A stretch of 64,000 bases of DNA, taken from Chryseomicrobium sp. FSL W7-1435 (GTDB taxonomy: Bacteria; Bacillota; Bacilli; Bacillales_A; Planococcaceae). A model generated the notes under the pieces. The model saw nothing but the letters and a program-made list of their open reading frames with translations. It ran no database searches and had not been told where the DNA came from. Every line of letters starts with the position of its first letter. Position 1 is the stretch's first letter. Location of the stretch: contig NZ_CP151997.1 of NCBI RefSeq assembly GCF_038595005.1, forward strand, positions 1,178,001 through 1,242,000. The letters run 5' to 3'. Position numbers and translations under genes: made by a program. Below are positions 1 through 64,000 of the stretch, one piece after another.

Positions 1-19
1 AAGAAAGAAGGCATTGCAC

Positions 20-961
20 GTGGGGATCTGGAAACGTGGAACACAAGCTGGTTTGAAGACCGCTTGGACACTCGGGAAGATTATCTTTCCAATCACACTA
101 CTATTAACTATTTTACAGTTTACTCCGGTCCTGCCGTGGGTGACGAATGCAATAGCGCCACTAATGCAGCTTATTGGGTTGCCTGGTGAAGCCGCGATAC
201 CATTAGTGCTCGGCAATGCGCTCAATCTCTATGCAGGTATTGCAGGGATTTTATCTTTAGAAATGACTGTGAAAGAAGTGTTTATTCTTGCAGTCATGTT
301 GTCGTTTTCACATAACCTCTTTATCGAGACAGGGGTAGCTTTGCGCGTTGGTGTGAAATTATGGGTTGTACTCGTAGTTCGTTTTGGGTTAGCGCTTGTA
401 TCAGCTATTCTCATTAATTGGCTATGGAAAGGTGGAGGCGAGATTGCTGAGTATGGTGTCATACAAGCTGCTCAAGCAACACCTGAAGGATGGGGCGAAA
501 TTGTTTGGTTAGCCGTACAAAAAGCCTCTTTAGGAGTGCTGCAACTTGCTTTGATTGTCATTCCACTAATGATTGCCATCCAGTTTCTACGAGAAAAAGG
601 GTACATGGCCAAATTGAGTGATCGTATGGGGCCGTTGACACGTGTCCTTGGTGTACAGCCAAATGCAGCATCAACACTAGTAGCAGGCTTAGTAATTGGG
701 TTAGCCTACGGTGCAGGCGTTATGATTCAAGCTGTGCAGGAAGATGGCGTGAGTAAAAAAGATGCCACTTTGGTCTTCATCTTTCTCGTAGCCTGTCACG
801 CGATAGTAGAAGATACGTTGATCTTTATACCGCTGGGAATCCCTATACTGCCGCTACTACTCATTCGTTTACTGACTGCATTTGTTTTAACAATTGCCGT
901 TGCTTATGCGTGGAGACGAGCCGAACGTAATCAACAGAAAGAGGTGACCCAACAAGGATGA
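20..961 (+). CDS. yvoD: Nucleoside-recognition (gate) domain membrane protein, YvoD-like
   Basis: Polytopic membrane protein of about 313 residues with repeated hydrophobic segments and two gate-type blocks, including a GLVIGLAYGAG stretch in the second half. It resembles B. subtilis YvoD, a nucleoside-recognition-domain protein whose substrate is not established. A GTG at 20 is preferred over the TTG at 14 because the purine-rich AAGG at 8-11 lies 8 nt before the GTG but only 2 nt before the TTG, and YvoD-type proteins begin at this point. It overlaps ppaX by 4 nt, as in the hprK-lgt-yvoD-ppaX operon; the upstream genes lie outside the window. Family assignment is good; transport function is inferred. 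Confidence 0.82.
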   Translation: MGIWKRGTQAGLKTAWTLGKIIFPITLLLTILQFTPVLPWVTNAIAPLMQLIGLPGEAAIPLVLGNALNLYAGIAGILSLEMTVKEVFILAVMLSFSHNLFIETGVALRVGVKLWVVLVVRFGLALVSAILINWLWKGGGEIAEYGVIQAAQATPEGWGEIVWLAVQKASLGVLQLALIVIPLMIAIQFLREKGYMAKLSDRMGPLTRVLGVQPNAASTLVAGLVIGLAYGAGVMIQAVQEDGVSKKDATLVFIFLVACHAIVEDTLIFIPLGIPILPLLLIRLLTAFVLTIAVAYAWRRAERNQQKEVTQQG

Positions 962-1608
962 CACAGTATCAAACCGTTCTTTTTGATTTAGATGGCACAT
1001 TAATCGATACAAATGAATTGATTATCCAATCCTTTCAAACCGTTTTAGATGAAAGATTTCCTGGGAAATATTCTCGTGAAACTATCTTGCCTTTCTTAGG
1101 ACCACCGCTTTATGAAACGTTTCAGCAAGTGGATTCAACTCAAGTAGAGCAATTAATAGCTTCGTACCGAGAATGGAATATCGCCAACCATGATGCCATG
1201 GTAGAAGCGTTTCCTGGAGTCGTCGAGACAATTCAACAACTGCATCAGATGGGAATCAAGTTAGCTATCGTCTCAACAAAGCGTAATGAAATGATCGAGA
1301 GAGCATTAGAACTAATGAATTTACGACAGTATTTTAGTGCTGTCATAGGGTTAGATGATGTCCAAAATGCCAAACCAGACCCTGAGCCCGTGCGTTTGGC
1401 TCTAGAAAAATTAGACGCTACACCAGAATCTGCTCTGATGGTCGGGGATAATTTTCATGATATTATGGCAGCGCGGGCAGCTGGAGTCGCTTCGGTAGCC
1501 GTGGCTTGGTCATTAAAAGGACTAGATTATCTGCTTGCATTTGAGCCGATGTACTCGATTCATGCGATCGATGAAATCGTAACGATTGTTGAAGGTAAGG
1601 AACAATGA
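958..1608 (+). CDS. ppaX: Pyrophosphatase PpaX (HAD superfamily)
   Basis: A 216-residue HAD hydrolase. Motif I DLDGTLIDT is at residues 10-18, motif II is the STKR region near 106, and motif III/IV is KPDP followed by GDN. In B. subtilis, PpaX hydrolyses the pyrophosphate released when HPr kinase/phosphorylase (HprK) dephosphorylates HPr-Ser-P, pulling that reaction forward. Its position after yvoD and before a hexapeptide acetyltransferase is the conserved hprK-lgt-yvoD-ppaX-yvoF order, which supports PpaX over a generic phosphoglycolate phosphatase. It overlaps both neighbours by 4 nt and is probably translationally coupled. Confidence 0.88.
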   Translation: MTQYQTVLFDLDGTLIDTNELIIQSFQTVLDERFPGKYSRETILPFLGPPLYETFQQVDSTQVEQLIASYREWNIANHDAMVEAFPGVVETIQQLHQMGIKLAIVSTKRNEMIERALELMNLRQYFSAVIGLDDVQNAKPDPEPVRLALEKLDATPESALMVGDNFHDIMAARAAGVASVAVAWSLKGLDYLLAFEPMYSIHAIDEIVTIVEGKEQ

Positions 1609-2084
1609 GAAACACACAACGATTCCCCGTAACCGAAAGCAATTCACTGTGGCAAATCTATAAAACTGTTCCACTTACGAAAGTTATGAAAAACTTTATT
1701 GTCATTCAGTTGGCTCGCTATTCACCATCCCTAAAATTCAAAAGTTGGTTGTATCGCACCTTTTTAAAGATGCAAGTGGGTGAACAAACCGCGTTTGCGT
1801 TGATGGTGATGGTGGATGTTATGTTCCCTGAAAAGATAAAAGTAGGAAGAAATTCAGTGATTGGTTACAACACGACAATTTTAGCGCACGAATACTTAAT
1901 AGAAGAATACCGATTAGGCGATGTCATTATAGGGGATAATGTACTAATCGGTGCAAACACAACTATTTTGCCAGGTGTCACTATTGGCGATGGCGCTATT
2001 GTTTCAGCAGCAACACTTGTTCACAAAGATGTACCTGCAGGAGCATTTGTCGGAGGAAATCCGATGCAAATTATACGACACTAA
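1605..2084 (+). CDS. yvoF: Hexapeptide-repeat acyltransferase, YvoF-like
   Basis: A 159-residue protein with left-handed beta-helix hexapeptide repeats in the second half (VIIGDNVLIGANTTILPGV, IGDGAIVSAATLV), ending in the typical GGNPMQIIR acceptor-side segment. This is the xenobiotic/maltose O-acetyltransferase-like fold. The substrate is unknown. It matches B. subtilis YvoF in length and place, last in the yvoD-ppaX-yvoF run and just upstream of hisZ. A rho-independent terminator starts three bases after the stop codon and separates it from the his operon. Confidence 0.8.
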   Translation: MRNTQRFPVTESNSLWQIYKTVPLTKVMKNFIVIQLARYSPSLKFKSWLYRTFLKMQVGEQTAFALMVMVDVMFPEKIKVGRNSVIGYNTTILAHEYLIEEYRLGDVIIGDNVLIGANTTILPGVTIGDGAIVSAATLVHKDVPAGAFVGGNPMQIIRH

Positions 2085-2086
2085 GT

Positions 2087-2112
2087 CCGGCACAGCAGTG
2101 CCGGGCTTTTAT
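2087..2112 (+). terminator. Terminator after yvoF
   Basis: Stem CCGGCAC (2087-2093) / GTGCCGG (2098-2104), loop AGCA, followed by GCTTTTATT. A perfect 7-bp GC-rich stem directly after the yvoF stop codon. Confidence 0.8.
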
Positions 2113-2134
2113 TATGCAGGAGAAGACGGCAAGG

Positions 2135-2163
2135 TTGACGAATAGAACTGCATACCGTAAACT
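2135..2163 (+). promoter_or_regulatory. Candidate sigma-A promoter for the his operon
   Basis: TTGACG at 2135-2140 and TAAACT at 2158-2163 with a 17-bp spacer, between the yvoF terminator and hisZ. It is the best promoter match in the gap. No T-box or attenuator was recognised in the roughly 60-nt leader. Confidence 0.5.
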
Positions 2164-2226
2164 AAATTAATAATTCAATTCTCTACTACTCTAGCAGGAT
2201 AAAGTATTTAAAGTGAGGCGATCTGT

Positions 2227-3384
2227 ATGTCGACGATACGACCATTTGAAAAACCACTCGGTATGAGAGATACTCTCCCGAAACTTTACGCGCAACAACA
2301 TGAGCTGCGCACAACGGCTATGCATTACATGACGAAGAATGGCTATGAGTTTATTCAAACGCCATCTTTGGAGTATTTTGAAACAATCGGAAAAATCAGC
2401 TCGTTAGATGAAGCTTCATTATTTAAATTAGTGGATAATCAAGGAGAAATGTTAGTGTTGCGTCCTGATTTAACCACTCCAATAGCTCGCGTGGCAGCGG
2501 CGAAGTTACTTACTGAAAAAAACCCTTTGCGACTTGCTTATAGTTCTACTGTCTTTCGTTCGCAACAACGCGAAGGCGGCCGTCCTGCAGAGTTCGAGCA
2601 ATTAGGCCTTGAACTTCTTGGGGATACTAGTGCTATGGCAGATGCCGAGATTTTACGCCTAGCTGCAGGCTTATTACGTGAACTTGGTTTGCCAAATTTC
2701 ACGATTACAGTCGGACATGCGGGATTAATCAACCGAGCTATTGATAGTTTAATTGACAATCAAGCAGCTCAACATCAAGTTCGTGCATTTTTAGTCGAAA
2801 AAAACTTTGTAGGAATTGATCGTTGGGCAGCAGATTATGCTGCTTCCAGTGAATTTTATTCATTTTTCCAACTAGCCAATAGTGGTGCAAGTTTACAAGA
2901 ATTACTAAGCCAATTCCCATCTTTAAAAACTGAGGAAACAGAGCAGTTCATGTCAGTTGTAGCATCTTTAGAACAGTTGCCTGAACTACGCACCTGTTTC
3001 CAAGTAGACCCACTTGTGGTCAGTCATATGCACTACTACACCGGAATGGTATTTGAAGTATATGGTGAGGGAAGTGGTTTTCCACTAGGAAATGGTGGAC
3101 GTTATGATGAATTGCTGCAACAATTCGGACCAGCAGTTGGCGCAACGGGCTTCAGTATTCGTATGGACCATTTACTTGAGATTTTACCAGCAAGAACAGA
3201 GACAAAAACAAGGCACCTGATTTATATGGACGACGCATCGTACAGCAAATCCCTAACACTTGCAGAGGAATTTCGTGCACAAGGCGAGTTAGTGACGTTG
3301 CAATGGAAGGCGTCCGTAAAAGAACCCGACCTATTTGAACAAAATTTTGACCGGATCACGGACACAACGAAAGGAGCAAGCTGA
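2227..3384 (+). CDS. hisZ: ATP phosphoribosyltransferase regulatory subunit HisZ
   Basis: A 385-residue paralogue of histidyl-tRNA synthetase without the anticodon-binding domain. It carries the class II synthetase-like [11 protein letters not shown] motif 2 region and the [17 protein letters not shown] segment. HisZ forms a hetero-octamer with short-form HisG, is needed for its activity and takes part in feedback inhibition by histidine. It is the first gene of the his operon and overlaps hisG by one base. The length fits the family. The start has GTGAGGCG at 2212-2219, 7 nt before the ATG. Confidence 0.93.
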
Positions 3385-4016
3385 TGGACTTTTTGACAAT
3401 TGCCATGCCGAAAGGACGTATTTTTGAAGAAGCGCTTGAATTATTGACGGCAGCAGGTTATCAGCTCCCTGTCGAAATGGATGATTCCCGTAAGCTAATT
3501 GTCGACGTTCCTCAGGAACAGTTGCGTTTCATTCTGGCAAAGCCAATGGATGTGCCAGTTTATGTCGAACATGGTGTAGCGGATCTTGGCGTAGCCGGAA
3601 AAGACGTTCTTCTCGAACAACAAAGAAGCGTGATGGAACTTGTCGACCTGCGAATTAGTTACTGCTATATGGCGACTGCCGGACTTCCTAATACAAAAAT
3701 GAACGATGTAGCACCGCGTGTCGCTACCAAATATCCTACAATTGCCACGTCCTTTTACAAAGAAAAAGGAGAACAGGTGGAGATTATCGAATTAAACGGA
3801 TCCATCGAGTTAGCTCCAATGATTGGGCTGGCTGACCGAATCGTAGATATTGTGTCGACTGGACGAACATTAAAAGAAAATGGGTTGGTCGAGTATGAAA
3901 AAATTACCGACATCACATCACGTTTAATCGCAAACCCTGTAAGTTATCGTGTCAAACAACAGCGTATACGCGAAATGGCGAGTCGTCTGCGTAAAGCCGT
4001 GGAGGAAGATGTATGA
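3384..4016 (+). CDS. hisG: ATP phosphoribosyltransferase, short form HisG
   Basis: At 210 residues this is the short form of HisG, which lacks the C-terminal regulatory domain and depends on HisZ. It catalyses the first step of histidine synthesis, ATP + PRPP to phosphoribosyl-ATP. N-terminal [15 protein letters not shown], the central [13 protein letters not shown] and the PRPP-binding [14 protein letters not shown] are all present. The ORF overlaps hisD by 4 nt. The pairing of short HisG with upstream hisZ is internally consistent. Confidence 0.95.
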
Positions 4017-5293
4017 TGAAATTAGTAAATTGGACTCCATCCTTATCGATTCAACGTTCTGTAGAACAAGGGACGGAACAGGACCAACAAGTCGTCCAAG
4101 AAATCATTCGTCGAGTCAGACAAGACGGAGACGTGGCACTGCGTGAATTCACCGAGAAGTGGGACGGAGCAACACTTACGGAACTGCGCGTTTCTCAGCA
4201 AGAGATTGACAATGCGTTACAAGCCATTCAACCTCAACTGAAGCAAGATTTGGAAGAGGCGGCAGCTAACATTCGACGTTTTCATGAGCTCCAGCTTCGA
4301 GAAGATCTAGTATTGCCGCTAGAACAGGAAGGGTATCTGGCATATCGCTTCTTACCTATGGATGTGGCGGGACTTTATGTACCCGGTGGAACAGCGGCCT
4401 ATCCTTCGTCCGTCTTGATGAATGCCATTCCAGCAAAAGTGGCCGGAGTTAAAAAGTTAGTGATAACGACACCTCCCAACCAAGATGGTTCGATTCCTAT
4501 TGGCGTATTAACAGCAGCAGCGATTGCAGGTGTCGATGAAATTTATAAAGTTGGCGGTGCCCAAGCCATTGCGGCATTAGCCTATGGGACAGAATCCATA
4601 CCGAAAGTCGATAAAATTACGGGTCCAGGCAATCGTTTTGTAGCGCTTGCTAAGCGAGAAGTTTTTGGAACGGTGTCGATTGATAGTATTGCAGGTCCAA
4701 GCGAAGTGGCGGTGTTAGCAGACGATACGGCCTTTGCACAAGATATTGCAGCTGATTTATTGGCACAAGCAGAACATGATGTTCTAGCCTGTTCGATTTT
4801 AATCACCACAAGTGAACACCTTGCGCAAGAAGTCCAACAAGAAGTTGAAAAGCAACTGCAATCACTGCCAAGAGAAGCAATTGCGCGAGCTTCTATTGAA
4901 AACTACGGAGCAATCTACCTTACAGAATCTATGGAACAAGCGGTAGAGGCTGTGAATCAATTAGCACCCGAACATCTAGAAATCATGACGCGCGACGCGG
5001 AACAAGTAAGCGAAAATATTCGACACGCAGGTGCCATTTTCCTTGGACGTTATTCTTCCGAACCGATTGGTGATTATTTTGCAGGTACCAATCATGTGCT
5101 GCCGACAAATAGTACAGCACGTTTCTCAAGTGGTCTAAGTGTTGAAGATTTTCAAAAGAAGACGAGTGTTGTCTATTACACGAAAGAATTATGGCAACAA
5201 CACTATCCAAAAGTGGCACGACTGGCACGCATGGAACAGTTAGAAGGCCATGCAAGAGCTGTGGAGATACGAAAAGAGCGGGAGGATATCTAA
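4013..5293 (+). CDS. hisD: Histidinol dehydrogenase HisD
   Basis: A 426-residue NAD-dependent enzyme that oxidises histidinol to histidine in the last two steps of the pathway. Family signatures are visible: [21 protein letters not shown], the [19 protein letters not shown] block, AEHDVLA with the conserved metal/substrate His, and [18 protein letters not shown] near the C terminus. The length is typical. It overlaps hisG by 4 nt and abuts hisB with no gap, so translation is probably coupled. Confidence 0.95.
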
Positions 5294-5887
5294 ATGACAC
5301 AACGCTATGCAAAAAAGGAACGTAAAACAAGTGAAACGTACGTGAATGTTGAATTAAGCTTAGATGGAACTGGTCAAGCTTCTGTTGATACAGGCGTCCC
5401 GTTTTTGGATCACATGCTGGACTTGTTTGTGCGCCACGGACTATTTGATGGCAAACTCTCTGCAAAAGGGGATACGCACATTGATGATCACCATACAACC
5501 GAGGATGTAGGAATTGTCCTTGGGCAAGTTGTCTTAGAAGCGCTAGGGGATAAAAAAGGAATCAAGCGTTATGGAAGTGCGTTTATTCCAATGGACGATG
5601 CGCTCGCACAAGTTGTCGTGGATGTTTCGAACCGACCGCACTTGGAATTCCGAGCAGAGTTTCCTAAAGAAAAAGTAGGTACGTTTGATGTCGAGCTTGT
5701 CCATGAGTTTTTGTGGAAATTTGCCCTCGAATCGCGCATGAATGTTCATGTAATCGTGCACTACGGTCATAATACGCATCATATGATTGAAGCTATATTT
5801 AAAGGTCTTGCGCGTGCACTTGACGAAGCAACACAAATCGACCCACGCGTCACAGGTGTGCCTTCGACAAAAGGTTCCCTATCTTAA
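5294..5887 (+). CDS. hisB: Imidazoleglycerol-phosphate dehydratase HisB
   Basis: A 197-residue monofunctional IGP dehydratase. The metal-binding histidine motifs FLDHML, DDHHTTEDVG, and HVIVHYGHNTHHMIEAIFKGLARAL are present. It converts imidazoleglycerol phosphate to imidazoleacetol phosphate. Its substrate is made by HisF-HisH, whose genes are absent from this operon: hisB is followed after 14 nt directly by hisA, where Bacillus has hisH between them. The enzyme itself looks complete. Confidence 0.95.
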   Translation: MTQRYAKKERKTSETYVNVELSLDGTGQASVDTGVPFLDHMLDLFVRHGLFDGKLSAKGDTHIDDHHTTEDVGIVLGQVVLEALGDKKGIKRYGSAFIPMDDALAQVVVDVSNRPHLEFRAEFPKEKVGTFDVELVHEFLWKFALESRMNVHVIVHYGHNTHHMIEAIFKGLARALDEATQIDPRVTGVPSTKGSLS

Positions 5888-5901
5888 GGAGGAAATTAGC
5901 G

Positions 5902-6633
5902 ATGGTACAACTTTACCCGGCAATTGATATGAAAGACGGCAAATGTGTACGTCTTTATCAAGGGGACTACAACCAACAAACCGTATACGGCGATTCTCCA
6001 TTTGATATGGCAAAATCTTTTGCAGATCAAGGAGCAGATTGGATTCATTTAGTCGACCTGGATGGAGCAAAAGATGGCACGAAACCCCATGCAGACTATG
6101 TGGTGAAAATTAAACAACAACTAGGCGTATCTGTCCAAATTGGTGGCGGTATTCGCTCGATGGAAGATGCCGCTTTTTATTTAAAGCAAGGAATCGATCG
6201 CGTGATTATTGGGAGCCTTGCTGTTAAACAACCTGAGCTTGTGGAACAAATGCTTGCAACATTCGGTGGTGACCGCATTGTTTTAGGGCTCGATGCAAAA
6301 GATGGGTTTGTGGCGACACACGGCTGGTTAGAAACCTCTGAGCTTACCGCAGTAGAAGTAGGGAAGCGCTTCGCGAAAGCAGGAGCGAAACATATTGTTT
6401 TCACAGATATCGCAATGGACGGAACACTTGAAGGTCCCAATCTGGTTGCTACCAAAGAACTTGCGGATGCTACAGGACTAAACGTCATCGTATCAGGTGG
6501 GATCAGCTCGCTTGAAGATATGCAACAAGTGAAAGAAGCTGCTAAAAATTCTACGATTGCTGGCGTGATCGTCGGCAAAGCCATCTATAGCGAACGCTTT
6601 ACAGTGGCTCAAGCAAAGGAAGTGTTGAAATGA
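5902..6633 (+). CDS. hisA: ProFAR isomerase HisA
   Basis: A 243-residue (beta/alpha)8-barrel enzyme. The N terminus [15 protein letters not shown], the central IGGGIRS and [12 protein letters not shown], and the late VSGGISS phosphate-binding loop identify it as HisA, not HisF, which starts with an IPCLDV-type sequence. It isomerises ProFAR to PRFAR. Ribosome-binding site AAGGAGG is just upstream. It overlaps hisIE by 4 nt; Bacillus has hisF between these genes, so hisF is missing here too. Confidence 0.94.
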
Positions 6634-7238
6634 CAATTCGTTTTGATGAAAATGGACTAGTGCCAGTTATTCTGCAAGATGCTAACTCAAAAAAAGTTTT
6701 GACACTTGCTTATATGAATGAGGAGTCCTACAACAAGACTCTCGAAACAAAGGAAACGTGGCTTTATAGCAGAAGCCGTCAAGAGTTGTGGCACAAAGGG
6801 GCAACTTCTGGCAATACACAACAAGTTGTATCCATTACTGCTGATTGCGATCAAGACGCGCTTTTAGTCTCTGTCATTCCAAACGGTCCAGCCTGCCATA
6901 CAGGAGCAGAAAGTTGTTTCCATGAACCACTTGTGACGGGAGAACAAAAGGCGACTGTCGAAGCCATCAGTTCTTTAGAAAAAGTCATTAAAGAGCGTTA
7001 TGTATCTCGACCAGAAGGCGCTTATACGACGTACCTGTTTGAAAAAGGTGTCGATAAAATTGGTAAGAAAATTGGCGAAGAAGCGACGGAAGTAGTAATC
7101 GCTGCGAAGAACAATGATGCACAAGAGCTTTCGATGGAAGCTGCTGATTTGATCTATCATTTATTAGTGATGCTAGAAAACCAACAGGTTCCGTTTTCAG
7201 ACGTCCTCCAGATTCTAAAAACGCGTGCCGAAAAGTAG
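6630..7238 (+). CDS. hisI: Bifunctional phosphoribosyl-AMP cyclohydrolase / phosphoribosyl-ATP pyrophosphatase HisIE
   Basis: A 202-residue fusion. The N-terminal HisI domain (about 1-110) has the zinc/magnesium motif region [21 protein letters not shown] and [12 protein letters not shown]. The C-terminal HisE domain (about 112-202) has [15 protein letters not shown] and the [13 protein letters not shown] metal-binding helix. It performs steps 2 and 3 of the pathway. It is the last gene of the operon, as in Bacillus. Confidence 0.94.
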
Positions 7239-7272
7239 ACAGTTTTTTGTGAGCGAAAACCAAACCAAAATG

Positions 7273-7281
7273 TGGTATACT
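7273..7281 (+). promoter_or_regulatory. Extended -10 promoter upstream of yvcD
   Basis: TGGTATACT, an extended -10 element (TGn + TATACT at 7276-7281). No good -35 lies 17 bp upstream, which is usual for extended -10 promoters. The hairpin at 7296-7322 would lie close to the 5' end of the resulting transcript. Confidence 0.5.
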
Positions 7282-7295
7282 GAAGAACAATCGAG

Positions 7296-7327
7296 ACAGG
7301 AACGTGTTACACGCGTTCCTGTTCTTT
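7296..7327 (+). terminator. Strong hairpin between hisI and yvcD
   Basis: A 12-bp arm at 7296-7307 pairs with 7311-7322 (one G-T pair), 3-nt loop, followed by TCTTTC. It could terminate the his transcript. Because it lies about 15 bp downstream of the extended -10 element, it would also be a 5' hairpin on the yvcD mRNA. Confidence 0.5.
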
Positions 7328-7362
7328 CATGATGAAAACGACCCGTTTACTGGAGGACACTC

Positions 7363-8883
7363 TTGAAAAAATCACGCAAAGCTAAAACTGGAAACGTAGT
7401 TACTTTTATTCCTACTGGCGAATATTATTATGAAAAAGCTCTTGGTGAACTGAAAAAAGAACAGTTTACGAGAGCTCAAAAATATTTGAAACGAGCTGTC
7501 GAGCTCAGCCCAGAAGATCCTTTGATTCTCATGCAGTATGGTATCTTACTGATGGAAGCAGAACAATTCGACGAAGCCCAAGAACTTCTTTATACGGCAC
7601 ATACAATGGATCCGAGTGATTCTGAAATTGTGTTTTTTTTAGCTGAAATCCACGCACACCTTGGCATGTTTGCCGAGGCAAATCGTTATGCCACGAAATA
7701 CCTTGAAATTGATTCAGATGGACCTTACTTGGAAGAAGCCATGGAAATCCTTGATTTTACAGAGTATGATGGCGGCGGGGAATTTGCAGAAGGTGCACCA
7801 TCTTCGGATGTGGTATTTATGCAAGAAAAGGCACGTAAGATGATGGAGCGCGGTCGCTTTGAAGAAGCGGTTGCCTTATTAGAAACCATTGTTGCTGAAA
7901 ATGATACATTTTGGCCAGCGTTTAATAATCTTGCGCTCGCTTATTTTTACATTGGAGAAGAAGAACAAGCTACGGCTCTTCTTCATGAAGTGCTACGAAG
8001 TGACCAAGGCAACTTACATGCCCTCTGCAACTTGGCAGTGCTGGCTCACTACAAAGAAGCACATGAAGAATTAAATGAAGTCACAGCTGTTTTAGTAAAG
8101 ATCAAACCTATAGCCATTGATCAACGCTTCAAACTTGGCGCAACTTTTGCTTTACTAGGGAAACATGAAGAAGGTTACCGCATCTTGCGACAGTTGCAAA
8201 AAATGGGGTTTGGCGAAGACCCAAGCTTTTATTTCTGGCTAGCACATTCTGCTTTCTTCTCAGGCAAAAAAGACAGAGCGCATCAAGCTTGGCTAGAGCT
8301 TATCCGATTAGACCCTACAAAAGATGGATTTGAACCTTGGAAGCTTCGAGAGGAAGAAGAGCTATCAGGTCTTGAAAATGACAAAGATTTCTTAGTGGAC
8401 AAACTACAAAGTGATTCGGCTCCTTCGCGAGCTGTGGCTCTTTATATGATGGGCAAGTCTGTTCATTTGCATGATCTAGTAGCTCACCCAAAGTTAATTG
8501 ATGTTGCCGAACTTTCTGCTTTTGAAAAGTTGATAGTCGGCTACTCCTTAAATCATGAGTTCTCTATGAAAGTGCCTGTTGAAAAATCATTTGTACAAGC
8601 GATGAAAGTGGCGGATTTATTCTATCAACACCATAGCCCCCTGACGTATCAACATGCCTACATGTATGAAATGTGGTTCGTGATGATGGAAAGAGGTCTG
8701 CAGCAGGGCTATTCCTTTAAGAATACAAAGGCCTTGGCAGCTGCAACAGCTTATATGTATGCATCGTCACGCTCCAAAGATGCAACTAAAAAACAATTTG
8801 CCGAGCATTACGAAGTATCCGTGCCCACACTCACGAAATATGTCAATGAACTTATGGCGTTTTTCCCTTTCTTTGATGCGTAA
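7363..8883 (+). CDS. yvcD: Tetratricopeptide-repeat protein, YvcD-like
   Basis: A 506-residue soluble protein with a run of TPR-type helical repeats: about 20-125 (YYYEKALGELKKEQFTRAQ..., QYGILLMEAEQFDEAQELL..., FFLAEIHAHLGMFAEA...) and again about 150-330. The C-terminal 180 residues have no recognised motif; the last part reads like a small helical, possibly HTH-like, domain (EHYEVSVPTLTKYVNEL). It starts with TTG at 7363, six nt after GGAGG. B. subtilis yvcD occupies the same place upstream of trxB; its function is unknown. Confidence 0.8.
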   Translation: MKKSRKAKTGNVVTFIPTGEYYYEKALGELKKEQFTRAQKYLKRAVELSPEDPLILMQYGILLMEAEQFDEAQELLYTAHTMDPSDSEIVFFLAEIHAHLGMFAEANRYATKYLEIDSDGPYLEEAMEILDFTEYDGGGEFAEGAPSSDVVFMQEKARKMMERGRFEEAVALLETIVAENDTFWPAFNNLALAYFYIGEEEQATALLHEVLRSDQGNLHALCNLAVLAHYKEAHEELNEVTAVLVKIKPIAIDQRFKLGATFALLGKHEEGYRILRQLQKMGFGEDPSFYFWLAHSAFFSGKKDRAHQAWLELIRLDPTKDGFEPWKLREEEELSGLENDKDFLVDKLQSDSAPSRAVALYMMGKSVHLHDLVAHPKLIDVAELSAFEKLIVGYSLNHEFSMKVPVEKSFVQAMKVADLFYQHHSPLTYQHAYMYEMWFVMMERGLQQGYSFKNTKALAAATAYMYASSRSKDATKKQFAEHYEVSVPTLTKYVNELMAFFPFFDA

Positions 8884-8931
8884 TGGGCAGATATGTTGAA
8901 TGCTTGTGTCAAATCCGCTAGATTTAAGTGA

Positions 8932-9903
<972 letters not shown>

Positions 9904-9998
9904 TCATTTCTTAACATTCATGTAATCAGAATGCAACAATGGTCGTGTATAGTTAGAACTATAAATTGACCCCCTTTTTATATAGGTTTTCATTTGAT

Positions 9999-10044
9999 AG
10001 GCTGTTTTCTCGCTTTATAAGTCGAGGAGGCAGCCTCTTTTTTT
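9999..10044 (+). terminator. Probable terminator after trxB
   Basis: GAGG (10027-10030) / CCTC (10034-10037) is followed by seven Ts. A longer-range AGGCTG (9999-10004) / CAGCCT (10031-10036) pairing is an alternative. The stems are weak but the T-run is good. Confidence 0.45.
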
Positions 10045-10066
10045 ATGTAGACTTACGAAATTATAG

Positions 10067-10072
10067 TATACT
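10067..10072 (+). promoter_or_regulatory. Candidate -10 element upstream of yvcI
   Basis: TATACT, 33 nt before the yvcI start and just after the trxB terminator. No convincing -35 was found. Confidence 0.35.
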
Positions 10073-10104
10073 AAGAAGATATTATAGAAATATGGAGAGA
10101 ACCG

Positions 10105-10581
10105 ATGCAACGTATTGTAAACCTATTAGTCGTGAAAGACGGCAAGGTCCTTCTACTAAAAAAACCTCGACGCAACTGGTATGTCGCTCCAGGCGGCAAA
10201 ACGGATTTTGGTGAATCTGTTTACGAAGCGGGTATTCGTGAATTCACTGAAGAAACCGCAACCGTGCCAGTACAACCTCATATGAAAGGCCTTTATACTA
10301 TGGTGATAAAACGTGGAGAGGAAGTTCTCTCTGAATGGTTATTATCAACGTTAGTGGCATATGACATAGAAGGTACACCACTGAAAGAAAATCATGAAGG
10401 TATTTTAGAATGGCAGCCGATTGAAGCACTCCAGACCCTTCCAATGGCAGAAGGTGACCGGATGAATCTCCTTTTTGCGGTCCATCAACCGGGTATCCAA
10501 TATGGCACATTCATCTACACAGAAGAATTTGAATTGCTGGAACACCGTTTACAGACATCTCAGGAGGTGAACCCCACATGA
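10105..10581 (+). CDS. yvcI: Nudix hydrolase, YvcI-like
   Basis: A 158-residue Nudix protein. The Nudix box matches the consensus: a Gly at the GKTDFGES segment, then REFTEET with the catalytic glutamates (about residues 31-53). The family hydrolyses nucleoside diphosphates linked to another group; the substrate of YvcI is not inferable from sequence. It is the first gene of the yvcI-rapZ-yvcK-whiA-crh cluster and overlaps rapZ by 4 nt. Confidence 0.87.
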
Positions 10582-11453
10582 TTCAAGAAACATCAAACCC
10601 TACAACAGATATCGTCATCATCACTGGAATGTCAGGAGCAGGTAAATCAGTTGCTATTCAAAGTTTTGAAGATATGGGGTATTACTGCATCGACAATCTT
10701 CCGCCCGATTTACTCGCAACTTTTGTAGATCTACTTGTCGATTCTGATAAACAATTGCAAAAAATAGCATTAGTAATGGACGTTCGCGGTGGTGAAGTCT
10801 TTGGCCCGATTTCCAAAACGCTCAACCACTTGCAAGAAAGCCGAAACATCAGTCCCCGAATCTTGTTTTTAGAAGCAGACAATCAAACATTAGTAAGTCG
10901 CTATAAAGAATCTCGTCGTTCACACCCTCTAGCAAAATTGGGGTTACCACTCGAAGGGATCAGTAAAGAACGATTGATGCTCGAAGAGTTAAAAGGTCGT
11001 GCGCAACATATCATTGATACCTCTAGCTTAAAACCAAAGCAACTTCGCGAACAAATCGAACAGATTTTTTCTGGTGACCAACATACACCATTTATCATCA
11101 ACGTCATGTCATTTGGGTTCAAGCACGGCATGCCGATCGATGCCGATCTAGTATTCGATGTCCGTTTTCTTCCGAATCCATTCTATATTGAAGAATTACG
11201 TCCAATGTCAGGACGTGACCATGAAGTTTCGAGTTATGTGATGAAATGGTCAGAGACAAAAAAGCTTGTCGAAAAACTGACCGATTTATTTGAGTTTATG
11301 ATTCCGCATTATAAACGTGAAGGAAAAAGCCAATTAGTTATTGCATTTGGATGCACAGGTGGACAACACCGCTCTGTGACGCTTGCAGAATACTTTGGCG
11401 ACTACCTCAAAAAAGATGCACCAACGGTTATCAAGCACCGAGACGTGAAATGA
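10578..11453 (+). CDS. rapZ: RNase adapter / nucleotide-binding protein RapZ (YvcJ)
   Basis: A 291-residue P-loop protein with Walker A GMSGAGKS near residues 17-24 and the family C-terminal block [15 protein letters not shown]. In B. subtilis, YvcJ hydrolyses GTP/ATP; in enteric bacteria, RapZ binds small RNAs controlling glmS. Which role applies here cannot be told from sequence. It lies between yvcI (4-nt overlap) and yvcK, the invariant Firmicute arrangement. Confidence 0.93.
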
Positions 11454-11472
11454 TAGATAGGAGGGCCATTCG

Positions 11473-12444
11473 TTGCCGAAGCAAACTGAACGTATAAAAG
11501 TCGTCGTTATCGGCGGCGGAACAGGCCTTTCTACGCTTTTGCGAGGCCTGAAAAAATTACCTGTAGATATTACGGCAATTGTTACAGTTGCAGATGATGG
11601 AGGAAGCTCTGGCAGACTGCGAGAAGATTACGATATTCCTCCTCCTGGAGATGTCCGCAATGTAATCGCAGCTCTTTCAGATGTAGAACCTATGGTAGAA
11701 GCGATGTTCCAATATCGTTTTAACCACTCGAAAGATTTAGAAGGTCACTCGCTTGGGAATTTGATGTTAGCCGCTCTCACGGATATTACGGGAGATTTTG
11801 GCTACGCGGTGAGCGAGATGAGTCGCGTTTTAAATATTAACGGCAAAGTTTTACCGGCAGCCAACCAAGTGGTCACTTTACACGCTGTCTATGAAGATGG
11901 AAGCATTGTGACAGGAGAGTCCAAAATTCCACTTGTAGATAAACCAATTCGCAGCGTGATGATTACGCCAGAAGATGTTAAGCCACTACCTGAAGCTGTG
12001 CAGGCCGTCCGAAAAGCAGACTTGATTGTTATAGGACCAGGATCTCTCTACACAAGCATCTTGCCTAACTTGCTAGTGACAGAAATTCAACATGAAATTC
12101 GTCAGTCTTCAGCACTTCGCGTCTACATGTGCAATTTGATGACGCAGGCAGGAGAAACTGAAAAATACAAGGCTTCTCACCATTTGCAGGCCATCTTGAA
12201 CCACACAGGTCCAGGATTGATCGATGTCGTGCTCGCCTCTGATATTGACCTACCCGATAGAGTCGTGAGTTCATATTCAGAAGAGCATGCAGCACCCGTT
12301 ATAGTGGATGCAGATAAGATTCAATCTCTCGGTATTGATGTGGTCCAACGAGACATCGCCATGGTACAAGAAGGTAGTGTTCGGCACAATGCTGAGAAAG
12401 TAGCGCTATGGCTTGTCTATGAAGCGCTAAATTATAAAAAGTGA
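11473..12444 (+). CDS. yvcK: YvcK/GlmR, regulator of carbon flow to the cell envelope
   Basis: A 323-residue CofD-like fold protein. The N-terminal VVVIGGGTGLSTLLRGLK nucleotide-binding loop, VADDGGSSGRLR and LGNLMLAALT are diagnostic. In Bacillus it binds UDP-GlcNAc and is required for growth on gluconeogenic carbon sources, affecting cell shape. Translation starts at TTG (11473) with AGGAGGG 7 nt upstream. Confidence 0.93.
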   Translation: MPKQTERIKVVVIGGGTGLSTLLRGLKKLPVDITAIVTVADDGGSSGRLREDYDIPPPGDVRNVIAALSDVEPMVEAMFQYRFNHSKDLEGHSLGNLMLAALTDITGDFGYAVSEMSRVLNINGKVLPAANQVVTLHAVYEDGSIVTGESKIPLVDKPIRSVMITPEDVKPLPEAVQAVRKADLIVIGPGSLYTSILPNLLVTEIQHEIRQSSALRVYMCNLMTQAGETEKYKASHHLQAILNHTGPGLIDVVLASDIDLPDRVVSSYSEEHAAPVIVDADKIQSLGIDVVQRDIAMVQEGSVRHNAEKVALWLVYEALNYKK

Positions 12445-12476
12445 AATGACAACTTCCGGAAAAGGGGGGAATGTAA

Positions 12477-13418
12477 ATGTCGTTCGCATCGGAAACAAAA
12501 AAAGAGATGACGCAGACCGAAGTAGACGCCTGCTGTGCACGGGCTGAGCTTGCCGCCATCATCCGCATGAACGGGACACTGGGATTCAGTAACAAGAATT
12601 TAAGTCTCGACATTCAAACGGAAAATGCGGCCATTGCTCGGCGCATCTATACGCTACTCAAAAGAGTCTACGCGATTAAAGTAGAACTTCTAGTTCGAAA
12701 AAAGATGAAATTAAAAAAGAACAACGTCTACATTACACGTATTCGTGAAGGCACACGGGAAATTTTGTCGGACCTTCGCATTATGAATGAAGGCTATGAA
12801 TTCTCAAATGAGATCCATCAAGACCTGATTTCAAACGAGTGTTGCAAGCGTTCTTACTTACGTGGAGCCTTTTTGGCGGGTGGCTCGGTCAATAATCCGG
12901 AAACCTCTTCCTACCACTTAGAAATTTATACATTGTACAAAGAACATAGTGATGCGCTTGTCCAATTAATGAATAGCTATGAGTTAAATGCGAAAACCAT
13001 TGAACGTAAAAAAGGATTTGTGGCATACTTAAAGGAAGCAGAGAAAATTGCTGACTTTTTAAGTTTAGTCGGCGCCCACCAGGCCCTTTTAAAATTTGAA
13101 GATGTCCGTATCATTCGTGATATGCGCAATAGTGTAAATCGCTTAGTCAATTGCGAGACGGCAAATTTAAATAAAACGATTGGTGCAGCACTAAGGCAGG
13201 TCGATAACATTCGCTATATTGAAAACGCTATCGGTCTTGATCAGTTACCTGAGAAGCTTCGGGAAATTGCTCGTCTTCGTGTGGAGTACCAAGATGTAAC
13301 GTTGAAAGAATTAGGTGACATGGTTTCAACGGGCACAGTCAGCAAGTCAGGTGTCAATCATCGACTGCGAAAACTAGATGAGATTGCTGAAGCATTGCGC
13401 AGAGGCGAAATGATTTGA
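12477..13418 (+). CDS. whiA: DNA-binding protein WhiA
   Basis: A 313-residue WhiA with the degenerate LAGLIDADG homing-endonuclease-like domain ([21 protein letters not shown] region) and a C-terminal helix-turn-helix ([23 protein letters not shown]). The catalytic acidic residues of true homing nucleases are not retained, as in the family. WhiA affects cell division and chromosome segregation in Bacillus and sporulation in Streptomyces. AAGGGGGG ribosome-binding site upstream; followed by crh. Confidence 0.93.
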
Positions 13419-13437
13419 CAGAGAGGATTTGGTTGCG

Positions 13438-13689
13438 ATGGAAAAAACGATGGATGTAGGATTATCGAATGGATTGCAAGCGCGTCAGGCGGCTCTGTTT
13501 GTTCAAGAGGCGAACCGCTTTGCGAGTGATATTTTCTTAGAAAAAGACGGTAAAAAAGTAAATGCTAAAAGTATTATGGGTATCATGAGCCTAGCAGTAG
13601 GCCGCGGGGAAGAAGTAGTCTTGTATGCAGATGGCTCTGACCAAGAAGCAGCAATCGACACACTTTCTAAATTCATAACTGAACAATAA
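13438..13689 (+). CDS. crh: Catabolite repression HPr-like protein Crh
   Basis: An 83-residue HPr-fold protein. The phospho-accepting histidine of HPr is replaced by Gln (GLQAR at residues 12-16), which defines Crh, while the HprK-phosphorylated serine is kept at residue 45 (NAKSIMGIMSL). Crh-Ser-P is a corepressor for CcpA. The ATG at 13438 is preferred because the GAGAGG at 13421-13426 is too close to the upstream TTG. The residue after GLQAR is Gln where B. subtilis has Pro. Confidence 0.92.
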   Translation: MEKTMDVGLSNGLQARQAALFVQEANRFASDIFLEKDGKKVNAKSIMGIMSLAVGRGEEVVLYADGSDQEAAIDTLSKFITEQ

Positions 13690-13695
13690 ACAAAA

Positions 13696-13723
13696 AGCAT
13701 CCGAAAAAACGGATGCTTTTTTT
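13696..13723 (+). terminator. Terminator after crh
   Basis: AGCATCCG (13696-13703) / CGGATGCT (13710-13717), A-rich 6-nt loop, then a T-run. Strong intrinsic terminator closing the yvcI-crh operon. Confidence 0.9.
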
Positions 13724-13769
13724 GACAAAAACAAAACCACCTACCAGCAAAAGCTGACAGATGGTGATA

Positions 13770-13841
13770 CGCCCCCGGAGAGAATCGAACTCCCATCTCA
13801 AGAACCGGAATCTTACGTCATATCCATTAAACTACGGGGGC
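13770..13841 (-). tRNA. tRNA-Arg (anticodon CCG)
   Basis: On the minus strand a 72-nt cloverleaf: acceptor GCCCCCG pairs with CGGGGGC, anticodon stem TAAGA/TCTTG with loop TTCCGGT giving anticodon CCG, T-loop TTCGATT, discriminator G. CCA is not encoded. It is a single tRNA convergent with crh and divergent from clpP, as in related genomes. Confidence 0.93.
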
Positions 13842-13907
13842 AAGCGACTTTATTATTATAGCTTTCAAGTATTCAAAAAACAACAGTCAAAAAAACAATG
13901 CAACAAA

Positions 13908-13938
13908 TTTGACCTTTCTTGACCTTCATGTGTATCAT
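13908..13938 (+). promoter_or_regulatory. CtsR-type operator overlapping the clpP promoter
   Basis: The direct repeat TTTGACC-TTTC-TTGACC (13908-13924) matches, on the opposite strand, the CtsR heptad operator (GGTCAAA-type repeats) with one mismatch. The first TTGACC (13909-13914) can act as -35, with TATCAT (13933-13938) as -10 at 18 bp. The operator covers the -35, as expected for repression of heat-shock protease genes. Confidence 0.75.
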
Positions 13939-13995
13939 AAACATACAACCAGCAGGTTTCACATAACCTAATACTAAAAATCGGAGGAATGAACA

Positions 13996-14592
13996 ATGAA
14001 CTTAATTCCAACAGTTATTGAACAGACAAACCGTGGCGAGCGTGCCTACGATATTTATTCACGTCTTCTGAAAGACCGCATCATCCTACTAGGAAGTGCT
14101 ATTGATGACAACGTAGCTAACTCAATCGTTGCTCAGCTCCTTTTCCTAGAAGCTGAAGATCCAGAGAAAGACATCTCTATCTACATCAACAGCCCAGGCG
14201 GAAGCATCACGGCTGGTATGGCGATCTATGACGTTATGCAATTCATCAAGCCAGACGTGCAAACAGTTTGTATCGGTATGGCTGCTTCAATGGGATCATT
14301 CCTATTAGCTGCAGGTACTAAAGGCAAGCGTTACTCTCTTCCAAATGCTGAAGTCATGATTCACCAACCACTTGGTGGCGCACAAGGACAAGCAACGGAA
14401 ATCGAAATCGCAGCAAAACGCATCTTGTTCCTACGTGAAAAGTTAAACCAAATCTTATCTGAGCGTACAGGTCAGCCAATCGACGTAATCGCTAAAGATA
14501 CAGACCGTGATAACTTCATGACGGCAGAACGCGCGAAAGAATACGGTCTTGTGGATCACATTATCGACCGCAGCGAAAAGAAAAAAGACTAA
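13996..14592 (+). CDS. clpP: ATP-dependent Clp protease proteolytic subunit ClpP
   Basis: A 198-residue serine peptidase with the catalytic triad Ser98 (GMAASMG), His123 (MIHQPL) and Asp172. It assembles into tetradecamers and degrades substrates delivered by ClpC, ClpX or ClpE. The sequence is full length and highly conserved. It is monocistronic: its own CtsR-type promoter lies upstream and a strong terminator starts 13 nt after the stop. RBS GGAGGA. Confidence 0.97.
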
Positions 14593-14604
14593 TCTTAAAT
14601 TTGG

Positions 14605-14631
14605 AACACCGCCTAGTGCGGTGTTTTTTTA
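14605..14631 (+). terminator. Terminator after clpP
   Basis: AACACCGC (14605-14612) / GCGGTGTT (14618-14625), loop CTAGT, followed by a T-run. Confidence 0.9.
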
Positions 14632-14691
14632 TGGGGTGGACGAGGCGGGGAGGAATTAGTTTCCATAAAATGACTTCGTCTCATTAAAATT

Positions 14692-14763
14692 GCGATATGT
14701 CCGATAAATCCTCTTTTCATCCTAAGAAAACCCGGATATGTCCAACAAATCCTCGTTTCATCC
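14692..14763. repeat. Two-unit imperfect tandem repeat, ~40 bp period
   Basis: Units beginning GCGATATGTCC (14692) and CGGATATGTCC (14733) share GATATGTCC-AAATCCTC-TTTCATCC. They resemble the short degenerate units at 16768-16905 in style. They lie in the clpP-lemA gap, which otherwise holds only the promoter below. Confidence 0.6.
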
Positions 14764-14773
14764 CATGAACTTT

Positions 14774-14801
14774 TGAAACAAATCGACGGCTCGTTCGTAT
14801 A
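14774..14801 (+). promoter_or_regulatory. ECF sigma (sigma-W-type) promoter for lemA
   Basis: TGAAAC (14774-14779), exactly 16 bp, then CGTATA (14796-14801). This is the consensus for B. subtilis sigma-W and overlaps sigma-M/X/V specificity. It lies 68 nt before the lemA start. Envelope-stress control of lemA-type genes is biologically reasonable. Confidence 0.7.
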
Positions 14802-14868
14802 AAAAGAGTAGGTTTCATTTCTCTAGAAAATAGGGGAAAGTAAACTAGATAAAGAAAGGTGGATGTCC

Positions 14869-15447
14869 ATGAAAAAAATGCTCGTGCCCATTCTAATAGT
14901 AGTTGGTATCATCGTACTTATCGCAGCACTTCTTATTCCGAGCTACAACGGGTTCGTCGACTCTAACGAAAACGTAAACCAATCGTATGCTCAAGTAGAG
15001 ACACAATTACAACGTCGTGTTGATTTAATTCCAAACTTAGTAGAAACCGTGAAAGGTTTTGCTGAACAAGAACGTGAAATCTTAACAGAAATCGCAGATG
15101 CTCGCGCTCGACTTGCTGGTGCAGATTCACCGACAGAACAGGCGGAAGCAGACAGCGAACTTGGTGGCGCGTTATCTCGCTTATTAGTGATCGTTGAAAA
15201 TTATCCAGATTTAAAATCTGATGCCAACTTCCGTCAACTGATGGATGAACTAGCTGGCACTGAAAATCGCTTATCAGTTGCTCGTCAGGATTACAATGAA
15301 TCTGTGTCCTTACACAACCGCAAAGTAAATCGTATGCCAGGGGCCTTAATGGCAGGAATTTTTGGATTTGATGAGCGTGAATACTTTGAAGCAGAAGATG
15401 GTGCTGAGGAAGCTCCAGAGGTCGACTTTGGAAGTGATGGCGAATGA
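14869..15447 (+). CDS. lemA: LemA family protein
   Basis: A 192-residue protein with one N-terminal membrane segment (VPILIVVGIIVLIAALLIP) and a helical body. Family signatures include the QVETQLQRRVDLIPNLVETVKGFA stretch and NRKVNRMPGALMAGIFGF near the C terminus; the tail is acidic. The molecular role of LemA is not defined. The second ATG (14869) is chosen because GGTGG at 14858-14862 is too close to the ATG at 14863. It overlaps the TPM gene by 4 nt, a common pairing. Confidence 0.9.
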   Translation: MKKMLVPILIVVGIIVLIAALLIPSYNGFVDSNENVNQSYAQVETQLQRRVDLIPNLVETVKGFAEQEREILTEIADARARLAGADSPTEQAEADSELGGALSRLLVIVENYPDLKSDANFRQLMDELAGTENRLSVARQDYNESVSLHNRKVNRMPGALMAGIFGFDEREYFEAEDGAEEAPEVDFGSDGE

Positions 15448-16241
15448 TTCGCAAGCTATTTCTAGTAATATTTACTTTACTTCTAGTATTTCTTCCTACT
15501 ACTGTGTTTGCAGATGTTCCAGAACCTCTACCAGGAGAATCTTATGTACATGACTTTTACAATGTCATTCCAGAAGATGTAGAACAACATATTGAAAGTC
15601 TTGGGCTTGACCTTGACCAAGGCACTGGAGCACAGATTGTCGTAGTCACTGTCGAGTCACTCGAAGGACAAGATGAAAATAGTTACGCTGTCGAGTTGAT
15701 TCGCGAGTGGGGTATTGGTAGTGCAGATCAAAACAATGGACTAGTTTTCTTATTAGAGATGGATCCTAATAAAGCTGGCGACCGAGCTGTTTATATTGGT
15801 GTTGGCCAGGGACTTGAAGGTCGTCTTCCGGACGGAAAGATCGGACGCATCTTAGATGAATACACATTACCATTCCTAGAAGCAGGCGATGTTCCAGGAG
15901 CTGTCCAATCTACTTACGAAATGCTTTACCAAGAAGTTGCAGCAGAATACGAGTACACAGGTGAGCAAGTAGCACCAGCTCGTCCTTCCAGCAACGAAGG
16001 GGGCATCTCACCCTTTACCATTATCATGCTGGTCGTCATTTTCTACATTATCGTGACGATATTCAGTAACAATGGTAGTGGCGGAGGAGGTCCGCGCGGC
16101 CGAGGCGGTCGAGGAGGCGGTCCATTCATCTTTGGTCCTGGCATGGGAGGCGGCAAATCTTCCGGCGGTGGTCTCGGTGGCGGCTTCGGAGGCTTTGGCG
16201 GAGGAAGCTCAGGCGGAGGCGGTGCGGGTCGGGGATGGTAA
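15444..16241 (+). CDS. TPM-domain membrane protein (YgcG-like) with Gly-rich tail
   Basis: A 265-residue protein: signal peptide about 1-22 (MIRKLFLVIFTLLLVFLPTTVFA region), TPM domain about 25-165 (HDFYNVIPEDVEQHI..., GTGAQIVVVTVES, GIGSADQNNGLVFLLEM, GRLPDGKIGRILDEY), one transmembrane helix about 188-210 (FTIIMLVVIFYIIVTIF), then a Gly/Ser-rich tail. The TPM fold has been described as having phosphatase activity in plant TLP18.3 and occurs with LemA in many bacteria. It is translationally coupled to lemA and shares its ECF-type promoter. Envelope function is inferred. Confidence 0.87.
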   Translation: MIRKLFLVIFTLLLVFLPTTVFADVPEPLPGESYVHDFYNVIPEDVEQHIESLGLDLDQGTGAQIVVVTVESLEGQDENSYAVELIREWGIGSADQNNGLVFLLEMDPNKAGDRAVYIGVGQGLEGRLPDGKIGRILDEYTLPFLEAGDVPGAVQSTYEMLYQEVAAEYEYTGEQVAPARPSSNEGGISPFTIIMLVVIFYIIVTIFSNNGSGGGGPRGRGGRGGGPFIFGPGMGGGKSSGGGLGGGFGGFGGGSSGGGGAGRGW

Positions 16242-16480
16242 AGAAAGTGACACTCTACACTCGCAAGCAATGTCCATTATGTGTCGAAGGGAGAGCTATG
16301 CTTGACCTAGTCGCTGAAGATATTCCGTTGGAGATTACCGAAATCGATATTGAACAAGATGATGAAGCGCATGAAAAATACATGATCATGATTCCGGTGA
16401 TTGTGTATGAAGACACTATTATTCAATACGGTATTATTGATTACGCAACTCTTTATGAAGCATTGGACGATTCTGTCTGA
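16235..16480 (+). CDS. Glutaredoxin-like thioredoxin-fold protein
   Basis: An 81-residue thioredoxin-fold protein with a CPLC redox motif at residues 12-15 (TLYTRKQCPLCVEG) and the cis-Pro segment MIPVIVYED. It belongs to the small glutaredoxin-like (DUF836) group found next to various genes in Bacilli; the partner is unknown. The ATG overlaps the 3' end of the TPM gene by 7 nt, so it is probably the third gene of the lemA operon. A weak AAGCAT/ATGCTT hairpin with a T-run overlaps its stop codon (16458-16492). Confidence 0.82.
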   Translation: MVKKVTLYTRKQCPLCVEGRAMLDLVAEDIPLEITEIDIEQDDEAHEKYMIMIPVIVYEDTIIQYGIIDYATLYEALDDSV

Positions 16481-16492
16481 TGCTTTTTTTAT
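16458..16492 (+). terminator. Possible terminator at the end of the lemA operon
   Basis: AAGCAT (16458-16463) / ATGCTT (16480-16485) with a 16-nt loop, then a T-run. Short stem, overlapping the stop codon. Confidence 0.35.
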
Positions 16493-16517
16493 TTTAAATC
16501 CTTACGAAAGCTATTTA

Positions 16518-16765
16518 AATTGAATTTGAAATTCCTCCACCCAAAACACCGTTATCAAGAAAAATTTACTAAATCAGTTTAAGTGGAATTTGAAATCCCT
16601 CCACCCAGAACACCATTTCCTAGGGGAGTTTCTTCGAGCCTCCCCACGTCAGCCGAAAGAAGAGCGCTTTCGGCTGCGTTGCCGGGTCTCGGTGAAACTC
16701 AGCTGGCCTGGGAAATGGTAACCTGGCTTCCGGGATTTCAAATTAACTGAGTGAGTGGCCTAGAA
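16518..16765. repeat. Composite intergenic repeat, block A (copy 1)
   Basis: About 250 bp collinear with 59268-59512. It folds as nested arms: AATTTGAAATCCC (16587-16599) with GGGATTTCAAATT (16732-16744), then CCATTTCC with GGAAATGG, GAGTTTC with GAAACTC, and an inner hairpin AGCCGAAAG/CTTTCGGCT. The outer stem differs between the two copies by compensating changes. No ORF of note. The function is unknown: a structured RNA, a REP-like or a MITE-like element. Confidence 0.8.
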
Positions 16766-16767
16766 CC

Positions 16768-16905
16768 ATGATGAGCGATTAATCGAATCTGATGAGCGAT
16801 AAATTGATTGTGATGAAGGATTAAACAGTTTTGATGATCGAGTAAAATCCTGATGAGCGATTAATTGAATCTGATGAACGATAAATCGGTTCTGATGAGT
16901 GATAG
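16768..16905. repeat. Block B (copy 1): short degenerate GATGAGCGATTAA-type repeats
   Basis: At least six units of about 20-25 bp built on (T)GATGAGCGAT(A/T)AA plus variable 8-10 bp, e.g. near 16770, 16792, 16812, 16833, 16852, 16873 and 16893. Units recur at 59700-59815. The spacing and unit sequence vary, unlike CRISPR. Confidence 0.65.
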
Positions 16906-16916
16906 ACTCCTTTTAG

Positions 16917-17041
16917 GTGCCTGTCCCAAAAACGATTCTGACATTCATGACTATTCACTAAATATGCAATGCAAGGCCTCATTCTTATGTTGGGTATCGC
17001 ATAATCATAAACTACATTGGAATATTTTGTGGGACAGGCAC
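16917..17041. repeat. Miniature element M, copy 1 (GTGCCTGTCCC ends)
   Basis: 125 bp bounded by inverted ends GTGCCTGTCCCAAA and TTTGTGGGACAGGCAC. It shares ends and the internal ACATTCATGACTATTCA with copies at 33422-33547 and 40969-41087. No coding capacity. It lies between blocks B and C and is absent at the equivalent point of the second composite, so it was probably inserted later. Confidence 0.75.
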
Positions 17042-17069
17042 TATTTGGAAGGGCATCCCAATTTCTAGC

Positions 17070-17345
17070 AGCAATCTCGCTGACCTAAACTGTGAATGTT
17101 CACAACCTTAATCGAGCCTCGCGTTAGCGCAGCGATTTTCTAACTTTTAAACTCGAGCAGGCTGTGAAAGTTGCTGCTCCGGTAGAGGCAGAGCCGACAC
17201 GAAAACTTTGCAAGGCACCACTTCCTGAAAAAAAGAACTTCAACTAGCCAGATTCAACTGGAGAAGCTTGTGTAAGCTCGAACTAAGAAGATTCGCGCTG
17301 GGCCCGCTCGAACAGAGCGGGCCCAGTCCTTTTCGTTCTTACTTC
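17070..17345. repeat. Composite intergenic repeat, block C (copy 1)
   Basis: About 275 bp collinear with 59943-60216. Conserved islands are GCAATCTCGCTGACCTAAAC, GAGCCTCGCGTTAGCGCAGC, GTAGAGGCAGAGCCGAC and CGAACTAAGAAGATTCGCGC, separated by variable stretches. The 3' end carries a 12-bp hairpin CTGGGCCCGCTC (17298-17309) / GAGCGGGCCCAG (17315-17326) followed by TCCTTTT. In the other copy this stem has a different sequence but still pairs. It resembles a structured RNA with a terminator, but no known family is recognised. Confidence 0.75.
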
Positions 17346-17705
17346 GAACTTAAAAGCAAGCTTCGTAAGATGCATCAGGATTAGAAGAAGCTTTTGGCCC
17401 AGTCCTTTTCGTTCTTACTTCGACTTAAAAGCAAGCTTCGTAAGATGCATTAGAATTAGAAGAAGCTTTTGGCCCAGTCCTTTTCGTTCTTACTTCGAAC
17501 TTAAAAGCAAGCTTCGTAAGATGCATTAGAATTAGAAGAAGCTTTTGGCTCAGTCCTTTTCGTTCTTAATTTGAACTTAAAAGCAAGCTTCGTAAGATGC
17601 ATCCAGATCAGAAGAAGTTTCTAATCATTTTTAACTTGAACTTAAAAACAACCTTCGTAAGATGCATCAGGCCAATTAGAAGCTCCTAATTGTTCTTAAT
17701 TGAAA
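17324..17705. repeat. Block D (copy 1): ~76-bp tandem repeat, about five units
   Basis: Units start CAGTCCTTTTCGTTCTT at 17324, 17400, 17475 and 17551 (periods 76, 75, 76), with a more degenerate unit from about 17627 and a partial one to 17705. Each contains CTTAAAAGCAAGCTTCGTAA and AGAAGAAGCTTTT, whose AAAAGC/GCTTTT ends can pair. The first unit starts inside the block C hairpin. Degenerate units recur at 60199-60350. The array ends just before the cggR promoter region. Confidence 0.85.
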
Positions 17706-17749
17706 AATTTGAAGTGTTTACAATTGATTATTCCCGGGTAATCTATTAG

Positions 17750-17755
17750 TATAAA
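17750..17755 (+). promoter_or_regulatory. Candidate -10 for the cggR-glycolytic operon
   Basis: TATAAA at 17750-17755, about 30 bp upstream of the CggR-type operator; the -35 is unclear. Confidence 0.35.
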
Positions 17756-17783
17756 TGAGCAGGAACTATTTTTTTTGCACTGG

Positions 17784-17821
17784 TGGGAACAAAAAGTTAA
17801 CATCGGGACAAAAGTGTTCCC
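17784..17821 (+). promoter_or_regulatory. CggR-type operator
   Basis: Two direct half-sites, GGGAACAAAAAGTT (17784 on) and GGGACAAAAGTGTTCCC (17805-17821), between the putative -10 and the cggR start. This resembles the tandem CggR operator of B. subtilis, where CggR is released by fructose-1,6-bisphosphate. Autoregulation of the operon is inferred. Confidence 0.65.
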
Positions 17822-17846
17822 ATCAGATAGAGCAGGAGGTGTCCGA

Positions 17847-18875
17847 TTGGATATTCTCAAGGCACAATTGCAATTGATGCCGGAATGGAAAGACATGCTT
17901 CAACAGCGCTATCAAATTCTCTACACAATTGCTTTAACTAAAGGCATTGGTCGTCGAACGATTGCGGATATTCTAAAGCTGTCAGAACGAGAAGTAAGAA
18001 AAGAATTTGACCAGCTCCGTGCACAAGGACTTATTCACGTGTCACGAGAAGGAGCAGAAATCACAGAAACCGGACAACACACATTGGTTTCGTTAAAGGT
18101 TTTGGTGGACGAATGGTCTGGCAGACATGAGAAAGAAAGCAAACTAAAACGACTGTTTGGCATACAAGAAGTACACATTGTCGCTGGGAACAGTGACGAA
18201 TCAGAGCAATCCCAAACTTTACTTGCCGATGAAGCAGCCAGGTGGATTTACAGCCATTTGAACTCTCATATGATTACCGCCGTTACAGGAGGTACAACGA
18301 TTGCTAAGATTGCTGATCATCTACCGCAAACGACTAAATTCAAGCAATTGCAATTTATCGCGGCGCGAGGTGGTATCGGAAAAGATGTGCAGCTACAAGC
18401 CAACACGATTGCGGCTTTGTTCGCAGAAAAATTAAGTGGTTCGTATAAAACACTCTATATTCCGGACAGACTAAGTGAGTCTTCATATGACGCAATGAAG
18501 CAAGAACCATTTGTGCAAGAAATGATGGACCTTTATGAGCAGATGTCCATTCTCGTTCATGGGATTGGCGATGCAACCGAGATGGCACGTCGCCGAAGCT
18601 CGAGTAGTGAAGAACTTCGCTACTTACAGCAACATGAGGCGGTTAGTGAAGCATTCGGGTATTATTTCAACTCAACGGGGCAAGTCGTTCACCGAATTCG
18701 CACGATAGGCGTTCAGCTCGAGCAATTGGAGCAAACTCCTTATATCGTAGCTGTAGCTGGTGGCGCACAAAAAGCACAAGCTCTTGAATCTTATTTTCAA
18801 CAGGCACCCAAGCAGACCGTGTTAATCACGGATGAAGGAGCTGCCGATCAACTTATACAAGCACTTACACACTAG
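17847..18875 (+). CDS. cggR: Central glycolytic genes regulator CggR
   Basis: A 342-residue SorC/DeoR-family repressor: N-terminal winged HTH (about 30-85; TIADILKLSEREVRKEFDQLRAQGLI) and a C-terminal sugar-phosphate-binding domain (VTGGTTIAKIADHL, AVAGGAQKAQALE). It represses the cggR-gapA operon when fructose-1,6-bisphosphate is low. The start is a TTG at 17847, with AGGAGG (17834-17839) 7 nt upstream; this gives the family length. Longer in-frame extensions would run into the operator. It lies 12 nt before gapA. Confidence 0.92.
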   Translation: MDILKAQLQLMPEWKDMLQQRYQILYTIALTKGIGRRTIADILKLSEREVRKEFDQLRAQGLIHVSREGAEITETGQHTLVSLKVLVDEWSGRHEKESKLKRLFGIQEVHIVAGNSDESEQSQTLLADEAARWIYSHLNSHMITAVTGGTTIAKIADHLPQTTKFKQLQFIAARGGIGKDVQLQANTIAALFAEKLSGSYKTLYIPDRLSESSYDAMKQEPFVQEMMDLYEQMSILVHGIGDATEMARRRSSSSEELRYLQQHEAVSEAFGYYFNSTGQVVHRIRTIGVQLEQLEQTPYIVAVAGGAQKAQALESYFQQAPKQTVLITDEGAADQLIQALTH

Positions 18876-18887
18876 GAGGAAATTTAA

Positions 18888-19895
18888 ATGACAATCAAAT
18901 TAGCAATTAACGGTTTTGGACGTATTGGACGTAAAGTATTCCGCGAGGCATTAACGAACGATCAAGTAGAAGTAGTAGCAGTAAATGACTTAACAAATGC
19001 AGCAATGCTTGCTCACTTATTGAAATTCGACACAGTTCACGGCACGCTAAATGCAGAAGTAATCGCTGAAGAAGACGGCTTCTTAGTAGATGGCCGCAAA
19101 ATCAAAGTATACGCTGAGAAAGATCCATCAGCACTTCCATGGGGCGAAATTGGCGTTGACATCGTAATCGAATCTACAGGTATCTTCCGTTCACCAGAAA
19201 GTGCACAAGCTCACATTGATGCTGGCGCGAAAAAAGTTATCGTTTCTGCACCAGGTGAAGGCGGCATGCCAACATACGTAATGGGCGTTAACCATGAAGA
19301 GTACGATGCAGCTAACGAAAACATCGTATCAAACGCTTCATGTACAACTAACTGTCTATCTCCAGTAGCGAAAGTACTAAACGACAAGTTCGGTATCAAA
19401 CGTGGGATGATGACAACAATTCACTCGTACACAAATGACCAACGCATCCTTGACTTGCCACACAGCGACTACCGTCGTGCACGTGCAGCAGCAGAGAACA
19501 TGATCCCAACATCAACTGGTGCAGCAGCAGCAGTAGGTAAAGTTCTTCCAATGCTAAAAGGTAAAATTGATGGAATGGCAGTACGCGTACCAACTCCAAA
19601 CGTATCACTAGTTGACTTCGTGGCTGAGCTTGATAAAAACGTAACTATCGAAGAACTGAACGCTGCATTGAAAGAAGCGGCTGAAGGCGATTTGAAAGGT
19701 ATCTTAGAATATCAAGAGCTTGAGTTAGTTTCAACTGACTACAACGGAAATACACATTCATCAATCGTAGATGCTGCTTCAACTATGGCAATCGGCGACA
19801 ACATGGTGAAAGTATTATCTTGGTATGACAACGAGTCTGGTTACTCAGCTCGCTGTATCGATCTTGCTGTATTCATGGCTTCAAAAGGTCTTTAA
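18888..19895 (+). CDS. gapA: Glyceraldehyde-3-phosphate dehydrogenase GapA
   Basis: A 335-residue NAD-dependent GAPDH with Rossmann motif NGFGRIGR (residues 8-15), catalytic Cys152 in SNASCTTNC, and the conserved WYDNESGY near the C terminus. It performs the oxidative step of glycolysis. Codon use is strongly biased, as in highly expressed genes. AGGAGG RBS; second gene of the cggR operon. A terminator-like hairpin follows it. Confidence 0.97.
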   Translation: MTIKLAINGFGRIGRKVFREALTNDQVEVVAVNDLTNAAMLAHLLKFDTVHGTLNAEVIAEEDGFLVDGRKIKVYAEKDPSALPWGEIGVDIVIESTGIFRSPESAQAHIDAGAKKVIVSAPGEGGMPTYVMGVNHEEYDAANENIVSNASCTTNCLSPVAKVLNDKFGIKRGMMTTIHSYTNDQRILDLPHSDYRRARAAAENMIPTSTGAAAAVGKVLPMLKGKIDGMAVRVPTPNVSLVDFVAELDKNVTIEELNAALKEAAEGDLKGILEYQELELVSTDYNGNTHSSIVDAASTMAIGDNMVKVLSWYDNESGYSARCIDLAVFMASKGL

Positions 19896-19947
19896 TATCC
19901 GTGCAGGAATGCACTTGAACCTCTATAATAAGAGCAGAGGGTAACAA

Positions 19948-19978
19948 AGAGTAAGGGCTACCCTTACTCTTTTTATTT
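19948..19978 (+). terminator. Terminator-like hairpin between gapA and pgk
   Basis: AGAGTAAGGG (19948-19957) / CCCTTACTCT (19961-19970), 3-nt loop, then TTTTATTT. It looks like an intrinsic terminator inside the glycolytic operon. It may reduce expression of pgk to eno relative to gapA. Confidence 0.8.
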
Positions 19979-20018
19979 GCCCGGTAAAAGTAGTCACCAT
20001 ATCATGGGAGGTTTTTAC

Positions 20019-21206
20019 ATGCTAGCGAAGAAAACAATGAAAGACGTAGACTTATCAGGCAAACGAGTATTTTGCCGCGTCGACTTTAATGTACCGATGA
20101 AAGATGGGAAAATTACAGATGACACACGCATCCGTGCGGCGTTACCGACTATCAATGAGTTGATAGAAAAAGGGGCACGCGTCATTTTGGCAAGCCATTT
20201 AGGGCGTCCTAAAGGACAAGTCAATGAAGAGCTACGTTTGACAGCGGCAGGAGATCGTTTAAGTGAACTGTTAGACCGTCCCGTTACAAAATTAGATGAA
20301 TCTGTAGGCGAAGCTGTCAAAGCGGAAATCGACAACATGAAAGACGGCGATGTCGTTCTTCTTGAAAACGTTCGTTTCCATGCAGGCGAAGAGAAAAATG
20401 ATGCAGAGCTTGCAGAGCAATTTGCAGAGCTTGCAGATGTATTCGTCAATGATGCTTTTGGAGCTGCCCACCGTGCCCATGCAACGACTGCAGGTATTGC
20501 CAAGCACTTACCAGCTGTTGCAGGATTGCTTCTTGAAAAAGAATTAGATGTTTTAGGCAAAGCATTGTCTGAGCCAGAGCGTCCCTTCACAGCGATCATT
20601 GGTGGAGCTAAAGTAAAAGACAAGATTGGGGTTATTGAAAACTTACTTGAAAAAGTTGATCACTTGATTATCGGTGGTGGACTATCGTATACATTCTTAA
20701 AAGCGCAAGGGCATGAAATCGGTACTTCTCTATTAGAAGAAGACAAATTGGACCTTGCTAATTCCTTTATCGAAAAAGCGAAAGAAAAAGGCGTACAGTT
20801 GCACCTGCCAGAAGACGCTGTGATCGCACAGGAATTCTCTGCAGAAACGGAAACAAAAGTAGTTTCTTCAGACGCTATTCCGGCTGATTGGATGGGACTG
20901 GACATCGGTCCTAAAACGGCTGAAAAGTACGCTTCGATTATCAAGGACAGCAAGTTGATCATTTGGAATGGCCCTATGGGTGTGTTTGAAATGGAGCCTT
21001 TCTCAAAAGGAACTCGTGCAGTAGCAGCCGCTATGGCAGAAACGGTTGGTTACACAGTCATCGGTGGAGGCGACTCTGCAGCGGCAGTTGAGCTATTCGA
21101 TGTAGCTGATAAAATGGACCACATTTCTACAGGTGGTGGCGCTTCATTAGAATTTATGGAAGGCAAGGAACTTCCAGGAGTTTCAGCACTTCACGATAAA
21201 GAATAG
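20019..21206 (+). CDS. pgk: Phosphoglycerate kinase Pgk
   Basis: A 395-residue two-domain kinase forming ATP from 1,3-bisphosphoglycerate. Signatures: [13 protein letters not shown] near the N terminus, [24 protein letters not shown], and the nucleotide-binding [10 protein letters not shown] close to the C terminus. The ATG at 20019 follows GGGAGG (20006-20011) by 7 nt and aligns with the family N terminus; an upstream in-frame ATG would add 14 atypical residues. It is followed 11 nt later by tpiA. Confidence 0.96.
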
Positions 21207-21217
21207 GGGGAACTACT

Positions 21218-21972
21218 ATGCGTAAACCTGTCATTGCAGGAAATTGGAAAATGTTCAAAACAGTTGGAGAGGCCCATGATTTTTGGAATTCAGTAGCTTC
21301 TGCAACTGTTGATTCAGAAAAAGTTGAAGCAGTTATCTGTGCACCGTTTCTACAGCTTCCCGCTTTAGTAGAAGCAGCTAAAGGCTCGTCTATCCATATT
21401 GGTGCTCAAAACATGCACCAAGAGCAAGAAGGCGCCTTTACAGGAGAAATCAGCGGCACGATGTTAAAAGATGCTGGGCTGACTCATGTCATCATTGGCC
21501 ATTCAGAACGTCGCCAATATTTCAATGAAACAGACGAAAGCGTTAATTTGAAAACAAAAGCGGCACTTGATCTTGGCTTGACACCAATCGTTTGTGTGGG
21601 TGAAAGCTTAGAGCAACGTGAAGCATCTGAAACAGAAGCAGTCGTTTCCAAACAAGTTGCAGAAGCATTTGAAGGCTTAACTGAAGAACAAGTCGAGAAA
21701 ACAGTGGTAGCTTACGAACCAATCTGGGCAATCGGGACAGGCAAAACTGCTACGGCAGACGATGCTAACCAAGTATGCCAGGCAATTCGCGAAACACTTT
21801 TAGATCTTCACGGAGAAGAAGCGGCTAACGCAACGCGCATTCTTTACGGAGGAAGTGTAAAACCGGCGAACATCGAAGAACTGTTAGGCAAAGACGATAT
21901 TGACGGTGCTTTAGTTGGGGGCGCAAGTCTTGAAGCAGACTCGTTCCTACAACTAGTGGAGGCGGCTCAGAA

Positions 21973-21976
<4 letters not shown>
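21218..21976 (+). CDS. tpiA: Triosephosphate isomerase TpiA
   Basis: A 252-residue TIM barrel. N-terminal [14 protein letters not shown], the catalytic His in IIGHSERR, the catalytic Glu in [12 protein letters not shown] and the phosphate-binding YGGSVKP are all intact. It interconverts dihydroxyacetone phosphate and glyceraldehyde 3-phosphate. RBS GGGGGA; overlaps gpmI by 4 nt. Confidence 0.97.
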
Positions 21977-24806
<2,830 letters not shown>

Positions 24807-24817
24807 CACAGGTCAGC

Positions 24818-24846
24818 TTGTCACTACCTGAGAAGTCTGATAAAAT
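24818..24846 (+). promoter_or_regulatory. Sigma-A promoter for secG
   Basis: TTGTCA (24818-24823), 17-bp spacer, TAAAAT (24841-24846), 40 nt upstream of secG. Confidence 0.7.
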
Positions 24847-24885
24847 TAACTCTGTTGTCTATGTTCTGATCAGGAGGTGGAGTGA

Positions 24886-25113
24886 ATGCACGCGTTTCTA
24901 TTGACATTACTTGTCATCGTATCGCTAGCATTAATCGTAGTTGTGTTATTGCAATCAGGGAAAAGTGCCGGGTTATCTGGAGCCATCTCTGGTGGAGCAG
25001 AGCAACTGTTTGGAAAACAAAAAGCACGTGGGATGGAATTAGTCTTACATCGTGCAACAATTGTACTTTCTGTACTATTCTTTGTTTTAACGATTGCTGT
25101 TATGAAACTATAA
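24886..25113 (+). CDS. secG: Protein translocase subunit SecG
   Basis: A 75-residue protein with two transmembrane helices (about 2-23 and 55-73) joined by a Gly-rich loop [23 protein letters not shown], diagnostic of SecG. It is an auxiliary subunit of the SecYEG channel. The conserved order eno-secG-yvaK-rnr-smpB-ssrA starts here. RBS AGGAGGTGG; own promoter and terminator. Confidence 0.95.
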
Positions 25114-25124
25114 ATGTTCTTAAT

Positions 25125-25158
25125 CGCCTGACCGCATTAATGTGGTTGGGCGTTTTTT
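25125..25158 (+). terminator. Terminator after secG
   Basis: A 12-bp stem, CGCCTGACCGCA (25125-25136) with TGTGGTTGGGCG (25141-25152), including three G-T pairs, loop TTAA, then six Ts. Confidence 0.88.
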
Positions 25159-25216
25159 GCAAATTTGGGGAACTCCTTACGGGCAGGTCACCATTTCCTA
25201 AGGGATCTATTTAAAA

Positions 25217-25344
25217 AAATTGAGTGGAGTGGAGGGGCTGACTCCAGTGGGATTAAAGTCGGAACGCGAGACCCCGCAGGAGCTTGCGACGAGGAGGCTC
25301 ACGCCGCGCCCTCGGAAAGCAGCCCCGTAACGGAGCTCAATTTT
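25217..25344. repeat. Intergenic repeat E, copy 1 (GAGACCCCGCAGGAG type)
   Basis: About 128 bp with ends AAAATTGAG and CTCAATTTT, and the core GAGACCCCGCAGGAGCTTG followed by CGACGAGGAGGCTCACG. A related copy is inside the element at 33013-33256. Repeats with this core are common between genes in Bacillaceae and Planococcaceae. It fills most of the secG-est gap. Confidence 0.8.
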
Positions 25345-25368
25345 CTAATCTAAAGTGGAGGGTATAAC

Positions 25369-26115
25369 ATGCGTATTTCTACACCAAAGCCGTTTTTCTT
25401 TGAAGCAGGAAAACGTGCAGTGTTATTGCTTCACGGCTTTACAGGGAACTCAGCAGATGTCAGAATGCTCGGTCGCTTCCTCGAAAAGAATGGCTACACA
25501 TCTATTGCCCCGCACTACAAAGGTCATGGTGTGCCGCCTGAACAATTGATTGAAACAGGTCCAGCCGATTGGTGGCAAGACGTTCTAGGTGCCTATCAAG
25601 AGTTAAAAGATAAAGGCTATGAGGAAATTGCGGTCGCAGGACTATCGCTTGGCGGTGTGTTTTCACTAAAAGTCGCATCTGAAATGCCGGTGAAAGGCGT
25701 TGTCACAATGTGCGCCCCAATGACCATGAAAACGACAGAGCTGATGTTTGAAGGAGTTCTCGGCTATGCCCGCGAATATAAAAAATATGAGGGCAAAGAG
25801 CCAGCAGTGATTGAACAAGAGGTCGAAGCAATTCGCCAGACACCCATGCAAACATTGCCAGAGCTACAACAACTCATCAAGGATGTGCGTGGATTAGTGG
25901 ATCACGTCTATGCGCCATTATTCGTCGTACAGGGACGTTTAGACAATGTCATCGACACCAACTCAGCTAACATCATCCACGACACAGCAGAGTCCACTGA
26001 CAAGCAAATCAAGTGGTATGAAAAATCAGGTCATGTCATTACGCTGGACCAAGAAAAAGAGCAGTTACACGAAGACATCCTGGAATTTTTAAATAAATTG
26101 GATTGGCACGAGTAA
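25369..26115 (+). CDS. est: Carboxylesterase (YvaK/Est30-like)
   Basis: A 248-residue alpha/beta hydrolase. The oxyanion segment is LLHGFTGN, the nucleophile Ser93 sits in GLSLGG, the acid is in GRLDNVID and the His in SGHVITLD. It matches the thermostable Est30-type carboxylesterases that hydrolyse short acyl esters. The physiological substrate is unknown. Located between secG and rnr as in B. subtilis yvaK. Confidence 0.9.
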
Positions 26116-26158
26116 TGCAGCGCGTTTTAGGAAATAGTAAGACAAAGGAGGGACCTAT

Positions 26159-28483
26159 ATGGATTCACAACAATTAGAACAAATGATAGTGGACTTGATG
26201 AGAGACGACACGTATAAACCATTAACTACTAAAGAACTCGAAGCGCATTTTCAAATCGACGATGCTGACGACTTCAAAGAGTTCGTTAAGACGCTTGTTC
26301 GTCTAGAAGAGAACGGCAAAATTGTGCGCTCTCGCTCCAATCGCTATGGTGTACCAGAACGCATGAATTTGATCGCCGGAAAGTTTATCGGCCACGCACG
26401 TGGTTTTGGTTTCGTAGCACCAGAAGAAGAAGGGATGGATGATATTTTCATTCCACCGACTGAAATTAATGGGGCATTCAACGGGGACATGGTTCTCGTA
26501 CGTGTGTCCTCCTCTTCATCAGGAGACCGCCGAGAAGGCGCCATCATTAAAATTACAAAGCGTGGACTGGACCGCATAGTCGGGACCTTCCAAGACAATA
26601 AAGGCTACGGCTTTGTTATTCCGGATGACAAGAAGCTTCCAATGGATATTTTTGTCGCTAAAGGCGATACGCTAGGCGCTGCAGAAGGCCACAAAGTAAT
26701 CGTTGAAATTACCGATTGGCCATCAGGACGCAATTCAGCATCCGGTAAGATTTCACAAATTCTTGGCCACAAGAATGACCCGGGTGTGGATATCCTTTCG
26801 ATTATTCACAAACACGGCATTCCAACTGAGTTCCCAGAAGATGTATTAGAACAAGCAGAATCTACGGGAGATGTCGTGGACCCTGCAGATATCGAAGGAC
26901 GTCGCGATTTACGTGAAGAAGTCATCGTTACGATTGACGGTGCAGACGCTAAGGATTTAGATGATGCAGTCGCTGTCAAAAAGCTAGACAATGGCAATTA
27001 TGAACTTTCGGTACATATTGCTGACGTCAGTCACTATGTGACAGAGCATTCGGCCATCGACGTGGAAGCATTAGACCGCGGGACAAGCGTTTATTTAGCT
27101 GACCGTGTTATTCCTATGTTGCCTCACCGACTGTCTAACGGAATCTGTTCATTGAACCCACAAGTCGACCGCTTAACCTTGTCTTGTGTGATGGAAATTG
27201 ACTCACAAGGGCAAGTCGTCAAACATGAGATTTTTGAGAGTATCATCAACACAACGGAACGCATGACGTACCGCGATGTGTATTTAATTTTAGAAGAGAA
27301 TGACCAAGAACTTCGCACGCGTTACGAATCACTCGTTCCGATGTTTGAACTGATGGCAGAACTTGCTGCTGTTCTTCGCGGAAAACGAGAACAACGTGGT
27401 GCAATTGACTTTGACTTCCCAGAAGCGAAGATTTTAGTGAACGAAGAGGGCTGGCCGACAGAAATCGTCAACCGTGACCGCACAGTTGCAGAGAAGTTGA
27501 TTGAAGAATTCATGCTAGCTGCCAATGAAACAGTGGCGCAACACTTCAAGTGGATGGATGTACCGTTTATGTACCGTATCCACGAAGATCCAAAGCCTGA
27601 GAAGTTACAACGTTTCTTCGAATTCTTAACGTCATTTGGATTGGTTGTCAAGGGCTCTAGCAACGACATTCACCCAAAAGCCCTGCAAGAAATCATTGAG
27701 TCAATTTCTGGCTTACCAGAAGAACCTGTCATCTCGACGATGCTTCTTCGCTCCCTGCAACAAGCAAAATACGATCCAGAATGCTTAGGACACTTTGGTC
27801 TTTCGACAGAGTATTACACGCATTTTACATCACCGATTCGACGTTACCCAGATCTTATCGTGCACCGATTGATTCGTACGTATTTAATCAAGGACGACTT
27901 GTCTCAATCAACGATTGCGCATTGGTCAGCTAACTTAGGCGATATTGCCGAGCATGCCTCTAAAATGGAGCGTCGTGCAGTGGATGCAGAACGTGATGTC
28001 GAAGCATTGAAAAAAGCACAATTCATGGTTGATAAGATTGGCGAAGAGTTCGAAGGTATCGTGAGCTCGGTCACGAACTTTGGGATCTTTGTAGAATTGC
28101 CAAACACAATCGAAGGCTTGATCCATGTAACGAACTTATCCGATGACTACTACAACTTTGATGACCGTCAAATGATCATGCGTGGTGAACGCACAGGTCG
28201 TGAATTCCGTTTAGGGGATGAAGTCAAAGTCAAAGTAACCAATGTAACGGTCGAAGAATCATCTATTGATTTTGAAGTCGTGGGTATGGTTAAAGCAGCT
28301 GGACGCGAACGTCGTCAGACACCGAAAGTCATCATTGCGGGTCGCTCTGCAAAGCAGCCTGACCGTGGTGGCAAGCGTGAGAAAGACGACAAAGGCAAGT
28401 CAGGTGCAAAAGGCAGACCATCACAAAAGAAGCAATTCTTTGAAGATGTAGCCAAGAAAAAGAAAAAGAAACGAAAAAAATAG
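26159..28483 (+). CDS. rnr: Ribonuclease R
   Basis: A 774-residue 3'-5' exoribonuclease: N-terminal winged-helix region (about 1-75), two cold-shock domains (about 75-215), the catalytic RNB domain (about 250-580; [14 protein letters not shown] with metal-binding aspartates, and [16 protein letters not shown]), an S1 domain (about 625-705; [20 protein letters not shown]) and a strongly basic Lys-rich tail. It degrades structured RNA and acts with tmRNA/SmpB on non-stop mRNAs; both neighbours are downstream. Confidence 0.95.
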
Positions 28484-28501
28484 GGAGGCCACAGCCTCCC
28501 T
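28482..28501 (+). other. Hairpin at the rnr-smpB junction
   Basis: AGGGAGGC (28482-28489) / GCCTCCCT (28494-28501), overlapping the rnr stop codon and ending 17 nt before the smpB start. Without a T-run it may be an mRNA processing/stability or attenuating structure. Confidence 0.6.
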
Positions 28502-28517
28502 CTAGTAGGTGAATGAG

Positions 28518-28985
28518 ATGGCAAAAAAACACGATGACAAAGTACTCGCACAAAACAAAAAGGCCTCTCATGATTATTTCATCGAAGACACGATGGAAGC
28601 CGGTATTGTTCTGCAAGGGACGGAGATCAAGTCGATTCGAAATGGTCGAGTTCAATTGAAAGACGCGTTCATTCGAATCCGTAACAATGAAGCCTGGATT
28701 TCAAATATGCACATCAGCCCTTATGAGCAAGGGAACCGGTTCAATCATGATCCACTTCGCGTGCGCAAGTTGCTCCTTCACAAAAAACAGATTGCCGAAC
28801 TGATTGGCAAGACAAAGCGTGATGGATTTACCGTCATTCCGTTGAAGATGTATGTGAAGAATGGCTACGCCAAAGTACTGATCGGTCTTGGTAAAGGAAA
28901 GAAAGACTACGACAAGCGCAGCGATATGAAGAAGAAGGAAGCGAAGCGTGAGATTGAGCGAGCTTTCAAAGCACGGAATCAGTAA
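28518..28985 (+). CDS. smpB: SsrA-binding protein SmpB
   Basis: A 155-residue tmRNA-binding protein with the family blocks [52 protein letters not shown] and the basic C-terminal tail [19 protein letters not shown]. It brings tmRNA to stalled ribosomes. The ATG at 28518 is preferred over the GTG at 28509 because TAGGTGA sits 6 nt before it. It is directly upstream of ssrA. Confidence 0.96.
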
Positions 28986-28990
28986 ATCAG

Positions 28991-29019
28991 TTGAAGTTTG
29001 ACCTTCTCTGATATATACT
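28991..29019 (+). promoter_or_regulatory. Candidate ssrA promoter
   Basis: TTGAAG (28991-28996), 17 bp, TATACT (29014-29019), about 36 nt upstream of the mature tmRNA 5' end. Confidence 0.55.
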
Positions 29020-29054
29020 AATAGGGAACAACCAAGTTCACTTATTTCCATATC

Positions 29055-29406
29055 GGGGACGTTATGGATTCGACAGGAATGGTCTGAGCTTGGGTGGCGC
29101 GTCAGAGGCTCGGCTCTGTAAAAACGGAACCTATAATAACAGGCAAAACAAACAACAACCTAGCATTCGCTGCTTAATAGCGTGAATCTGCTCTATGTAC
29201 CCATCGCCCATGTGGCTATGTAGAGCTCACTCTCAGTGGGATACGGTAACTGGTGCAGTCTGAGTCAGTTGCAAGAGATTTTCGGACTAGTCCATCTAAC
29301 GCCTGCTTATCGGCAAAGGATCGGACGAAATTCAGTAGGTAAGCTACACGCGTAGAAGCTCAAGTATTAGAGTTTCTGGACGCGGGTTCAAATCCCGCCG
29401 TCTCCA
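29055..29406 (+). ncRNA. ssrA: Transfer-messenger RNA (tmRNA)
   Basis: The 5' end GGGGACGTTATGGATTCGAC pairs with the 3' CGTCTCC, and the 3' TPsiC arm GGGTTCAAATCCC is present. The tag ORF is read as (A)GKTNNNLAFAA followed by TAA, a shortened relative of the Bacillus tag. The 3' terminal A is followed by TTCG, so the full CCA is not genome-encoded. The last 96 nt are duplicated at 32855-32950, showing that this gene has been an integration site. Confidence 0.96.
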
Positions 29407-29468
29407 TTCGAATCTTGCTTGTGTGGCAAGGTTCAATGGTTTATAACCGGAAGTATCATCTTCCAAAA

Positions 29469-29508
29469 AAGCCTTCTAATCTCATTGAGATTGGGAGGCT
29501 TTTTCTTT
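29469..29508 (+). terminator. Terminator after ssrA
   Basis: A 15-bp stem (29469-29483 with 29487-29501, two G-T pairs), 3-nt loop, then a T-run. Confidence 0.88.
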
Positions 29509-29514
29509 TTCATA

Positions 29515-29663
29515 AAAACTCCTCCAGAAGAAAAGACCCCGTGGGTGAGGTGCCTGTTTTAGACTCAATTCTGGTAGTTGATGAGACTCAGTTCGAGACG
29601 AAGTCGAAGAAGTGTGGCTCTTCAGCTGCCGATTTAGAATTGTGGCTGTGACAGGCTCCGGAT
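29515..29663. repeat. Repeat F, copy 1 (element left-end sequence)
   Basis: About 150 bp nearly identical to 33267-33413: AAACTCCTCCAGAAG, TGCCTGTTTTA, ACTCAATTCTGG, GAGACTCAGTTCGAGAC, GAAGAAGTGTGGCTCTTCA, TGTGGCTGTGACAGGCTCC. GCCTGT and ACAGGC form an inverted pair near its ends. It follows the ssrA end just as copy 2 follows the duplicated ssrA end. The stretch 29664-29902 has nothing recognisable. Confidence 0.8.
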
Positions 29664-29902
29664 CAATAATATACCTCTTGGATACCTGTGCACCACATTA
29701 CTCAGTCTATTCACTACAATTCTATAAATATAAAGAAAGAAACTTGTAACAGCAAGCTTTATAATTCGTGTATACAAATTGTGTTGAATTGTTTCATGCA
29801 CAGGTACCTTTTTTCCCATAAATCAACATGTTTATAGATTTAAAAATAGAAAACCCCCCAAGACAGGGGAAAAGGTAGGTTTGTACTCCTTATTTTTGTA
29901 CT

Positions 29903-30100
29903 CTACTTTTTAGTGGTTCCGAGTGGACACGACTTCATCGAAGACAGAGTAATGTCTACTTTGCTATACGACGCAGAGTACCTAATACAAGCTGGCTTTT
30001 CAGAATAAAATGAATATAATTGCACGCCGACCACCATCATCATCATACTTAAAAACAGCAGTATAACGACAAATAAAGAAGTTTTACAGATTCTTTGCAT
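29903..30100 (-). CDS. Small hypothetical membrane protein
   Basis: A 65-residue ORF with one strongly hydrophobic segment (about 8-30, FVVILLFLSMMMMVVGVQL) and a polar C-terminal half. GAGGAG lies 5 nt before the ATG on the minus strand, which supports translation. I do not recognise the family. It lies in the AT-rich island between the ssrA end and the OLD-family gene and faces the same way as that gene. It could be a small membrane peptide of the mobile element. Confidence 0.4.
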   Translation of the reverse strand: MQRICKTSLFVVILLFLSMMMMVVGVQLYSFYSEKPACIRYSASYSKVDITLSSMKSCPLGTTKK

Positions 30101-30440
30101 ATTTCTCCTCGTGCCTACTCCATTACCTTAATACAAACGCCCTTATAATTCCTCATTCACACCCTAAAGCGTGACACCTCAACACTTATTATAAATACTA
30201 GCAAAAGTTCCATGTTTTTTCACTATATAATTTGAAGAATGGACCTATGCTAATTCCTAAAATTGGGTAGATGTAGAACTGTTTTCCTCAACATAAGGGC
30301 AACTAAAGTATTAGTCTCACTAATTTTCCCACCATATTAATGAATTGAGTAATACGATAGCTCAACTTAACCTGATAATATATTGGTTGTAATAATAGAA
30401 TAAAGTCACTTCCATTAACATAGGAGGAGGCTTTAGCGAT
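30101..30440. other. Intergenic, no recognised feature
   Basis: An AT-rich gap between the small membrane ORF and the 3' end of the OLD-family gene. I see no ORF with a ribosome-binding site, RNA gene or strong hairpin. Confidence 0.5.
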
Positions 30441-32351
30441 TTAACCTGTTTGAAAAGCCTCATTTATCTCTAATGAGTTAAAGTTTTCCTCACCAATAAC
30501 GAATTTAAAAAAACGAAGAAGCTTTTCTTGATACTGATTAAATTCATTATTTATTAGTTTTGTAGCCTTCCAAGGCTTGTCCTGTAACCATGTTTCCTCG
30601 AAAATGAATCCTTCGAAGTTAGGTTCGTGTGTGAGGCGAAACTCCTCACTACCAATGGTTTCTAAGATATTATTGTTGCTTCCTTCATCAAAGGGTATGT
30701 TGTCTAAGTCATGTATTAAATAAGCTTGAATGCCGAAGTGTTCCAATACCTCATAGTAAGCTTTTTGTGTCAATTTGCCATTGCATGGTATTACTGACAC
30801 TTCTCGCAAAAATCGTTCTAAAGCATCTGCTTTGTCAGGATGCAGTTCTTGTAATTTGTTTTTTATGGCAGTAATACTGGCAACTTCACAATCACCCTCA
30901 ACAAGGACTACCCTCTTAGCAAAAAATGCTTCTAATGTGGCAGTATTGAAATTTAATAACATTCTCATTCTGTTACGTTTCTCTGCAGCGGATTCTCCAT
31001 TATATATATTTTCGTTTACTTGAATAATCTTTGATGAAAGGTCATCTAGTTTTTGCATAACAACAGTACCTTGATGTCTATCCGCTAAATCTATGAAATT
31101 TTCAGAGTGTGATGTACAAACAACTTGTGCCAAACTGTGTTTTGAAATCTCGACTAATGAATCTCGCATTTTGCGTTGGAGATGTGGATGCAGATATATT
31201 TCAGGTTCTTCAATTAAGAATAAGAAGCTTCTCTTCCACTCTTGGGTTGTGTCATCATTGTCCAAGTTATTTTGAGTTAACTGTTCTGCCATAAGTTCCA
31301 AAAGCGATAATATTAGCATGCGTTGAACCCCGTTACCTTGCTGGCTAGGGCTAGTAATAAGATTATTATACTTTAGTAATATATTGGAGTTTAAGTGGAG
31401 CTTTTCCATTACCTCTGGAATATTAAAATCAACACTTGCTTCGACATCTAATAACCGTTGTAACTTACGACTTATTTTCCCTTCCAAATTCTGTACTTCA
31501 GCATGACGAGTTTCATTATTGAATATATTTTTTAATGCTGTTAGAGATGACTTGAAATTTTCGATTTCTGGCGTTTGATTCAAGTGATTTTCAAATAAGG
31601 CTGCGGCAATTTGGTTTGCTGCCGATTTATTTTTATTTGCATCTGCTTCATCATCAATTAATTTGACTGCTGGGACATAGATTACTTTAGGCATAATAGA
31701 TCGTAAATTTGAAGAGAACCCATTGGGGTTTTTCATCCACTCCGGTTCGCCTTCAGTTATCAGATCAGAATTATTAAGGAAAACATATTCTGTAAAGTCA
31801 GCTTTTTTGGGTTTTACTATTGTTCCATTCGATATTTCTCGATCTGCACAATATGAATTATATTGCTCAATAAGTGCAGGAGAAACTTCAGCAAAAATTC
31901 GAGCGTTCCAAATACCGTCCATGTTAATTTCTGATATAGAGCGGTTAGGAATAAATACTTCAAAGGGAACATCACTGTCCTTTACCGTGGAATTAGACCA
32001 AATTCGGCGTATTTTCATTTCCCCATTAAAAATATATGGTTTAATAAACCTATTTCCTCTGTCTAAGTCATTAAAATCATCAAAAACAACTAATATCTCC
32101 ATATATTCAGTTGTATTAACGGGTTCTCTTTTAAAGGAAAACATATTAATTGAAGGAATATTAGGTATATCTGTTTCTGGAAGGAATAACTTTAGGGCTT
32201 CAAGTATAGATGATTTACCAATATTATTTTCTCCTATGATTGTAATGAAGTCAGACGCTCCTTCACCGTCAACTCTCGGAAAAGTTAGAGTACAAGGTTC
32301 TCGATAACCAACATTTTTGAAATTTTTAATAGTAAATTCTTTTATTCTCAT
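30441..32351 (-). CDS. OLD-family ATP-dependent endonuclease (ABC-type ATPase + Toprim)
   Basis: A 636-residue protein. N-terminal ABC/SMC-type ATPase: Walker A GENNIGKS (40-47), a signature-like SPSQQGNGVQRM (334-345), Walker B LFLIEEPE (377-384) and H-loop TSHSENF (413-419). C-terminal Toprim nuclease domain: VEGDCE (484-489) and DLD (548-550). This is the overcoming-lysogenization-defect architecture, also used by Gabija GajA, but no UvrD-like GajB partner is adjacent, so it looks like a solitary OLD nuclease. AGAGGAG lies 5 nt before the start. It is AT-rich compared with flanking chromosome and lies between the ssrA 3' end and its duplicate, so it is probably island cargo with an anti-phage role (inference). 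Confidence 0.82.
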   Translation of the reverse strand: MRIKEFTIKNFKNVGYREPCTLTFPRVDGEGASDFITIIGENNIGKSSILEALKLFLPETDIPNIPSINMFSFKREPVNTTEYMEILVVFDDFNDLDRGNRFIKPYIFNGEMKIRRIWSNSTVKDSDVPFEVFIPNRSISEINMDGIWNARIFAEVSPALIEQYNSYCADREISNGTIVKPKKADFTEYVFLNNSDLITEGEPEWMKNPNGFSSNLRSIMPKVIYVPAVKLIDDEADANKNKSAANQIAAALFENHLNQTPEIENFKSSLTALKNIFNNETRHAEVQNLEGKISRKLQRLLDVEASVDFNIPEVMEKLHLNSNILLKYNNLITSPSQQGNGVQRMLILSLLELMAEQLTQNNLDNDDTTQEWKRSFLFLIEEPEIYLHPHLQRKMRDSLVEISKHSLAQVVCTSHSENFIDLADRHQGTVVMQKLDDLSSKIIQVNENIYNGESAAEKRNRMRMLLNFNTATLEAFFAKRVVLVEGDCEVASITAIKNKLQELHPDKADALERFLREVSVIPCNGKLTQKAYYEVLEHFGIQAYLIHDLDNIPFDEGSNNNILETIGSEEFRLTHEPNFEGFIFEETWLQDKPWKATKLINNEFNQYQEKLLRFFKFVIGEENFNSLEINEAFQTG

Positions 32352-32854
32352 TTCATTGCTCCTCTGTAATTAGTATTACAATTTAAGAAATTCGACATTC
32401 ATAAAAATTATCCTGCTAAAATTGTAAAAATATGTTTTTTTAAAGAGGGATATCTAGAAAATAGATAATTGTCTTTGATTAATCCCTTGCTTTAATTGAA
32501 AATAGCCCAATGATCTTCTACTATGAATTCCAAACATAGCGTAAATAATTTTACAATTTTTGTTTTAGAAAGTCGTAATATCAAGGGTTATCGTCAATGA
32601 AATTCCACATATTAATCGAGTATTTTATGACATTACAAGTAAAACACCAGCGACGATTGAGTGGGAATAATTGTTGGTGGAAAGTAAGGGAATCTAAAGA
32701 TTTAACTGATTTCATATTTATTTTGAAATCAATTGATATATATTAATAGCCAGAAGGTCTTTGAACCAAGTTCGTAAATATGTAATACTCCCTAGTAAGA
32801 AAATCTGTTAAATAAAAATTTTGGAAGCGGCACAAACCTTTGCGAATCTAAGGA
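32352..32854. other. AT-rich gap upstream of the OLD-family gene
   Basis: About 500 bp without a supported gene. The first ~100 bp must hold the promoter of the minus-strand OLD gene, but I could not choose a convincing -35/-10 pair. Confidence 0.4.
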
Positions 32855-32950
32855 CGGCAAAGGATTGGACGAACTTCAGTAGGTAAGCTAAACGTGTAGA
32901 AGCTCAAGTATTAGAGTTTTTGGACGCGGGTTCAAATACCGCCGTCTACA
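32855..32950 (+). repeat. Duplicated 3' end of ssrA (att-like direct repeat)
   Basis: A 96-nt copy of 29311-29406 with 7 mismatches and no gaps. It includes the tRNA-like 3' domain and T-arm but no 5' half, so it is not a functional tmRNA; two changes disturb the T-stem and acceptor (AATACCG and TCTACA). Such copies arise when an element integrates into a tmRNA 3' end. Confidence 0.9.
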
Positions 32951-33012
32951 TTTTTCAGTAGCTTATCATAGCTGTGATCAATCGTTTATAACCCGGAAGT
33001 ATAAACTTCCAC

Positions 33013-33256
33013 AAAGAGGTTGGGACAAAATATAATAATAGAGCTCAATTAGTGAGAAAGTTGAGTGGAGTGTAGGGGTTGACTCCAGTGGGATCAAAAG
33101 TCGGAACGTGAGACCCCGCAGGAGCTTGCGACGAGGAGACTCACGACGCGCCCGCGGAACGCAGCCCCGAAACGGAACTCAAAGCAAATTAAATCAGCAA
33201 ATTCTCTGGAATTCACCTTAGAGAACTTGCTGATTTAATTATGTCCCAACCTCTTT
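33013..33256. repeat. Intergenic element G with AAAGAGGTTGGGACA inverted ends
   Basis: 244 bp bounded by AAAGAGGTTGGGACA and TGTCCCAACCTCTTT. The middle (about 33040-33186) is a copy of repeat E with the GAGACCCCGCAGGAG core. A second hairpin (AAATCAGCAA.. / ..TTGCTGATTT, about 33190-33238) lies near the right end. It sits exactly where copy 1 of the flanking sequence has the ssrA terminator hairpin. Confidence 0.8.
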
Positions 33257-33266
33257 CTTTCACTTG

Positions 33267-33413
33267 AAAACTCCTCCAGAAGACAAGACCCCGGGGGAAG
33301 TGCCTGTTTTAAACTCAATTCTGGCAGTTGGTGAGACTCAGTTCGAGACAACGTCGAAGAAGTGTGGCTCTTCAACTGTCGATCTAGAATTGTGGCTGTG
33401 ACAGGCTCCGGAT
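33267..33413. repeat. Repeat F, copy 2
   Basis: Close copy of 29515-29663, following the duplicated ssrA 3' end in the same order, with element G between them. Confidence 0.8.
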
Positions 33414-33421
33414 TTAAAGTA

Positions 33422-33547
33422 AGTGCCTGTCCCAAAAACAATTCCAACATTCATGACTATTCAATAGATATACAATTCGAAGCCGCATGGCTGTATTGTT
33501 AGGTGAATGAAGATAAATTGTGTCTGTATATTTTGTGGGACAGGCAC
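33422..33547. repeat. Miniature element M, copy 2
   Basis: 126 bp, ends GTGCCTGTCCCAAAAA and TTTGTGGGACAGGCAC, the best preserved of three copies. It is closest to copy 3 in the interior (GATATACAATTCGA-GCCGCAT, TGTTAGGTGA). Confidence 0.82.
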
Positions 33548-33576
33548 CAAATGGATTTTAGTTGAATCAGTAAAGA

Positions 33577-33622
33577 AAAGCGCTAAGGAATGCAAAACAT
33601 GAGCATTCCTTGGCGTTTTACT
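33577..33622. terminator. Bidirectional terminator-like hairpin
   Basis: CGCTAAGGAATGC / GCATTCCTTGGCG with A-rich left and T-rich right flanks, so it could terminate transcription from either side. It may belong to the decayed integrase unit on the minus strand. Confidence 0.65.
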
Positions 33623-33782
33623 GTCTCTAATCAATTGATGTAATTTCATACTCAATCCGAATATACCTTGATATTCTCCATTTTTGATTGATTTAGTATT
33701 ATCTTTAAACTCTGCGAAGAATTCAGGCATTAATATTGAGTTACTTAGAGCATTTCTTGTTGGATAAGTGTCGAATGGCTTT

Positions 33783-34000
33783 TCAATTTATTGTCTCCGC
33801 ATTAACCCTATTAGTCACATGAGCATAAATGTTCATGGTTGTCTGCATATCACCATACCCCAAACAATCATATACTTCTTTAACCTTTATGCATACCAGG
33901 GAAGGCGCTTACGTGAAATAGGGTGTTAGGTTTGAAGTTATTGACCTTCTCTAAAAATCATGGAACACATTTTAGTAAAGGGATTTACCGGGCATGTATT
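33783..34000 (-). pseudogene. Remnant of a tyrosine recombinase (integrase)
   Basis: Read on the minus strand, 33783-33890 translates to an integrase C terminus, with GYGDMQTTMNIYAHVT including the catalytic Tyr in the NIYAHV context, ending at TGA (33783-33785). Upstream, LTPYFT is followed by an in-frame TAA and a shift into the next part, and F-DFLEKVNNFKPNT-like residues extend to about 34000. Only this broken C-terminal part remains. It marks an integrative element next to the ssrA duplicate. Confidence 0.8.
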
Positions 34001-34058
34001 TTGTTTTGGGATAGTATGGTAATTGTAATTTTATTGCATCTAACCTAAAGTTTAAAGG

Positions 34059-34067
34059 TGGTATAAT
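34059..34067 (+). promoter_or_regulatory. Extended -10 promoter of the helicase operon
   Basis: TGGTATAAT (TGn plus perfect -10 at 34062-34067), 32 nt before the first gene. A TTGCAT at 34034-34039 is at 22 bp, too far for a normal -35. Confidence 0.6.
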
Positions 34068-34099
34068 TAGCCTAATAAAAAAGATAAGAGGGTGCTGGA

Positions 34100-35824
34100 A
34101 TGGCTAGATTTCCATACGAAAGTGAGATTCAACAAGCAGTAAGTTTATTAATCAATCAATATAAAATACCATATAAAATTTTAATGGATTTAGTAGGTAA
34201 AGAGCATTATAATCAACTAACTTCTATTTTAGATACATTAGGAGAAAACAAGCTGACAGAGAAAGAACTTGCAAGAATTTTAGTTGTACAAAAAGGCTCT
34301 GAGTTATTTATGGGTTCAAGTGAGGCAGTGCGAGAATTAAGACTACATCTATTAAGAAGGTTAGATGTAAAAGATTTAGTAGCACTTTATGAAAGAAATC
34401 CAGATAGTAAAAGAAGGATTACTTCACCTGGTTACATGGCCACTCCGCTTTCAACTAAGAAATGGTCACCCGGAAAACGCTGGGCAAGAGATTTTGTTAC
34501 TACATTAAAATTTCCACTAGTTTTTGCCGGTATTGAAAATGATCGCACTGAACGTGCAACAGCTGTTACAGACATCGAGCCAAGAAAAATAATTCCACCA
34601 TTAGCTCCTTACCAAGAAAGTTTAAAACAAAAGATGCTAGAAGTATTGAATCAACAACAAGAAAAAACACGCTGTATCGTTACATTACCTACAGGTGGTG
34701 GTAAAACACGAATTGCTGTAGAAAGCTTTATCGATTGGTTACAGCCACGCTTTGCAGAAGGAAAATATATGATCTGGATTGCACAAGGGGAAGAACTTTG
34801 TGAACAGGCGATAGCTTGTATATCAGATATGTGGCAAGAAAGAGAATTTGCTTATGCGTTGAGAGTTTATCGCTATTTTGGAGGCTCAACAATTGAATTG
34901 GATGATTTAGTAGGTGGGGTTGTTGTAGGAAGCATACAACAAATAGTATCAAGAATTAATTCAGGTGATAGTGCTTTTGAGGAAATAATTAGAAATTGTG
35001 GCGCTATGATTATTGATGAAGCTCATCACGCAACAGCGACTAGTTATAATGATTTAATCGATTATGCAAAGAGAATTGTAGGGGAGGATTTATTCCCGAT
35101 TTGTGGACTAACAGCTACGCCTGGTCGAAATATGGATCAGACAAATATTTTAGTCGAGCAGTTTCAGGCTAACTTAATACGCCCCAAATTACCTGAAAAG
35201 GATGAGTATGAATTAAATCCATTATTGTATTTCCAGGAACAGGGCTATTTAGCAAAGCCACAATATCTATTATTCAAAGATGAACCGATTGAATGGCATG
35301 AAGATCTGTTTATAAATGGTGAGGTTTCTAGTGAATTTTTAAGGGATCTGTCTACTAACAGAGAAAGAAATCTAAAAATAATAGATTATATGTTGGGTAT
35401 ACCATTAGATAGCTCAGTATTAGTTTATGCATGTACAGTTGAACACGCTGAATTTTTAACTACAGTTTTAAATGCAATAGGAAAGAAAGCAGCATGTATT
35501 TCTGCCAAAACACCAAAAGCAATCCGTCGTATGCATATCCTGGCATTTAAGAAAAAAGAAATTCAGTATTTATTTAATTATGGTGTATTAACAACGGGTT
35601 TTGATGCCCCAAAAGTTGATCATTTATTAATTTGTAGACCTACCTCGAGTATGGTTTTATATGAGCAAATGGTGGGTCGTGGTCTTCGAGGACCTAAATT
35701 TGGTGGAACAGAAAATTGTAAGATTGTTGATTTTTCAGCCAATATTCATACGCATGGTAAACCACTAGCATATTCACGCTTTACGGAGGAATGGCGATTA
35801 TTAGAGGAGGTTAGCAGTAAATGA
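34100..35824 (+). CDS. SF2 DEAH-box helicase, first gene of a DISARM-like operon
   Basis: 574 residues. The N-terminal ~165 residues have no recognised motif. Helicase core: PYQESLKQKML (Q-motif-like, about 170), Walker A LPTGGGKT (196-203), DEAH (306-309), TATP (338-341), motif V TTGFDAP (498-504) and motif VI QMVGRGLRG (523-531). This is a Res-III/SSL2-type DNA helicase or translocase. It overlaps the next gene by 4 nt, so the three genes form one operon. It is much shorter than the SNF2-type DrmD of class 1 DISARM and different in family, so it is not simply drmD. A defence role is inferred from neighbours. The gene is AT-rich relative to the core genome. Confidence 0.8.
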   Translation: MARFPYESEIQQAVSLLINQYKIPYKILMDLVGKEHYNQLTSILDTLGENKLTEKELARILVVQKGSELFMGSSEAVRELRLHLLRRLDVKDLVALYERNPDSKRRITSPGYMATPLSTKKWSPGKRWARDFVTTLKFPLVFAGIENDRTERATAVTDIEPRKIIPPLAPYQESLKQKMLEVLNQQQEKTRCIVTLPTGGGKTRIAVESFIDWLQPRFAEGKYMIWIAQGEELCEQAIACISDMWQEREFAYALRVYRYFGGSTIELDDLVGGVVVGSIQQIVSRINSGDSAFEEIIRNCGAMIIDEAHHATATSYNDLIDYAKRIVGEDLFPICGLTATPGRNMDQTNILVEQFQANLIRPKLPEKDEYELNPLLYFQEQGYLAKPQYLLFKDEPIEWHEDLFINGEVSSEFLRDLSTNRERNLKIIDYMLGIPLDSSVLVYACTVEHAEFLTTVLNAIGKKAACISAKTPKAIRRMHILAFKKKEIQYLFNYGVLTTGFDAPKVDHLLICRPTSSMVLYEQMVGRGLRGPKFGGTENCKIVDFSANIHTHGKPLAYSRFTEEWRLLEEVSSK

Positions 35825-38800
35825 TGAAAACAGGAGCTAAAAAGCTTTTTGATTACTTACAGCAGCATCAAGAACTGTTTGTAAAAGATTTTAAAATATT
35901 ATTTGAAGTAAAATCTACAATGCTTAGGATCGTCAAGGAGTATTCGGATGTTTTTGTTGTGACAGACGATAAAATTACACTTAAGGCCATAGCGAATAAT
36001 GAATCCGCCGATTATATTGGAGCGCGTAAAACTGTACATAATGAACTCAGTCGCTTTTTAGTTGGACCATTTAAGGAAAATGAAGAGTTAGGGAGCTTTA
36101 AACGACCGATGCAGCTCTACTTAACGGGAAAGCTTGTACCATTTGGTTCTACTGGTAGTGTTGAGGATGAAAGAAAGCTAGGAATAGAAACAGCCGTTAT
36201 CATAGAGGAGGATTCTGTTGAAGATCGTTTAAGCTCTAGACAAATGTTCCGTCCTTCAAGCATGGGCTTTAGCTTCAAAATGAATAATTTAAATCCTATT
36301 AAAATTGATGCTAGTTGGGCGACGTATGAAGGAAAAACGCATGCGAGAACACCTCATCAGCTTGAATGGGAGATTGATTTGCAAGAAAATGTGCAGAAAG
36401 GTGAACTAAATTACAACAAGAAGAAAGCGGACTCTAATGAACAATTCCCTGGTCAAATACATTATTCATGGACTAAACGTAATGGTCTTTACCATATTAG
36501 TATTTTCTTATTAAATAACTACACTCGTGAAAGTTATCCTGAGCAATTCGAGATTATGTTTCAAACGGCATTGAAAGTAAATGTAAATAAACAGGATGTA
36601 GCAACATTCCATTCGGTAGCAGACCGATTTAATGTGGCCGATGAACTTTTGTACCGTGAGTATAAAGAGGTAGCAATAGGACATGGTGTTGGCGTAGATT
36701 GGCATGAATCATCTAAAACGATGGAAATTATGACGACGTGGTTACCATTTTATGAGCTTCCAGTTGTAGAGCATATGACTATTCCAGACGAAGCGTTTGA
36801 GATGGAGGCATTAAGTAAATTACCTTTAAATGAGCTTAAAGAAAAACTTGAAAAATTACCTTATTTTTACGAGCGGTGGTTAGTTTTACAAAAAGAGCAT
36901 ATTGAAGGTTTAGATTTACATTTGAAGCAAGAAGCTGAGCGCAATGTTGAACAGATTGAGAAAATTATTGCACGCTTAAAAGAAGGTATCGCTCTTGTCG
37001 TAGCTGGTGATGATACTTTAGAAAATAAGGCATTTCGATTTGCGAATGATGCAATGTCTAAACAGCGTGCGATGTCAGCTGTTGCAGTTCAATATAGAAC
37101 ATCTGGTAAGAGAGTAGCACCTGTCTATAATGGTAGCTGGCGTTTATTCCAAATTATTTTCGTATTAATGAATGTAGCAGGCATATCAGATGAAAACCAT
37201 GAGGACCGTGAAGTTGTTGATTTAATTTGGTTCCCTACAGGTGGGGGGAAAACAGAGGCCTACTTGGGAGTTGCAGCATATGCTATGGCGCACCGTCGAT
37301 TAGCCGGTGATGTAAATGATGTTAGTAGCTACGCAGGTATTACAATTTTTATGCGATACACATTACGTTTGTTGACTACACAGCAATTCCAACGCGCGGC
37401 AGCTCTTATTTGTGCTGCGGAGGATATTCGTTTAAAAAATGTACCGTTATATGGTGAGCTACCGTTTAGTATTGGTTTATGGATAGGTGGAGAATCATCA
37501 CCCAATAAACTAGAAGAAGCGAAAGAAAAGCTCAAAATGTTAATGGACGGTCAAGAAGTTAAAAGTGGCAATCCAATGCAATTATTGAACTGTCCGTGGT
37601 GTGGCACCGAGCTAACACCTCAGGATTATTTGATTAGTGATAGTGAAACACAGCATATTGGTTGCCATGAGCCATCTTGTTTATTTTATAAAAAATTGCC
37701 GATTTATACGGTAGATGAAGCAATTTATCAACATGTTCCTACATTATTAATTGGTACCGTGGATAAAATAGCACAGTTACCATGGAAGAAAGATATGCAC
37801 GAATTATTTGGACGAAAGAACTTATATCATCCAGAGAAGGGCTTTGCTTATAAAATAGAAGGCTCTAAGCGTGGTTATAAAAAAGTATCAAGATTAAAAC
37901 CACCTTCATTGATTATTCAAGATGAGCTACACCTTATTTCGGGTCCACTAGGGTCTTTAACAGGGCTGTATGAAGTGGCAGTAGATTTACTAACGTCAAA
38001 TGGCGGAAAACGTGCAAAAGTCATTGCATCTACAGCCACAATTAGAGGTGCAAAGGAACAAATTTTACATCTCTATGGAAGAGATTATTTGCAATTCCCA
38101 TTAGCTGTTCAAAGGCAAAACGATACATTTGTTGCTCATGAGGTCGCTATAACTGAAAAGCCTGGTCGTTTATATGTAGGTGTGTGTTCTCCGGGTGTAA
38201 GTAATAAAATCCAAGCTATTCAATTATTCGCTGCTTTGACGACGATTACTCGTTCAAGACTGTCTAAAGAGATGGATCCTTACTATACAATGCTTGGTTA
38301 TTTTAATACGGTAAAAGAGCTTTCAGGCATGTTAACAACATTCCAGGATGAAATTGTAAGTAGATTAGATTTTTTAGATCCTAAAAAAGAATTTGACCAT
38401 GAATTAGTAGTAGAAGAAATGACGAGTCGTAAAAAAGCGTATGAAATTCCCTTACTATTAGCTCAAATGGAAAAAGGGTATGCGGAGAAAGATGCATTAG
38501 ATGCCGTTCTTGCAACAAACATGATTTCAGTAGGTGTCGATGTGGACCGGCTTGGTGTTATGGTCGTACAGGGCCAGCCGAAAACGACATCTGAATATAT
38601 CCAAGCAACAAGTCGTGTAGGACGTAAATATCCAGGGTTGGTTATTACAACTTTGAATTCAATGCGCTCACGAGATTTATCGCACTTTGAACAATTCCGT
38701 GCATATCATCAGGCATTGTACCGTCATGTAGAAGCAATGAGTGTGACACCTTTTGCAAGTGGTGCACTATATAAAGGCTTAAGAGGTGCGGTAGTAGGGT

Positions 38801-39147
38801 TGCTGCGTCAAATGATTCCGGAATTAAGCGCAGAAAATGCGGTTAATAAATTTTCCAGAAGGGAAGAAGTAGATGCTATAATTGATCAATTTTTAAAACG
38901 TGCGGACGCAACGGAAATTGATACGACTGAATTAAAGCAGGCCACTGAGAAATTACTTGAATGGTGGCACCAGGCAGTAGAGGACTATCCTAATGCGAAT
39001 ACAATAAGTTATAAGAAAAACCTAAAAAATAGAAAACCCTCACTTTTACGCCAATTTGGTGAAGAAGGTAGAAGTTCAGTTACCCAACCAGCCATGATGT
39101 CACTACGAAATGTAGAAGGAACAATTGAAATAGAGGTGAAGAAATAA
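35821..39147 (+). CDS. drmA: DrmA-like helicase (DISARM core protein)
   Basis: 1108 residues. The long N-terminal half (about 1-460) has no catalytic motif. The helicase half has WFPTGGGKTEAYLG (Walker A, 470-483), a C4 zinc-binding-type insertion (Cys591, 594, 615, 620), QDELH (Walker B, 700-704, with HLISGPLGSLTGLYE), STATI, TNMISVGVDVDR (899-910) and motif VI QATSRVGR (928-935). The QDELH and PKTTSEYIQATSRVGR signatures are those of DrmA, the DISARM helicase. It overlaps its upstream neighbour by 4 nt and the DrmB-like gene by 1 nt. In DISARM, DrmA and DrmB form a DNA-binding complex that blocks incoming phage DNA; that function here is inferred. Confidence 0.82.
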   Translation: MMKTGAKKLFDYLQQHQELFVKDFKILFEVKSTMLRIVKEYSDVFVVTDDKITLKAIANNESADYIGARKTVHNELSRFLVGPFKENEELGSFKRPMQLYLTGKLVPFGSTGSVEDERKLGIETAVIIEEDSVEDRLSSRQMFRPSSMGFSFKMNNLNPIKIDASWATYEGKTHARTPHQLEWEIDLQENVQKGELNYNKKKADSNEQFPGQIHYSWTKRNGLYHISIFLLNNYTRESYPEQFEIMFQTALKVNVNKQDVATFHSVADRFNVADELLYREYKEVAIGHGVGVDWHESSKTMEIMTTWLPFYELPVVEHMTIPDEAFEMEALSKLPLNELKEKLEKLPYFYERWLVLQKEHIEGLDLHLKQEAERNVEQIEKIIARLKEGIALVVAGDDTLENKAFRFANDAMSKQRAMSAVAVQYRTSGKRVAPVYNGSWRLFQIIFVLMNVAGISDENHEDREVVDLIWFPTGGGKTEAYLGVAAYAMAHRRLAGDVNDVSSYAGITIFMRYTLRLLTTQQFQRAAALICAAEDIRLKNVPLYGELPFSIGLWIGGESSPNKLEEAKEKLKMLMDGQEVKSGNPMQLLNCPWCGTELTPQDYLISDSETQHIGCHEPSCLFYKKLPIYTVDEAIYQHVPTLLIGTVDKIAQLPWKKDMHELFGRKNLYHPEKGFAYKIEGSKRGYKKVSRLKPPSLIIQDELHLISGPLGSLTGLYEVAVDLLTSNGGKRAKVIASTATIRGAKEQILHLYGRDYLQFPLAVQRQNDTFVAHEVAITEKPGRLYVGVCSPGVSNKIQAIQLFAALTTITRSRLSKEMDPYYTMLGYFNTVKELSGMLTTFQDEIVSRLDFLDPKKEFDHELVVEEMTSRKKAYEIPLLLAQMEKGYAEKDALDAVLATNMISVGVDVDRLGVMVVQGQPKTTSEYIQATSRVGRKYPGLVITTLNSMRSRDLSHFEQFRAYHQALYRHVEAMSVTPFASGALYKGLRGAVVGLLRQMIPELSAENAVNKFSRREEVDAIIDQFLKRADATEIDTTELKQATEKLLEWWHQAVEDYPNANTISYKKNLKNRKPSLLRQFGEEGRSSVTQPAMMSLRNVEGTIEIEVKK

Positions 39148-40889
39148 TGCTAGATAATGAAGAAAAGATTCGCCCATCTCAGCTAATATATCATTCCGGT
39201 CCAGGTGCTATTCTCGACCTTTTAGATGAGAGCGTCATGGTTTTAGCAGCAGATCTATGGGCTACTCATGGAGCACTAAAGGATTTTGATAAGCGTATTA
39301 CAAAATATTTAAAAGTCGATCACGTACGTATATTGAATGAACAAACAGATAAAATTAAAGTTAAATCGGTAAGATTCCCACGGTGGAAAATCTGCCCTAA
39401 ATGTGGGATAATGACGACATTTAATAATTCGCACTGTTGGTCATGTGAAAAAGCAGGTAGGGGCGATGTAAAGCTTTATCCAAGTCGTTTTGTAACAGTA
39501 TGTAATTTTGGACATATTAGTGATTTCCCTTATGACAAATGGGTGCATAAAGGGGGGAGCTGCGACAAACCAAGTCTGCAATTATTACGTAGTAGTGAAA
39601 GTGGCTCATTATCTGATTTAGCTGTTAAGTGTAATAACTGCCAACAAATTCGTTCGCTAGGGAAAATTATGAAACCAGATGATGAGGATAAGCATTTGTT
39701 TGATTGCACGAATGAATCACCTTGGTTAGAGAAGAAGCGTACTCAAGAGCTAGAGAATGAACAACCAAAGTTGTGTAAAAATACTATGCGAACTTTCTTA
39801 CGAGGAGCATCTAATATTTATTCGCCGCATGTACTAAGCTTTTTAAAAGTCCCATTAACAGAAACTACAGGAGACAATCCGTTAGCCACTATCTTACCAG
39901 AACTTGAAATTAGTAGAGAGGAATATTTAGATGCAGGTGATAAGGAAAAGGCTTTGGATAGAATAGCAAAGCGCTACCATATTACCCAAAATGCATATGT
40001 TGATCTTGAAAGGTTATTAATGGGTGATGATTTAAATGTAGAGCAAAGCTACGAATCTATTCGAAAGCAAGAATGGAATACATTGTCACAGCCATATTAT
40101 AATGAAACTAATATTCAATTTAAGTCTGAGAAAATTGATATTCATCCAAAGTTACAATCGTATTTTGCGGCTATTCATCGTGTGGATTCTGTTCCTGAAA
40201 TACAGGTAGTTAAAGGGTTTAGTCGTATAGATTATATCGATCGTTTTGAAGAGGGTGATGTGCATATGAATCGTATTATACAGAACCCAAAACAAAATTG
40301 GCTACCAGCTGTGCAAAATTTTGGTGAAGGCATTTTCTTTGTATTTGATGCAAGAAAGTTAGCTTTATGGGAACAAAATGAAACCATCACAGCTGCCATT
40401 ATTGAAAGATATAATCATCAGCGTGCTGAATTTGATAACGAGCCTTTGCCATTGATGGGGCGCCATGTCTTACTACACACGTTTAGCCATGCATTACTTA
40501 AGGAATTAGCTGCCCATTCGGGATATGGCACTACATCGTTAAAAGAACGATTATATGTAGATAGCTCGATGCACGGCATATTTATTTATACAGCATCAGG
40601 TGATTCAGAAGGTAGTCTAGGTGGTTTAACAGCTCTATCTAAGCCAGAGTTGCTATACCCAATTGTTTTAAGAGCAATTGAACGAATGCAATATTGTTCA
40701 TCTGATCCGAATTGTTCTGACGGTAAATTCCAATTTAACCTGTCTGCAAATGCAGCGGCATGTCATAGCTGCTCACATGTTTCAGAAACATCATGTGAGT
40801 GGGGGAATCAATTACTAGACCGTCGTACATTGCTAAATATTAACCAAAATGAAAAATTTGGATTTTTTGATAATTTATTGGATGAGTAG
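39147..40889 (+). CDS. drmB: DrmB-like DUF1998 protein (DISARM core protein)
   Basis: 580 residues. It starts RPSQLIYHSGPGAILDL, the usual DrmB opening. An N-terminal zinc ribbon has C83-x2-C86 and C97-x2-C100. The C-terminal DUF1998 region holds HTFSHALLKELA, YTASGDSEGSLGGL, and a Cys cluster CSSDPNC / CHSCSH / SCEWGNQLLDRR. The protein is the partner of DrmA. It is the last gene of the operon: no DrmC (phospholipase D) or DNA methyltransferase follows, and 80 nt downstream miniature element M begins. Confidence 0.83.
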   Translation: MLDNEEKIRPSQLIYHSGPGAILDLLDESVMVLAADLWATHGALKDFDKRITKYLKVDHVRILNEQTDKIKVKSVRFPRWKICPKCGIMTTFNNSHCWSCEKAGRGDVKLYPSRFVTVCNFGHISDFPYDKWVHKGGSCDKPSLQLLRSSESGSLSDLAVKCNNCQQIRSLGKIMKPDDEDKHLFDCTNESPWLEKKRTQELENEQPKLCKNTMRTFLRGASNIYSPHVLSFLKVPLTETTGDNPLATILPELEISREEYLDAGDKEKALDRIAKRYHITQNAYVDLERLLMGDDLNVEQSYESIRKQEWNTLSQPYYNETNIQFKSEKIDIHPKLQSYFAAIHRVDSVPEIQVVKGFSRIDYIDRFEEGDVHMNRIIQNPKQNWLPAVQNFGEGIFFVFDARKLALWEQNETITAAIIERYNHQRAEFDNEPLPLMGRHVLLHTFSHALLKELAAHSGYGTTSLKERLYVDSSMHGIFIYTASGDSEGSLGGLTALSKPELLYPIVLRAIERMQYCSSDPNCSDGKFQFNLSANAAACHSCSHVSETSCEWGNQLLDRRTLLNINQNEKFGFFDNLLDE

Positions 40890-40968
40890 TAAAACAAAGT
40901 CTTTCTACAGCGGTAAGATCGATATTGCCTCATACAATACCTTCAAGAGAGATGGATTTTAAATAAAG

Positions 40969-41087
40969 GTGCCTGCCCCAAAACAATTCCGACATTCATG
41001 ACTATTCAGGAGATATACAATTCGATGCCGCATTCCTGTGTTGTTAGGTGAGTGAAGATGAGTTGTGTCTGTATATTTTGTGGGCAC
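40969..41087. repeat. Miniature element M, copy 3 (right end damaged)
   Basis: Left end GTGCCTGCCCCAAAA, interior closely like copy 2, right end shortened to TTTTGTGGGCAC (ACAG lost). Its right edge lies 14 nt before the truncated small ORF at 41102. Confidence 0.75.
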
Positions 41088-41101
41088 CAAATGAATTTTA
41101 A

Positions 41102-41233
41102 TTGGGTAAGTACCAATTAGATCAAAAAAGCAAAGCACTCGCTATCAAGTATCAAGATGGCAAAAGACCAGCTGTTTCAAATAAAAAAGAAAAGCTGGAT
41201 CAGATTCGTGAAGCGTATTTGAAGAAGAAGTAG
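41102..41233 (+). pseudogene. Second copy of the small lysine-rich ORF, start lost
   Basis: Codes for 43 residues beginning (L)GKYQLDQKSKALAIKYQDGK, with about 90% identity over its length to the ORF at 43680. The ATG of the paralogue is TTG here and no ribosome-binding site precedes it, because the upstream sequence is the miniature element. It ends at TAG seven codons earlier than the paralogue. Probably not expressed, though a TTG start cannot be excluded. Confidence 0.65.
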
Positions 41234-41282
41234 GAGAAGCAGCAATAGATCAACGAAAGAACTTATCTCTCGTCAAGACCAA

Positions 41283-41318
41283 AAAACGGCACTTCCTTTA
41301 CGGAAATGCCGTTTTCTA
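41283..41318. terminator. Terminator downstream of the SDR gene / small ORF
   Basis: AAAACGGCA-TTCC (41283-41296) pairs with GGAA-TGCCGTTTT (41302-41315), one mismatch, with A/T flanks suited to both directions. It probably serves the minus-strand SDR gene. Confidence 0.75.
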
Positions 41319-41380
41319 TTTCTAGTCAAACCAGTTCATGTACACATCTCTATAATCAAGGGTCTGCTTCATTTTTGTGT

Positions 41381-42100
41381 TTAAGACGGGTTTGTCGACC
41401 ATAGTCCTGCACTTTTTACGAAGACACGTGGATGCAGTTTCAAGCTTGCGACAATTAAGTCAGCGAGATCTTCTGGATGCATGACACGTTCCACGTCGCC
41501 AGTAATCAAGTTAGCCTCTTGCGCAAGATCAGTGGCCACGGTACTTGGCGTCATAGCCGTTACGCGGATATTGTGCTTGCGTACTTCAAGGGCAAGTGAC
41601 TCCGTAAGACCTAAGACTGCGAATTTCGAAGCACTGTAAGCGCTCGTCACTGGAGCTCCTTTTTGTCCAGCAGATGACGAGATATTGATGATATCGCCTG
41701 AGCTTTGTTCAATCATTCCTGGTAGCACAGCGTGCGTTGAGTTGTAAACGCCCATCAAGTTGACGTCGACAATATTCTTCCACTCTTCCGGAGACAAATC
41801 CATAAAGCCTCCAAATTTTGCGATGCCAGCATTGTTAATCAGAATATCAATTGCGCCAAGTTCACTTTTGAGTTGTTCGATTGCTTGCTCGATTGCAGCA
41901 AGGTCCGTCACGTCTGCAGAAAAAGTGGCTACTACGACACCCGTATCTTTCAGTTCGTTCGCTACATTATCTAAATTTTCTTGATTCAAGCCGATTAAAC
42001 CGACATTGACTCCCTCGTTAGCAAGCGCTATGGCTGTTGCACGGCCAATACCGCGTCCGCCGCCTGTAATAATCGCTGTCTTTCCTTTGATTGTTTGCAT
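41381..42100 (-). CDS. Short-chain dehydrogenase/reductase (FabG-like, 3-ketoacyl-ACP reductase family)
   Basis: A 239-residue classical SDR: cofactor motif TGGGRGIG (about 13-20), NNAG (about 89-92), catalytic Ser in NISSSAG and YSASK (Tyr-x3-Lys, about 155-159). It is NAD(P)H-dependent; the substrate is not inferable. It resembles YmfI/FabG-like house-keeping paralogues. Not in an obvious operon; it is convergent with the end of the island. Confidence 0.85.
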
Positions 42101-42269
42101 GGTAACACTCCTCGTTTAGGGAATAAAAGATTCCACTTTACTACACTTTCTCATTATCGATGATTTCTAGAAGAAATGCATGTATCGCGACTTAACGAAA
42201 TAGCTCTTGTTACCTGTCTTTTTTTCATATACGCTACTTACTAAAGAATGGTATAGAAAGGAAGATAAA

Positions 42270-43337
42270 ATGCCACCTCAAAAACGAATCAGAGACTATG
42301 GCGTAATAATTGGCCAACTGGAGACCGGCCCACTAAATAAAATTACTGATGTCGCAGGCGTTACGTTAGGACAGGTGACACTCAGTGACAAAAATGTACA
42401 AACCGGTGTAACGGCCATCCTTCCTCATCCAGAAAATATCTTTGAAAATAAATTGATAGCTTCGAGTCATGTCATCAATGGTTTTGGAAAAACAATGGGC
42501 ACCATTCAACTTACAGAATTGGGCACGTTAGAGACGCCTATTTTACTGACGAACACTTTAAGCATTGGCGTAGCTGCTGATACACTCATAGACTACATGC
42601 TAGAGAGAAATCTGGAGATTGGAAAGACTACCGGCACAGTAAATCCTGTGATTGGCGAATGCAACGATATGTTTTTAAATGACATACGAGCCAAATCAGT
42701 GAAACCGGAACATGTTCGCCAAGCACTTGAAAATGCATCTTCTGAATTTGAAGAGGGGACGGTTGGTGCGGGAACTGGAATGCTCTGTTATTCGTTAAAG
42801 GGAGGGATAGGATCTGCTTCCCGTATAATGAACATGAGTCATGGAACGTACACGATGGGCGTCTTAGTCTTATCAAACTTTGGAATATTATCTGACTTAC
42901 TGATCAAAGGCAAGGCTGTTGGGCAGGAACTGAAAGCAGCAAGAGAAGATTCTTATAAAGAAGAAGACAAAGGTTCCATTATGATTATCGTGGCCACTGA
43001 CCTTCCTGTTTCCGAAAGACAACTAAATCGGATTATCAAAAGATCGGTGACCGGACTTTCACGAACAGGTTCAATCATCACGCATGGAAGCGGAGAAATC
43101 ATTATAGGGTTTTCTACAGCAACAAAAATTCCACATTACAAACCCGAAAAACTAATGGCTGTCCCGCAAGTCCATGAAGAGGATCTAGACATCGCATTTA
43201 GAGCCATTGGGGAAGCCACAGAGGAAGCCGTGTTGAACTCGTTAGTAACTGCAGAAGCTGTAATTGGGCGAGACGGAAATCATAGACCAGCGTTTAAAGA
43301 TTTAATTCAGAAATACGGAATATCTCTCACTCCTTAA
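42270..43337 (+). CDS. P1 family peptidase (S58, DmpA-like aminopeptidase)
   Basis: A 355-residue member of the DmpA/BapA family, which is processed by self-cleavage to create an N-terminal Ser nucleophile. The N terminus ITDVAGVTLGQVTL, TNTLSIGVAAD, and the probable cleavage region in VGAGTGMLCYSLKGGIGSAS are visible. The family contains D-/beta-aminopeptidases; specificity is unknown. The ATG at 42270 has AAAGGAAG 5 nt upstream; an in-frame start at 42207 adds an atypical hydrophobic stretch and is not preferred. Confidence 0.83.
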   Translation: MPPQKRIRDYGVIIGQLETGPLNKITDVAGVTLGQVTLSDKNVQTGVTAILPHPENIFENKLIASSHVINGFGKTMGTIQLTELGTLETPILLTNTLSIGVAADTLIDYMLERNLEIGKTTGTVNPVIGECNDMFLNDIRAKSVKPEHVRQALENASSEFEEGTVGAGTGMLCYSLKGGIGSASRIMNMSHGTYTMGVLVLSNFGILSDLLIKGKAVGQELKAAREDSYKEEDKGSIMIIVATDLPVSERQLNRIIKRSVTGLSRTGSIITHGSGEIIIGFSTATKIPHYKPEKLMAVPQVHEEDLDIAFRAIGEATEEAVLNSLVTAEAVIGRDGNHRPAFKDLIQKYGISLTP

Positions 43338-43369
43338 AATCAACTAACCCAAGAAACGATGTGAACCCC

Positions 43370-43616
43370 ATGCCAGCAAAACCAATCTACGTCGAGATTG
43401 AAATCCAAGAAGATATAGAAAAAGTCTGGGAATATAGTCAAAATCCGAAGTTGTACGAGCAGTGGGATTTGCGCTTTACCTCCGCTTTATAATCAAGAAA
43501 TCTAACGGACATTTGAATGCTACGCATGACATGACGTTGTTTGGGATTCACTTTTTACATATTGATTATGAGATGATTGAAAAGACAAACAATGGGCCGA
43601 ACCCTGTACTTTACTG
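43370..43616 (+). pseudogene. Broken SRPBCC (START-like) domain gene
   Basis: From ATG 43370 the frame codes for MPAKPIYVEIEIQEDIEKVW and EYSQNPKLYEQWDLRFTS, a typical N terminus of SRPBCC lipid-binding proteins, then stops at TAA 43490. A second coding-like stretch (TLFGIHFLHIDYEMIEK) follows at about 43537-43616. This looks like a gene with an internal deletion or frameshift. Confidence 0.55.
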
Positions 43617-43679
43617 ACTAAAAATGGTTTACTAGAACGATACAGTAATTTCTTTTTAAGATAAAAGTAGGTGACCAAA

Positions 43680-43832
43680 ATGGGAAAATATCAATTAGAT
43701 GAGAAAAGCAAAGCACTGGCAGCGAAATATCAAGATGGTAAGAAGCCAGCTGTTTCGAATAAAAAAGAGAAGCTTGATCAAATTCGCGAAGCTTATTTAA
43801 AGAAAAAACAAGAGAAACAAGAGAATAAATAA
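43680..43832 (+). CDS. Small lysine-rich hypothetical protein (50 aa)
   Basis: A 50-residue, highly charged protein (MGKYQLDEKSKALAAKYQDG...) ending KKKQEKQENK. AGGTGA lies 5 nt before the ATG and a hairpin terminator follows, which support a real gene. It contains a SNKKEKLDQIREAYLKKK helix-like tail. I do not recognise the function. A 43-codon truncated copy is at 41102-41233. Confidence 0.65.
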   Translation: MGKYQLDEKSKALAAKYQDGKKPAVSNKKEKLDQIREAYLKKKQEKQENK

Positions 43833-43843
43833 TAAAATCCTTT

Positions 43844-43873
43844 AGCCAGCTCACTCATGAGGTGGCTTTTTCT
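43844..43873 (+). terminator. Terminator after the small lysine-rich ORF
   Basis: AGCCA-CTCA / TGAG-TGGCT (43844-43867) with a single internal mismatch, 4-nt loop, followed by TTTTTC. Confidence 0.7.
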
Positions 43874-44066
43874 TAGTTTAGATATAAGCAGATAATTATT
43901 TTGGGTCTTCGGAATATATAGTGGAATTACTTTCTTAATAGTTTAAAAACAACTGGTGTTTAAATCGGATTTTCTGGTGGGATGTTAGGACAATCAATAG
44001 TATTATATAAAAGTATCAATCACATACGAGTGATACGTTGGGGAAAAATAAAATAGTCCAATTTAC

Positions 44067-44098
44067 TTGACCGCGTACTATGGTACACGGTTTATAAT
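44067..44098 (+). promoter_or_regulatory. mer promoter/operator
   Basis: TTGACC (44067-44072) and TATAAT (44093-44098) are 20 bp apart, and the spacer is filled by the dyad CCGCGTACTATGGTACACGG. An over-long spacer with a dyad between -35 and -10 is the hallmark of MerR-activated promoters. It drives merR-merA. Confidence 0.8.
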
Positions 44099-44117
44099 AT
44101 TCATGGGGTGAAATAAG

Positions 44118-44510
44118 ATGATTTATCGCATTAGTGAGTTTGCAGATAAATGTGGAGTTAATAAAGAAACGATTAGATATTACGAGAGAAAAAATTTATT
44201 ACAAGAACCTCACCGAACGGAAGCTGGTTATCGGATATATTCATATGATGACGTTAAGCGTGTTGGGTTTATTAAACGAATACAGGAACTTGGTTTTTCT
44301 TTAAGCGAGATTTATAAATTACTTGGTGTTGTAGATAAAGATGAAGTTCGTTGTCAAGACATGTTCGAATTTGTTTCTAAAAAACAAAAGGAAGTGCAAA
44401 AACAAATAGAGGATTTAAAACGAATTGAAACTATGTTAGACGACTTAAAACAACGATGTCCAGATGAAAAGCAATTACATTCGTGTCCAATAATAGAAAC
44501 ATTAACATGA
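44118..44510 (+). CDS. merR: Mercury(II)-responsive regulator MerR
   Basis: A 130-residue MerR-family activator: N-terminal winged HTH (YRISEFADKCGVNKETIRYYERKNLL), a long dimerisation helix, and the three Hg(II)-binding cysteines Cys79, Cys114 and Cys123, at the positions of the Bacillus RC607 MerR. It represses and, with Hg(II), activates the promoter directly upstream by untwisting its long spacer. Same strand as merA with a 24-nt gap. Confidence 0.92.
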   Translation: MIYRISEFADKCGVNKETIRYYERKNLLQEPHRTEAGYRIYSYDDVKRVGFIKRIQELGFSLSEIYKLLGVVDKDEVRCQDMFEFVSKKQKEVQKQIEDLKRIETMLDDLKQRCPDEKQLHSCPIIETLT

Positions 44511-44534
44511 GACATTAACGAAAGGGGCTTTTTT

Positions 44535-46175
44535 ATGAATAAATTTAAGGTAAATATTCAAGGAATGACTTGTACGGGTTGTGAAAAACACGTAGAATCA
44601 GCACTTGAAAAGATAGGTGCTAAAAATATTGAGTCTAATTTTCGTCGTGGTGAAGCAGTATTTGAACTGCCCGATGATATTGAGGTTGAAAGTGCAATAA
44701 AGGCGATTGATGAAGCAAATTACCAAGCCGGAGAAATTGAAGAAGTATCATCACTAGAAAACGTGGCGTTAATTAATGAAGACGTTTATGACCTTCTTAT
44801 TATTGGTTCTGGTGCTGCTGCCTTTTCTTCGGCAATTAAAGCTATAGAATACGGTGCAAAAGTTGGAATGATTGAGCGTGGAACGGTTGGGGGAACCTGT
44901 GTGAATATTGGCTGTGTTCCGTCAAAAACTCTTCTTAGGGCAGGGGAAATCAATCATTTATCAAAAGACAATCCGTTTAAAGGTTTACAAACATCCGCTG
45001 GAGAAGTGGATTTAGCTAGTTTAATCACGCAAAAGGATAAATTGGTGAGCGAACTTCGGAATCAAAAATATATGGATTTAATTGATGAATATAATTTTGA
45101 TTTAATTAAAGGTGAAGCAAAATTCGTTGATGCTAGTACGGTTGAGGTCAATGGGGCAAAGTTATCTGCAAAACGCTTTTTAATTGCAACAGGTGCATCG
45201 CCTTCGTTGCCCCAAATTTCAGGACTTGAAAAAATGGACTATTTAACTAGTACAACACTTCTTGAGTTAAAGAAAATACCAAAACGATTAACTGTAATTG
45301 GCTCAGGATACATTGGAATGGAGCTTGGACAACTATTTCATCATTTAGGTTCAGAAATAACGCTTATGCAAAGAAGTGAGCGACTTTTAAAGGAGTATGA
45401 TCCTGAGATTTCAGAGTCAGTTGAAAAAGCGTTAATTGAACAGGGTATAAACCTTGTCAAAGGGGCAACTTTTGAGCGTGTTGAACAAAGTGGAGAGATA
45501 AAAAAGGTTTACATAACAGTAAATGGCAGTAAAGAAGTCATTGAATCAGATCAGTTACTTGTTGCCACTGGAAGAAAACCAAATACGGATTCTTTAAATT
45601 TAAGTGCAGCAGGTGTTGAAACTGGAAAAAATAATGAAATCCTGATCAATGATTTTGGTCAAACAAGTAATGAAAAGATTTATGCAGCAGGAGATGTGAC
45701 GTTAGGACCGCAATTTGTATATGTAGCAGCCTATGAAGGTGGAATTATTACTGATAATGCTATCGGTGGATTAAACAAAAAAATAGATTTATCGGTAGTT
45801 CCTGCTGTTACGTTTACGAATCCGACGGTTGCAACGGTTGGTTTAACAGAAGAACAAGCAAAAGAGAAAGGGTATGATGTGAAGACATCTGTATTACCTT
45901 TAGATGCTGTTCCAAGAGCAATTGTAAACCGTGAAACAACCGGTGTATTTAAACTAGTAGCAGATGCAGAAACACTAAAAGTATTAGGGGTTCATATTGT
46001 ATCTGAGAATGCAGGAGATGTCATCTATGCAGCATCATTAGCTGTTAAATTTGGCTTAACGATAGAAGATTTAACAGAAACCCTAGCACCATATTTAACA
46101 ATGGCTGAAGGGCTAAAATTAGCTGCACTTACGTTCGATAAAGATGTTTCGAAATTATCTTGTTGTGCAGGCTAA
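44535..46175 (+). CDS. merA: Mercuric reductase MerA
   Basis: A 546-residue flavoenzyme reducing Hg(II) to Hg(0) with NADPH. One N-terminal heavy-metal-associated domain (GMTCTGC, Cys13/Cys16), FAD-binding [10 protein letters not shown], redox-active Cys122/Cys127 in [13 protein letters not shown]-binding [11 protein letters not shown], and the C-terminal Cys543-Cys544 pair that receives Hg(II). All catalytic residues are intact. No mercury transporter (merT/merP/merE-like) is adjacent, unlike larger mer operons. Gene content is AT-rich and the unit is followed by a transposase, so it was probably acquired. Confidence 0.95.
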
Positions 46176-46176
46176 G

Positions 46177-46416
46177 GGAACTTTTTTTACAACTCCCTAT
46201 TCAAGTGAACCAGCTAATACTGTACTAAAGGTGTGCAGTAGTTTAGCAAAGTCTACAAAAGATTTCATACACTATTTTGCGATCACCCATTATATAAATG
46301 CTTTAAGGGATTTTCTAAGTGCATTTGTGGTCACAAAAATAATTTAACACTGATGATTTCGACATCAAATCTATAATTGATACCTTAACACCGCAGAGTA
46401 ATAAAGGATGAACAAT
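46177..46416. other. merA-transposase junction
   Basis: 240 bp that must contain the end of the mer segment and the left end of the ISL3 element. I see no gene. AAAAATAAT occurs here near 46335 and, inverted, near 47773, possibly parts of degenerate IS ends. Confidence 0.3.
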
Positions 46417-47739
46417 ATGTCAGACTTATTATCCCTACCAGACATTAAAACAATAGAACCACCACAAGAAAATGAAACCGATATGATATTTAAAGTTGAA
46501 GCAGTCGGACCACCTGAACGTTGTCCTGAATGTGGTTTTGACAAGTTGTACAAACACAGTTCAAGAAATCAACTAATTATGGATTTGCCCATTCGTTTAA
46601 AGCGAGTGGGCTTACAATTGAACCGTAGACGATACAAGTGTCGTGAATGCAGATCTACCTTCTGGGAACGCCTAATATCTGTAGATGAAAAGCGTAGTAT
46701 GACCAAAAGGCTTTTAAAGTCCATTCAAGAGCAATCCATGTCTAAGACCTTTGTAGAAGTCGCAGAAAGCGTTGGTGTTGACGAGAAAACTATTAGGAAC
46801 GTTTTTAAGGACTATGTGGCACTCAAAGAACGTGAATACCAGTTTGAAACTCCTAAGTGGCTTGGGATAGACGAGATACATATTATCCGTAGACCTCGGC
46901 TTGTATTGACTAATATTGAACGCAGGACTATTTATGACATCAAGCCAAACCGTAACAAGGAAACAGTCATCCAACGTCTTTCAGAAATCAGTGACAGGAC
47001 TTATATTGAGTACGTCACAATGGATATGTGGAAGCCTTACAAAGACGCAGTGAACACTATCCTTCCACACGCTAAAGTTGTCGTAGATAAGTTTCATGTA
47101 GTTAGAATGGCTAATCAAGCCTTAGATAACGTCAGAAAGTCTTTGAAAGCCCATATGAGCCAAAAAGAAAGACGTACCCTTATGCGTGAAAGGTTTATCC
47201 TTCTAAAGCGTAAACACGATCTAAATGAACGTGAATCATTCCTCTTAGATACTTGGTTAGGTAATCTTCCTGCTTTAAAAGAAGCCTATGAACTCAAAGA
47301 AGAGTTTTACTGGATATGGGATACTCCTGATCCAGATGAAGGTCGTCTTCGTTATAGTCAATGGAGACACCGTTGTATGTCCAGTAACTCTAAAGACGCA
47401 TATAAAGACCTCGTGAGAGCCGTAGACAACTGGCATGTCGAAATATTCAACTACTTTGATAAAAGGCTCACTAACGCTTATACGGAGTCAATTAACAGCA
47501 TTATTAGGCAGGTAGAGCGAATGGGTAGAGGTTACTCGTTTGATGCCTTACGAGCCAAAATCCTTTTCAATGAGAAGCTCCATAAAAAGCGTAAGCCACG
47601 ATTTAATTCAAGTGCTTTCAATAAAGCTATGTTATACGATACTTTCAATTGGTATGAAGTGAATGATCACGACATTACAGACAACTTTGGTGTCGATTTT
47701 TCCACACTTATTAAGAATTTGGAGAAGGGTGATTTATAA
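46417..47739 (+). CDS. ISL3-family transposase
   Basis: A 440-residue transposase: N-terminal zinc ribbon (CPECGFDKLYKH and YKCRECRSTFWE), HTH (KTFVEVAESVGVDEKTIRNVF), and a DDE-type catalytic domain (LGIDEIHI, VVDKFHVVRMANQALD, and AYTESINSIIRQVERMGRGYSF with the terminal Glu). The reading frame is intact, so the element may be active. The ATG at 46417 has AAAGGA 7 nt upstream. Terminal inverted repeats could not be fixed confidently. It sits just after merA. Confidence 0.9.
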   Translation: MSDLLSLPDIKTIEPPQENETDMIFKVEAVGPPERCPECGFDKLYKHSSRNQLIMDLPIRLKRVGLQLNRRRYKCRECRSTFWERLISVDEKRSMTKRLLKSIQEQSMSKTFVEVAESVGVDEKTIRNVFKDYVALKEREYQFETPKWLGIDEIHIIRRPRLVLTNIERRTIYDIKPNRNKETVIQRLSEISDRTYIEYVTMDMWKPYKDAVNTILPHAKVVVDKFHVVRMANQALDNVRKSLKAHMSQKERRTLMRERFILLKRKHDLNERESFLLDTWLGNLPALKEAYELKEEFYWIWDTPDPDEGRLRYSQWRHRCMSSNSKDAYKDLVRAVDNWHVEIFNYFDKRLTNAYTESINSIIRQVERMGRGYSFDALRAKILFNEKLHKKRKPRFNSSAFNKAMLYDTFNWYEVNDHDITDNFGVDFSTLIKNLEKGDL

Positions 47740-47882
47740 GCCCTTTTCCACCATGAAATCCGAATACCCATTATTTTTAAAGGGAAATTATGATATCTTT
47801 AATTCGAGGGAGTATTATAGCTTGATTTAGGGTATAAAACTCTTAGCAAGACAAACTATTTTAGAATAAGGGAGGCACTACA

Positions 47883-49211
47883 ATGAAGAAAGTTTCGTGG
47901 TCAAAATTCATGTTCTTCGCAATGCTGCTCTTGTTACTAACCTTAGCAGCCTGTAGCAACAACGAGACATCAGATGAACAATCCATGGATGACTCTGACG
48001 CTACGACAGAAGAGACAAATGAAGAATCAACAGAAGCGGATGCAGATGGAGGTACTGAAGTTGGTACGGATGATTCAGCAGAAACTGAACCAAAAGTTAC
48101 GGACTTTGAACCAGCATTTCCAGAACAAACAAGAGCACCTGCAGTAACGACTGAAACAGAACTTAATGTGGAAGTTATTGCGGAAGGACTTGACGTATCA
48201 TGGGGTATGGAAGAGTTTGAACCAAACCGCATCCTGATGACACAAAGAGATACGGCAGAACTTCTAATTGTTAACCTTGAAGATGGGGCTGTTTCTGATC
48301 CAATTGAAGGTACGCCAGAAGTAAACAATGAAGGTCAAGGTGGATTACTGGATGTAACCGTAGCACCTGATTTTGCCGAATCACGACTAGTATTTTTAAC
48401 ATTCTCTCAAGATATTGAAGGCGGAACTGTCACTGCTGTCGGGAAAGGTGTTTTATCAGAAGATGAAACTGCACTCGAAGGTTTTGAGGTGATTTTCCAA
48501 GCGACACCAGCCTATGAAGGTGACTTACACTATGGTGGCCGCATTACCTTTGATGAAGCTGGCAACTTGTTCTTAACAACGGGTGAGCGTTCAGATGATC
48601 CAATTCGCGAGCGCGCACAAGATTTAGATGCGTATTTAGGGAAAGTCATTCATATTACACAAGATGGAGAACCAGTAGACACGAATCCATTTATTGAAGA
48701 TGAAAATGCACTTCCTGGCATCTACAGCTATGGACACCGTAATATTCAAGGGATAGACTTCAATCCGCAAACAGGCGACTTATGGATTGTTGAATTCGGT
48801 CCTCAAGCTGGAGATGAACTAAACATTATTGAGCCAGCGAATAACTATGGATGGCCAACCGTTTCATACGGTATCGAGTATTCGGGTGAATTAGTCAATG
48901 ATGGTATTTCAGAACACGAAGCGCAAGGCTTTGTAGAGCCCGTCTATTACTGGGATCCAACAAGTGCGCCAAGTGGAATGTCCTTCTATGATAATGACGC
49001 CATTCCTGAATGGGAGAACAACTTGTTCATCGGTGGCTTAGCATCGAGCTATATTGCACGCGTTGTAATTGAAAATGACATTGTTGTTGGAGAAGAACGT
49101 CTATTGTCTGAAGAAGTGCAACGATTCCGTGATATTCTTGTAACACAGGATGGCGCGCTGATTGCAATCACAGATGGTGGATTGATTTATAAAGTGTCTG
49201 CAGCTAACTAA
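47883..49211 (+). CDS. PQQ-dependent-type sugar dehydrogenase lipoprotein
   Basis: A 442-residue secreted lipoprotein: signal peptide with lipobox LAAC (Cys near residue 23), an acidic Ser/Thr/Glu-rich linker (about 25-75), then a six-bladed beta-propeller of the soluble aldose sugar dehydrogenase (GSDH/YliI) family. Visible blocks are GQGGLLDVTVAPDF, LHYGGRITFDEAGNLFLTTGER, YSYGHRNIQGIDFNPQTG and EFGPQAGDELNIIEPANNYGWP. The family oxidises aldoses using PQQ; whether this organism makes PQQ is unknown. RBS GGGAGG. A terminator follows. Confidence 0.85.
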   Translation: MKKVSWSKFMFFAMLLLLLTLAACSNNETSDEQSMDDSDATTEETNEESTEADADGGTEVGTDDSAETEPKVTDFEPAFPEQTRAPAVTTETELNVEVIAEGLDVSWGMEEFEPNRILMTQRDTAELLIVNLEDGAVSDPIEGTPEVNNEGQGGLLDVTVAPDFAESRLVFLTFSQDIEGGTVTAVGKGVLSEDETALEGFEVIFQATPAYEGDLHYGGRITFDEAGNLFLTTGERSDDPIRERAQDLDAYLGKVIHITQDGEPVDTNPFIEDENALPGIYSYGHRNIQGIDFNPQTGDLWIVEFGPQAGDELNIIEPANNYGWPTVSYGIEYSGELVNDGISEHEAQGFVEPVYYWDPTSAPSGMSFYDNDAIPEWENNLFIGGLASSYIARVVIENDIVVGEERLLSEEVQRFRDILVTQDGALIAITDGGLIYKVSAAN

Positions 49212-49216
49212 CTATA

Positions 49217-49248
49217 AAAGGAAATCGAGTTGATCGATTTCCTTTTTT
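49217..49248 (+). terminator. Terminator after the sugar dehydrogenase
   Basis: A perfect 12-bp stem, AAAGGAAATCGA (49217-49228) / TCGATTTCCTTT (49234-49245), with trailing Ts. Confidence 0.9.
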
Positions 49249-49261
49249 GTTATTTATTTAT

Positions 49262-50476
49262 TTATTTCACACCATACTTCCGATCTAGCTGCACAATCTC
49301 CGCATCCCGATTCGGCACACCGTCCACTAAATCTACAAGCATGGAAGAACCCAGCATACTATAGACAGTCCCGTTACCGCCGTACCCTAGCAAATAATAG
49401 TGATTTGGTTTCGCCGGATGCTCCCCGATAAACGGAAGATTATCGATGGACTCACCAAAACTTGCAGCGTAACACGCATTGATTTCAAACTGTTGCTTCG
49501 GAAAATGCTCATGGAGTGCATCTAGTAACCGTTGCCCACGTTCTGCAATCAACTCATCGGAAAGTGGCGCTTCCGGCTTATCTTCATCCAGACCGCCAAC
49601 GACTACGGCATTTTCTTCCGTCAACCGCATGTATAAATAAGGACGTTTCGTCTCCCAAATCAACGCACGCTCGTGCCATTCGGAAATATCCTCGACCGGT
49701 TTTGTGGCAATCGCATATGACCGGTTAATATCCGCACCGATTCGTTTGCCAACTGGTACTGTTTCATATCCTGTTGTGTAAACGATTTTTTTTGCATGAA
49801 ACGTTCCGTTAGATGTCCGGACTTCCAAGTGGTCTGCTTGCTCGAAGACGTCCTCTACTTCTGTATAGGGGAACAGATGGCCGCCACCTTTTTCGACTTC
49901 ACCAAGAACGCCTTGTACAAACTTTAACGGATTCACTTCCGCGTCTTTGTACGTGACGAGTGCAGCGGGTTTTGAAAACGGCAAGTTGGCTTCGACAGTT
50001 GTTTGGTCCCAGTATTCACAAGGGAAGCCATGAGCTTTTAGTGTTTCATATTCCTTTTGAAGCTTAGCTACATCTTCTTCAACACTCGCGTAACAAATAC
50101 TTGGACGACGAATGAAATCCGCACTTACAGGTAATAATGTAGCCACTTCATCTAGTTGATCCATCGCCTCTAAGCACATCTCGTAAAATCGTACAGCATC
50201 TGGTTCACCGATTTGTTCAATCAGCTCATGGAGCATGATGTCATTGGAATATTGAAGCAATCCCGTATTTGCACTCGTGCTTCCCGAGCCAAATTGACGT
50301 TTATCTAAAACTGCCACCGATTTCCCGGCTTTCATAAATTGAAAGGCAGTCAACGAGCCTGACATTCCGCCGCCGACAATCACGATGTCGTAGCTTTCCA
50401 AGCGTTCATGTACCTCTTGAGGTTCGAATGGTGGCGTTGTTTGTGGCCAGTACAGCGATCCGTTATGTATGTTCAT
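49262..50476 (-). CDS. FAD-dependent oxidoreductase (DAO family, YurR-like)
   Basis: A 404-residue D-amino-acid-oxidase-type flavoprotein. Dinucleotide-binding motif VIVGGGMSGSLTAFQFMKAG is at about 33-52, with VLDKRQFGSGSTSANTGLLQY following; near the C terminus, FIGEHPAKPNHYYLLGYGGNG is the FAD-contacting block. Relatives oxidise glycine, sarcosine or similar amines; the substrate is not clear. It is transcribed divergently from the exonuclease gene. Confidence 0.85.
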   Translation of the reverse strand: MNIHNGSLYWPQTTPPFEPQEVHERLESYDIVIVGGGMSGSLTAFQFMKAGKSVAVLDKRQFGSGSTSANTGLLQYSNDIMLHELIEQIGEPDAVRFYEMCLEAMDQLDEVATLLPVSADFIRRPSICYASVEEDVAKLQKEYETLKAHGFPCEYWDQTTVEANLPFSKPAALVTYKDAEVNPLKFVQGVLGEVEKGGGHLFPYTEVEDVFEQADHLEVRTSNGTFHAKKIVYTTGYETVPVGKRIGADINRSYAIATKPVEDISEWHERALIWETKRPYLYMRLTEENAVVVGGLDEDKPEAPLSDELIAERGQRLLDALHEHFPKQQFEINACYAASFGESIDNLPFIGEHPAKPNHYYLLGYGGNGTVYSMLGSSMLVDLVDGVPNRDAEIVQLDRKYGVK

Positions 50477-50566
50477 TAGTCGCGTCTCCTTTTATAGGTT
50501 GATAGACCCACTATACCCATGTCGTATCTTCCGTTAAACTAAGGGTATACATAAAGGAGGAATTCC

Positions 50567-51433
50567 ATGCACCAGCCACATATTTTAGTAGTCGACGGAA
50601 TGGCGTTATTGTTTCGTTCATTCTTTGCGACAGCTATGTCCAATCAATTTTTCTATAACGAACAAGGTCTTCCAACAAATGCCGTGCAAGGATTTGCGCG
50701 TCATGTACTGACAGCCCGCTCGATTTTTACTCCATCTCACGTCGTCATTACATGGGATAAAGGAATGCACACTTTCCGTAATGAGTTGTTTGAGGGCTAT
50801 AAAATCAATCGTCCAGCACCGCCTCAAGAAATGATTCCGCAGTTTGATATGGCACAAGAATTATCTGCTCAGCTTGGGTGGGTCAACCTCGGCGTCGTGG
50901 GAATGGAGGCAGATGATACAATTGCATCCGTGACGAAAAAGTGGGAAGGAGAAGGGAAGTTCACTATCGTTTCTGGAGACAAAGACCTTCTTCAACTTCT
51001 AACTCCGGATGTTTCGATTGAATTCACGAAAAAAGGGTTCTCGATTTATGACTCGTATCATTTAGAACGATTCCGTGAAGAGTTTGGAATCGAGCCGCAC
51101 CAATTTCCAGATGTGAAAGCATTTATGGGCGATAGCAGTGATGGGTATCCTGGTGTGAAAGGCATTGGGCCAAAGACCGCACTTCAACTCATTCAAGCCT
51201 ATGGAAGTGTGGACGGTGTGCTCGCAGCAAAAGAGGAGTTAAAACCGGGTCAACGAAAAAAGATTGAAGAAGCGGGAGAGCTTCTAGCAATCTCTAAGCA
51301 GTTGGCAGTTATTCGAAATGATGTACCAATTGAAGTGGAACTGAACGATTTATATTGGGAAGCAGTTCCTTACACAGCAAAAGAGTTTTGTGAGAGCAAT
51401 GGCTACAAGCAAGTCTTGCGTCAGCTACTGTAA
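50567..51433 (+). CDS. 5'-3' exonuclease (Pol I N-domain-like, YpcP)
   Basis: A 288-residue stand-alone FEN/Pol I-type 5' nuclease. N-terminal VVDGMALLFRSFFAT, metal-binding acidic residues in GMEADDTIASV and VSGDKDLLQLL, and the helix-hairpin-helix GYPGVKGIGPKTALQLI are present. It is the size of Bacillus YpcP/ExoR, which supports removal of RNA primers and flaps. AAGGAGGA RBS. It overlaps the 3' end of the convergent C39-like gene by 9 bp. Confidence 0.9.
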   Translation: MHQPHILVVDGMALLFRSFFATAMSNQFFYNEQGLPTNAVQGFARHVLTARSIFTPSHVVITWDKGMHTFRNELFEGYKINRPAPPQEMIPQFDMAQELSAQLGWVNLGVVGMEADDTIASVTKKWEGEGKFTIVSGDKDLLQLLTPDVSIEFTKKGFSIYDSYHLERFREEFGIEPHQFPDVKAFMGDSSDGYPGVKGIGPKTALQLIQAYGSVDGVLAAKEELKPGQRKKIEEAGELLAISKQLAVIRNDVPIEVELNDLYWEAVPYTAKEFCESNGYKQVLRQLL

Positions 51434-51934
51434 AGGCGCAATTTTTACAAACGTCACGATTTTATGATTCGGACCGTATGGTATGCGACGGAGTTTACTT
51501 TCACGTCCGCGGCCTCCATTATCATGAACAAGTAAAAACAGTTCGCCATCATTTACAACAAAACCGGTCATCGGTACCCAGTGATAGGAGAAAGATGTTT
51601 CTGAACGAAATTGAAATGAAAAATATTTATCAAACTTGACGGCTACTGGCCGTCCTTTTTTTAGTTCATTTAGCGCTTCTTGCAATGTGCATTTTTCTGC
51701 GCGCCAATCAGAAGGCAATAACTTGTTCAGAAATTTTACGAAGCGAAATGTAAATAATCCGATGCGGGTTCCACGAAGTGACTGATACAGTTCATTGACC
51801 GAGTAGGCAGGAAGGCCAGCATGTTTCAATAGTAAATGCGCTGTTACAGGACCACAAGCAGAAGAGCGAAGTTCGGGTGCCACAGAGTCATCGTATTGGG
51901 ACATCCCCGAAAAAGGAAGTACTGTTTTCATCAA
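51425..51934 (-). CDS. C39-like cysteine peptidase family protein
   Basis: A 169-residue papain-like protein of the Peptidase_C39_2 type. The Cys nucleophile is in SSACGPVTAHLLLKHAG, the His in YHWVPMTGF and an Asp/Asn in VHDNGG. No signal peptide or ABC transporter domain is present, so it is not a bacteriocin exporter peptidase. Substrate unknown. It ends 9 bp inside the exonuclease gene. Confidence 0.75.
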   Translation of the reverse strand: MMKTVLPFSGMSQYDDSVAPELRSSACGPVTAHLLLKHAGLPAYSVNELYQSLRGTRIGLFTFRFVKFLNKLLPSDWRAEKCTLQEALNELKKGRPVAVKFDKYFSFQFRSETSFSYHWVPMTGFVVNDGELFLLVHDNGGRGRESKLRRIPYGPNHKIVTFVKIAPLQ

Positions 51935-51980
51935 ATCCCTCCATAAGAAAAGCGCACCACATGGGTACGCTGTAGTTACA

Positions 51981-52436
51981 TTATAATTTTCCGCTTTCTT
52001 CGTTCAATAAACCTTGTAGGGCATTGCGGAACGATTGATACGTCTCAATCTCCACATGCACGCCGGCGCGGACGATTTCTTGGATCAACTTTGGATTGAA
52101 ACCAACATAAATTGGGCGCATCCCCATAAGTTTTAATGAGCTATTTAAATTGGAAATTGCGAGGGCAAGTTCATTAAAATCAAAGCTAGAAACATCATCT
52201 GTAGATACACCTGTGTAATCAAAAACCACATTTTCGACTTCTCGATGCTCTGCTATATAGGTTAGAACTTCCGTTTCAATATTGTTGAAGCGCTCTCTGT
52301 AGATATAGCCTGCTACTGGAACCAAAATGGTTTTTGATACAATAGAAGGAATGATAGGAGACGACATGTTATAGACAATCGATTTATAGTACTCCAACTG
52401 TTCTTTCAGTTCAAGAATCTCTTGTTCAGTAGTCAT
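51981..52436 (-). CDS. STAS-domain protein (RsbR/RsbS-like)
   Basis: A 151-residue protein with a short N-terminal coiled-coil (about 3-25) and a STAS domain (about 35-145) with VENVVFDYTGVSTDDVSSFDFNEL and LKLMGMRPIYVGFNPKL. The conserved phospho-acceptor positions of RsbR (Thr/Ser) are near STDDVSSFD. It resembles stress-signalling scaffold proteins but without an N-globin or PAS sensor. It lies 9 nt downstream of the thioredoxin gene on the same strand. Confidence 0.75.
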   Translation of the reverse strand: MTTEQEILELKEQLEYYKSIVYNMSSPIIPSIVSKTILVPVAGYIYRERFNNIETEVLTYIAEHREVENVVFDYTGVSTDDVSSFDFNELALAISNLNSSLKLMGMRPIYVGFNPKLIQEIVRAGVHVEIETYQSFRNALQGLLNEESGKL

Positions 52437-52445
52437 AGTGATCTC

Positions 52446-52775
52446 CTATTCGTTTACAGACTCTAAAAAATCAGTTACTTGTTGTGGAGATTTCGCATTC
52501 GCACTATGAAGATGAGCAGTCTTTTCGCCGTCTTTAAAAATTAATAAGCTTGGAATTCCCATGACTTCATACTTCTCTGCAATTTCAGGCAGCTCGTCAC
52601 GATTTACGTCATACCACGTATACTGATTGTATTCCTCTACGATTGGATCAATGAACATGTCCATACGACGGCAATCCGGGCACCAGCCAGCTTGGAATTT
52701 TACGAGTACCTCTTTCCCGGAATGAATCACTTCATTGAATTGTTCTACTGTTTTAATTGGTTCCATATTCGACAC
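52446..52775 (-). CDS. Thioredoxin-family protein (YdbP-like)
   Basis: A 109-residue thioredoxin-fold protein with the redox motif WCPDC (Cys about 32 and 35) and the cis-Pro segment MGIPSLLIFKDG. WCPDC in place of WCGPC marks the YdbP subgroup. It may be cotranscribed with the STAS gene. It is divergent from fadN. Confidence 0.87.
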   Translation of the reverse strand: MSNMEPIKTVEQFNEVIHSGKEVLVKFQAGWCPDCRRMDMFIDPIVEEYNQYTWYDVNRDELPEIAEKYEVMGIPSLLIFKDGEKTAHLHSANAKSPQQVTDFLESVNE

Positions 52776-52844
52776 CCTTTCTTCTAGTACCTCTAGTTTA
52801 CATGAAACCCCAGAAAAGAGAAATCGAAAGCAACCACAATAGTA

Positions 52845-52873
52845 TTGCGAAAATTTAAAATATGTTCTACACT
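52845..52873 (+). promoter_or_regulatory. Promoter of the fad operon
   Basis: TTGCGA (52845-52850), 17-bp spacer, TACACT (52868-52873). Confidence 0.6.
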
Positions 52874-52913
52874 AGAAACAAGGACAACGGTTCTATTTTT
52901 TTTACCGCTAAAA

Positions 52914-52931
52914 TGAATGAGTATTCATTCA
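52914..52931 (+). promoter_or_regulatory. FadR-type operator
   Basis: TGAATGAGTATTCATTCA: 7-bp arms around GTAT, matching the B. subtilis FadR (TetR-family) site. It lies between the promoter and the fadN ribosome-binding site, so bound repressor would block transcription; long-chain acyl-CoA releases it in Bacillus. Confidence 0.85.
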
Positions 52932-52951
52932 AAATAGAAGGAGGCATCTTT

Positions 52952-55336
52952 GTGTCATATCAAATTAAAAAAGCAGCTGTCATCGGATCGGGAGTTATGG
53001 GTTCTGGTATTGCGGCGCATCTTGCAAATAGTGGCATTCCGACATACTTGCTTGACATCGTACCAAACGACGTATCTGAAGCAGATGCGAAAAAAGGATG
53101 GACGAAAGATACACCAGCATTCAGAAACTCCGTTGCAACGGGAGCTCTTGAAAAGTTACTTAAACAAAAACCGGCACCATTGACATCAAAACGCAACTTA
53201 CAATTGATTACACCTGGAAATCTAGAGGACGATCTTGAAAAATTAAAAGACGTAGACTGGATCATCGAAGTAATCGTCGAAAACTTAGAAGTGAAACAAA
53301 ACTTGTTCGCACGTATCGATGAAGTATTGACACCTGGCACGATAGTAACATCTAATACTTCCGGTATCAGCATTGAAGATATGACGGCAGGACGCAGTGA
53401 GCAGTTTGCAAGTCACTTCCTTGGTACGCACTTCTTCAATCCACCACGTTATTTGAAATTACTTGAAGTGATTCCTGCTTCCACTACTAAACCTGAAGTT
53501 GTGGAGTTTGTGAAAACGTTTGGAGAAGACGTGTTAGGCAAAGGCGTTGTTCTTGCAAAAGACACACCAAACTTTATTGCGAACCGCATTGGAACTTACG
53601 GTTTACTTGTCACGCTTCGCGAAATGTTGAACCGTGGCTACTCGGTAGGAGAAGTGGATTCTGTCACGGGACCTGCAATTGGACGTCCGAAATCAGCGAC
53701 TTTCCGCACACTTGACGTGGTTGGACTGGATACATTCCTACACGTTGCGAAAAATGTCTACGACAAGTCGACAGGTGAAGAACAAGAAGTATTCAACCCA
53801 CCAGCTTTCATGAAGCAAATGGTTGAAAACAAATGGTTGGGGGCGAAAACTGGCCAAGGTTTCTTCGTAAAGAAAGATAAAGAAATTTTTGAGTTGAATC
53901 CAGAAACGATGGATTATGAGCCAGTGAAAAAATTGAAAACGCCTTCACTAGAAATGGCGAAACAAGAAAAAGGCCTAGCGAACAAAGTAAAAACTCTAGT
54001 GTATGCAAAAGACCGCACAGGAGAACTTCTTTGGAGCATTTTCAATCCAGTACTTCGCTACTCGGCTGAGCTACACGGTGAGATTGCCGATGACATCGTC
54101 GCGATTGACCAAGCGATGAAATGGGGCTTCGGCTGGCAGCAAGGACCGTTTGAAACGTGGGATGCAATCGGCGTTGAAAAGTCTGTTGCGAAAATGAAAG
54201 AAGAAGGGCACGAGATTCCTGCATTTGTGCAAGCTTTACTCGATCAAGGCCACAGCTCCTTCTATAAAGAAGAAGAGGGCGAACTTCTCTTCTTTACAGG
54301 AACAGGGTTTGAAAAAGTTCCAACAAACGATAAAGCGATCGATTTAAAAGCGTATAAAAAGAAGCATGGTGTCATCAAGAAAAATAGTGGTGCAAGCCTT
54401 ATTGACCTTGGAGACGGAGTTGCTCTTCTAGAGTTCCATTCCCAGTCAAACTCGATTGGTCCTGACATTCTTCAGATGATCAACTTTGCCGTAGATGAAG
54501 TGGAGAAAAACTTTAAAGGGCTTGTGATCGGGAACCAAGGCAAAAACTTCTGTGTTGGTGCCAACCTTGGAATGATCTTGATGGAAGCACAAGATGACAA
54601 TATTTTTGAACTCGATTATATCGTTCGCATGTTCCAACAAGCGATGCTGAAAATTAAATACTCTTCTAAACCAGTTGTCGCAGCACCATTTGGCATGACA
54701 CTTGGCGGCGGAGCAGAAGTTTGTCTGCCAACTGCACACATCCAAGCTTCTAGCGAAACCTACATGGGTCTAGTCGAAGCAGGTGTTGGTCTAATTCCAG
54801 GTGGAGGAGGAAACAAAGAGCTTTATATCAAGCACATAAGTTCTCTACCGAATAACGTGAAAGTGGATTACGTTGAAGTCGCGACTACTGTATTTGAAAC
54901 AATCGCTATGGCGAAAGTATCGACTTCTGGCGAAGAAGCACGTGAAAACAACTTCTTGAACCATGCAGATGGTGTCAGCGTAAATCCTGATCACTTGTTG
55001 TATGACGCGAAGCAAGCAGCACTTCACTTATATGAAACAGGCTACAAAGCGCCAATCCGTGGAAAAGTTCCGGTATCAGGTGCACCAGGCTACGCAACTA
55101 TGTTAGTTGGGGCAGAAGGATTGCGTCTGTCAGGTTATATCAGTGATCACGATATGAAGATTGCCAAAAAACTTGCTTACGTTCTTGCTGGTGGAGAAGT
55201 TCCATACGGCACACTCGTTGACGAAGAATACCTATTAAATTTAGAGCGAGAAGCGTTCTTAAGTTTAGTAGCAGAACCAAAATCACAAATGCGTATGCAG
55301 CATATGCTCGTTAAAGGAAAGCCGCTTCGTAACTAA
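52952..55336 (+). CDS. fadN: 3-hydroxyacyl-CoA dehydrogenase / enoyl-CoA hydratase FadN
   Basis: A 794-residue bifunctional beta-oxidation enzyme. The N-terminal NAD-binding domain starts KKAAVIGSGVMGSGIAAHLAN, with HFFNPPRYLKLLEVI. A C-terminal crotonase domain has VIGNQGKNFCVGANL and FGMTLGGGAEVCL. The start is GTG at 52952, with AAGGAGG 7 nt upstream; the longer ATG-initiated frame would run through the operator. First gene of fadN-fadA-fadE. Confidence 0.93.
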   Translation: MSYQIKKAAVIGSGVMGSGIAAHLANSGIPTYLLDIVPNDVSEADAKKGWTKDTPAFRNSVATGALEKLLKQKPAPLTSKRNLQLITPGNLEDDLEKLKDVDWIIEVIVENLEVKQNLFARIDEVLTPGTIVTSNTSGISIEDMTAGRSEQFASHFLGTHFFNPPRYLKLLEVIPASTTKPEVVEFVKTFGEDVLGKGVVLAKDTPNFIANRIGTYGLLVTLREMLNRGYSVGEVDSVTGPAIGRPKSATFRTLDVVGLDTFLHVAKNVYDKSTGEEQEVFNPPAFMKQMVENKWLGAKTGQGFFVKKDKEIFELNPETMDYEPVKKLKTPSLEMAKQEKGLANKVKTLVYAKDRTGELLWSIFNPVLRYSAELHGEIADDIVAIDQAMKWGFGWQQGPFETWDAIGVEKSVAKMKEEGHEIPAFVQALLDQGHSSFYKEEEGELLFFTGTGFEKVPTNDKAIDLKAYKKKHGVIKKNSGASLIDLGDGVALLEFHSQSNSIGPDILQMINFAVDEVEKNFKGLVIGNQGKNFCVGANLGMILMEAQDDNIFELDYIVRMFQQAMLKIKYSSKPVVAAPFGMTLGGGAEVCLPTAHIQASSETYMGLVEAGVGLIPGGGGNKELYIKHISSLPNNVKVDYVEVATTVFETIAMAKVSTSGEEARENNFLNHADGVSVNPDHLLYDAKQAALHLYETGYKAPIRGKVPVSGAPGYATMLVGAEGLRLSGYISDHDMKIAKKLAYVLAGGEVPYGTLVDEEYLLNLEREAFLSLVAEPKSQMRMQHMLVKGKPLRN

Positions 55337-55363
55337 CCGAACGTCTAAAGGAGGAAACAACCA

Positions 55364-56536
55364 ATGCGTGAAGCAGTATTAGTAGCAGGAGCTCGTACCC
55401 CAATCGGGAAAGCGAAAAAAGGCTCCTTAGCCGCAGTGCGTCCTGACGATTTCGGAGCACTCGTAGTCAAAGAAACATTACAACGTGCAGGGTATGAAGG
55501 GCCTATCGATGATTTGATCATGGGCTGTGCAATGCCAGAAGCAGAACAAGGAATGAACGTAGCGCGTAATATTGGAGCGCTTGCAGGACTTCCTGATACA
55601 ACTCCAGCTATTACAATCAATCGATTCTGTTCTTCAGGTCTTCAGTCGATTGCGTACGCATCAGAACGCATCATGATCGGCCATGCAGAAGCCATTATTG
55701 CCGGTGGTGTCGAATCGATGAGTATGATCCCGATGACGGGTAACACACTTCGCTTGAACCCTACACTTGCCGAAACGGCTCCTCAGTATTACATGGGGAT
55801 GGGGCATACAGCTGAGCAAGTAGCTGTGAAATACGGCATAAGCCGTGAAGACCAAGATGCTTTTGCGGTAGAGTCACACAAGCGTGCGGCAGCAGCAATT
55901 GCAGCTGGCAAATTTAAAGATGAGATCGTTCCAGTCGAAGTAACGCATCACTTTGTGGACGACAAAAATAAACAACAGACTAAAACACATCTATTTGAAA
56001 TGGATGAGGGTGTCCGTGAAGGCACATCTGTTGAGACACTTGCAAAGTTACGTCCAGCATTTAACGTGCGCGGTACAGTGACTGCAGGGAACGCTTCTCA
56101 AACGTCAGATGGCGCTGGAGCACTACTTGTCATGGACCGTGAAGTGGCAGAAGCACAAGGCTTGAAGCCACTCGCAAAATTCCGTTCATTTGCTACAGCA
56201 GGAGTTGCTCCTGAAGTTATGGGGATCGGACCAGTAGAAGCGATTCCAAAAGCGTTGAAGCTTGCAGGTCTTTCTATTGCAGACATCGACGTATGGGAAT
56301 TGAATGAAGCATTTGCTTCACAATCTCTACAAATTATTCGTCAGCTGAACTTAGACGTAACGAAAGTAAACGTCAATGGAGGCGCGATTGCACTTGGTCA
56401 TCCACTTGGAGCGACAGGGGCAGTCTTAACACTGAAAATGATTCATGAATTGAAACGTCAACAAAAGCAATTCGGTGTTGTCACAATGTGTATTGGTGGC
56501 GGTATGGGAGCAGCAGGCGTATTTGAATTACTATAA
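55364..56536 (+). CDS. fadA: Acetyl-CoA acyltransferase (3-ketoacyl-CoA thiolase) FadA
   Basis: A 390-residue thiolase performing the last step of beta-oxidation. The acyl-accepting Cys is in NRFCSSGLQSI, the His in ELNEAFASQ/GGAIALGHPLGATG, and the second Cys in MCIGGGMGAAG. AAGGAGG RBS, 27 nt after fadN. Confidence 0.94.
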   Translation: MREAVLVAGARTPIGKAKKGSLAAVRPDDFGALVVKETLQRAGYEGPIDDLIMGCAMPEAEQGMNVARNIGALAGLPDTTPAITINRFCSSGLQSIAYASERIMIGHAEAIIAGGVESMSMIPMTGNTLRLNPTLAETAPQYYMGMGHTAEQVAVKYGISREDQDAFAVESHKRAAAAIAAGKFKDEIVPVEVTHHFVDDKNKQQTKTHLFEMDEGVREGTSVETLAKLRPAFNVRGTVTAGNASQTSDGAGALLVMDREVAEAQGLKPLAKFRSFATAGVAPEVMGIGPVEAIPKALKLAGLSIADIDVWELNEAFASQSLQIIRQLNLDVTKVNVNGGAIALGHPLGATGAVLTLKMIHELKRQQKQFGVVTMCIGGGMGAAGVFELL

Positions 56537-56551
56537 AAGGAGGACATGAAC

Positions 56552-58324
56552 ATGTCACAAGCAGTAAAAGGTGGAGCATTTCTAACAGAGGATTTAACAG
56601 CAGATCGCGTATTCACACCTGAGGACTTTTCAGATGAGCAAAAGATGATCGCTAAAACTACAGAGGACTATGTAAAGAGTTCAGTATTACCTGTAGTGGA
56701 AAACTTGGAACACCATGAATTTGAGCATTCTGTACGTTTACTAAAAGAAGCAGGCGAATTAGGTCTATTAGCTGCAGATATTCCAGAAGAATATGAGGGC
56801 CTAGGGCTTGATAAAGTATCTTCTGCCTTGATTGCAGAAAAAATGTCAGTTGCGGGTGGTTTTTCAATCACACACGGAGCTCACGTTGGTATCGGTTCCC
56901 TTCCAATCGTACTTTTCGGTAACGACGCTCAGAAGAAACAATACCTTCCTTTCTCAGCAACTGCAGAAAAAATCTTTGCTTATGCACTGACAGAGCCAGG
57001 CTCAGGTTCAGATGCATTAGGAGCTAAAGCTTCTGCAAAATTAAATGCTGCGGGTACGCACTATATTTTAAATGGAGAAAAGCAATGGATTACAAATGCA
57101 GGCTTTGCTGATGTGTTTGTTGTGTATGCAAAAATTGATGGGGAGCAGTTCACAGCGTTCATCGTCGAAAAAGACTTCCCAGGTGTTTCTGTTGGAGCTG
57201 AAGAGAAGAAGATGGGTATCAAGTCGTCTTCAACTCGTACGTTAATTCTGGAAGATGCAGAAGTGCCAGTGGAAAACTTGTTAGGTGAAGTTGGTCGCGG
57301 TCACGTCATCGCTTTCAATATCTTGAACATAGGTCGTTACAAATTAGGGGTTGGTACAGTCGGAGGAGCTAAACGTGCTCTTGAACTGACAATTGCTTAC
57401 ACAAACCAACGTCAACAATTCAAAACACCTTTATCTTCGTTCAACTTAACAAAACAAAAATTAGCGACTATGGCATCTAAGCTTTATGCTACAGAGAGCT
57501 TGATTTACCGCACGGTAGGTTATTTCGAAGAGCGCATGAACGAACTATCGGAAGAAGCGCAAAAAGATGGCAAACAGATCGCTGCTGCGATTGCTGAGTA
57601 TGCGATTGAATGCTCGATCAACAAAGTTGTCGGTTCAGAAGTCCTTGATTATATCGCGGATGAGGCTGTTCAATTACACGGTGGTTATGGTTTCATGCAA
57701 GAGTATGAAGTAGAGCGCATCTACCGTGACTCACGCATCAACCGTATCTTTGAAGGAACAAATGAAATCAACCGCATGATCGTTCCAGGTACATTCTTGA
57801 AGAAAGCTATGAAAGGCGAACTTCCACTTCTTCAACAGGCTATGAAGCTTCAAGAAGAACTGTTAATGATGATGCCGGAAGAAGTTGGCGACGAGCCACT
57901 TGCTAAAGAAAAAGTATTAGTGAAAAACGCTAAGAAGATTGCATTACTAGCAGCTGGTCTTGCAGCACAACGTTATGGTGCGAAATTAGACGCCGAACAA
58001 GAAGTGCTTGTGAACATTGCTAATATTGCTAACAACTTGTTCGCTATGGAGTCAGCTGTTCTTCGTACTGAAAAAGCAGTAAACAAAGTTGGCGCAGAAA
58101 AAGCGGCTCAAAAAATTCTTTACACAGAAATCTTCTGTCAAGAAGCGTTTGAAGAAGTTGAAAAGTATGCAAAAGATACTTTACTAGCGGCTGTTGAAGG
58201 TGACAATCAACGCATGATGTTGTCAGCATTACGTAAGTTAACTCGCAACACGCCTTACAACTTAGTAACGAAGAAACGTGAAGCTTCTGTCAAACTAATT
58301 GACGCTGAAAAATACGTAGTTTAA
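56552..58324 (+). CDS. fadE: Acyl-CoA dehydrogenase FadE
   Basis: A 590-residue long-form acyl-CoA dehydrogenase, introducing the first double bond in fatty acyl-CoA. FAD-binding ALTEPGSGSDALGAKASA and KQWITNAGFADVFVV, the catalytic Glu segment LHGGYGFMQEYEVERIYRDSRI and NRIFEGTNEINRM are visible. The C-terminal ~150 residues form the extra helical domain of this subfamily. The second ATG (56552) is preferred, 8 nt after AAGGAGG. A terminator follows. Confidence 0.94.
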   Translation: MSQAVKGGAFLTEDLTADRVFTPEDFSDEQKMIAKTTEDYVKSSVLPVVENLEHHEFEHSVRLLKEAGELGLLAADIPEEYEGLGLDKVSSALIAEKMSVAGGFSITHGAHVGIGSLPIVLFGNDAQKKQYLPFSATAEKIFAYALTEPGSGSDALGAKASAKLNAAGTHYILNGEKQWITNAGFADVFVVYAKIDGEQFTAFIVEKDFPGVSVGAEEKKMGIKSSSTRTLILEDAEVPVENLLGEVGRGHVIAFNILNIGRYKLGVGTVGGAKRALELTIAYTNQRQQFKTPLSSFNLTKQKLATMASKLYATESLIYRTVGYFEERMNELSEEAQKDGKQIAAAIAEYAIECSINKVVGSEVLDYIADEAVQLHGGYGFMQEYEVERIYRDSRINRIFEGTNEINRMIVPGTFLKKAMKGELPLLQQAMKLQEELLMMMPEEVGDEPLAKEKVLVKNAKKIALLAAGLAAQRYGAKLDAEQEVLVNIANIANNLFAMESAVLRTEKAVNKVGAEKAAQKILYTEIFCQEAFEEVEKYAKDTLLAAVEGDNQRMMLSALRKLTRNTPYNLVTKKREASVKLIDAEKYVV

Positions 58325-58334
58325 TACACTATTT

Positions 58335-58361
58335 TCCCTGTACTTTGTGCAGGGATTTTTC
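58335..58361 (+). terminator. Terminator of the fad operon
   Basis: TCCCTGTAC (58335-58343) / GTGCAGGGA (58347-58355), one G-T pair, loop TTT, then five Ts. Confidence 0.88.
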
Positions 58362-58417
58362 TAATTGCCCAAAGGTCGGTATACTACTAGTAGATCGACT
58401 GTAGAGGAGGAACTTGT

Positions 58418-58777
58418 ATGGCAATTGAAATGTACGGCTATCCCATTTGTAATACATGCAAAAAAGCAGAGAAATTCTTGAAAGATAACGGTGTAGAATT
58501 TACATACCATCACATCGTGGAAAATCCACCAAGCCGAGAATTGTTAAAGGCGATGGCAGAAGAAAATGGATTTGAACTAAAACGATTATTCAATGTGACC
58601 GGTCAAAAATACCGGGAGATGGGTCTAAAAAATCGACTAGCAAGAATGACAGACGATGAAAAATTAGACCTTTTAGTATCAGACGGCATGCTGATCAAAC
58701 GCCCATTCACAACGGATGGCACAAAAGCGACAATAGGCTTCCGTGAAGAGGAATTTGAGAACGTCTGGACAAAATAA
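58418..58777 (+). CDS. yusI: ArsC/Spx-family protein YusI
   Basis: A 119-residue ArsC-like thioredoxin-fold protein with a CNTC motif (Cys11, Cys14) and the family [21 protein letters not shown]-terminal block, giving the YusI/YffB-type subgroup. It is not a proven arsenate reductase. GAGGAGG RBS; position between fadE and gcvH as in B. subtilis. Confidence 0.88.
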
Positions 58778-58847
58778 CAGCTTGTCGAAATGCTTGAATT
58801 GTGTCACTATTAAAGAGAAAATTGCAGATGTCGAGAGGAGATTAATG

Positions 58848-59225
58848 ATGAGTATTCCTAAAGAACTTCGTTATTCTAAAGACCATGAGTGGGTAAAGCA
58901 TGAAGAGGGCACAGCAACAATCGGTATTACAGATTTCGCGCAATCTGAGCTTGGAGACATCGTATTCGTTGAACTTCCAGCTGTAGGTGACGAAATCAAA
59001 GCAGGAGACGCTTTTGGTAGTGTAGAGTCCGTTAAAACGGTATCTGAGTTATACGCACCAATCAGCGGTAAAGTTGTCGCAGTTAACGACTCTCTAGAAG
59101 ATAGCCCAGAGTTCGTCAACGAATCTCCTTACGAAAATGCATGGATGGTGAAAGTAGAGCCAACAGATTCTGCTGAATCAGACGCATTATTGACAGCTGA
59201 ACAATACGAAGAATTAATCAACTAA
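58848..59225 (+). CDS. gcvH: Glycine cleavage system H protein
   Basis: A 125-residue lipoyl carrier: lipoylated Lys63 in [12 protein letters not shown] and the family N terminus [10 protein letters not shown]. It shuttles the methylamine group in glycine cleavage and, in Bacillus, serves as the relay for lipoate assembly, which explains its location away from gcvT/gcvP. ATG 58848 is preferred 7 nt after GAGAGGAG; the adjacent ATG (58845) is also possible. Confidence 0.95.
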
Positions 59226-59229
59226 TCGA

Positions 59230-59256
59230 GTCCGCCACCTTGGCGGGCTTTTTTTT
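59230..59256 (+). terminator. Terminator after gcvH
   Basis: GTCCGCC (59230-59236) / GGCGGGC (59242-59248), loop ACCTT, then eight Ts. Confidence 0.9.
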
Positions 59257-59267
59257 ATGTCTGGCAT

Positions 59268-59512
59268 TGGAATTTGAAAACCCTCTAGCCAGAACGCGAT
59301 CTTAAAGTTAAGTTTACTAAATCGATTTAAGTAGGATTTGAAAACCCTCCACCCAGAACGCCATTTCCTAGGTGAGTTTCTGCGAGCCTCCCCACGTCAG
59401 CCGAAAGGAGAGCGCTTTCGGCTGCGTTGCCGGGTCTCGGTAAAACTCAGTTGGCCTGGGAAATGGCATCCTGGCTTCCGGGTTTTCAAATTGATTGAGT
59501 ATGTGGCTCTAA
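59268..59512. repeat. Composite intergenic repeat, block A (copy 2)
   Basis: Collinear with 16518-16765. Outer stem GATTTGAAAACCC (59335-59347) / GGGTTTTCAAATT (59480-59492): an A-T pair stands where copy 1 has T-A, so pairing is kept. Inner CCATTTCC/GGAAATGG and AGCCGAAAG/CTTTCGGCT arms are kept. Confidence 0.8.
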
Positions 59513-59539
59513 GTTTGTGATGAGGGGGGAAACAAGTTC

Positions 59540-59815
59540 AGTGCCCGAGTAATTAGATTCAATGCCCGCGGAAATCCGTTTAGTGCCCGAGTAATCCTCT
59601 CAGTGCCCGAGTAATCCTCTCAGTGCCCGAGGAAATCAGTTCAATGCCCGAGTAATTCTATTCAATGCCCGCGGAAACTAGTTAAGTGCCCTCGTAAAAC
59701 CGTGATGAGCGATAAAAGCTGTATGATGAAGGATTAAACCGTTCTGATGAGTGAAAATTTCTTTTGATGATTGATTATTCCCATGATGAGCGATAAAAGT
59801 TATTTGATGAACACT
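59540..59815. repeat. Block B (copy 2): TGCCCGAGTAAT and GATGAGCGATAAA arrays
   Basis: About eight units of 19-22 bp built on (A/C)AGTGCCCGAGTAAT / CAATGCCCGCGGAAA (59540-59700), two of them identical (AGTGCCCGAGTAATCCTCTC), then GATGAGCGATAAA-type units (59702-59815). Unit boundaries vary and nothing like unique spacers is seen. Confidence 0.7.
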
Positions 59816-59841
59816 CACTAAGTCCAAAACACTTAAAATGC

Positions 59842-59919
59842 TCAAGATCTTACTAGTAAGGGCTTTAAGTAATAAGATGGTCAAGATCTTACTAGTAAAG
59901 TTTTTTAAGTAATAAGGCT
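59842..59919. repeat. Two-unit 39-bp tandem repeat
   Basis: TCAAGATCTTACTAGTAA starts at 59842 and 59881, each followed by a TTTAAGTAATAAG-ending tail. CTTACTAGTAAG inside is palindromic. It lies between blocks B and C, where copy 1 has element M instead. Confidence 0.75.
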
Positions 59920-59942
59920 TTGTCTGTAAAGTAGAAATGAAT

Positions 59943-60216
59943 AGCAATCTCGCTGACCTAAACTATGTTTGACCTGTTGCTCAATAGAGCCTCGCGTTAG
60001 CGCAGCGATTAGCTCGCTTGTTATAGTGAGCAAAATTTGAACTGTTCTCAATAAGTAGAGGCAGAGCCGACTCAAAGACGTTGCAAGTTACCACTTCCAA
60101 CAAAAAAGAACTTCAACTATCCTTATGCAACTGGAGATGCTTGTGGAAGCTCGAACTAAGAAGATTCGCGCTGAGGCCCACTCTAAAAGAGTGTGCCTCA
60201 GTCCTTTTCGTTCTTT
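59943..60216. repeat. Composite intergenic repeat, block C (copy 2)
   Basis: Collinear with 17070-17345. The 3' hairpin is CTGAGGCCCACTC (60171-60183) / GAGTGTGCCTCAG (60189-60201), 12 of 13 pairs, against a different 12-bp stem in copy 1: compensatory substitution in a conserved hairpin. Confidence 0.75.
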
Positions 60217-60350
60217 ATTTGAACTTGAAAACAAGCATCGGAAGATGAATTTGGATTAGAAGAAGATTCTGTTTAAACTCTTTTCGTTCTTAATTAGATC
60301 TTAATATCAAACTATGTAAGATGCACCTTGATCAGAAGAAGCTAGCAGTC
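60199..60350. repeat. Block D (copy 2): two degenerate ~76-bp units
   Basis: CAGTCCTTTTCGTTCTT...AGATGAATTTGGATTAGAAGAAG, then CTCTTTTCGTTCTTAATT...AAGATGCACCTTGATCAGAAGAAG; both align to the units at 17324-17705. Confidence 0.7.
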
Positions 60351-60443
60351 CCGTTGATTCCGCTTCTTACACGATTTTAGGCATTTCTCTTGAAAACATC
60401 CGACCGGTCTGCTACTTTTAGCAAAGTAAAGGTGGAGACCCAA

Positions 60444-60737
60444 ATGAACGAAATCACATACACAGACTGGAAACAGTCCGGCGAATCGCTTCTCTATATC
60501 TACACTCCCATGTGTGGCACCTGCCAAGTGGCCTCTAAAATGTTAACGGTCTGTGAACAACTCATAGACAAAGAGGTTCCGCAACTCAACGCAAACTATG
60601 AACCACAATTGATGAATGAGCTGCAAGTAGAGAGCGTGCCTTGCCTGATCATAAAAAAGACAGAGACAGAAGTGGAAAAAATATACGCTTTTCAATCTGT
60701 GCCTTATCTCCTAGAGAAACTAAAAACGGCCCTGTAA
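60444..60737 (+). CDS. yusE: Thioredoxin-like protein YusE
   Basis: A 97-residue thioredoxin-like protein with CGTC (about residues 24-27, YTPMCGTCQ) and the cis-Pro-type ESVPCLIIKK. It matches YusE in the B. subtilis yusE-gcvH region. The ATG at 60444 follows AAAGGTGGAG by 6 nt; an in-frame ATG at 60390 adds 18 unrelated residues. Function unknown. Confidence 0.82.
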   Translation: MNEITYTDWKQSGESLLYIYTPMCGTCQVASKMLTVCEQLIDKEVPQLNANYEPQLMNELQVESVPCLIIKKTETEVEKIYAFQSVPYLLEKLKTAL

Positions 60738-60768
60738 AAAATAATAAAAAATTTGTAGATAAAAATGG

Positions 60769-60797
60769 TTGACGGTCGAAAATGGCTATGATACTAT
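60769..60797 (+). promoter_or_regulatory. Promoter of the metNPQ operon
   Basis: TTGACG (60769-60774), 17-bp spacer ending TGA, TACTAT (60792-60797): a -35 with an extended -10, about 40 nt before the riboswitch. Confidence 0.7.
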
Positions 60798-60836
60798 TCG
60801 ATTACTGACAACAATACTAATTGAATATGCGTCGCT

Positions 60837-61000
60837 CTTATATAGAGAGGTGGAGGGAAGTGCCCTATGAAGCCCGGCAACCGTCACGAAAGTGAAATGG
60901 TGCCAAGTCACGCAAAGCTAGCGCTTTGAGAGATGAGAGAATGGATATCCGTTGATAAAACGAAGACCCTTTCTGTCTGTGCGCAGAAAGGGTCTTTTTG
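60837..61000 (+). promoter_or_regulatory. SAM-I (S-box) riboswitch with terminator
   Basis: Conserved S-box core: CTTATATAGAGAGGTGGAGG, CCCTATGAAGCCCGGCAACC, GGTGCCAA, and GAGAGATGAGAG. It ends in a strong terminator AAGACCCTTTCTG (60963-60975) / CAGAAAGGGTCTT (60984-60996) plus Ts. High SAM should stop transcription before metN. Confidence 0.96.
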
Positions 61001-61048
61001 TATACAAAAGGATCCGCAGAAATTTCAAAGAAAGGAGGCGGCGCGCAT

Positions 61049-62074
61049 ATGATTCAATTACAAGATGTCTTTAAGCAATACACAACTGGCAATGGCAACG
61101 TTATCGCTGTTGATCATGTATCACTTTCCGTCAAACAAGGAGAGATATATGGGATTATCGGCTACAGTGGTGCAGGTAAAAGCTCATTAATTCGATTATT
61201 AAATGGTTTAGAAAGACCAACAGCTGGTCAGATTCAAGTGAACGGCAGAGAGGTCTCTAAGCTCTCTTCTAAGGAAATGCGACAGTTCAGACAAAAAGTG
61301 AGTATGATTTTCCAACACTTCAACCTTTTATGGTCACGGACAGTGGAAGAAAACATTTCCTTCCCGCTAGAAATCGCGGGAGTATCAAAAGAACAACGAG
61401 CTGAGCGAGTAAAAGAATTGATTGCGCTAGTTGGCTTAGAAGGTCGTGAAAAAGCGTATCCTTCTCAACTATCGGGTGGTCAAAAACAACGTGTGGGAAT
61501 TGCAAGAGCGCTTGCCAATCGTCCAGAAGTATTATTGTGCGATGAAGCAACATCGGCACTAGACCCTGAAACAACTGATCAAATTTTAGACTTACTAGTC
61601 ACCATCAACAAACAGCTAGGATTGACAATTGTACTGATCACACATGAAATGCATGTTATTCAGAAAATCTGTCACCGCGTGGCTGTAATGGAAAATGGGG
61701 TTGTGGTAGAAGAAGGCCAAGTAATTGACGTCTTCAAAAACCCACAACAAGCGATCACCAAGCGTTTCGTCTCGCAAATTTCAGACGGTGCTTACTACTC
61801 AGATACAGTCGATCACTTCTTGGAGATGTATCCGAATGGTAAGCTAGTGAAACTGACATTTATAGGGGACCAAACGGATCAACCTCTTATTGCCCGACTC
61901 ATTAAACAGTTTGGTTTGGAAGTGACCATTGTTCAAGGAAATATTACACAAACTCAAAACGGTGCGTTAGGAACGCTCCTCTTGCATATCGATGGCGACG
62001 CACTTGCTATCGACGAAGCATTGGGCTACTTACATGCACAAAAAGTACAATCGGAGGTCATTCAACATGATTGA
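61049..62074 (+). CDS. metN: Methionine ABC importer ATP-binding protein MetN
   Basis: A 341-residue ATPase: Walker A GYSGAGKSS (about 38-46), Q-loop, signature LSGGQKQRVGIARAL, Walker B LLCDEATSALDP, H-loop LITHEMHVI, and a C-terminal NIL domain (about 265-341) that senses methionine. The ATG at 61049 lies after AAGGAGG; the longer frame begins inside the riboswitch terminator. It overlaps metP by 8 nt. Confidence 0.95.
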   Translation: MIQLQDVFKQYTTGNGNVIAVDHVSLSVKQGEIYGIIGYSGAGKSSLIRLLNGLERPTAGQIQVNGREVSKLSSKEMRQFRQKVSMIFQHFNLLWSRTVEENISFPLEIAGVSKEQRAERVKELIALVGLEGREKAYPSQLSGGQKQRVGIARALANRPEVLLCDEATSALDPETTDQILDLLVTINKQLGLTIVLITHEMHVIQKICHRVAVMENGVVVEEGQVIDVFKNPQQAITKRFVSQISDGAYYSDTVDHFLEMYPNGKLVKLTFIGDQTDQPLIARLIKQFGLEVTIVQGNITQTQNGALGTLLLHIDGDALAIDEALGYLHAQKVQSEVIQHD

Positions 62075-62735
62075 AAATCTTTTTCCGAATGTCGACTGGC
62101 CGAAAATGTGGGAAGCCACTTATGAAACGTTGTACATGACAGCAATCTCTACAGCACTAACATTTGTTTTCGGCCTTGCCATCGGCTTGCTGTTATTTTT
62201 AACAAGCCCGCATCAAGCTTGGTCAAATAAATTGGCAAACTGGTTAACAGGTGCTCTCGTCAATATTTTTAGATCCATCCCGTTCATCATCTTAATTATT
62301 CTATTGATTCCATTTACAAAATTACTACTCGGCAGCATTCGAGGCCCGAACGCCGCGTTTCCAGCATTGATTATTGGTGCTGCACCATTTTACGCACGTA
62401 TGGTCCTCATTGCCTTGAAGGAAATTGATAGAGGTGTGCTGGAAGCAGCTAAATCTATGGGAGCTACTACTTGGACGATTATTCGCAAAGTCTTACTTCC
62501 GGAATCTATGCCAGCCATTGTATCTGGTATTACCGTTACATCGATTGCACTTGTCGGCTATACAGCCATGGCAGGAGTTATCGGAGCAGGTGGACTTGGA
62601 ACGCTCGCATTTTTAGATGGTTTCCAACGAAATCAAACAGATGTGATGATTGTTGCAACAATCATCATCTTGATCATTGTATTTATCATCCAGTGGATCG
62701 GTGACTGGTTAACTAACCGATTAGACAAACGATAA
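62067..62735 (+). CDS. metP: Methionine ABC importer permease MetP (MetI)
   Basis: A 222-residue membrane permease with five predicted helices and the BPD-transport EAA-like loop EAAKSMGATTWTIIRKVLLPESMP. It forms the translocation pore with MetN. TCGGAGG RBS within metN; the ATG at 62067 overlaps the metN end. Confidence 0.94.
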   Translation: MIENLFPNVDWPKMWEATYETLYMTAISTALTFVFGLAIGLLLFLTSPHQAWSNKLANWLTGALVNIFRSIPFIILIILLIPFTKLLLGSIRGPNAAFPALIIGAAPFYARMVLIALKEIDRGVLEAAKSMGATTWTIIRKVLLPESMPAIVSGITVTSIALVGYTAMAGVIGAGGLGTLAFLDGFQRNQTDVMIVATIIILIIVFIIQWIGDWLTNRLDKR

Positions 62736-62752
62736 CAGAGGAGAGAAAAGAC

Positions 62753-63580
62753 ATGAAAAAATTAGCAGCAGGATTAGTAGTAGGAGCAAGTATTTTAACA
62801 TTAGCAGCATGTGGTTCTGAAGGAGGTTCTTCATCTGAAGGGGAGAACACGACACTAACAGTTGGTGCTTCAAACGTACCTCACGCTGAAATTTTAGAGC
62901 AAGTACAACCAATCTTAGAAGAGCAAGGTATTGAGCTTGTTATTGAAGCTTACCAAGATTACGTTCTTCCAAACCAAGACTTAGACAATGGTGACTTGGA
63001 TGCAAACTACTTCCAACACATTCCTTACCTAGAGTCACAAATTGCAGATAATGGATATGATTTCGTAAATGCAGGTGGAATTCACATCGAGCCTATCGGT
63101 CTTTACTCTAAGAAATTCGGTTCAATTGATGAATTGCCTGAAGGTGCAGTTATTTTAATGAGCAACTCGGTAGCTGACCACGGACGCGTACTTTCTATGT
63201 TAGAAGGTGCTGGGCTGATCACTCTTGACCCAGAAGTTGAGAAAACAACTGCTACAATTGAAGATGTAATCGAAAATCCAAAAAATATCGAATTCGATCC
63301 TAACTATGAAGCAGCACTTTTAGTTCAAATGTATGAGCAAGAAGAAGGCGACGCAGTTTTAATCAACTCAAACTATGCTCTTGATGCAGGAATTAACCCA
63401 TTAGAAGATTCAATCGCAATTGAAGACTCAAACTCTCCATATGTAAATGTTATCGCTGTAAATGCTGGAGATGAAGAGAATGAAGCAATTGTTGCTTTAG
63501 TAGAAGCGCTGAAATCTGATGAGATTCAAGAGTTCATTTTAGATGAGTGGGGCGGTTCTGTAGTTCCTGTTACAGAATAA
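62753..63580 (+). CDS. metQ: Methionine-binding lipoprotein MetQ
   Basis: A 275-residue substrate-binding lipoprotein (NlpA family): signal peptide with lipobox LAAC (Cys20), Ser/Glu-rich linker, then TVGASNVPHAEILEQVQPIL, the core DYVLPNQDLDNGDLDANYFQHIPYL and HIEPIGLYSKKF. It is the last gene of the importer operon. GAGGAGAG RBS. Confidence 0.95.
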   Translation: MKKLAAGLVVGASILTLAACGSEGGSSSEGENTTLTVGASNVPHAEILEQVQPILEEQGIELVIEAYQDYVLPNQDLDNGDLDANYFQHIPYLESQIADNGYDFVNAGGIHIEPIGLYSKKFGSIDELPEGAVILMSNSVADHGRVLSMLEGAGLITLDPEVEKTTATIEDVIENPKNIEFDPNYEAALLVQMYEQEEGDAVLINSNYALDAGINPLEDSIAIEDSNSPYVNVIAVNAGDEENEAIVALVEALKSDEIQEFILDEWGGSVVPVTE

Positions 63581-63677
63581 CTAGTTGATGAGACTATTGG
63601 GCTAAATTTCCTTTTTTCAGTTTCATTCGTTAAGTGGTGGGTATACACTAAGTAACGTAAGATACTAACTGAAGGGA

Positions 63678-63872
63678 ATGATTACTATCAAACCAGAAGG
63701 ACAGCCTTACACGGAAAAAATGAATTTGGCTTTTCGTGACGTACATGGTTTCGGTTATGATGAAATGAGACAAAGCGAGGATTTACGTATGAAGGTAGAA
63801 CAACGCCGTCAACGTGATCACGAACAAAGCATGCACATCGCAGCCCGAATTGATGCTCAAGCCCACAGATAA
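63678..63872 (+). CDS. Small hypothetical protein (64 aa), start uncertain
   Basis: A charged 64-residue ORF (MITIKPEGQPYTEKMNLAF...) with no recognised family. GAAGGGA touches the ATG at 63678, leaving almost no spacing, so the real start may be the ATT at 63681 or the ATG at 63720. A strong terminator follows 14 nt after the stop, which favours a real gene. Confidence 0.55.
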   Translation: MITIKPEGQPYTEKMNLAFRDVHGFGYDEMRQSEDLRMKVEQRRQRDHEQSMHIAARIDAQAHR

Positions 63873-63885
63873 TCATATAAATGTC

Positions 63886-63924
63886 TAAAAAGCCTGTAGA
63901 ACCTTGGTTCTATGGGCTTTTTTT
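63886..63924 (+). terminator. Terminator after the 64-aa ORF
   Basis: AAAAGCC-AGAACC / GGTTCT-GGGCTTTT with a 2-nt loop and trailing Ts. The last ~75 bp of the window hold nothing I recognise. Confidence 0.88.
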
Positions 63925-64000
63925 ATCGGATGATGATAGTTATTCTCAATTAGAGCTCATGTAGTGAAAATGTACAAATGCAGGATTTTCAAGGATTGAA

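What the first reader, a model, noticed from the sequence alone, without database searches (positions are those of the whole stretch)
34100..40889. DISARM-like three-gene operon lacking methyltransferase and DrmC
Directly visible: three overlapping genes (4-nt and 1-nt overlaps) behind one extended -10 promoter. Two carry strong DrmA signatures (GGGKTEAYLG, QDELHLISGPLG, EYIQATSRVGR) and DrmB signatures (SQLIYHSGPGAILDL, DUF1998 Cys cluster). Canonical DISARM adds a DNA methyltransferase, DrmC (PLD) and either DrmD or DrmE. None is present here; instead a 574-aa DEAH helicase with an unassigned N-terminal domain leads the operon. The set may be a methylation-independent variant that distinguishes self from phage DNA by other means, with the first helicase as sensor.
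Basis: partly seen in the sequence, partly recalled or inferred. Interest (0 to 1): 0.82.

Follow-up and report, generated by a model that had tools for sequence, protein, structure and literature searches.

The report
Methylase-free DISARM variant with extra helicase
Three overlapping genes form a compact, mobile, probably anti-virus module that keeps the DNA-motor core of the known DISARM defence but has swapped its DNA-marking enzyme and nuclease for a second helicase, which raises the testable question of how it tells the cell's own DNA from a virus's.

Summary
Genes at 34100-35824, 35821-39147 and 39147-40889 overlap by 4 and 1 nt. They encode a RadD-like SF2 helicase with a new ~145-aa helical N-terminal domain, a bona fide DrmA (NCBIfam DrmAS, 991 bits, cut-off 950) and a DrmB (435 bits, cut-off 240). 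No methyltransferase, DrmC, DrmD or DrmE lies beside them. This is not a one-off loss: the same ordered trio, with the same 4-nt helicase-DrmA overlap, occurs in five other Bacillales genomes (50-97% identity). One is a 7,005-bp block, 96.6% identical, in another genus, with unrelated flanks on both sides: a self-contained mobile cassette. Trio DrmA proteins form a 100%-supported clade with an extra N-terminal winged-helix domain. Their nearest relatives (60%) lack both that domain and the helicase, and instead carry an SNF2 helicase plus type III Mod/Res. Some hosts (Solibacillus merdavium) show no DNA methyltransferase in four families searched, so a cognate mark looks dispensable; in others the trio abuts a type III BREX. 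Verdict: a new DISARM-related variant, most likely discriminating by DNA structure rather than methylation. The sensor role of the first helicase is untested.

The parts
34059..34067 (+). extended -10 element TGGTATAAT of the operon promoter
   Evidence: sequence; conserved in the 97% copy at the same distance (-41) and as TGNTA...T at -45 to -47 in other loci
34100..35824 (+). RadD-like SF2 helicase (574 aa), proposed third DISARM-variant component
   Evidence: ResIII + Helicase_C; NF053632 RadD 140.6 bits, far below its cut-off 720; PDB RadD 6jde, query residues 167-551; Foldseek top hits RadD
34100..34534 (+). helicase N-terminal all-helical domain (residues 1-145), no known family
   Evidence: AF2 blocks mostly pLDDT 77-95; no Pfam hit alone; no PDB sequence relative
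34694..34711 (+). helicase motif I GGGKTR (residues 199-204)
   Evidence: G199, G201, K202, T203, R204 invariant in 27 homologues
35015..35026 (+). helicase motif II DEAH (residues 306-309)
   Evidence: invariant in 27 homologues
35821..39147 (+). DrmA (1108 aa), YprA/DISARM helicase
   Evidence: NF038325 991.5 bits > 950; PADLOC DrmA 797 bits; PDB DrmA 7s9v E 2e-154; AF2 model matches 7s9v, TM 0.81
35821..35982 (+). trio-specific N-terminal winged-helix domain of DrmA (residues 1-54)
   Evidence: present in the trio DrmA proteins, absent from all other DrmA rows shown, including the 60% sister group; AF2 H-E-H-H-E-E, pLDDT 81-91
36133..36249 (+). disordered acidic segment of DrmA (residues 105-143), equivalent in position to the autoinhibitory trigger loop
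   Evidence: pLDDT < 50 at 105-143; 39-residue loop (107-145) vs 46-66 in three class 1 DrmA proteins; role of loop from PMC9142583
37240..37254 (+). DrmA Walker A GGGKT (residues 474-478)
   Evidence: invariant in 25 DrmA proteins
37921..37932 (+). DrmA motif II DELH (residues 701-704)
   Evidence: D701, E702 and H704 invariant
39147..40889 (+). DrmB (580 aa), OB/zinc/DUF1998 partner of DrmA
   Evidence: NF038324 434.7 > 240; PDB DrmB 7s9v_B E 1.6e-67
40482..40772 (+). MZB/DUF1998 zinc domain of DrmB (residues 446-542)
   Evidence: PF09369 37.8 bits, cut-off 24.2
33969..40969 (.). extent of the mobile cassette shared with Solibacillus merdavium (7,005 bp, 96.6%)
   Evidence: blastn, homology ends on both sides
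33782..33890 (-). C-terminal remnant of a tyrosine recombinase (KEVYDCLGYGDMQTTMNIYAHV); 40 bp of it also precede the S. merdavium cassette
   Evidence: six-frame translation; blastn 33844-33883
33413..33572 (+). left copy of a dispersed ~160-nt repeat flanking the trio
40958..41112 (+). right copy of the same repeat (84%)

Best explanation
The trio is a complete, horizontally mobile, three-component anti-phage system derived from the DISARM core. DrmA and DrmB form the known heterodimeric ssDNA motor (shown by homology). Its disordered loop keeps it off intact duplex DNA, and single-stranded or 5'-overhang DNA of incoming or replicating phage releases it (inferred from Serratia DrmAB). The RadD-like helicase, which replaces DrmD/DrmE and the methyltransferase, probably works at the same intermediates: it opens or remodels ends, forks or recombination intermediates and hands ssDNA to DrmAB, with the trio-specific winged helix of DrmA as an added DNA- or partner-binding part (inferred). 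Lacking a nuclease, the set blocks phage replication by unwinding and clearing DNA, or lets a host nuclease finish (inferred). Self is spared by DNA structure, not by a cognate methyl mark (inferred; supported by a host without candidate methyltransferases).
For: Trio recurs in six genomes with a conserved 4-nt helicase-DrmA overlap. It is a discrete 7-kb cassette at 96.6% between genera under purifying selection in all three genes (dN/dS 0.14-0.19). Trio DrmA clade has 100% support and carries an exclusive winged helix. Motor motifs are intact. The helicase is also linked to a second, different DrmAB-DrmC system in three genomes, in the same helicase clade. Acidic disordered loop retained. 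S. merdavium has no PF00145, and no PF01555 or PF07669 hit over cut-off; its PF02384 hits resemble short proteins seen in several of the other trio genomes. Defence-rich neighbourhoods: OLD nuclease, type III BREX, LeoBC-like dynamins, DpdF-like helicase.
Against: No phage assay exists. Methyltransferases lie near the trio in 3 of 6 genomes (type III BREX twice, C5 pair once), and a type I HsdM is elsewhere in the window's genome. From my own recollection, removing the methylase from a class 2 DISARM was reported to harm the host, which would argue for a mark; that paper was not held. Physical interaction of the helicase with DrmAB is not tested, and most of its relatives are solitary genes. 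D12/Dam-type methyltransferases (PF02086) were not searched.
Confidence: 0.55

Rival explanations
1. The trio is an accessory module that borrows self-marking from another modification system in the cell (type III BREX, type I or C5 methyltransferases) and is not methylation-independent.
For: Trio is ~160 bp 5' of brxF in Evansella clarkii and B. massilionigeriensis, each followed by BrxC, PglXI-type methyltransferase, PglZ, BrxA and an SNF2 helicase (models run on the E. clarkii locus). Two C5 methyltransferases ~3.9 kb away in Aquibacillus sediminis. HsdM in the window's genome. The 60% sister DrmAB sits in an operon with Mod/Res.
Against: The neighbours differ between genomes; S. merdavium has the 97% copy without any candidate methyltransferase in the families searched; the transferred unit carries only the three genes.
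Confidence: 0.2
2. A degenerate DISARM that lost its methyltransferase and nuclease and is no longer a working system.
For: Sister DrmAB loci keep a methyltransferase and an SNF2 helicase; recombinase remnants beside the trio.
Against: Three intact overlapping genes, dN/dS 0.14-0.19, same composition over 50-97% identity in six genomes, recent transfer of exactly this set.
Confidence: 0.08
3. The set acts on DNA repair, recombination or plasmid/ICE exclusion rather than on phage; the RadD-like gene is a repair helicase.
For: Closest solved structure is the repair helicase RadD; YprA/MrfA relatives repair DNA (PMC12458937); relatives of the helicase stand alone in many Bacillaceae.
Against: DrmA/DrmB are DISARM-type, not MrfA-type; patchy distribution (3 trios in 261 genomes of the family); mobile cassette in defence islands.
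Confidence: 0.15

Closest known systems
DISARM class 1 (DrmD, DrmMI, DrmA, DrmB, DrmC)
   Same: DrmA/DrmB core, 31% identity in the structural alignment to Serratia DrmA and TM 0.81; trio DrmA clade lies on the class-1 side of a midpoint-rooted tree, weakly
   Different: no methyltransferase, no SNF2 DrmD, no PLD DrmC; DrmA lacks the long class 1 N-terminus and has a winged helix instead; has a RadD-like helicase
DISARM class 2 (DrmE, DrmA, DrmB, DrmC, DrmMII)
   Same: DrmA/DrmB core; common in the same bacterial family
   Different: no DrmE, no C5 methyltransferase, no DrmC
DrmA-DrmB-SNF2-DUF4391-Mod-Res loci (G826, G817)
   Same: nearest DrmA/DrmB relatives (60% / 52%); one is also inserted beside ssrA
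   Different: carry a type III R-M and HKD-SNF2 helicase, no RadD-like helicase, no winged helix on DrmA
ARMADA / TALON / BRIGADE (YprA systems, PMC12458937)
   Same: YprA-family motor
   Different: there the DUF1998 module is fused to the helicase and comes with a BrxHII-like helicase and methyltransferase (ARMADA) or other nucleases; here it is split as in DISARM
RadD (repair helicase) and SauUSI (type IV restriction helicase)
   Same: SF2 core of the first gene
   Different: RadD has no N-terminal helical domain, and its C-terminal part is missing here; no nuclease domain as in SauUSI

Membership tests
DISARM (any class) | DrmA helicase | tested here: met
   NF038325 991.5 bits, cut-off 950; 7s9v
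DISARM (any class) | DrmB, DUF1998 protein encoded separately next to DrmA | tested here: met
   NF038324 434.7 bits, cut-off 240
DISARM (any class) | DNA methyltransferase DrmMI or DrmMII in the locus | tested here: not met
   none recognised among ORFs 28-48 kb; PF00145, PF01555, PF07669 absent from the genome, HsdM 1.4 Mb away; absent from the three-gene unit in all six trio loci
DISARM (any class) | DrmC PLD nuclease (reported dispensable in places) | tested here: not met
   no PLD hit in the window; none between or directly after the trio genes
DISARM class 1 | DrmD SNF2-like helicase | tested here: not met
   first gene is RadD/ResIII type, no DrmD model hit
DISARM class 2 | DrmE | tested here: not met
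   no DrmE_C hit to the three proteins, while the model does find DrmE in related loci
DISARM (any class) | anti-phage activity | not testable with these tools
   needs phage challenge
[quoted passage not shown]
   DUF1998 on a separate protein, no nuclease or PglX
RadD orthologue | NF053632 cut-off 720 bits | tested here: not met
   140.6 bits

The most novel reading that the evidence does not exclude
A stand-alone, methylation-independent DISARM variant: a DrmAB motor with a fused winged helix plus a RadD-like helicase that separates phage from host DNA by DNA structure (ends, gaps, recombination or replication intermediates) and needs neither a modification enzyme nor a dedicated nuclease.
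Probability: 0.5. Interest if true: 0.72.

Novelty: new variant of a known kind. Interest (0 to 1): 0.56.

Why it matters
It is unclear whether DISARM discriminates self from non-self by methylation or by DNA structure. The Serratia structure showed a structural switch, but in a system that still carries methyltransferases. A natural, mobile DrmAB set without any, found in a host with no candidate methyltransferase in the families searched, makes that question directly testable in a small three-gene construct. It also suggests that the DrmAB motor is a module that swaps partners: SNF2 plus type III R-M, DrmE plus C5 methyltransferase, BREX III alongside, or a RadD-like helicase.

Tried and rejected
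ARMADA, TALON and BRIGADE: rejected on domain architecture (DUF1998 split, no nuclease; and PMC12458937). OLD nuclease (30441-32351) as fourth component: rejected, because it lies in its own element bounded by a 98-nt ssrA repeat and is not shared by other trio loci. Simple recent loss of a methyltransferase: rejected, since no trio relative down to 50% identity has one inside the three-gene unit. Trio on sequenced phages, plasmids or viral contigs: no match to the trio DrmA in phages or viral contigs, and plasmid DrmA hits are all under 60% identity and more distant relatives. Known domain for the helicase N-terminus: none found; Foldseek of the whole model only returned the helicase core. 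Literature: no description of this trio in the held library; Ofir 2018 was not held.

Full report
Observation. The second and third proteins are DrmA and DrmB by curated cut-offs, by PADLOC, by solved-structure sequence matches to Serratia DrmAB 7s9v and, for DrmA, by fold (AF2 mean pLDDT 82; Foldseek TM 0.81 to 7s9v). The first protein is an SF2 helicase closest to RadD, but far below the RadD equivalog cut-off. Its N-terminal ~145 residues fold as a confident all-helical domain with no Pfam or PDB relative.

Recurrence. One scan of 84,980 species genomes with a helicase profile gave 27 loci. In five of them the helicase is followed by DrmA and DrmB in the same order: Solibacillus merdavium (97/97/96%), Metasolibacillus meyeri (80/74/73%), Bacillus massilionigeriensis (60/58/50%), Evansella clarkii (59/57/52%) and Aquibacillus sediminis (60/57/53%). 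The 4-nt helicase-DrmA overlap is kept in all five, as in the window. In three (two Rossellomorea, Sutcliffiella) the helicase lies 3' of a different DrmA-DrmB-DrmC locus, with C5-methyltransferase-like ORFs nearby and Vsr-like ORFs in two. In the remaining 19 it stands alone, counting Bacillus badius. In the helicase tree the trio and DISARM-linked copies share a 12-row group with three solitary ones, opposite 16 solitary ones (99% SH-aLRT).

DrmA clade. Trio DrmA proteins are one clade (100%) on a long stem of 0.96. A search of all 261 held genomes of the family found 16 with DrmA at E <= 1e-100. Three are trios (the window's species, S. merdavium and one that matches M. meyeri) and two are 60% relatives. 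Those two (G826, G817) have no helicase upstream and no winged helix. Their operon continues with an HKD-SNF2 helicase, DUF4391, a Mod-type N6/N4 methyltransferase and, complete in G817, a Res subunit. So the trio looks like a partner swap: the helicase and winged helix are present where the methyltransferase and SNF2 helicase are absent. The direction of change is inferred, because the tree is not rooted.

A mobile unit. Window and S. merdavium share exactly 7,005 bp at 96.6%, ending ~130 bp before and ~80 bp after the genes, with unrelated flanks. Both copies have a tyrosine-recombinase C-terminal remnant just upstream, with a 40-bp stretch in common. The window copy lies behind ssrA and a 98-nt ssrA duplication that bounds a separate OLD-nuclease element. 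It is flanked by two copies of a dispersed ~160-nt repeat found at 21 places in the genome. All three genes are under purifying selection (dN/dS 0.14-0.19).

Methylation. In the window's own complete genome, PF00145, PF01555 and PF07669 find nothing, and PF02384 finds one clear HsdM far away, a weak frame with two stops and a sub-cut-off hit. S. merdavium has no PF00145 hit and no PF01555 or PF07669 hit above cut-off; its PF02384 hits are a 356-aa protein of a size also seen in several of the other trio genomes, and a 278-aa one just over the cut-off, both probably not DNA methyltransferases (inference). Against this, E. clarkii and B. massilionigeriensis carry a type III BREX (BrxF, BrxC, PglXI-type methyltransferase, PglZ, BrxA, SNF2) starting ~160 bp after DrmB, and A. 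sediminis has two C5 methyltransferases ~3.9 kb downstream. The common denominator is that no methyltransferase belongs to the conserved unit.

Mechanism. Serratia DrmAB is held off duplex DNA by an unstructured loop and is switched on by 5'-overhang ssDNA; DrmC is dispensable (PMC9142583). The window DrmA keeps all motor motifs, an acidic segment predicted disordered at the same place (105-143) and, if the gap-free offset at the end of the alignment holds, the base-contacting valine (V1098 for V1296). That valine is nearly invariant in DrmA proteins with and without methyltransferases, so by itself it says little about methyl sensing. I therefore favour structural discrimination with the RadD-like helicase acting on the same ssDNA-bearing intermediates. 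The cooperation of helicase and DrmAB is inferred from conserved linkage in two different DrmAB lineages and from the overlap, not shown.

Status. DISARM membership fails on methyltransferase, DrmC, DrmD and DrmE, so I call it a DISARM-related variant, not a DISARM system of class 1 or 2. [quoted passage not shown] This particular trio was not found in the held literature.

Noticed in passing
window 29311-29408, 32855-32952, 30441-32351: A 98-nt duplication of the ssrA (tmRNA) 3' end (93%) bounds a ~3.5-kb element carrying an OLD-family ATPase/TOPRIM nuclease: an ssrA-integrated defence element next to the trio.
   Followed up: partly
window 33413-33572 and 40958-41112: Dispersed ~160-nt repeat with inverted ends (GTGCCTGTCCC / GGGACAGGCAC), 21 places in the genome, two of its most alike copies flanking the trio.
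   Followed up: partly
window 44118-47739: MerR-type regulator and HMA-domain flavoprotein resembling mercuric reductase, followed by an ISL3 transposase.
   Followed up: no
L124, L125, L133 (G826, G817): DrmA-DrmB joined to HKD-SNF2 helicase, DUF4391 and type III Mod/Res: a DISARM core plus type III R-M hybrid.
   Followed up: partly
L049, L050, L060: DrmA-DrmB operons with an Hsp70-like gene (FGIDFGTTNSA), a UvrD/GajB-like helicase (tested in L049) and two unknown proteins: possibly another undescribed DISARM variant.
   Followed up: partly
L068/L088, L084/L090: Trio directly 5' of a type III BREX whose SNF2 helicase matches a PADLOC DrmD model with 1120 bits (tested in L088), so automated callers may mistake the hybrid for class 1 DISARM.
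   Followed up: yes
L086 1967-5528: Two dynamin-like GTPases (one LeoBC-like, 68 bits) just upstream of the M. meyeri trio.
   Followed up: no
L061 17394-20678: DpdF-like 1094-aa helicase just downstream of the S. merdavium trio.
   Followed up: no
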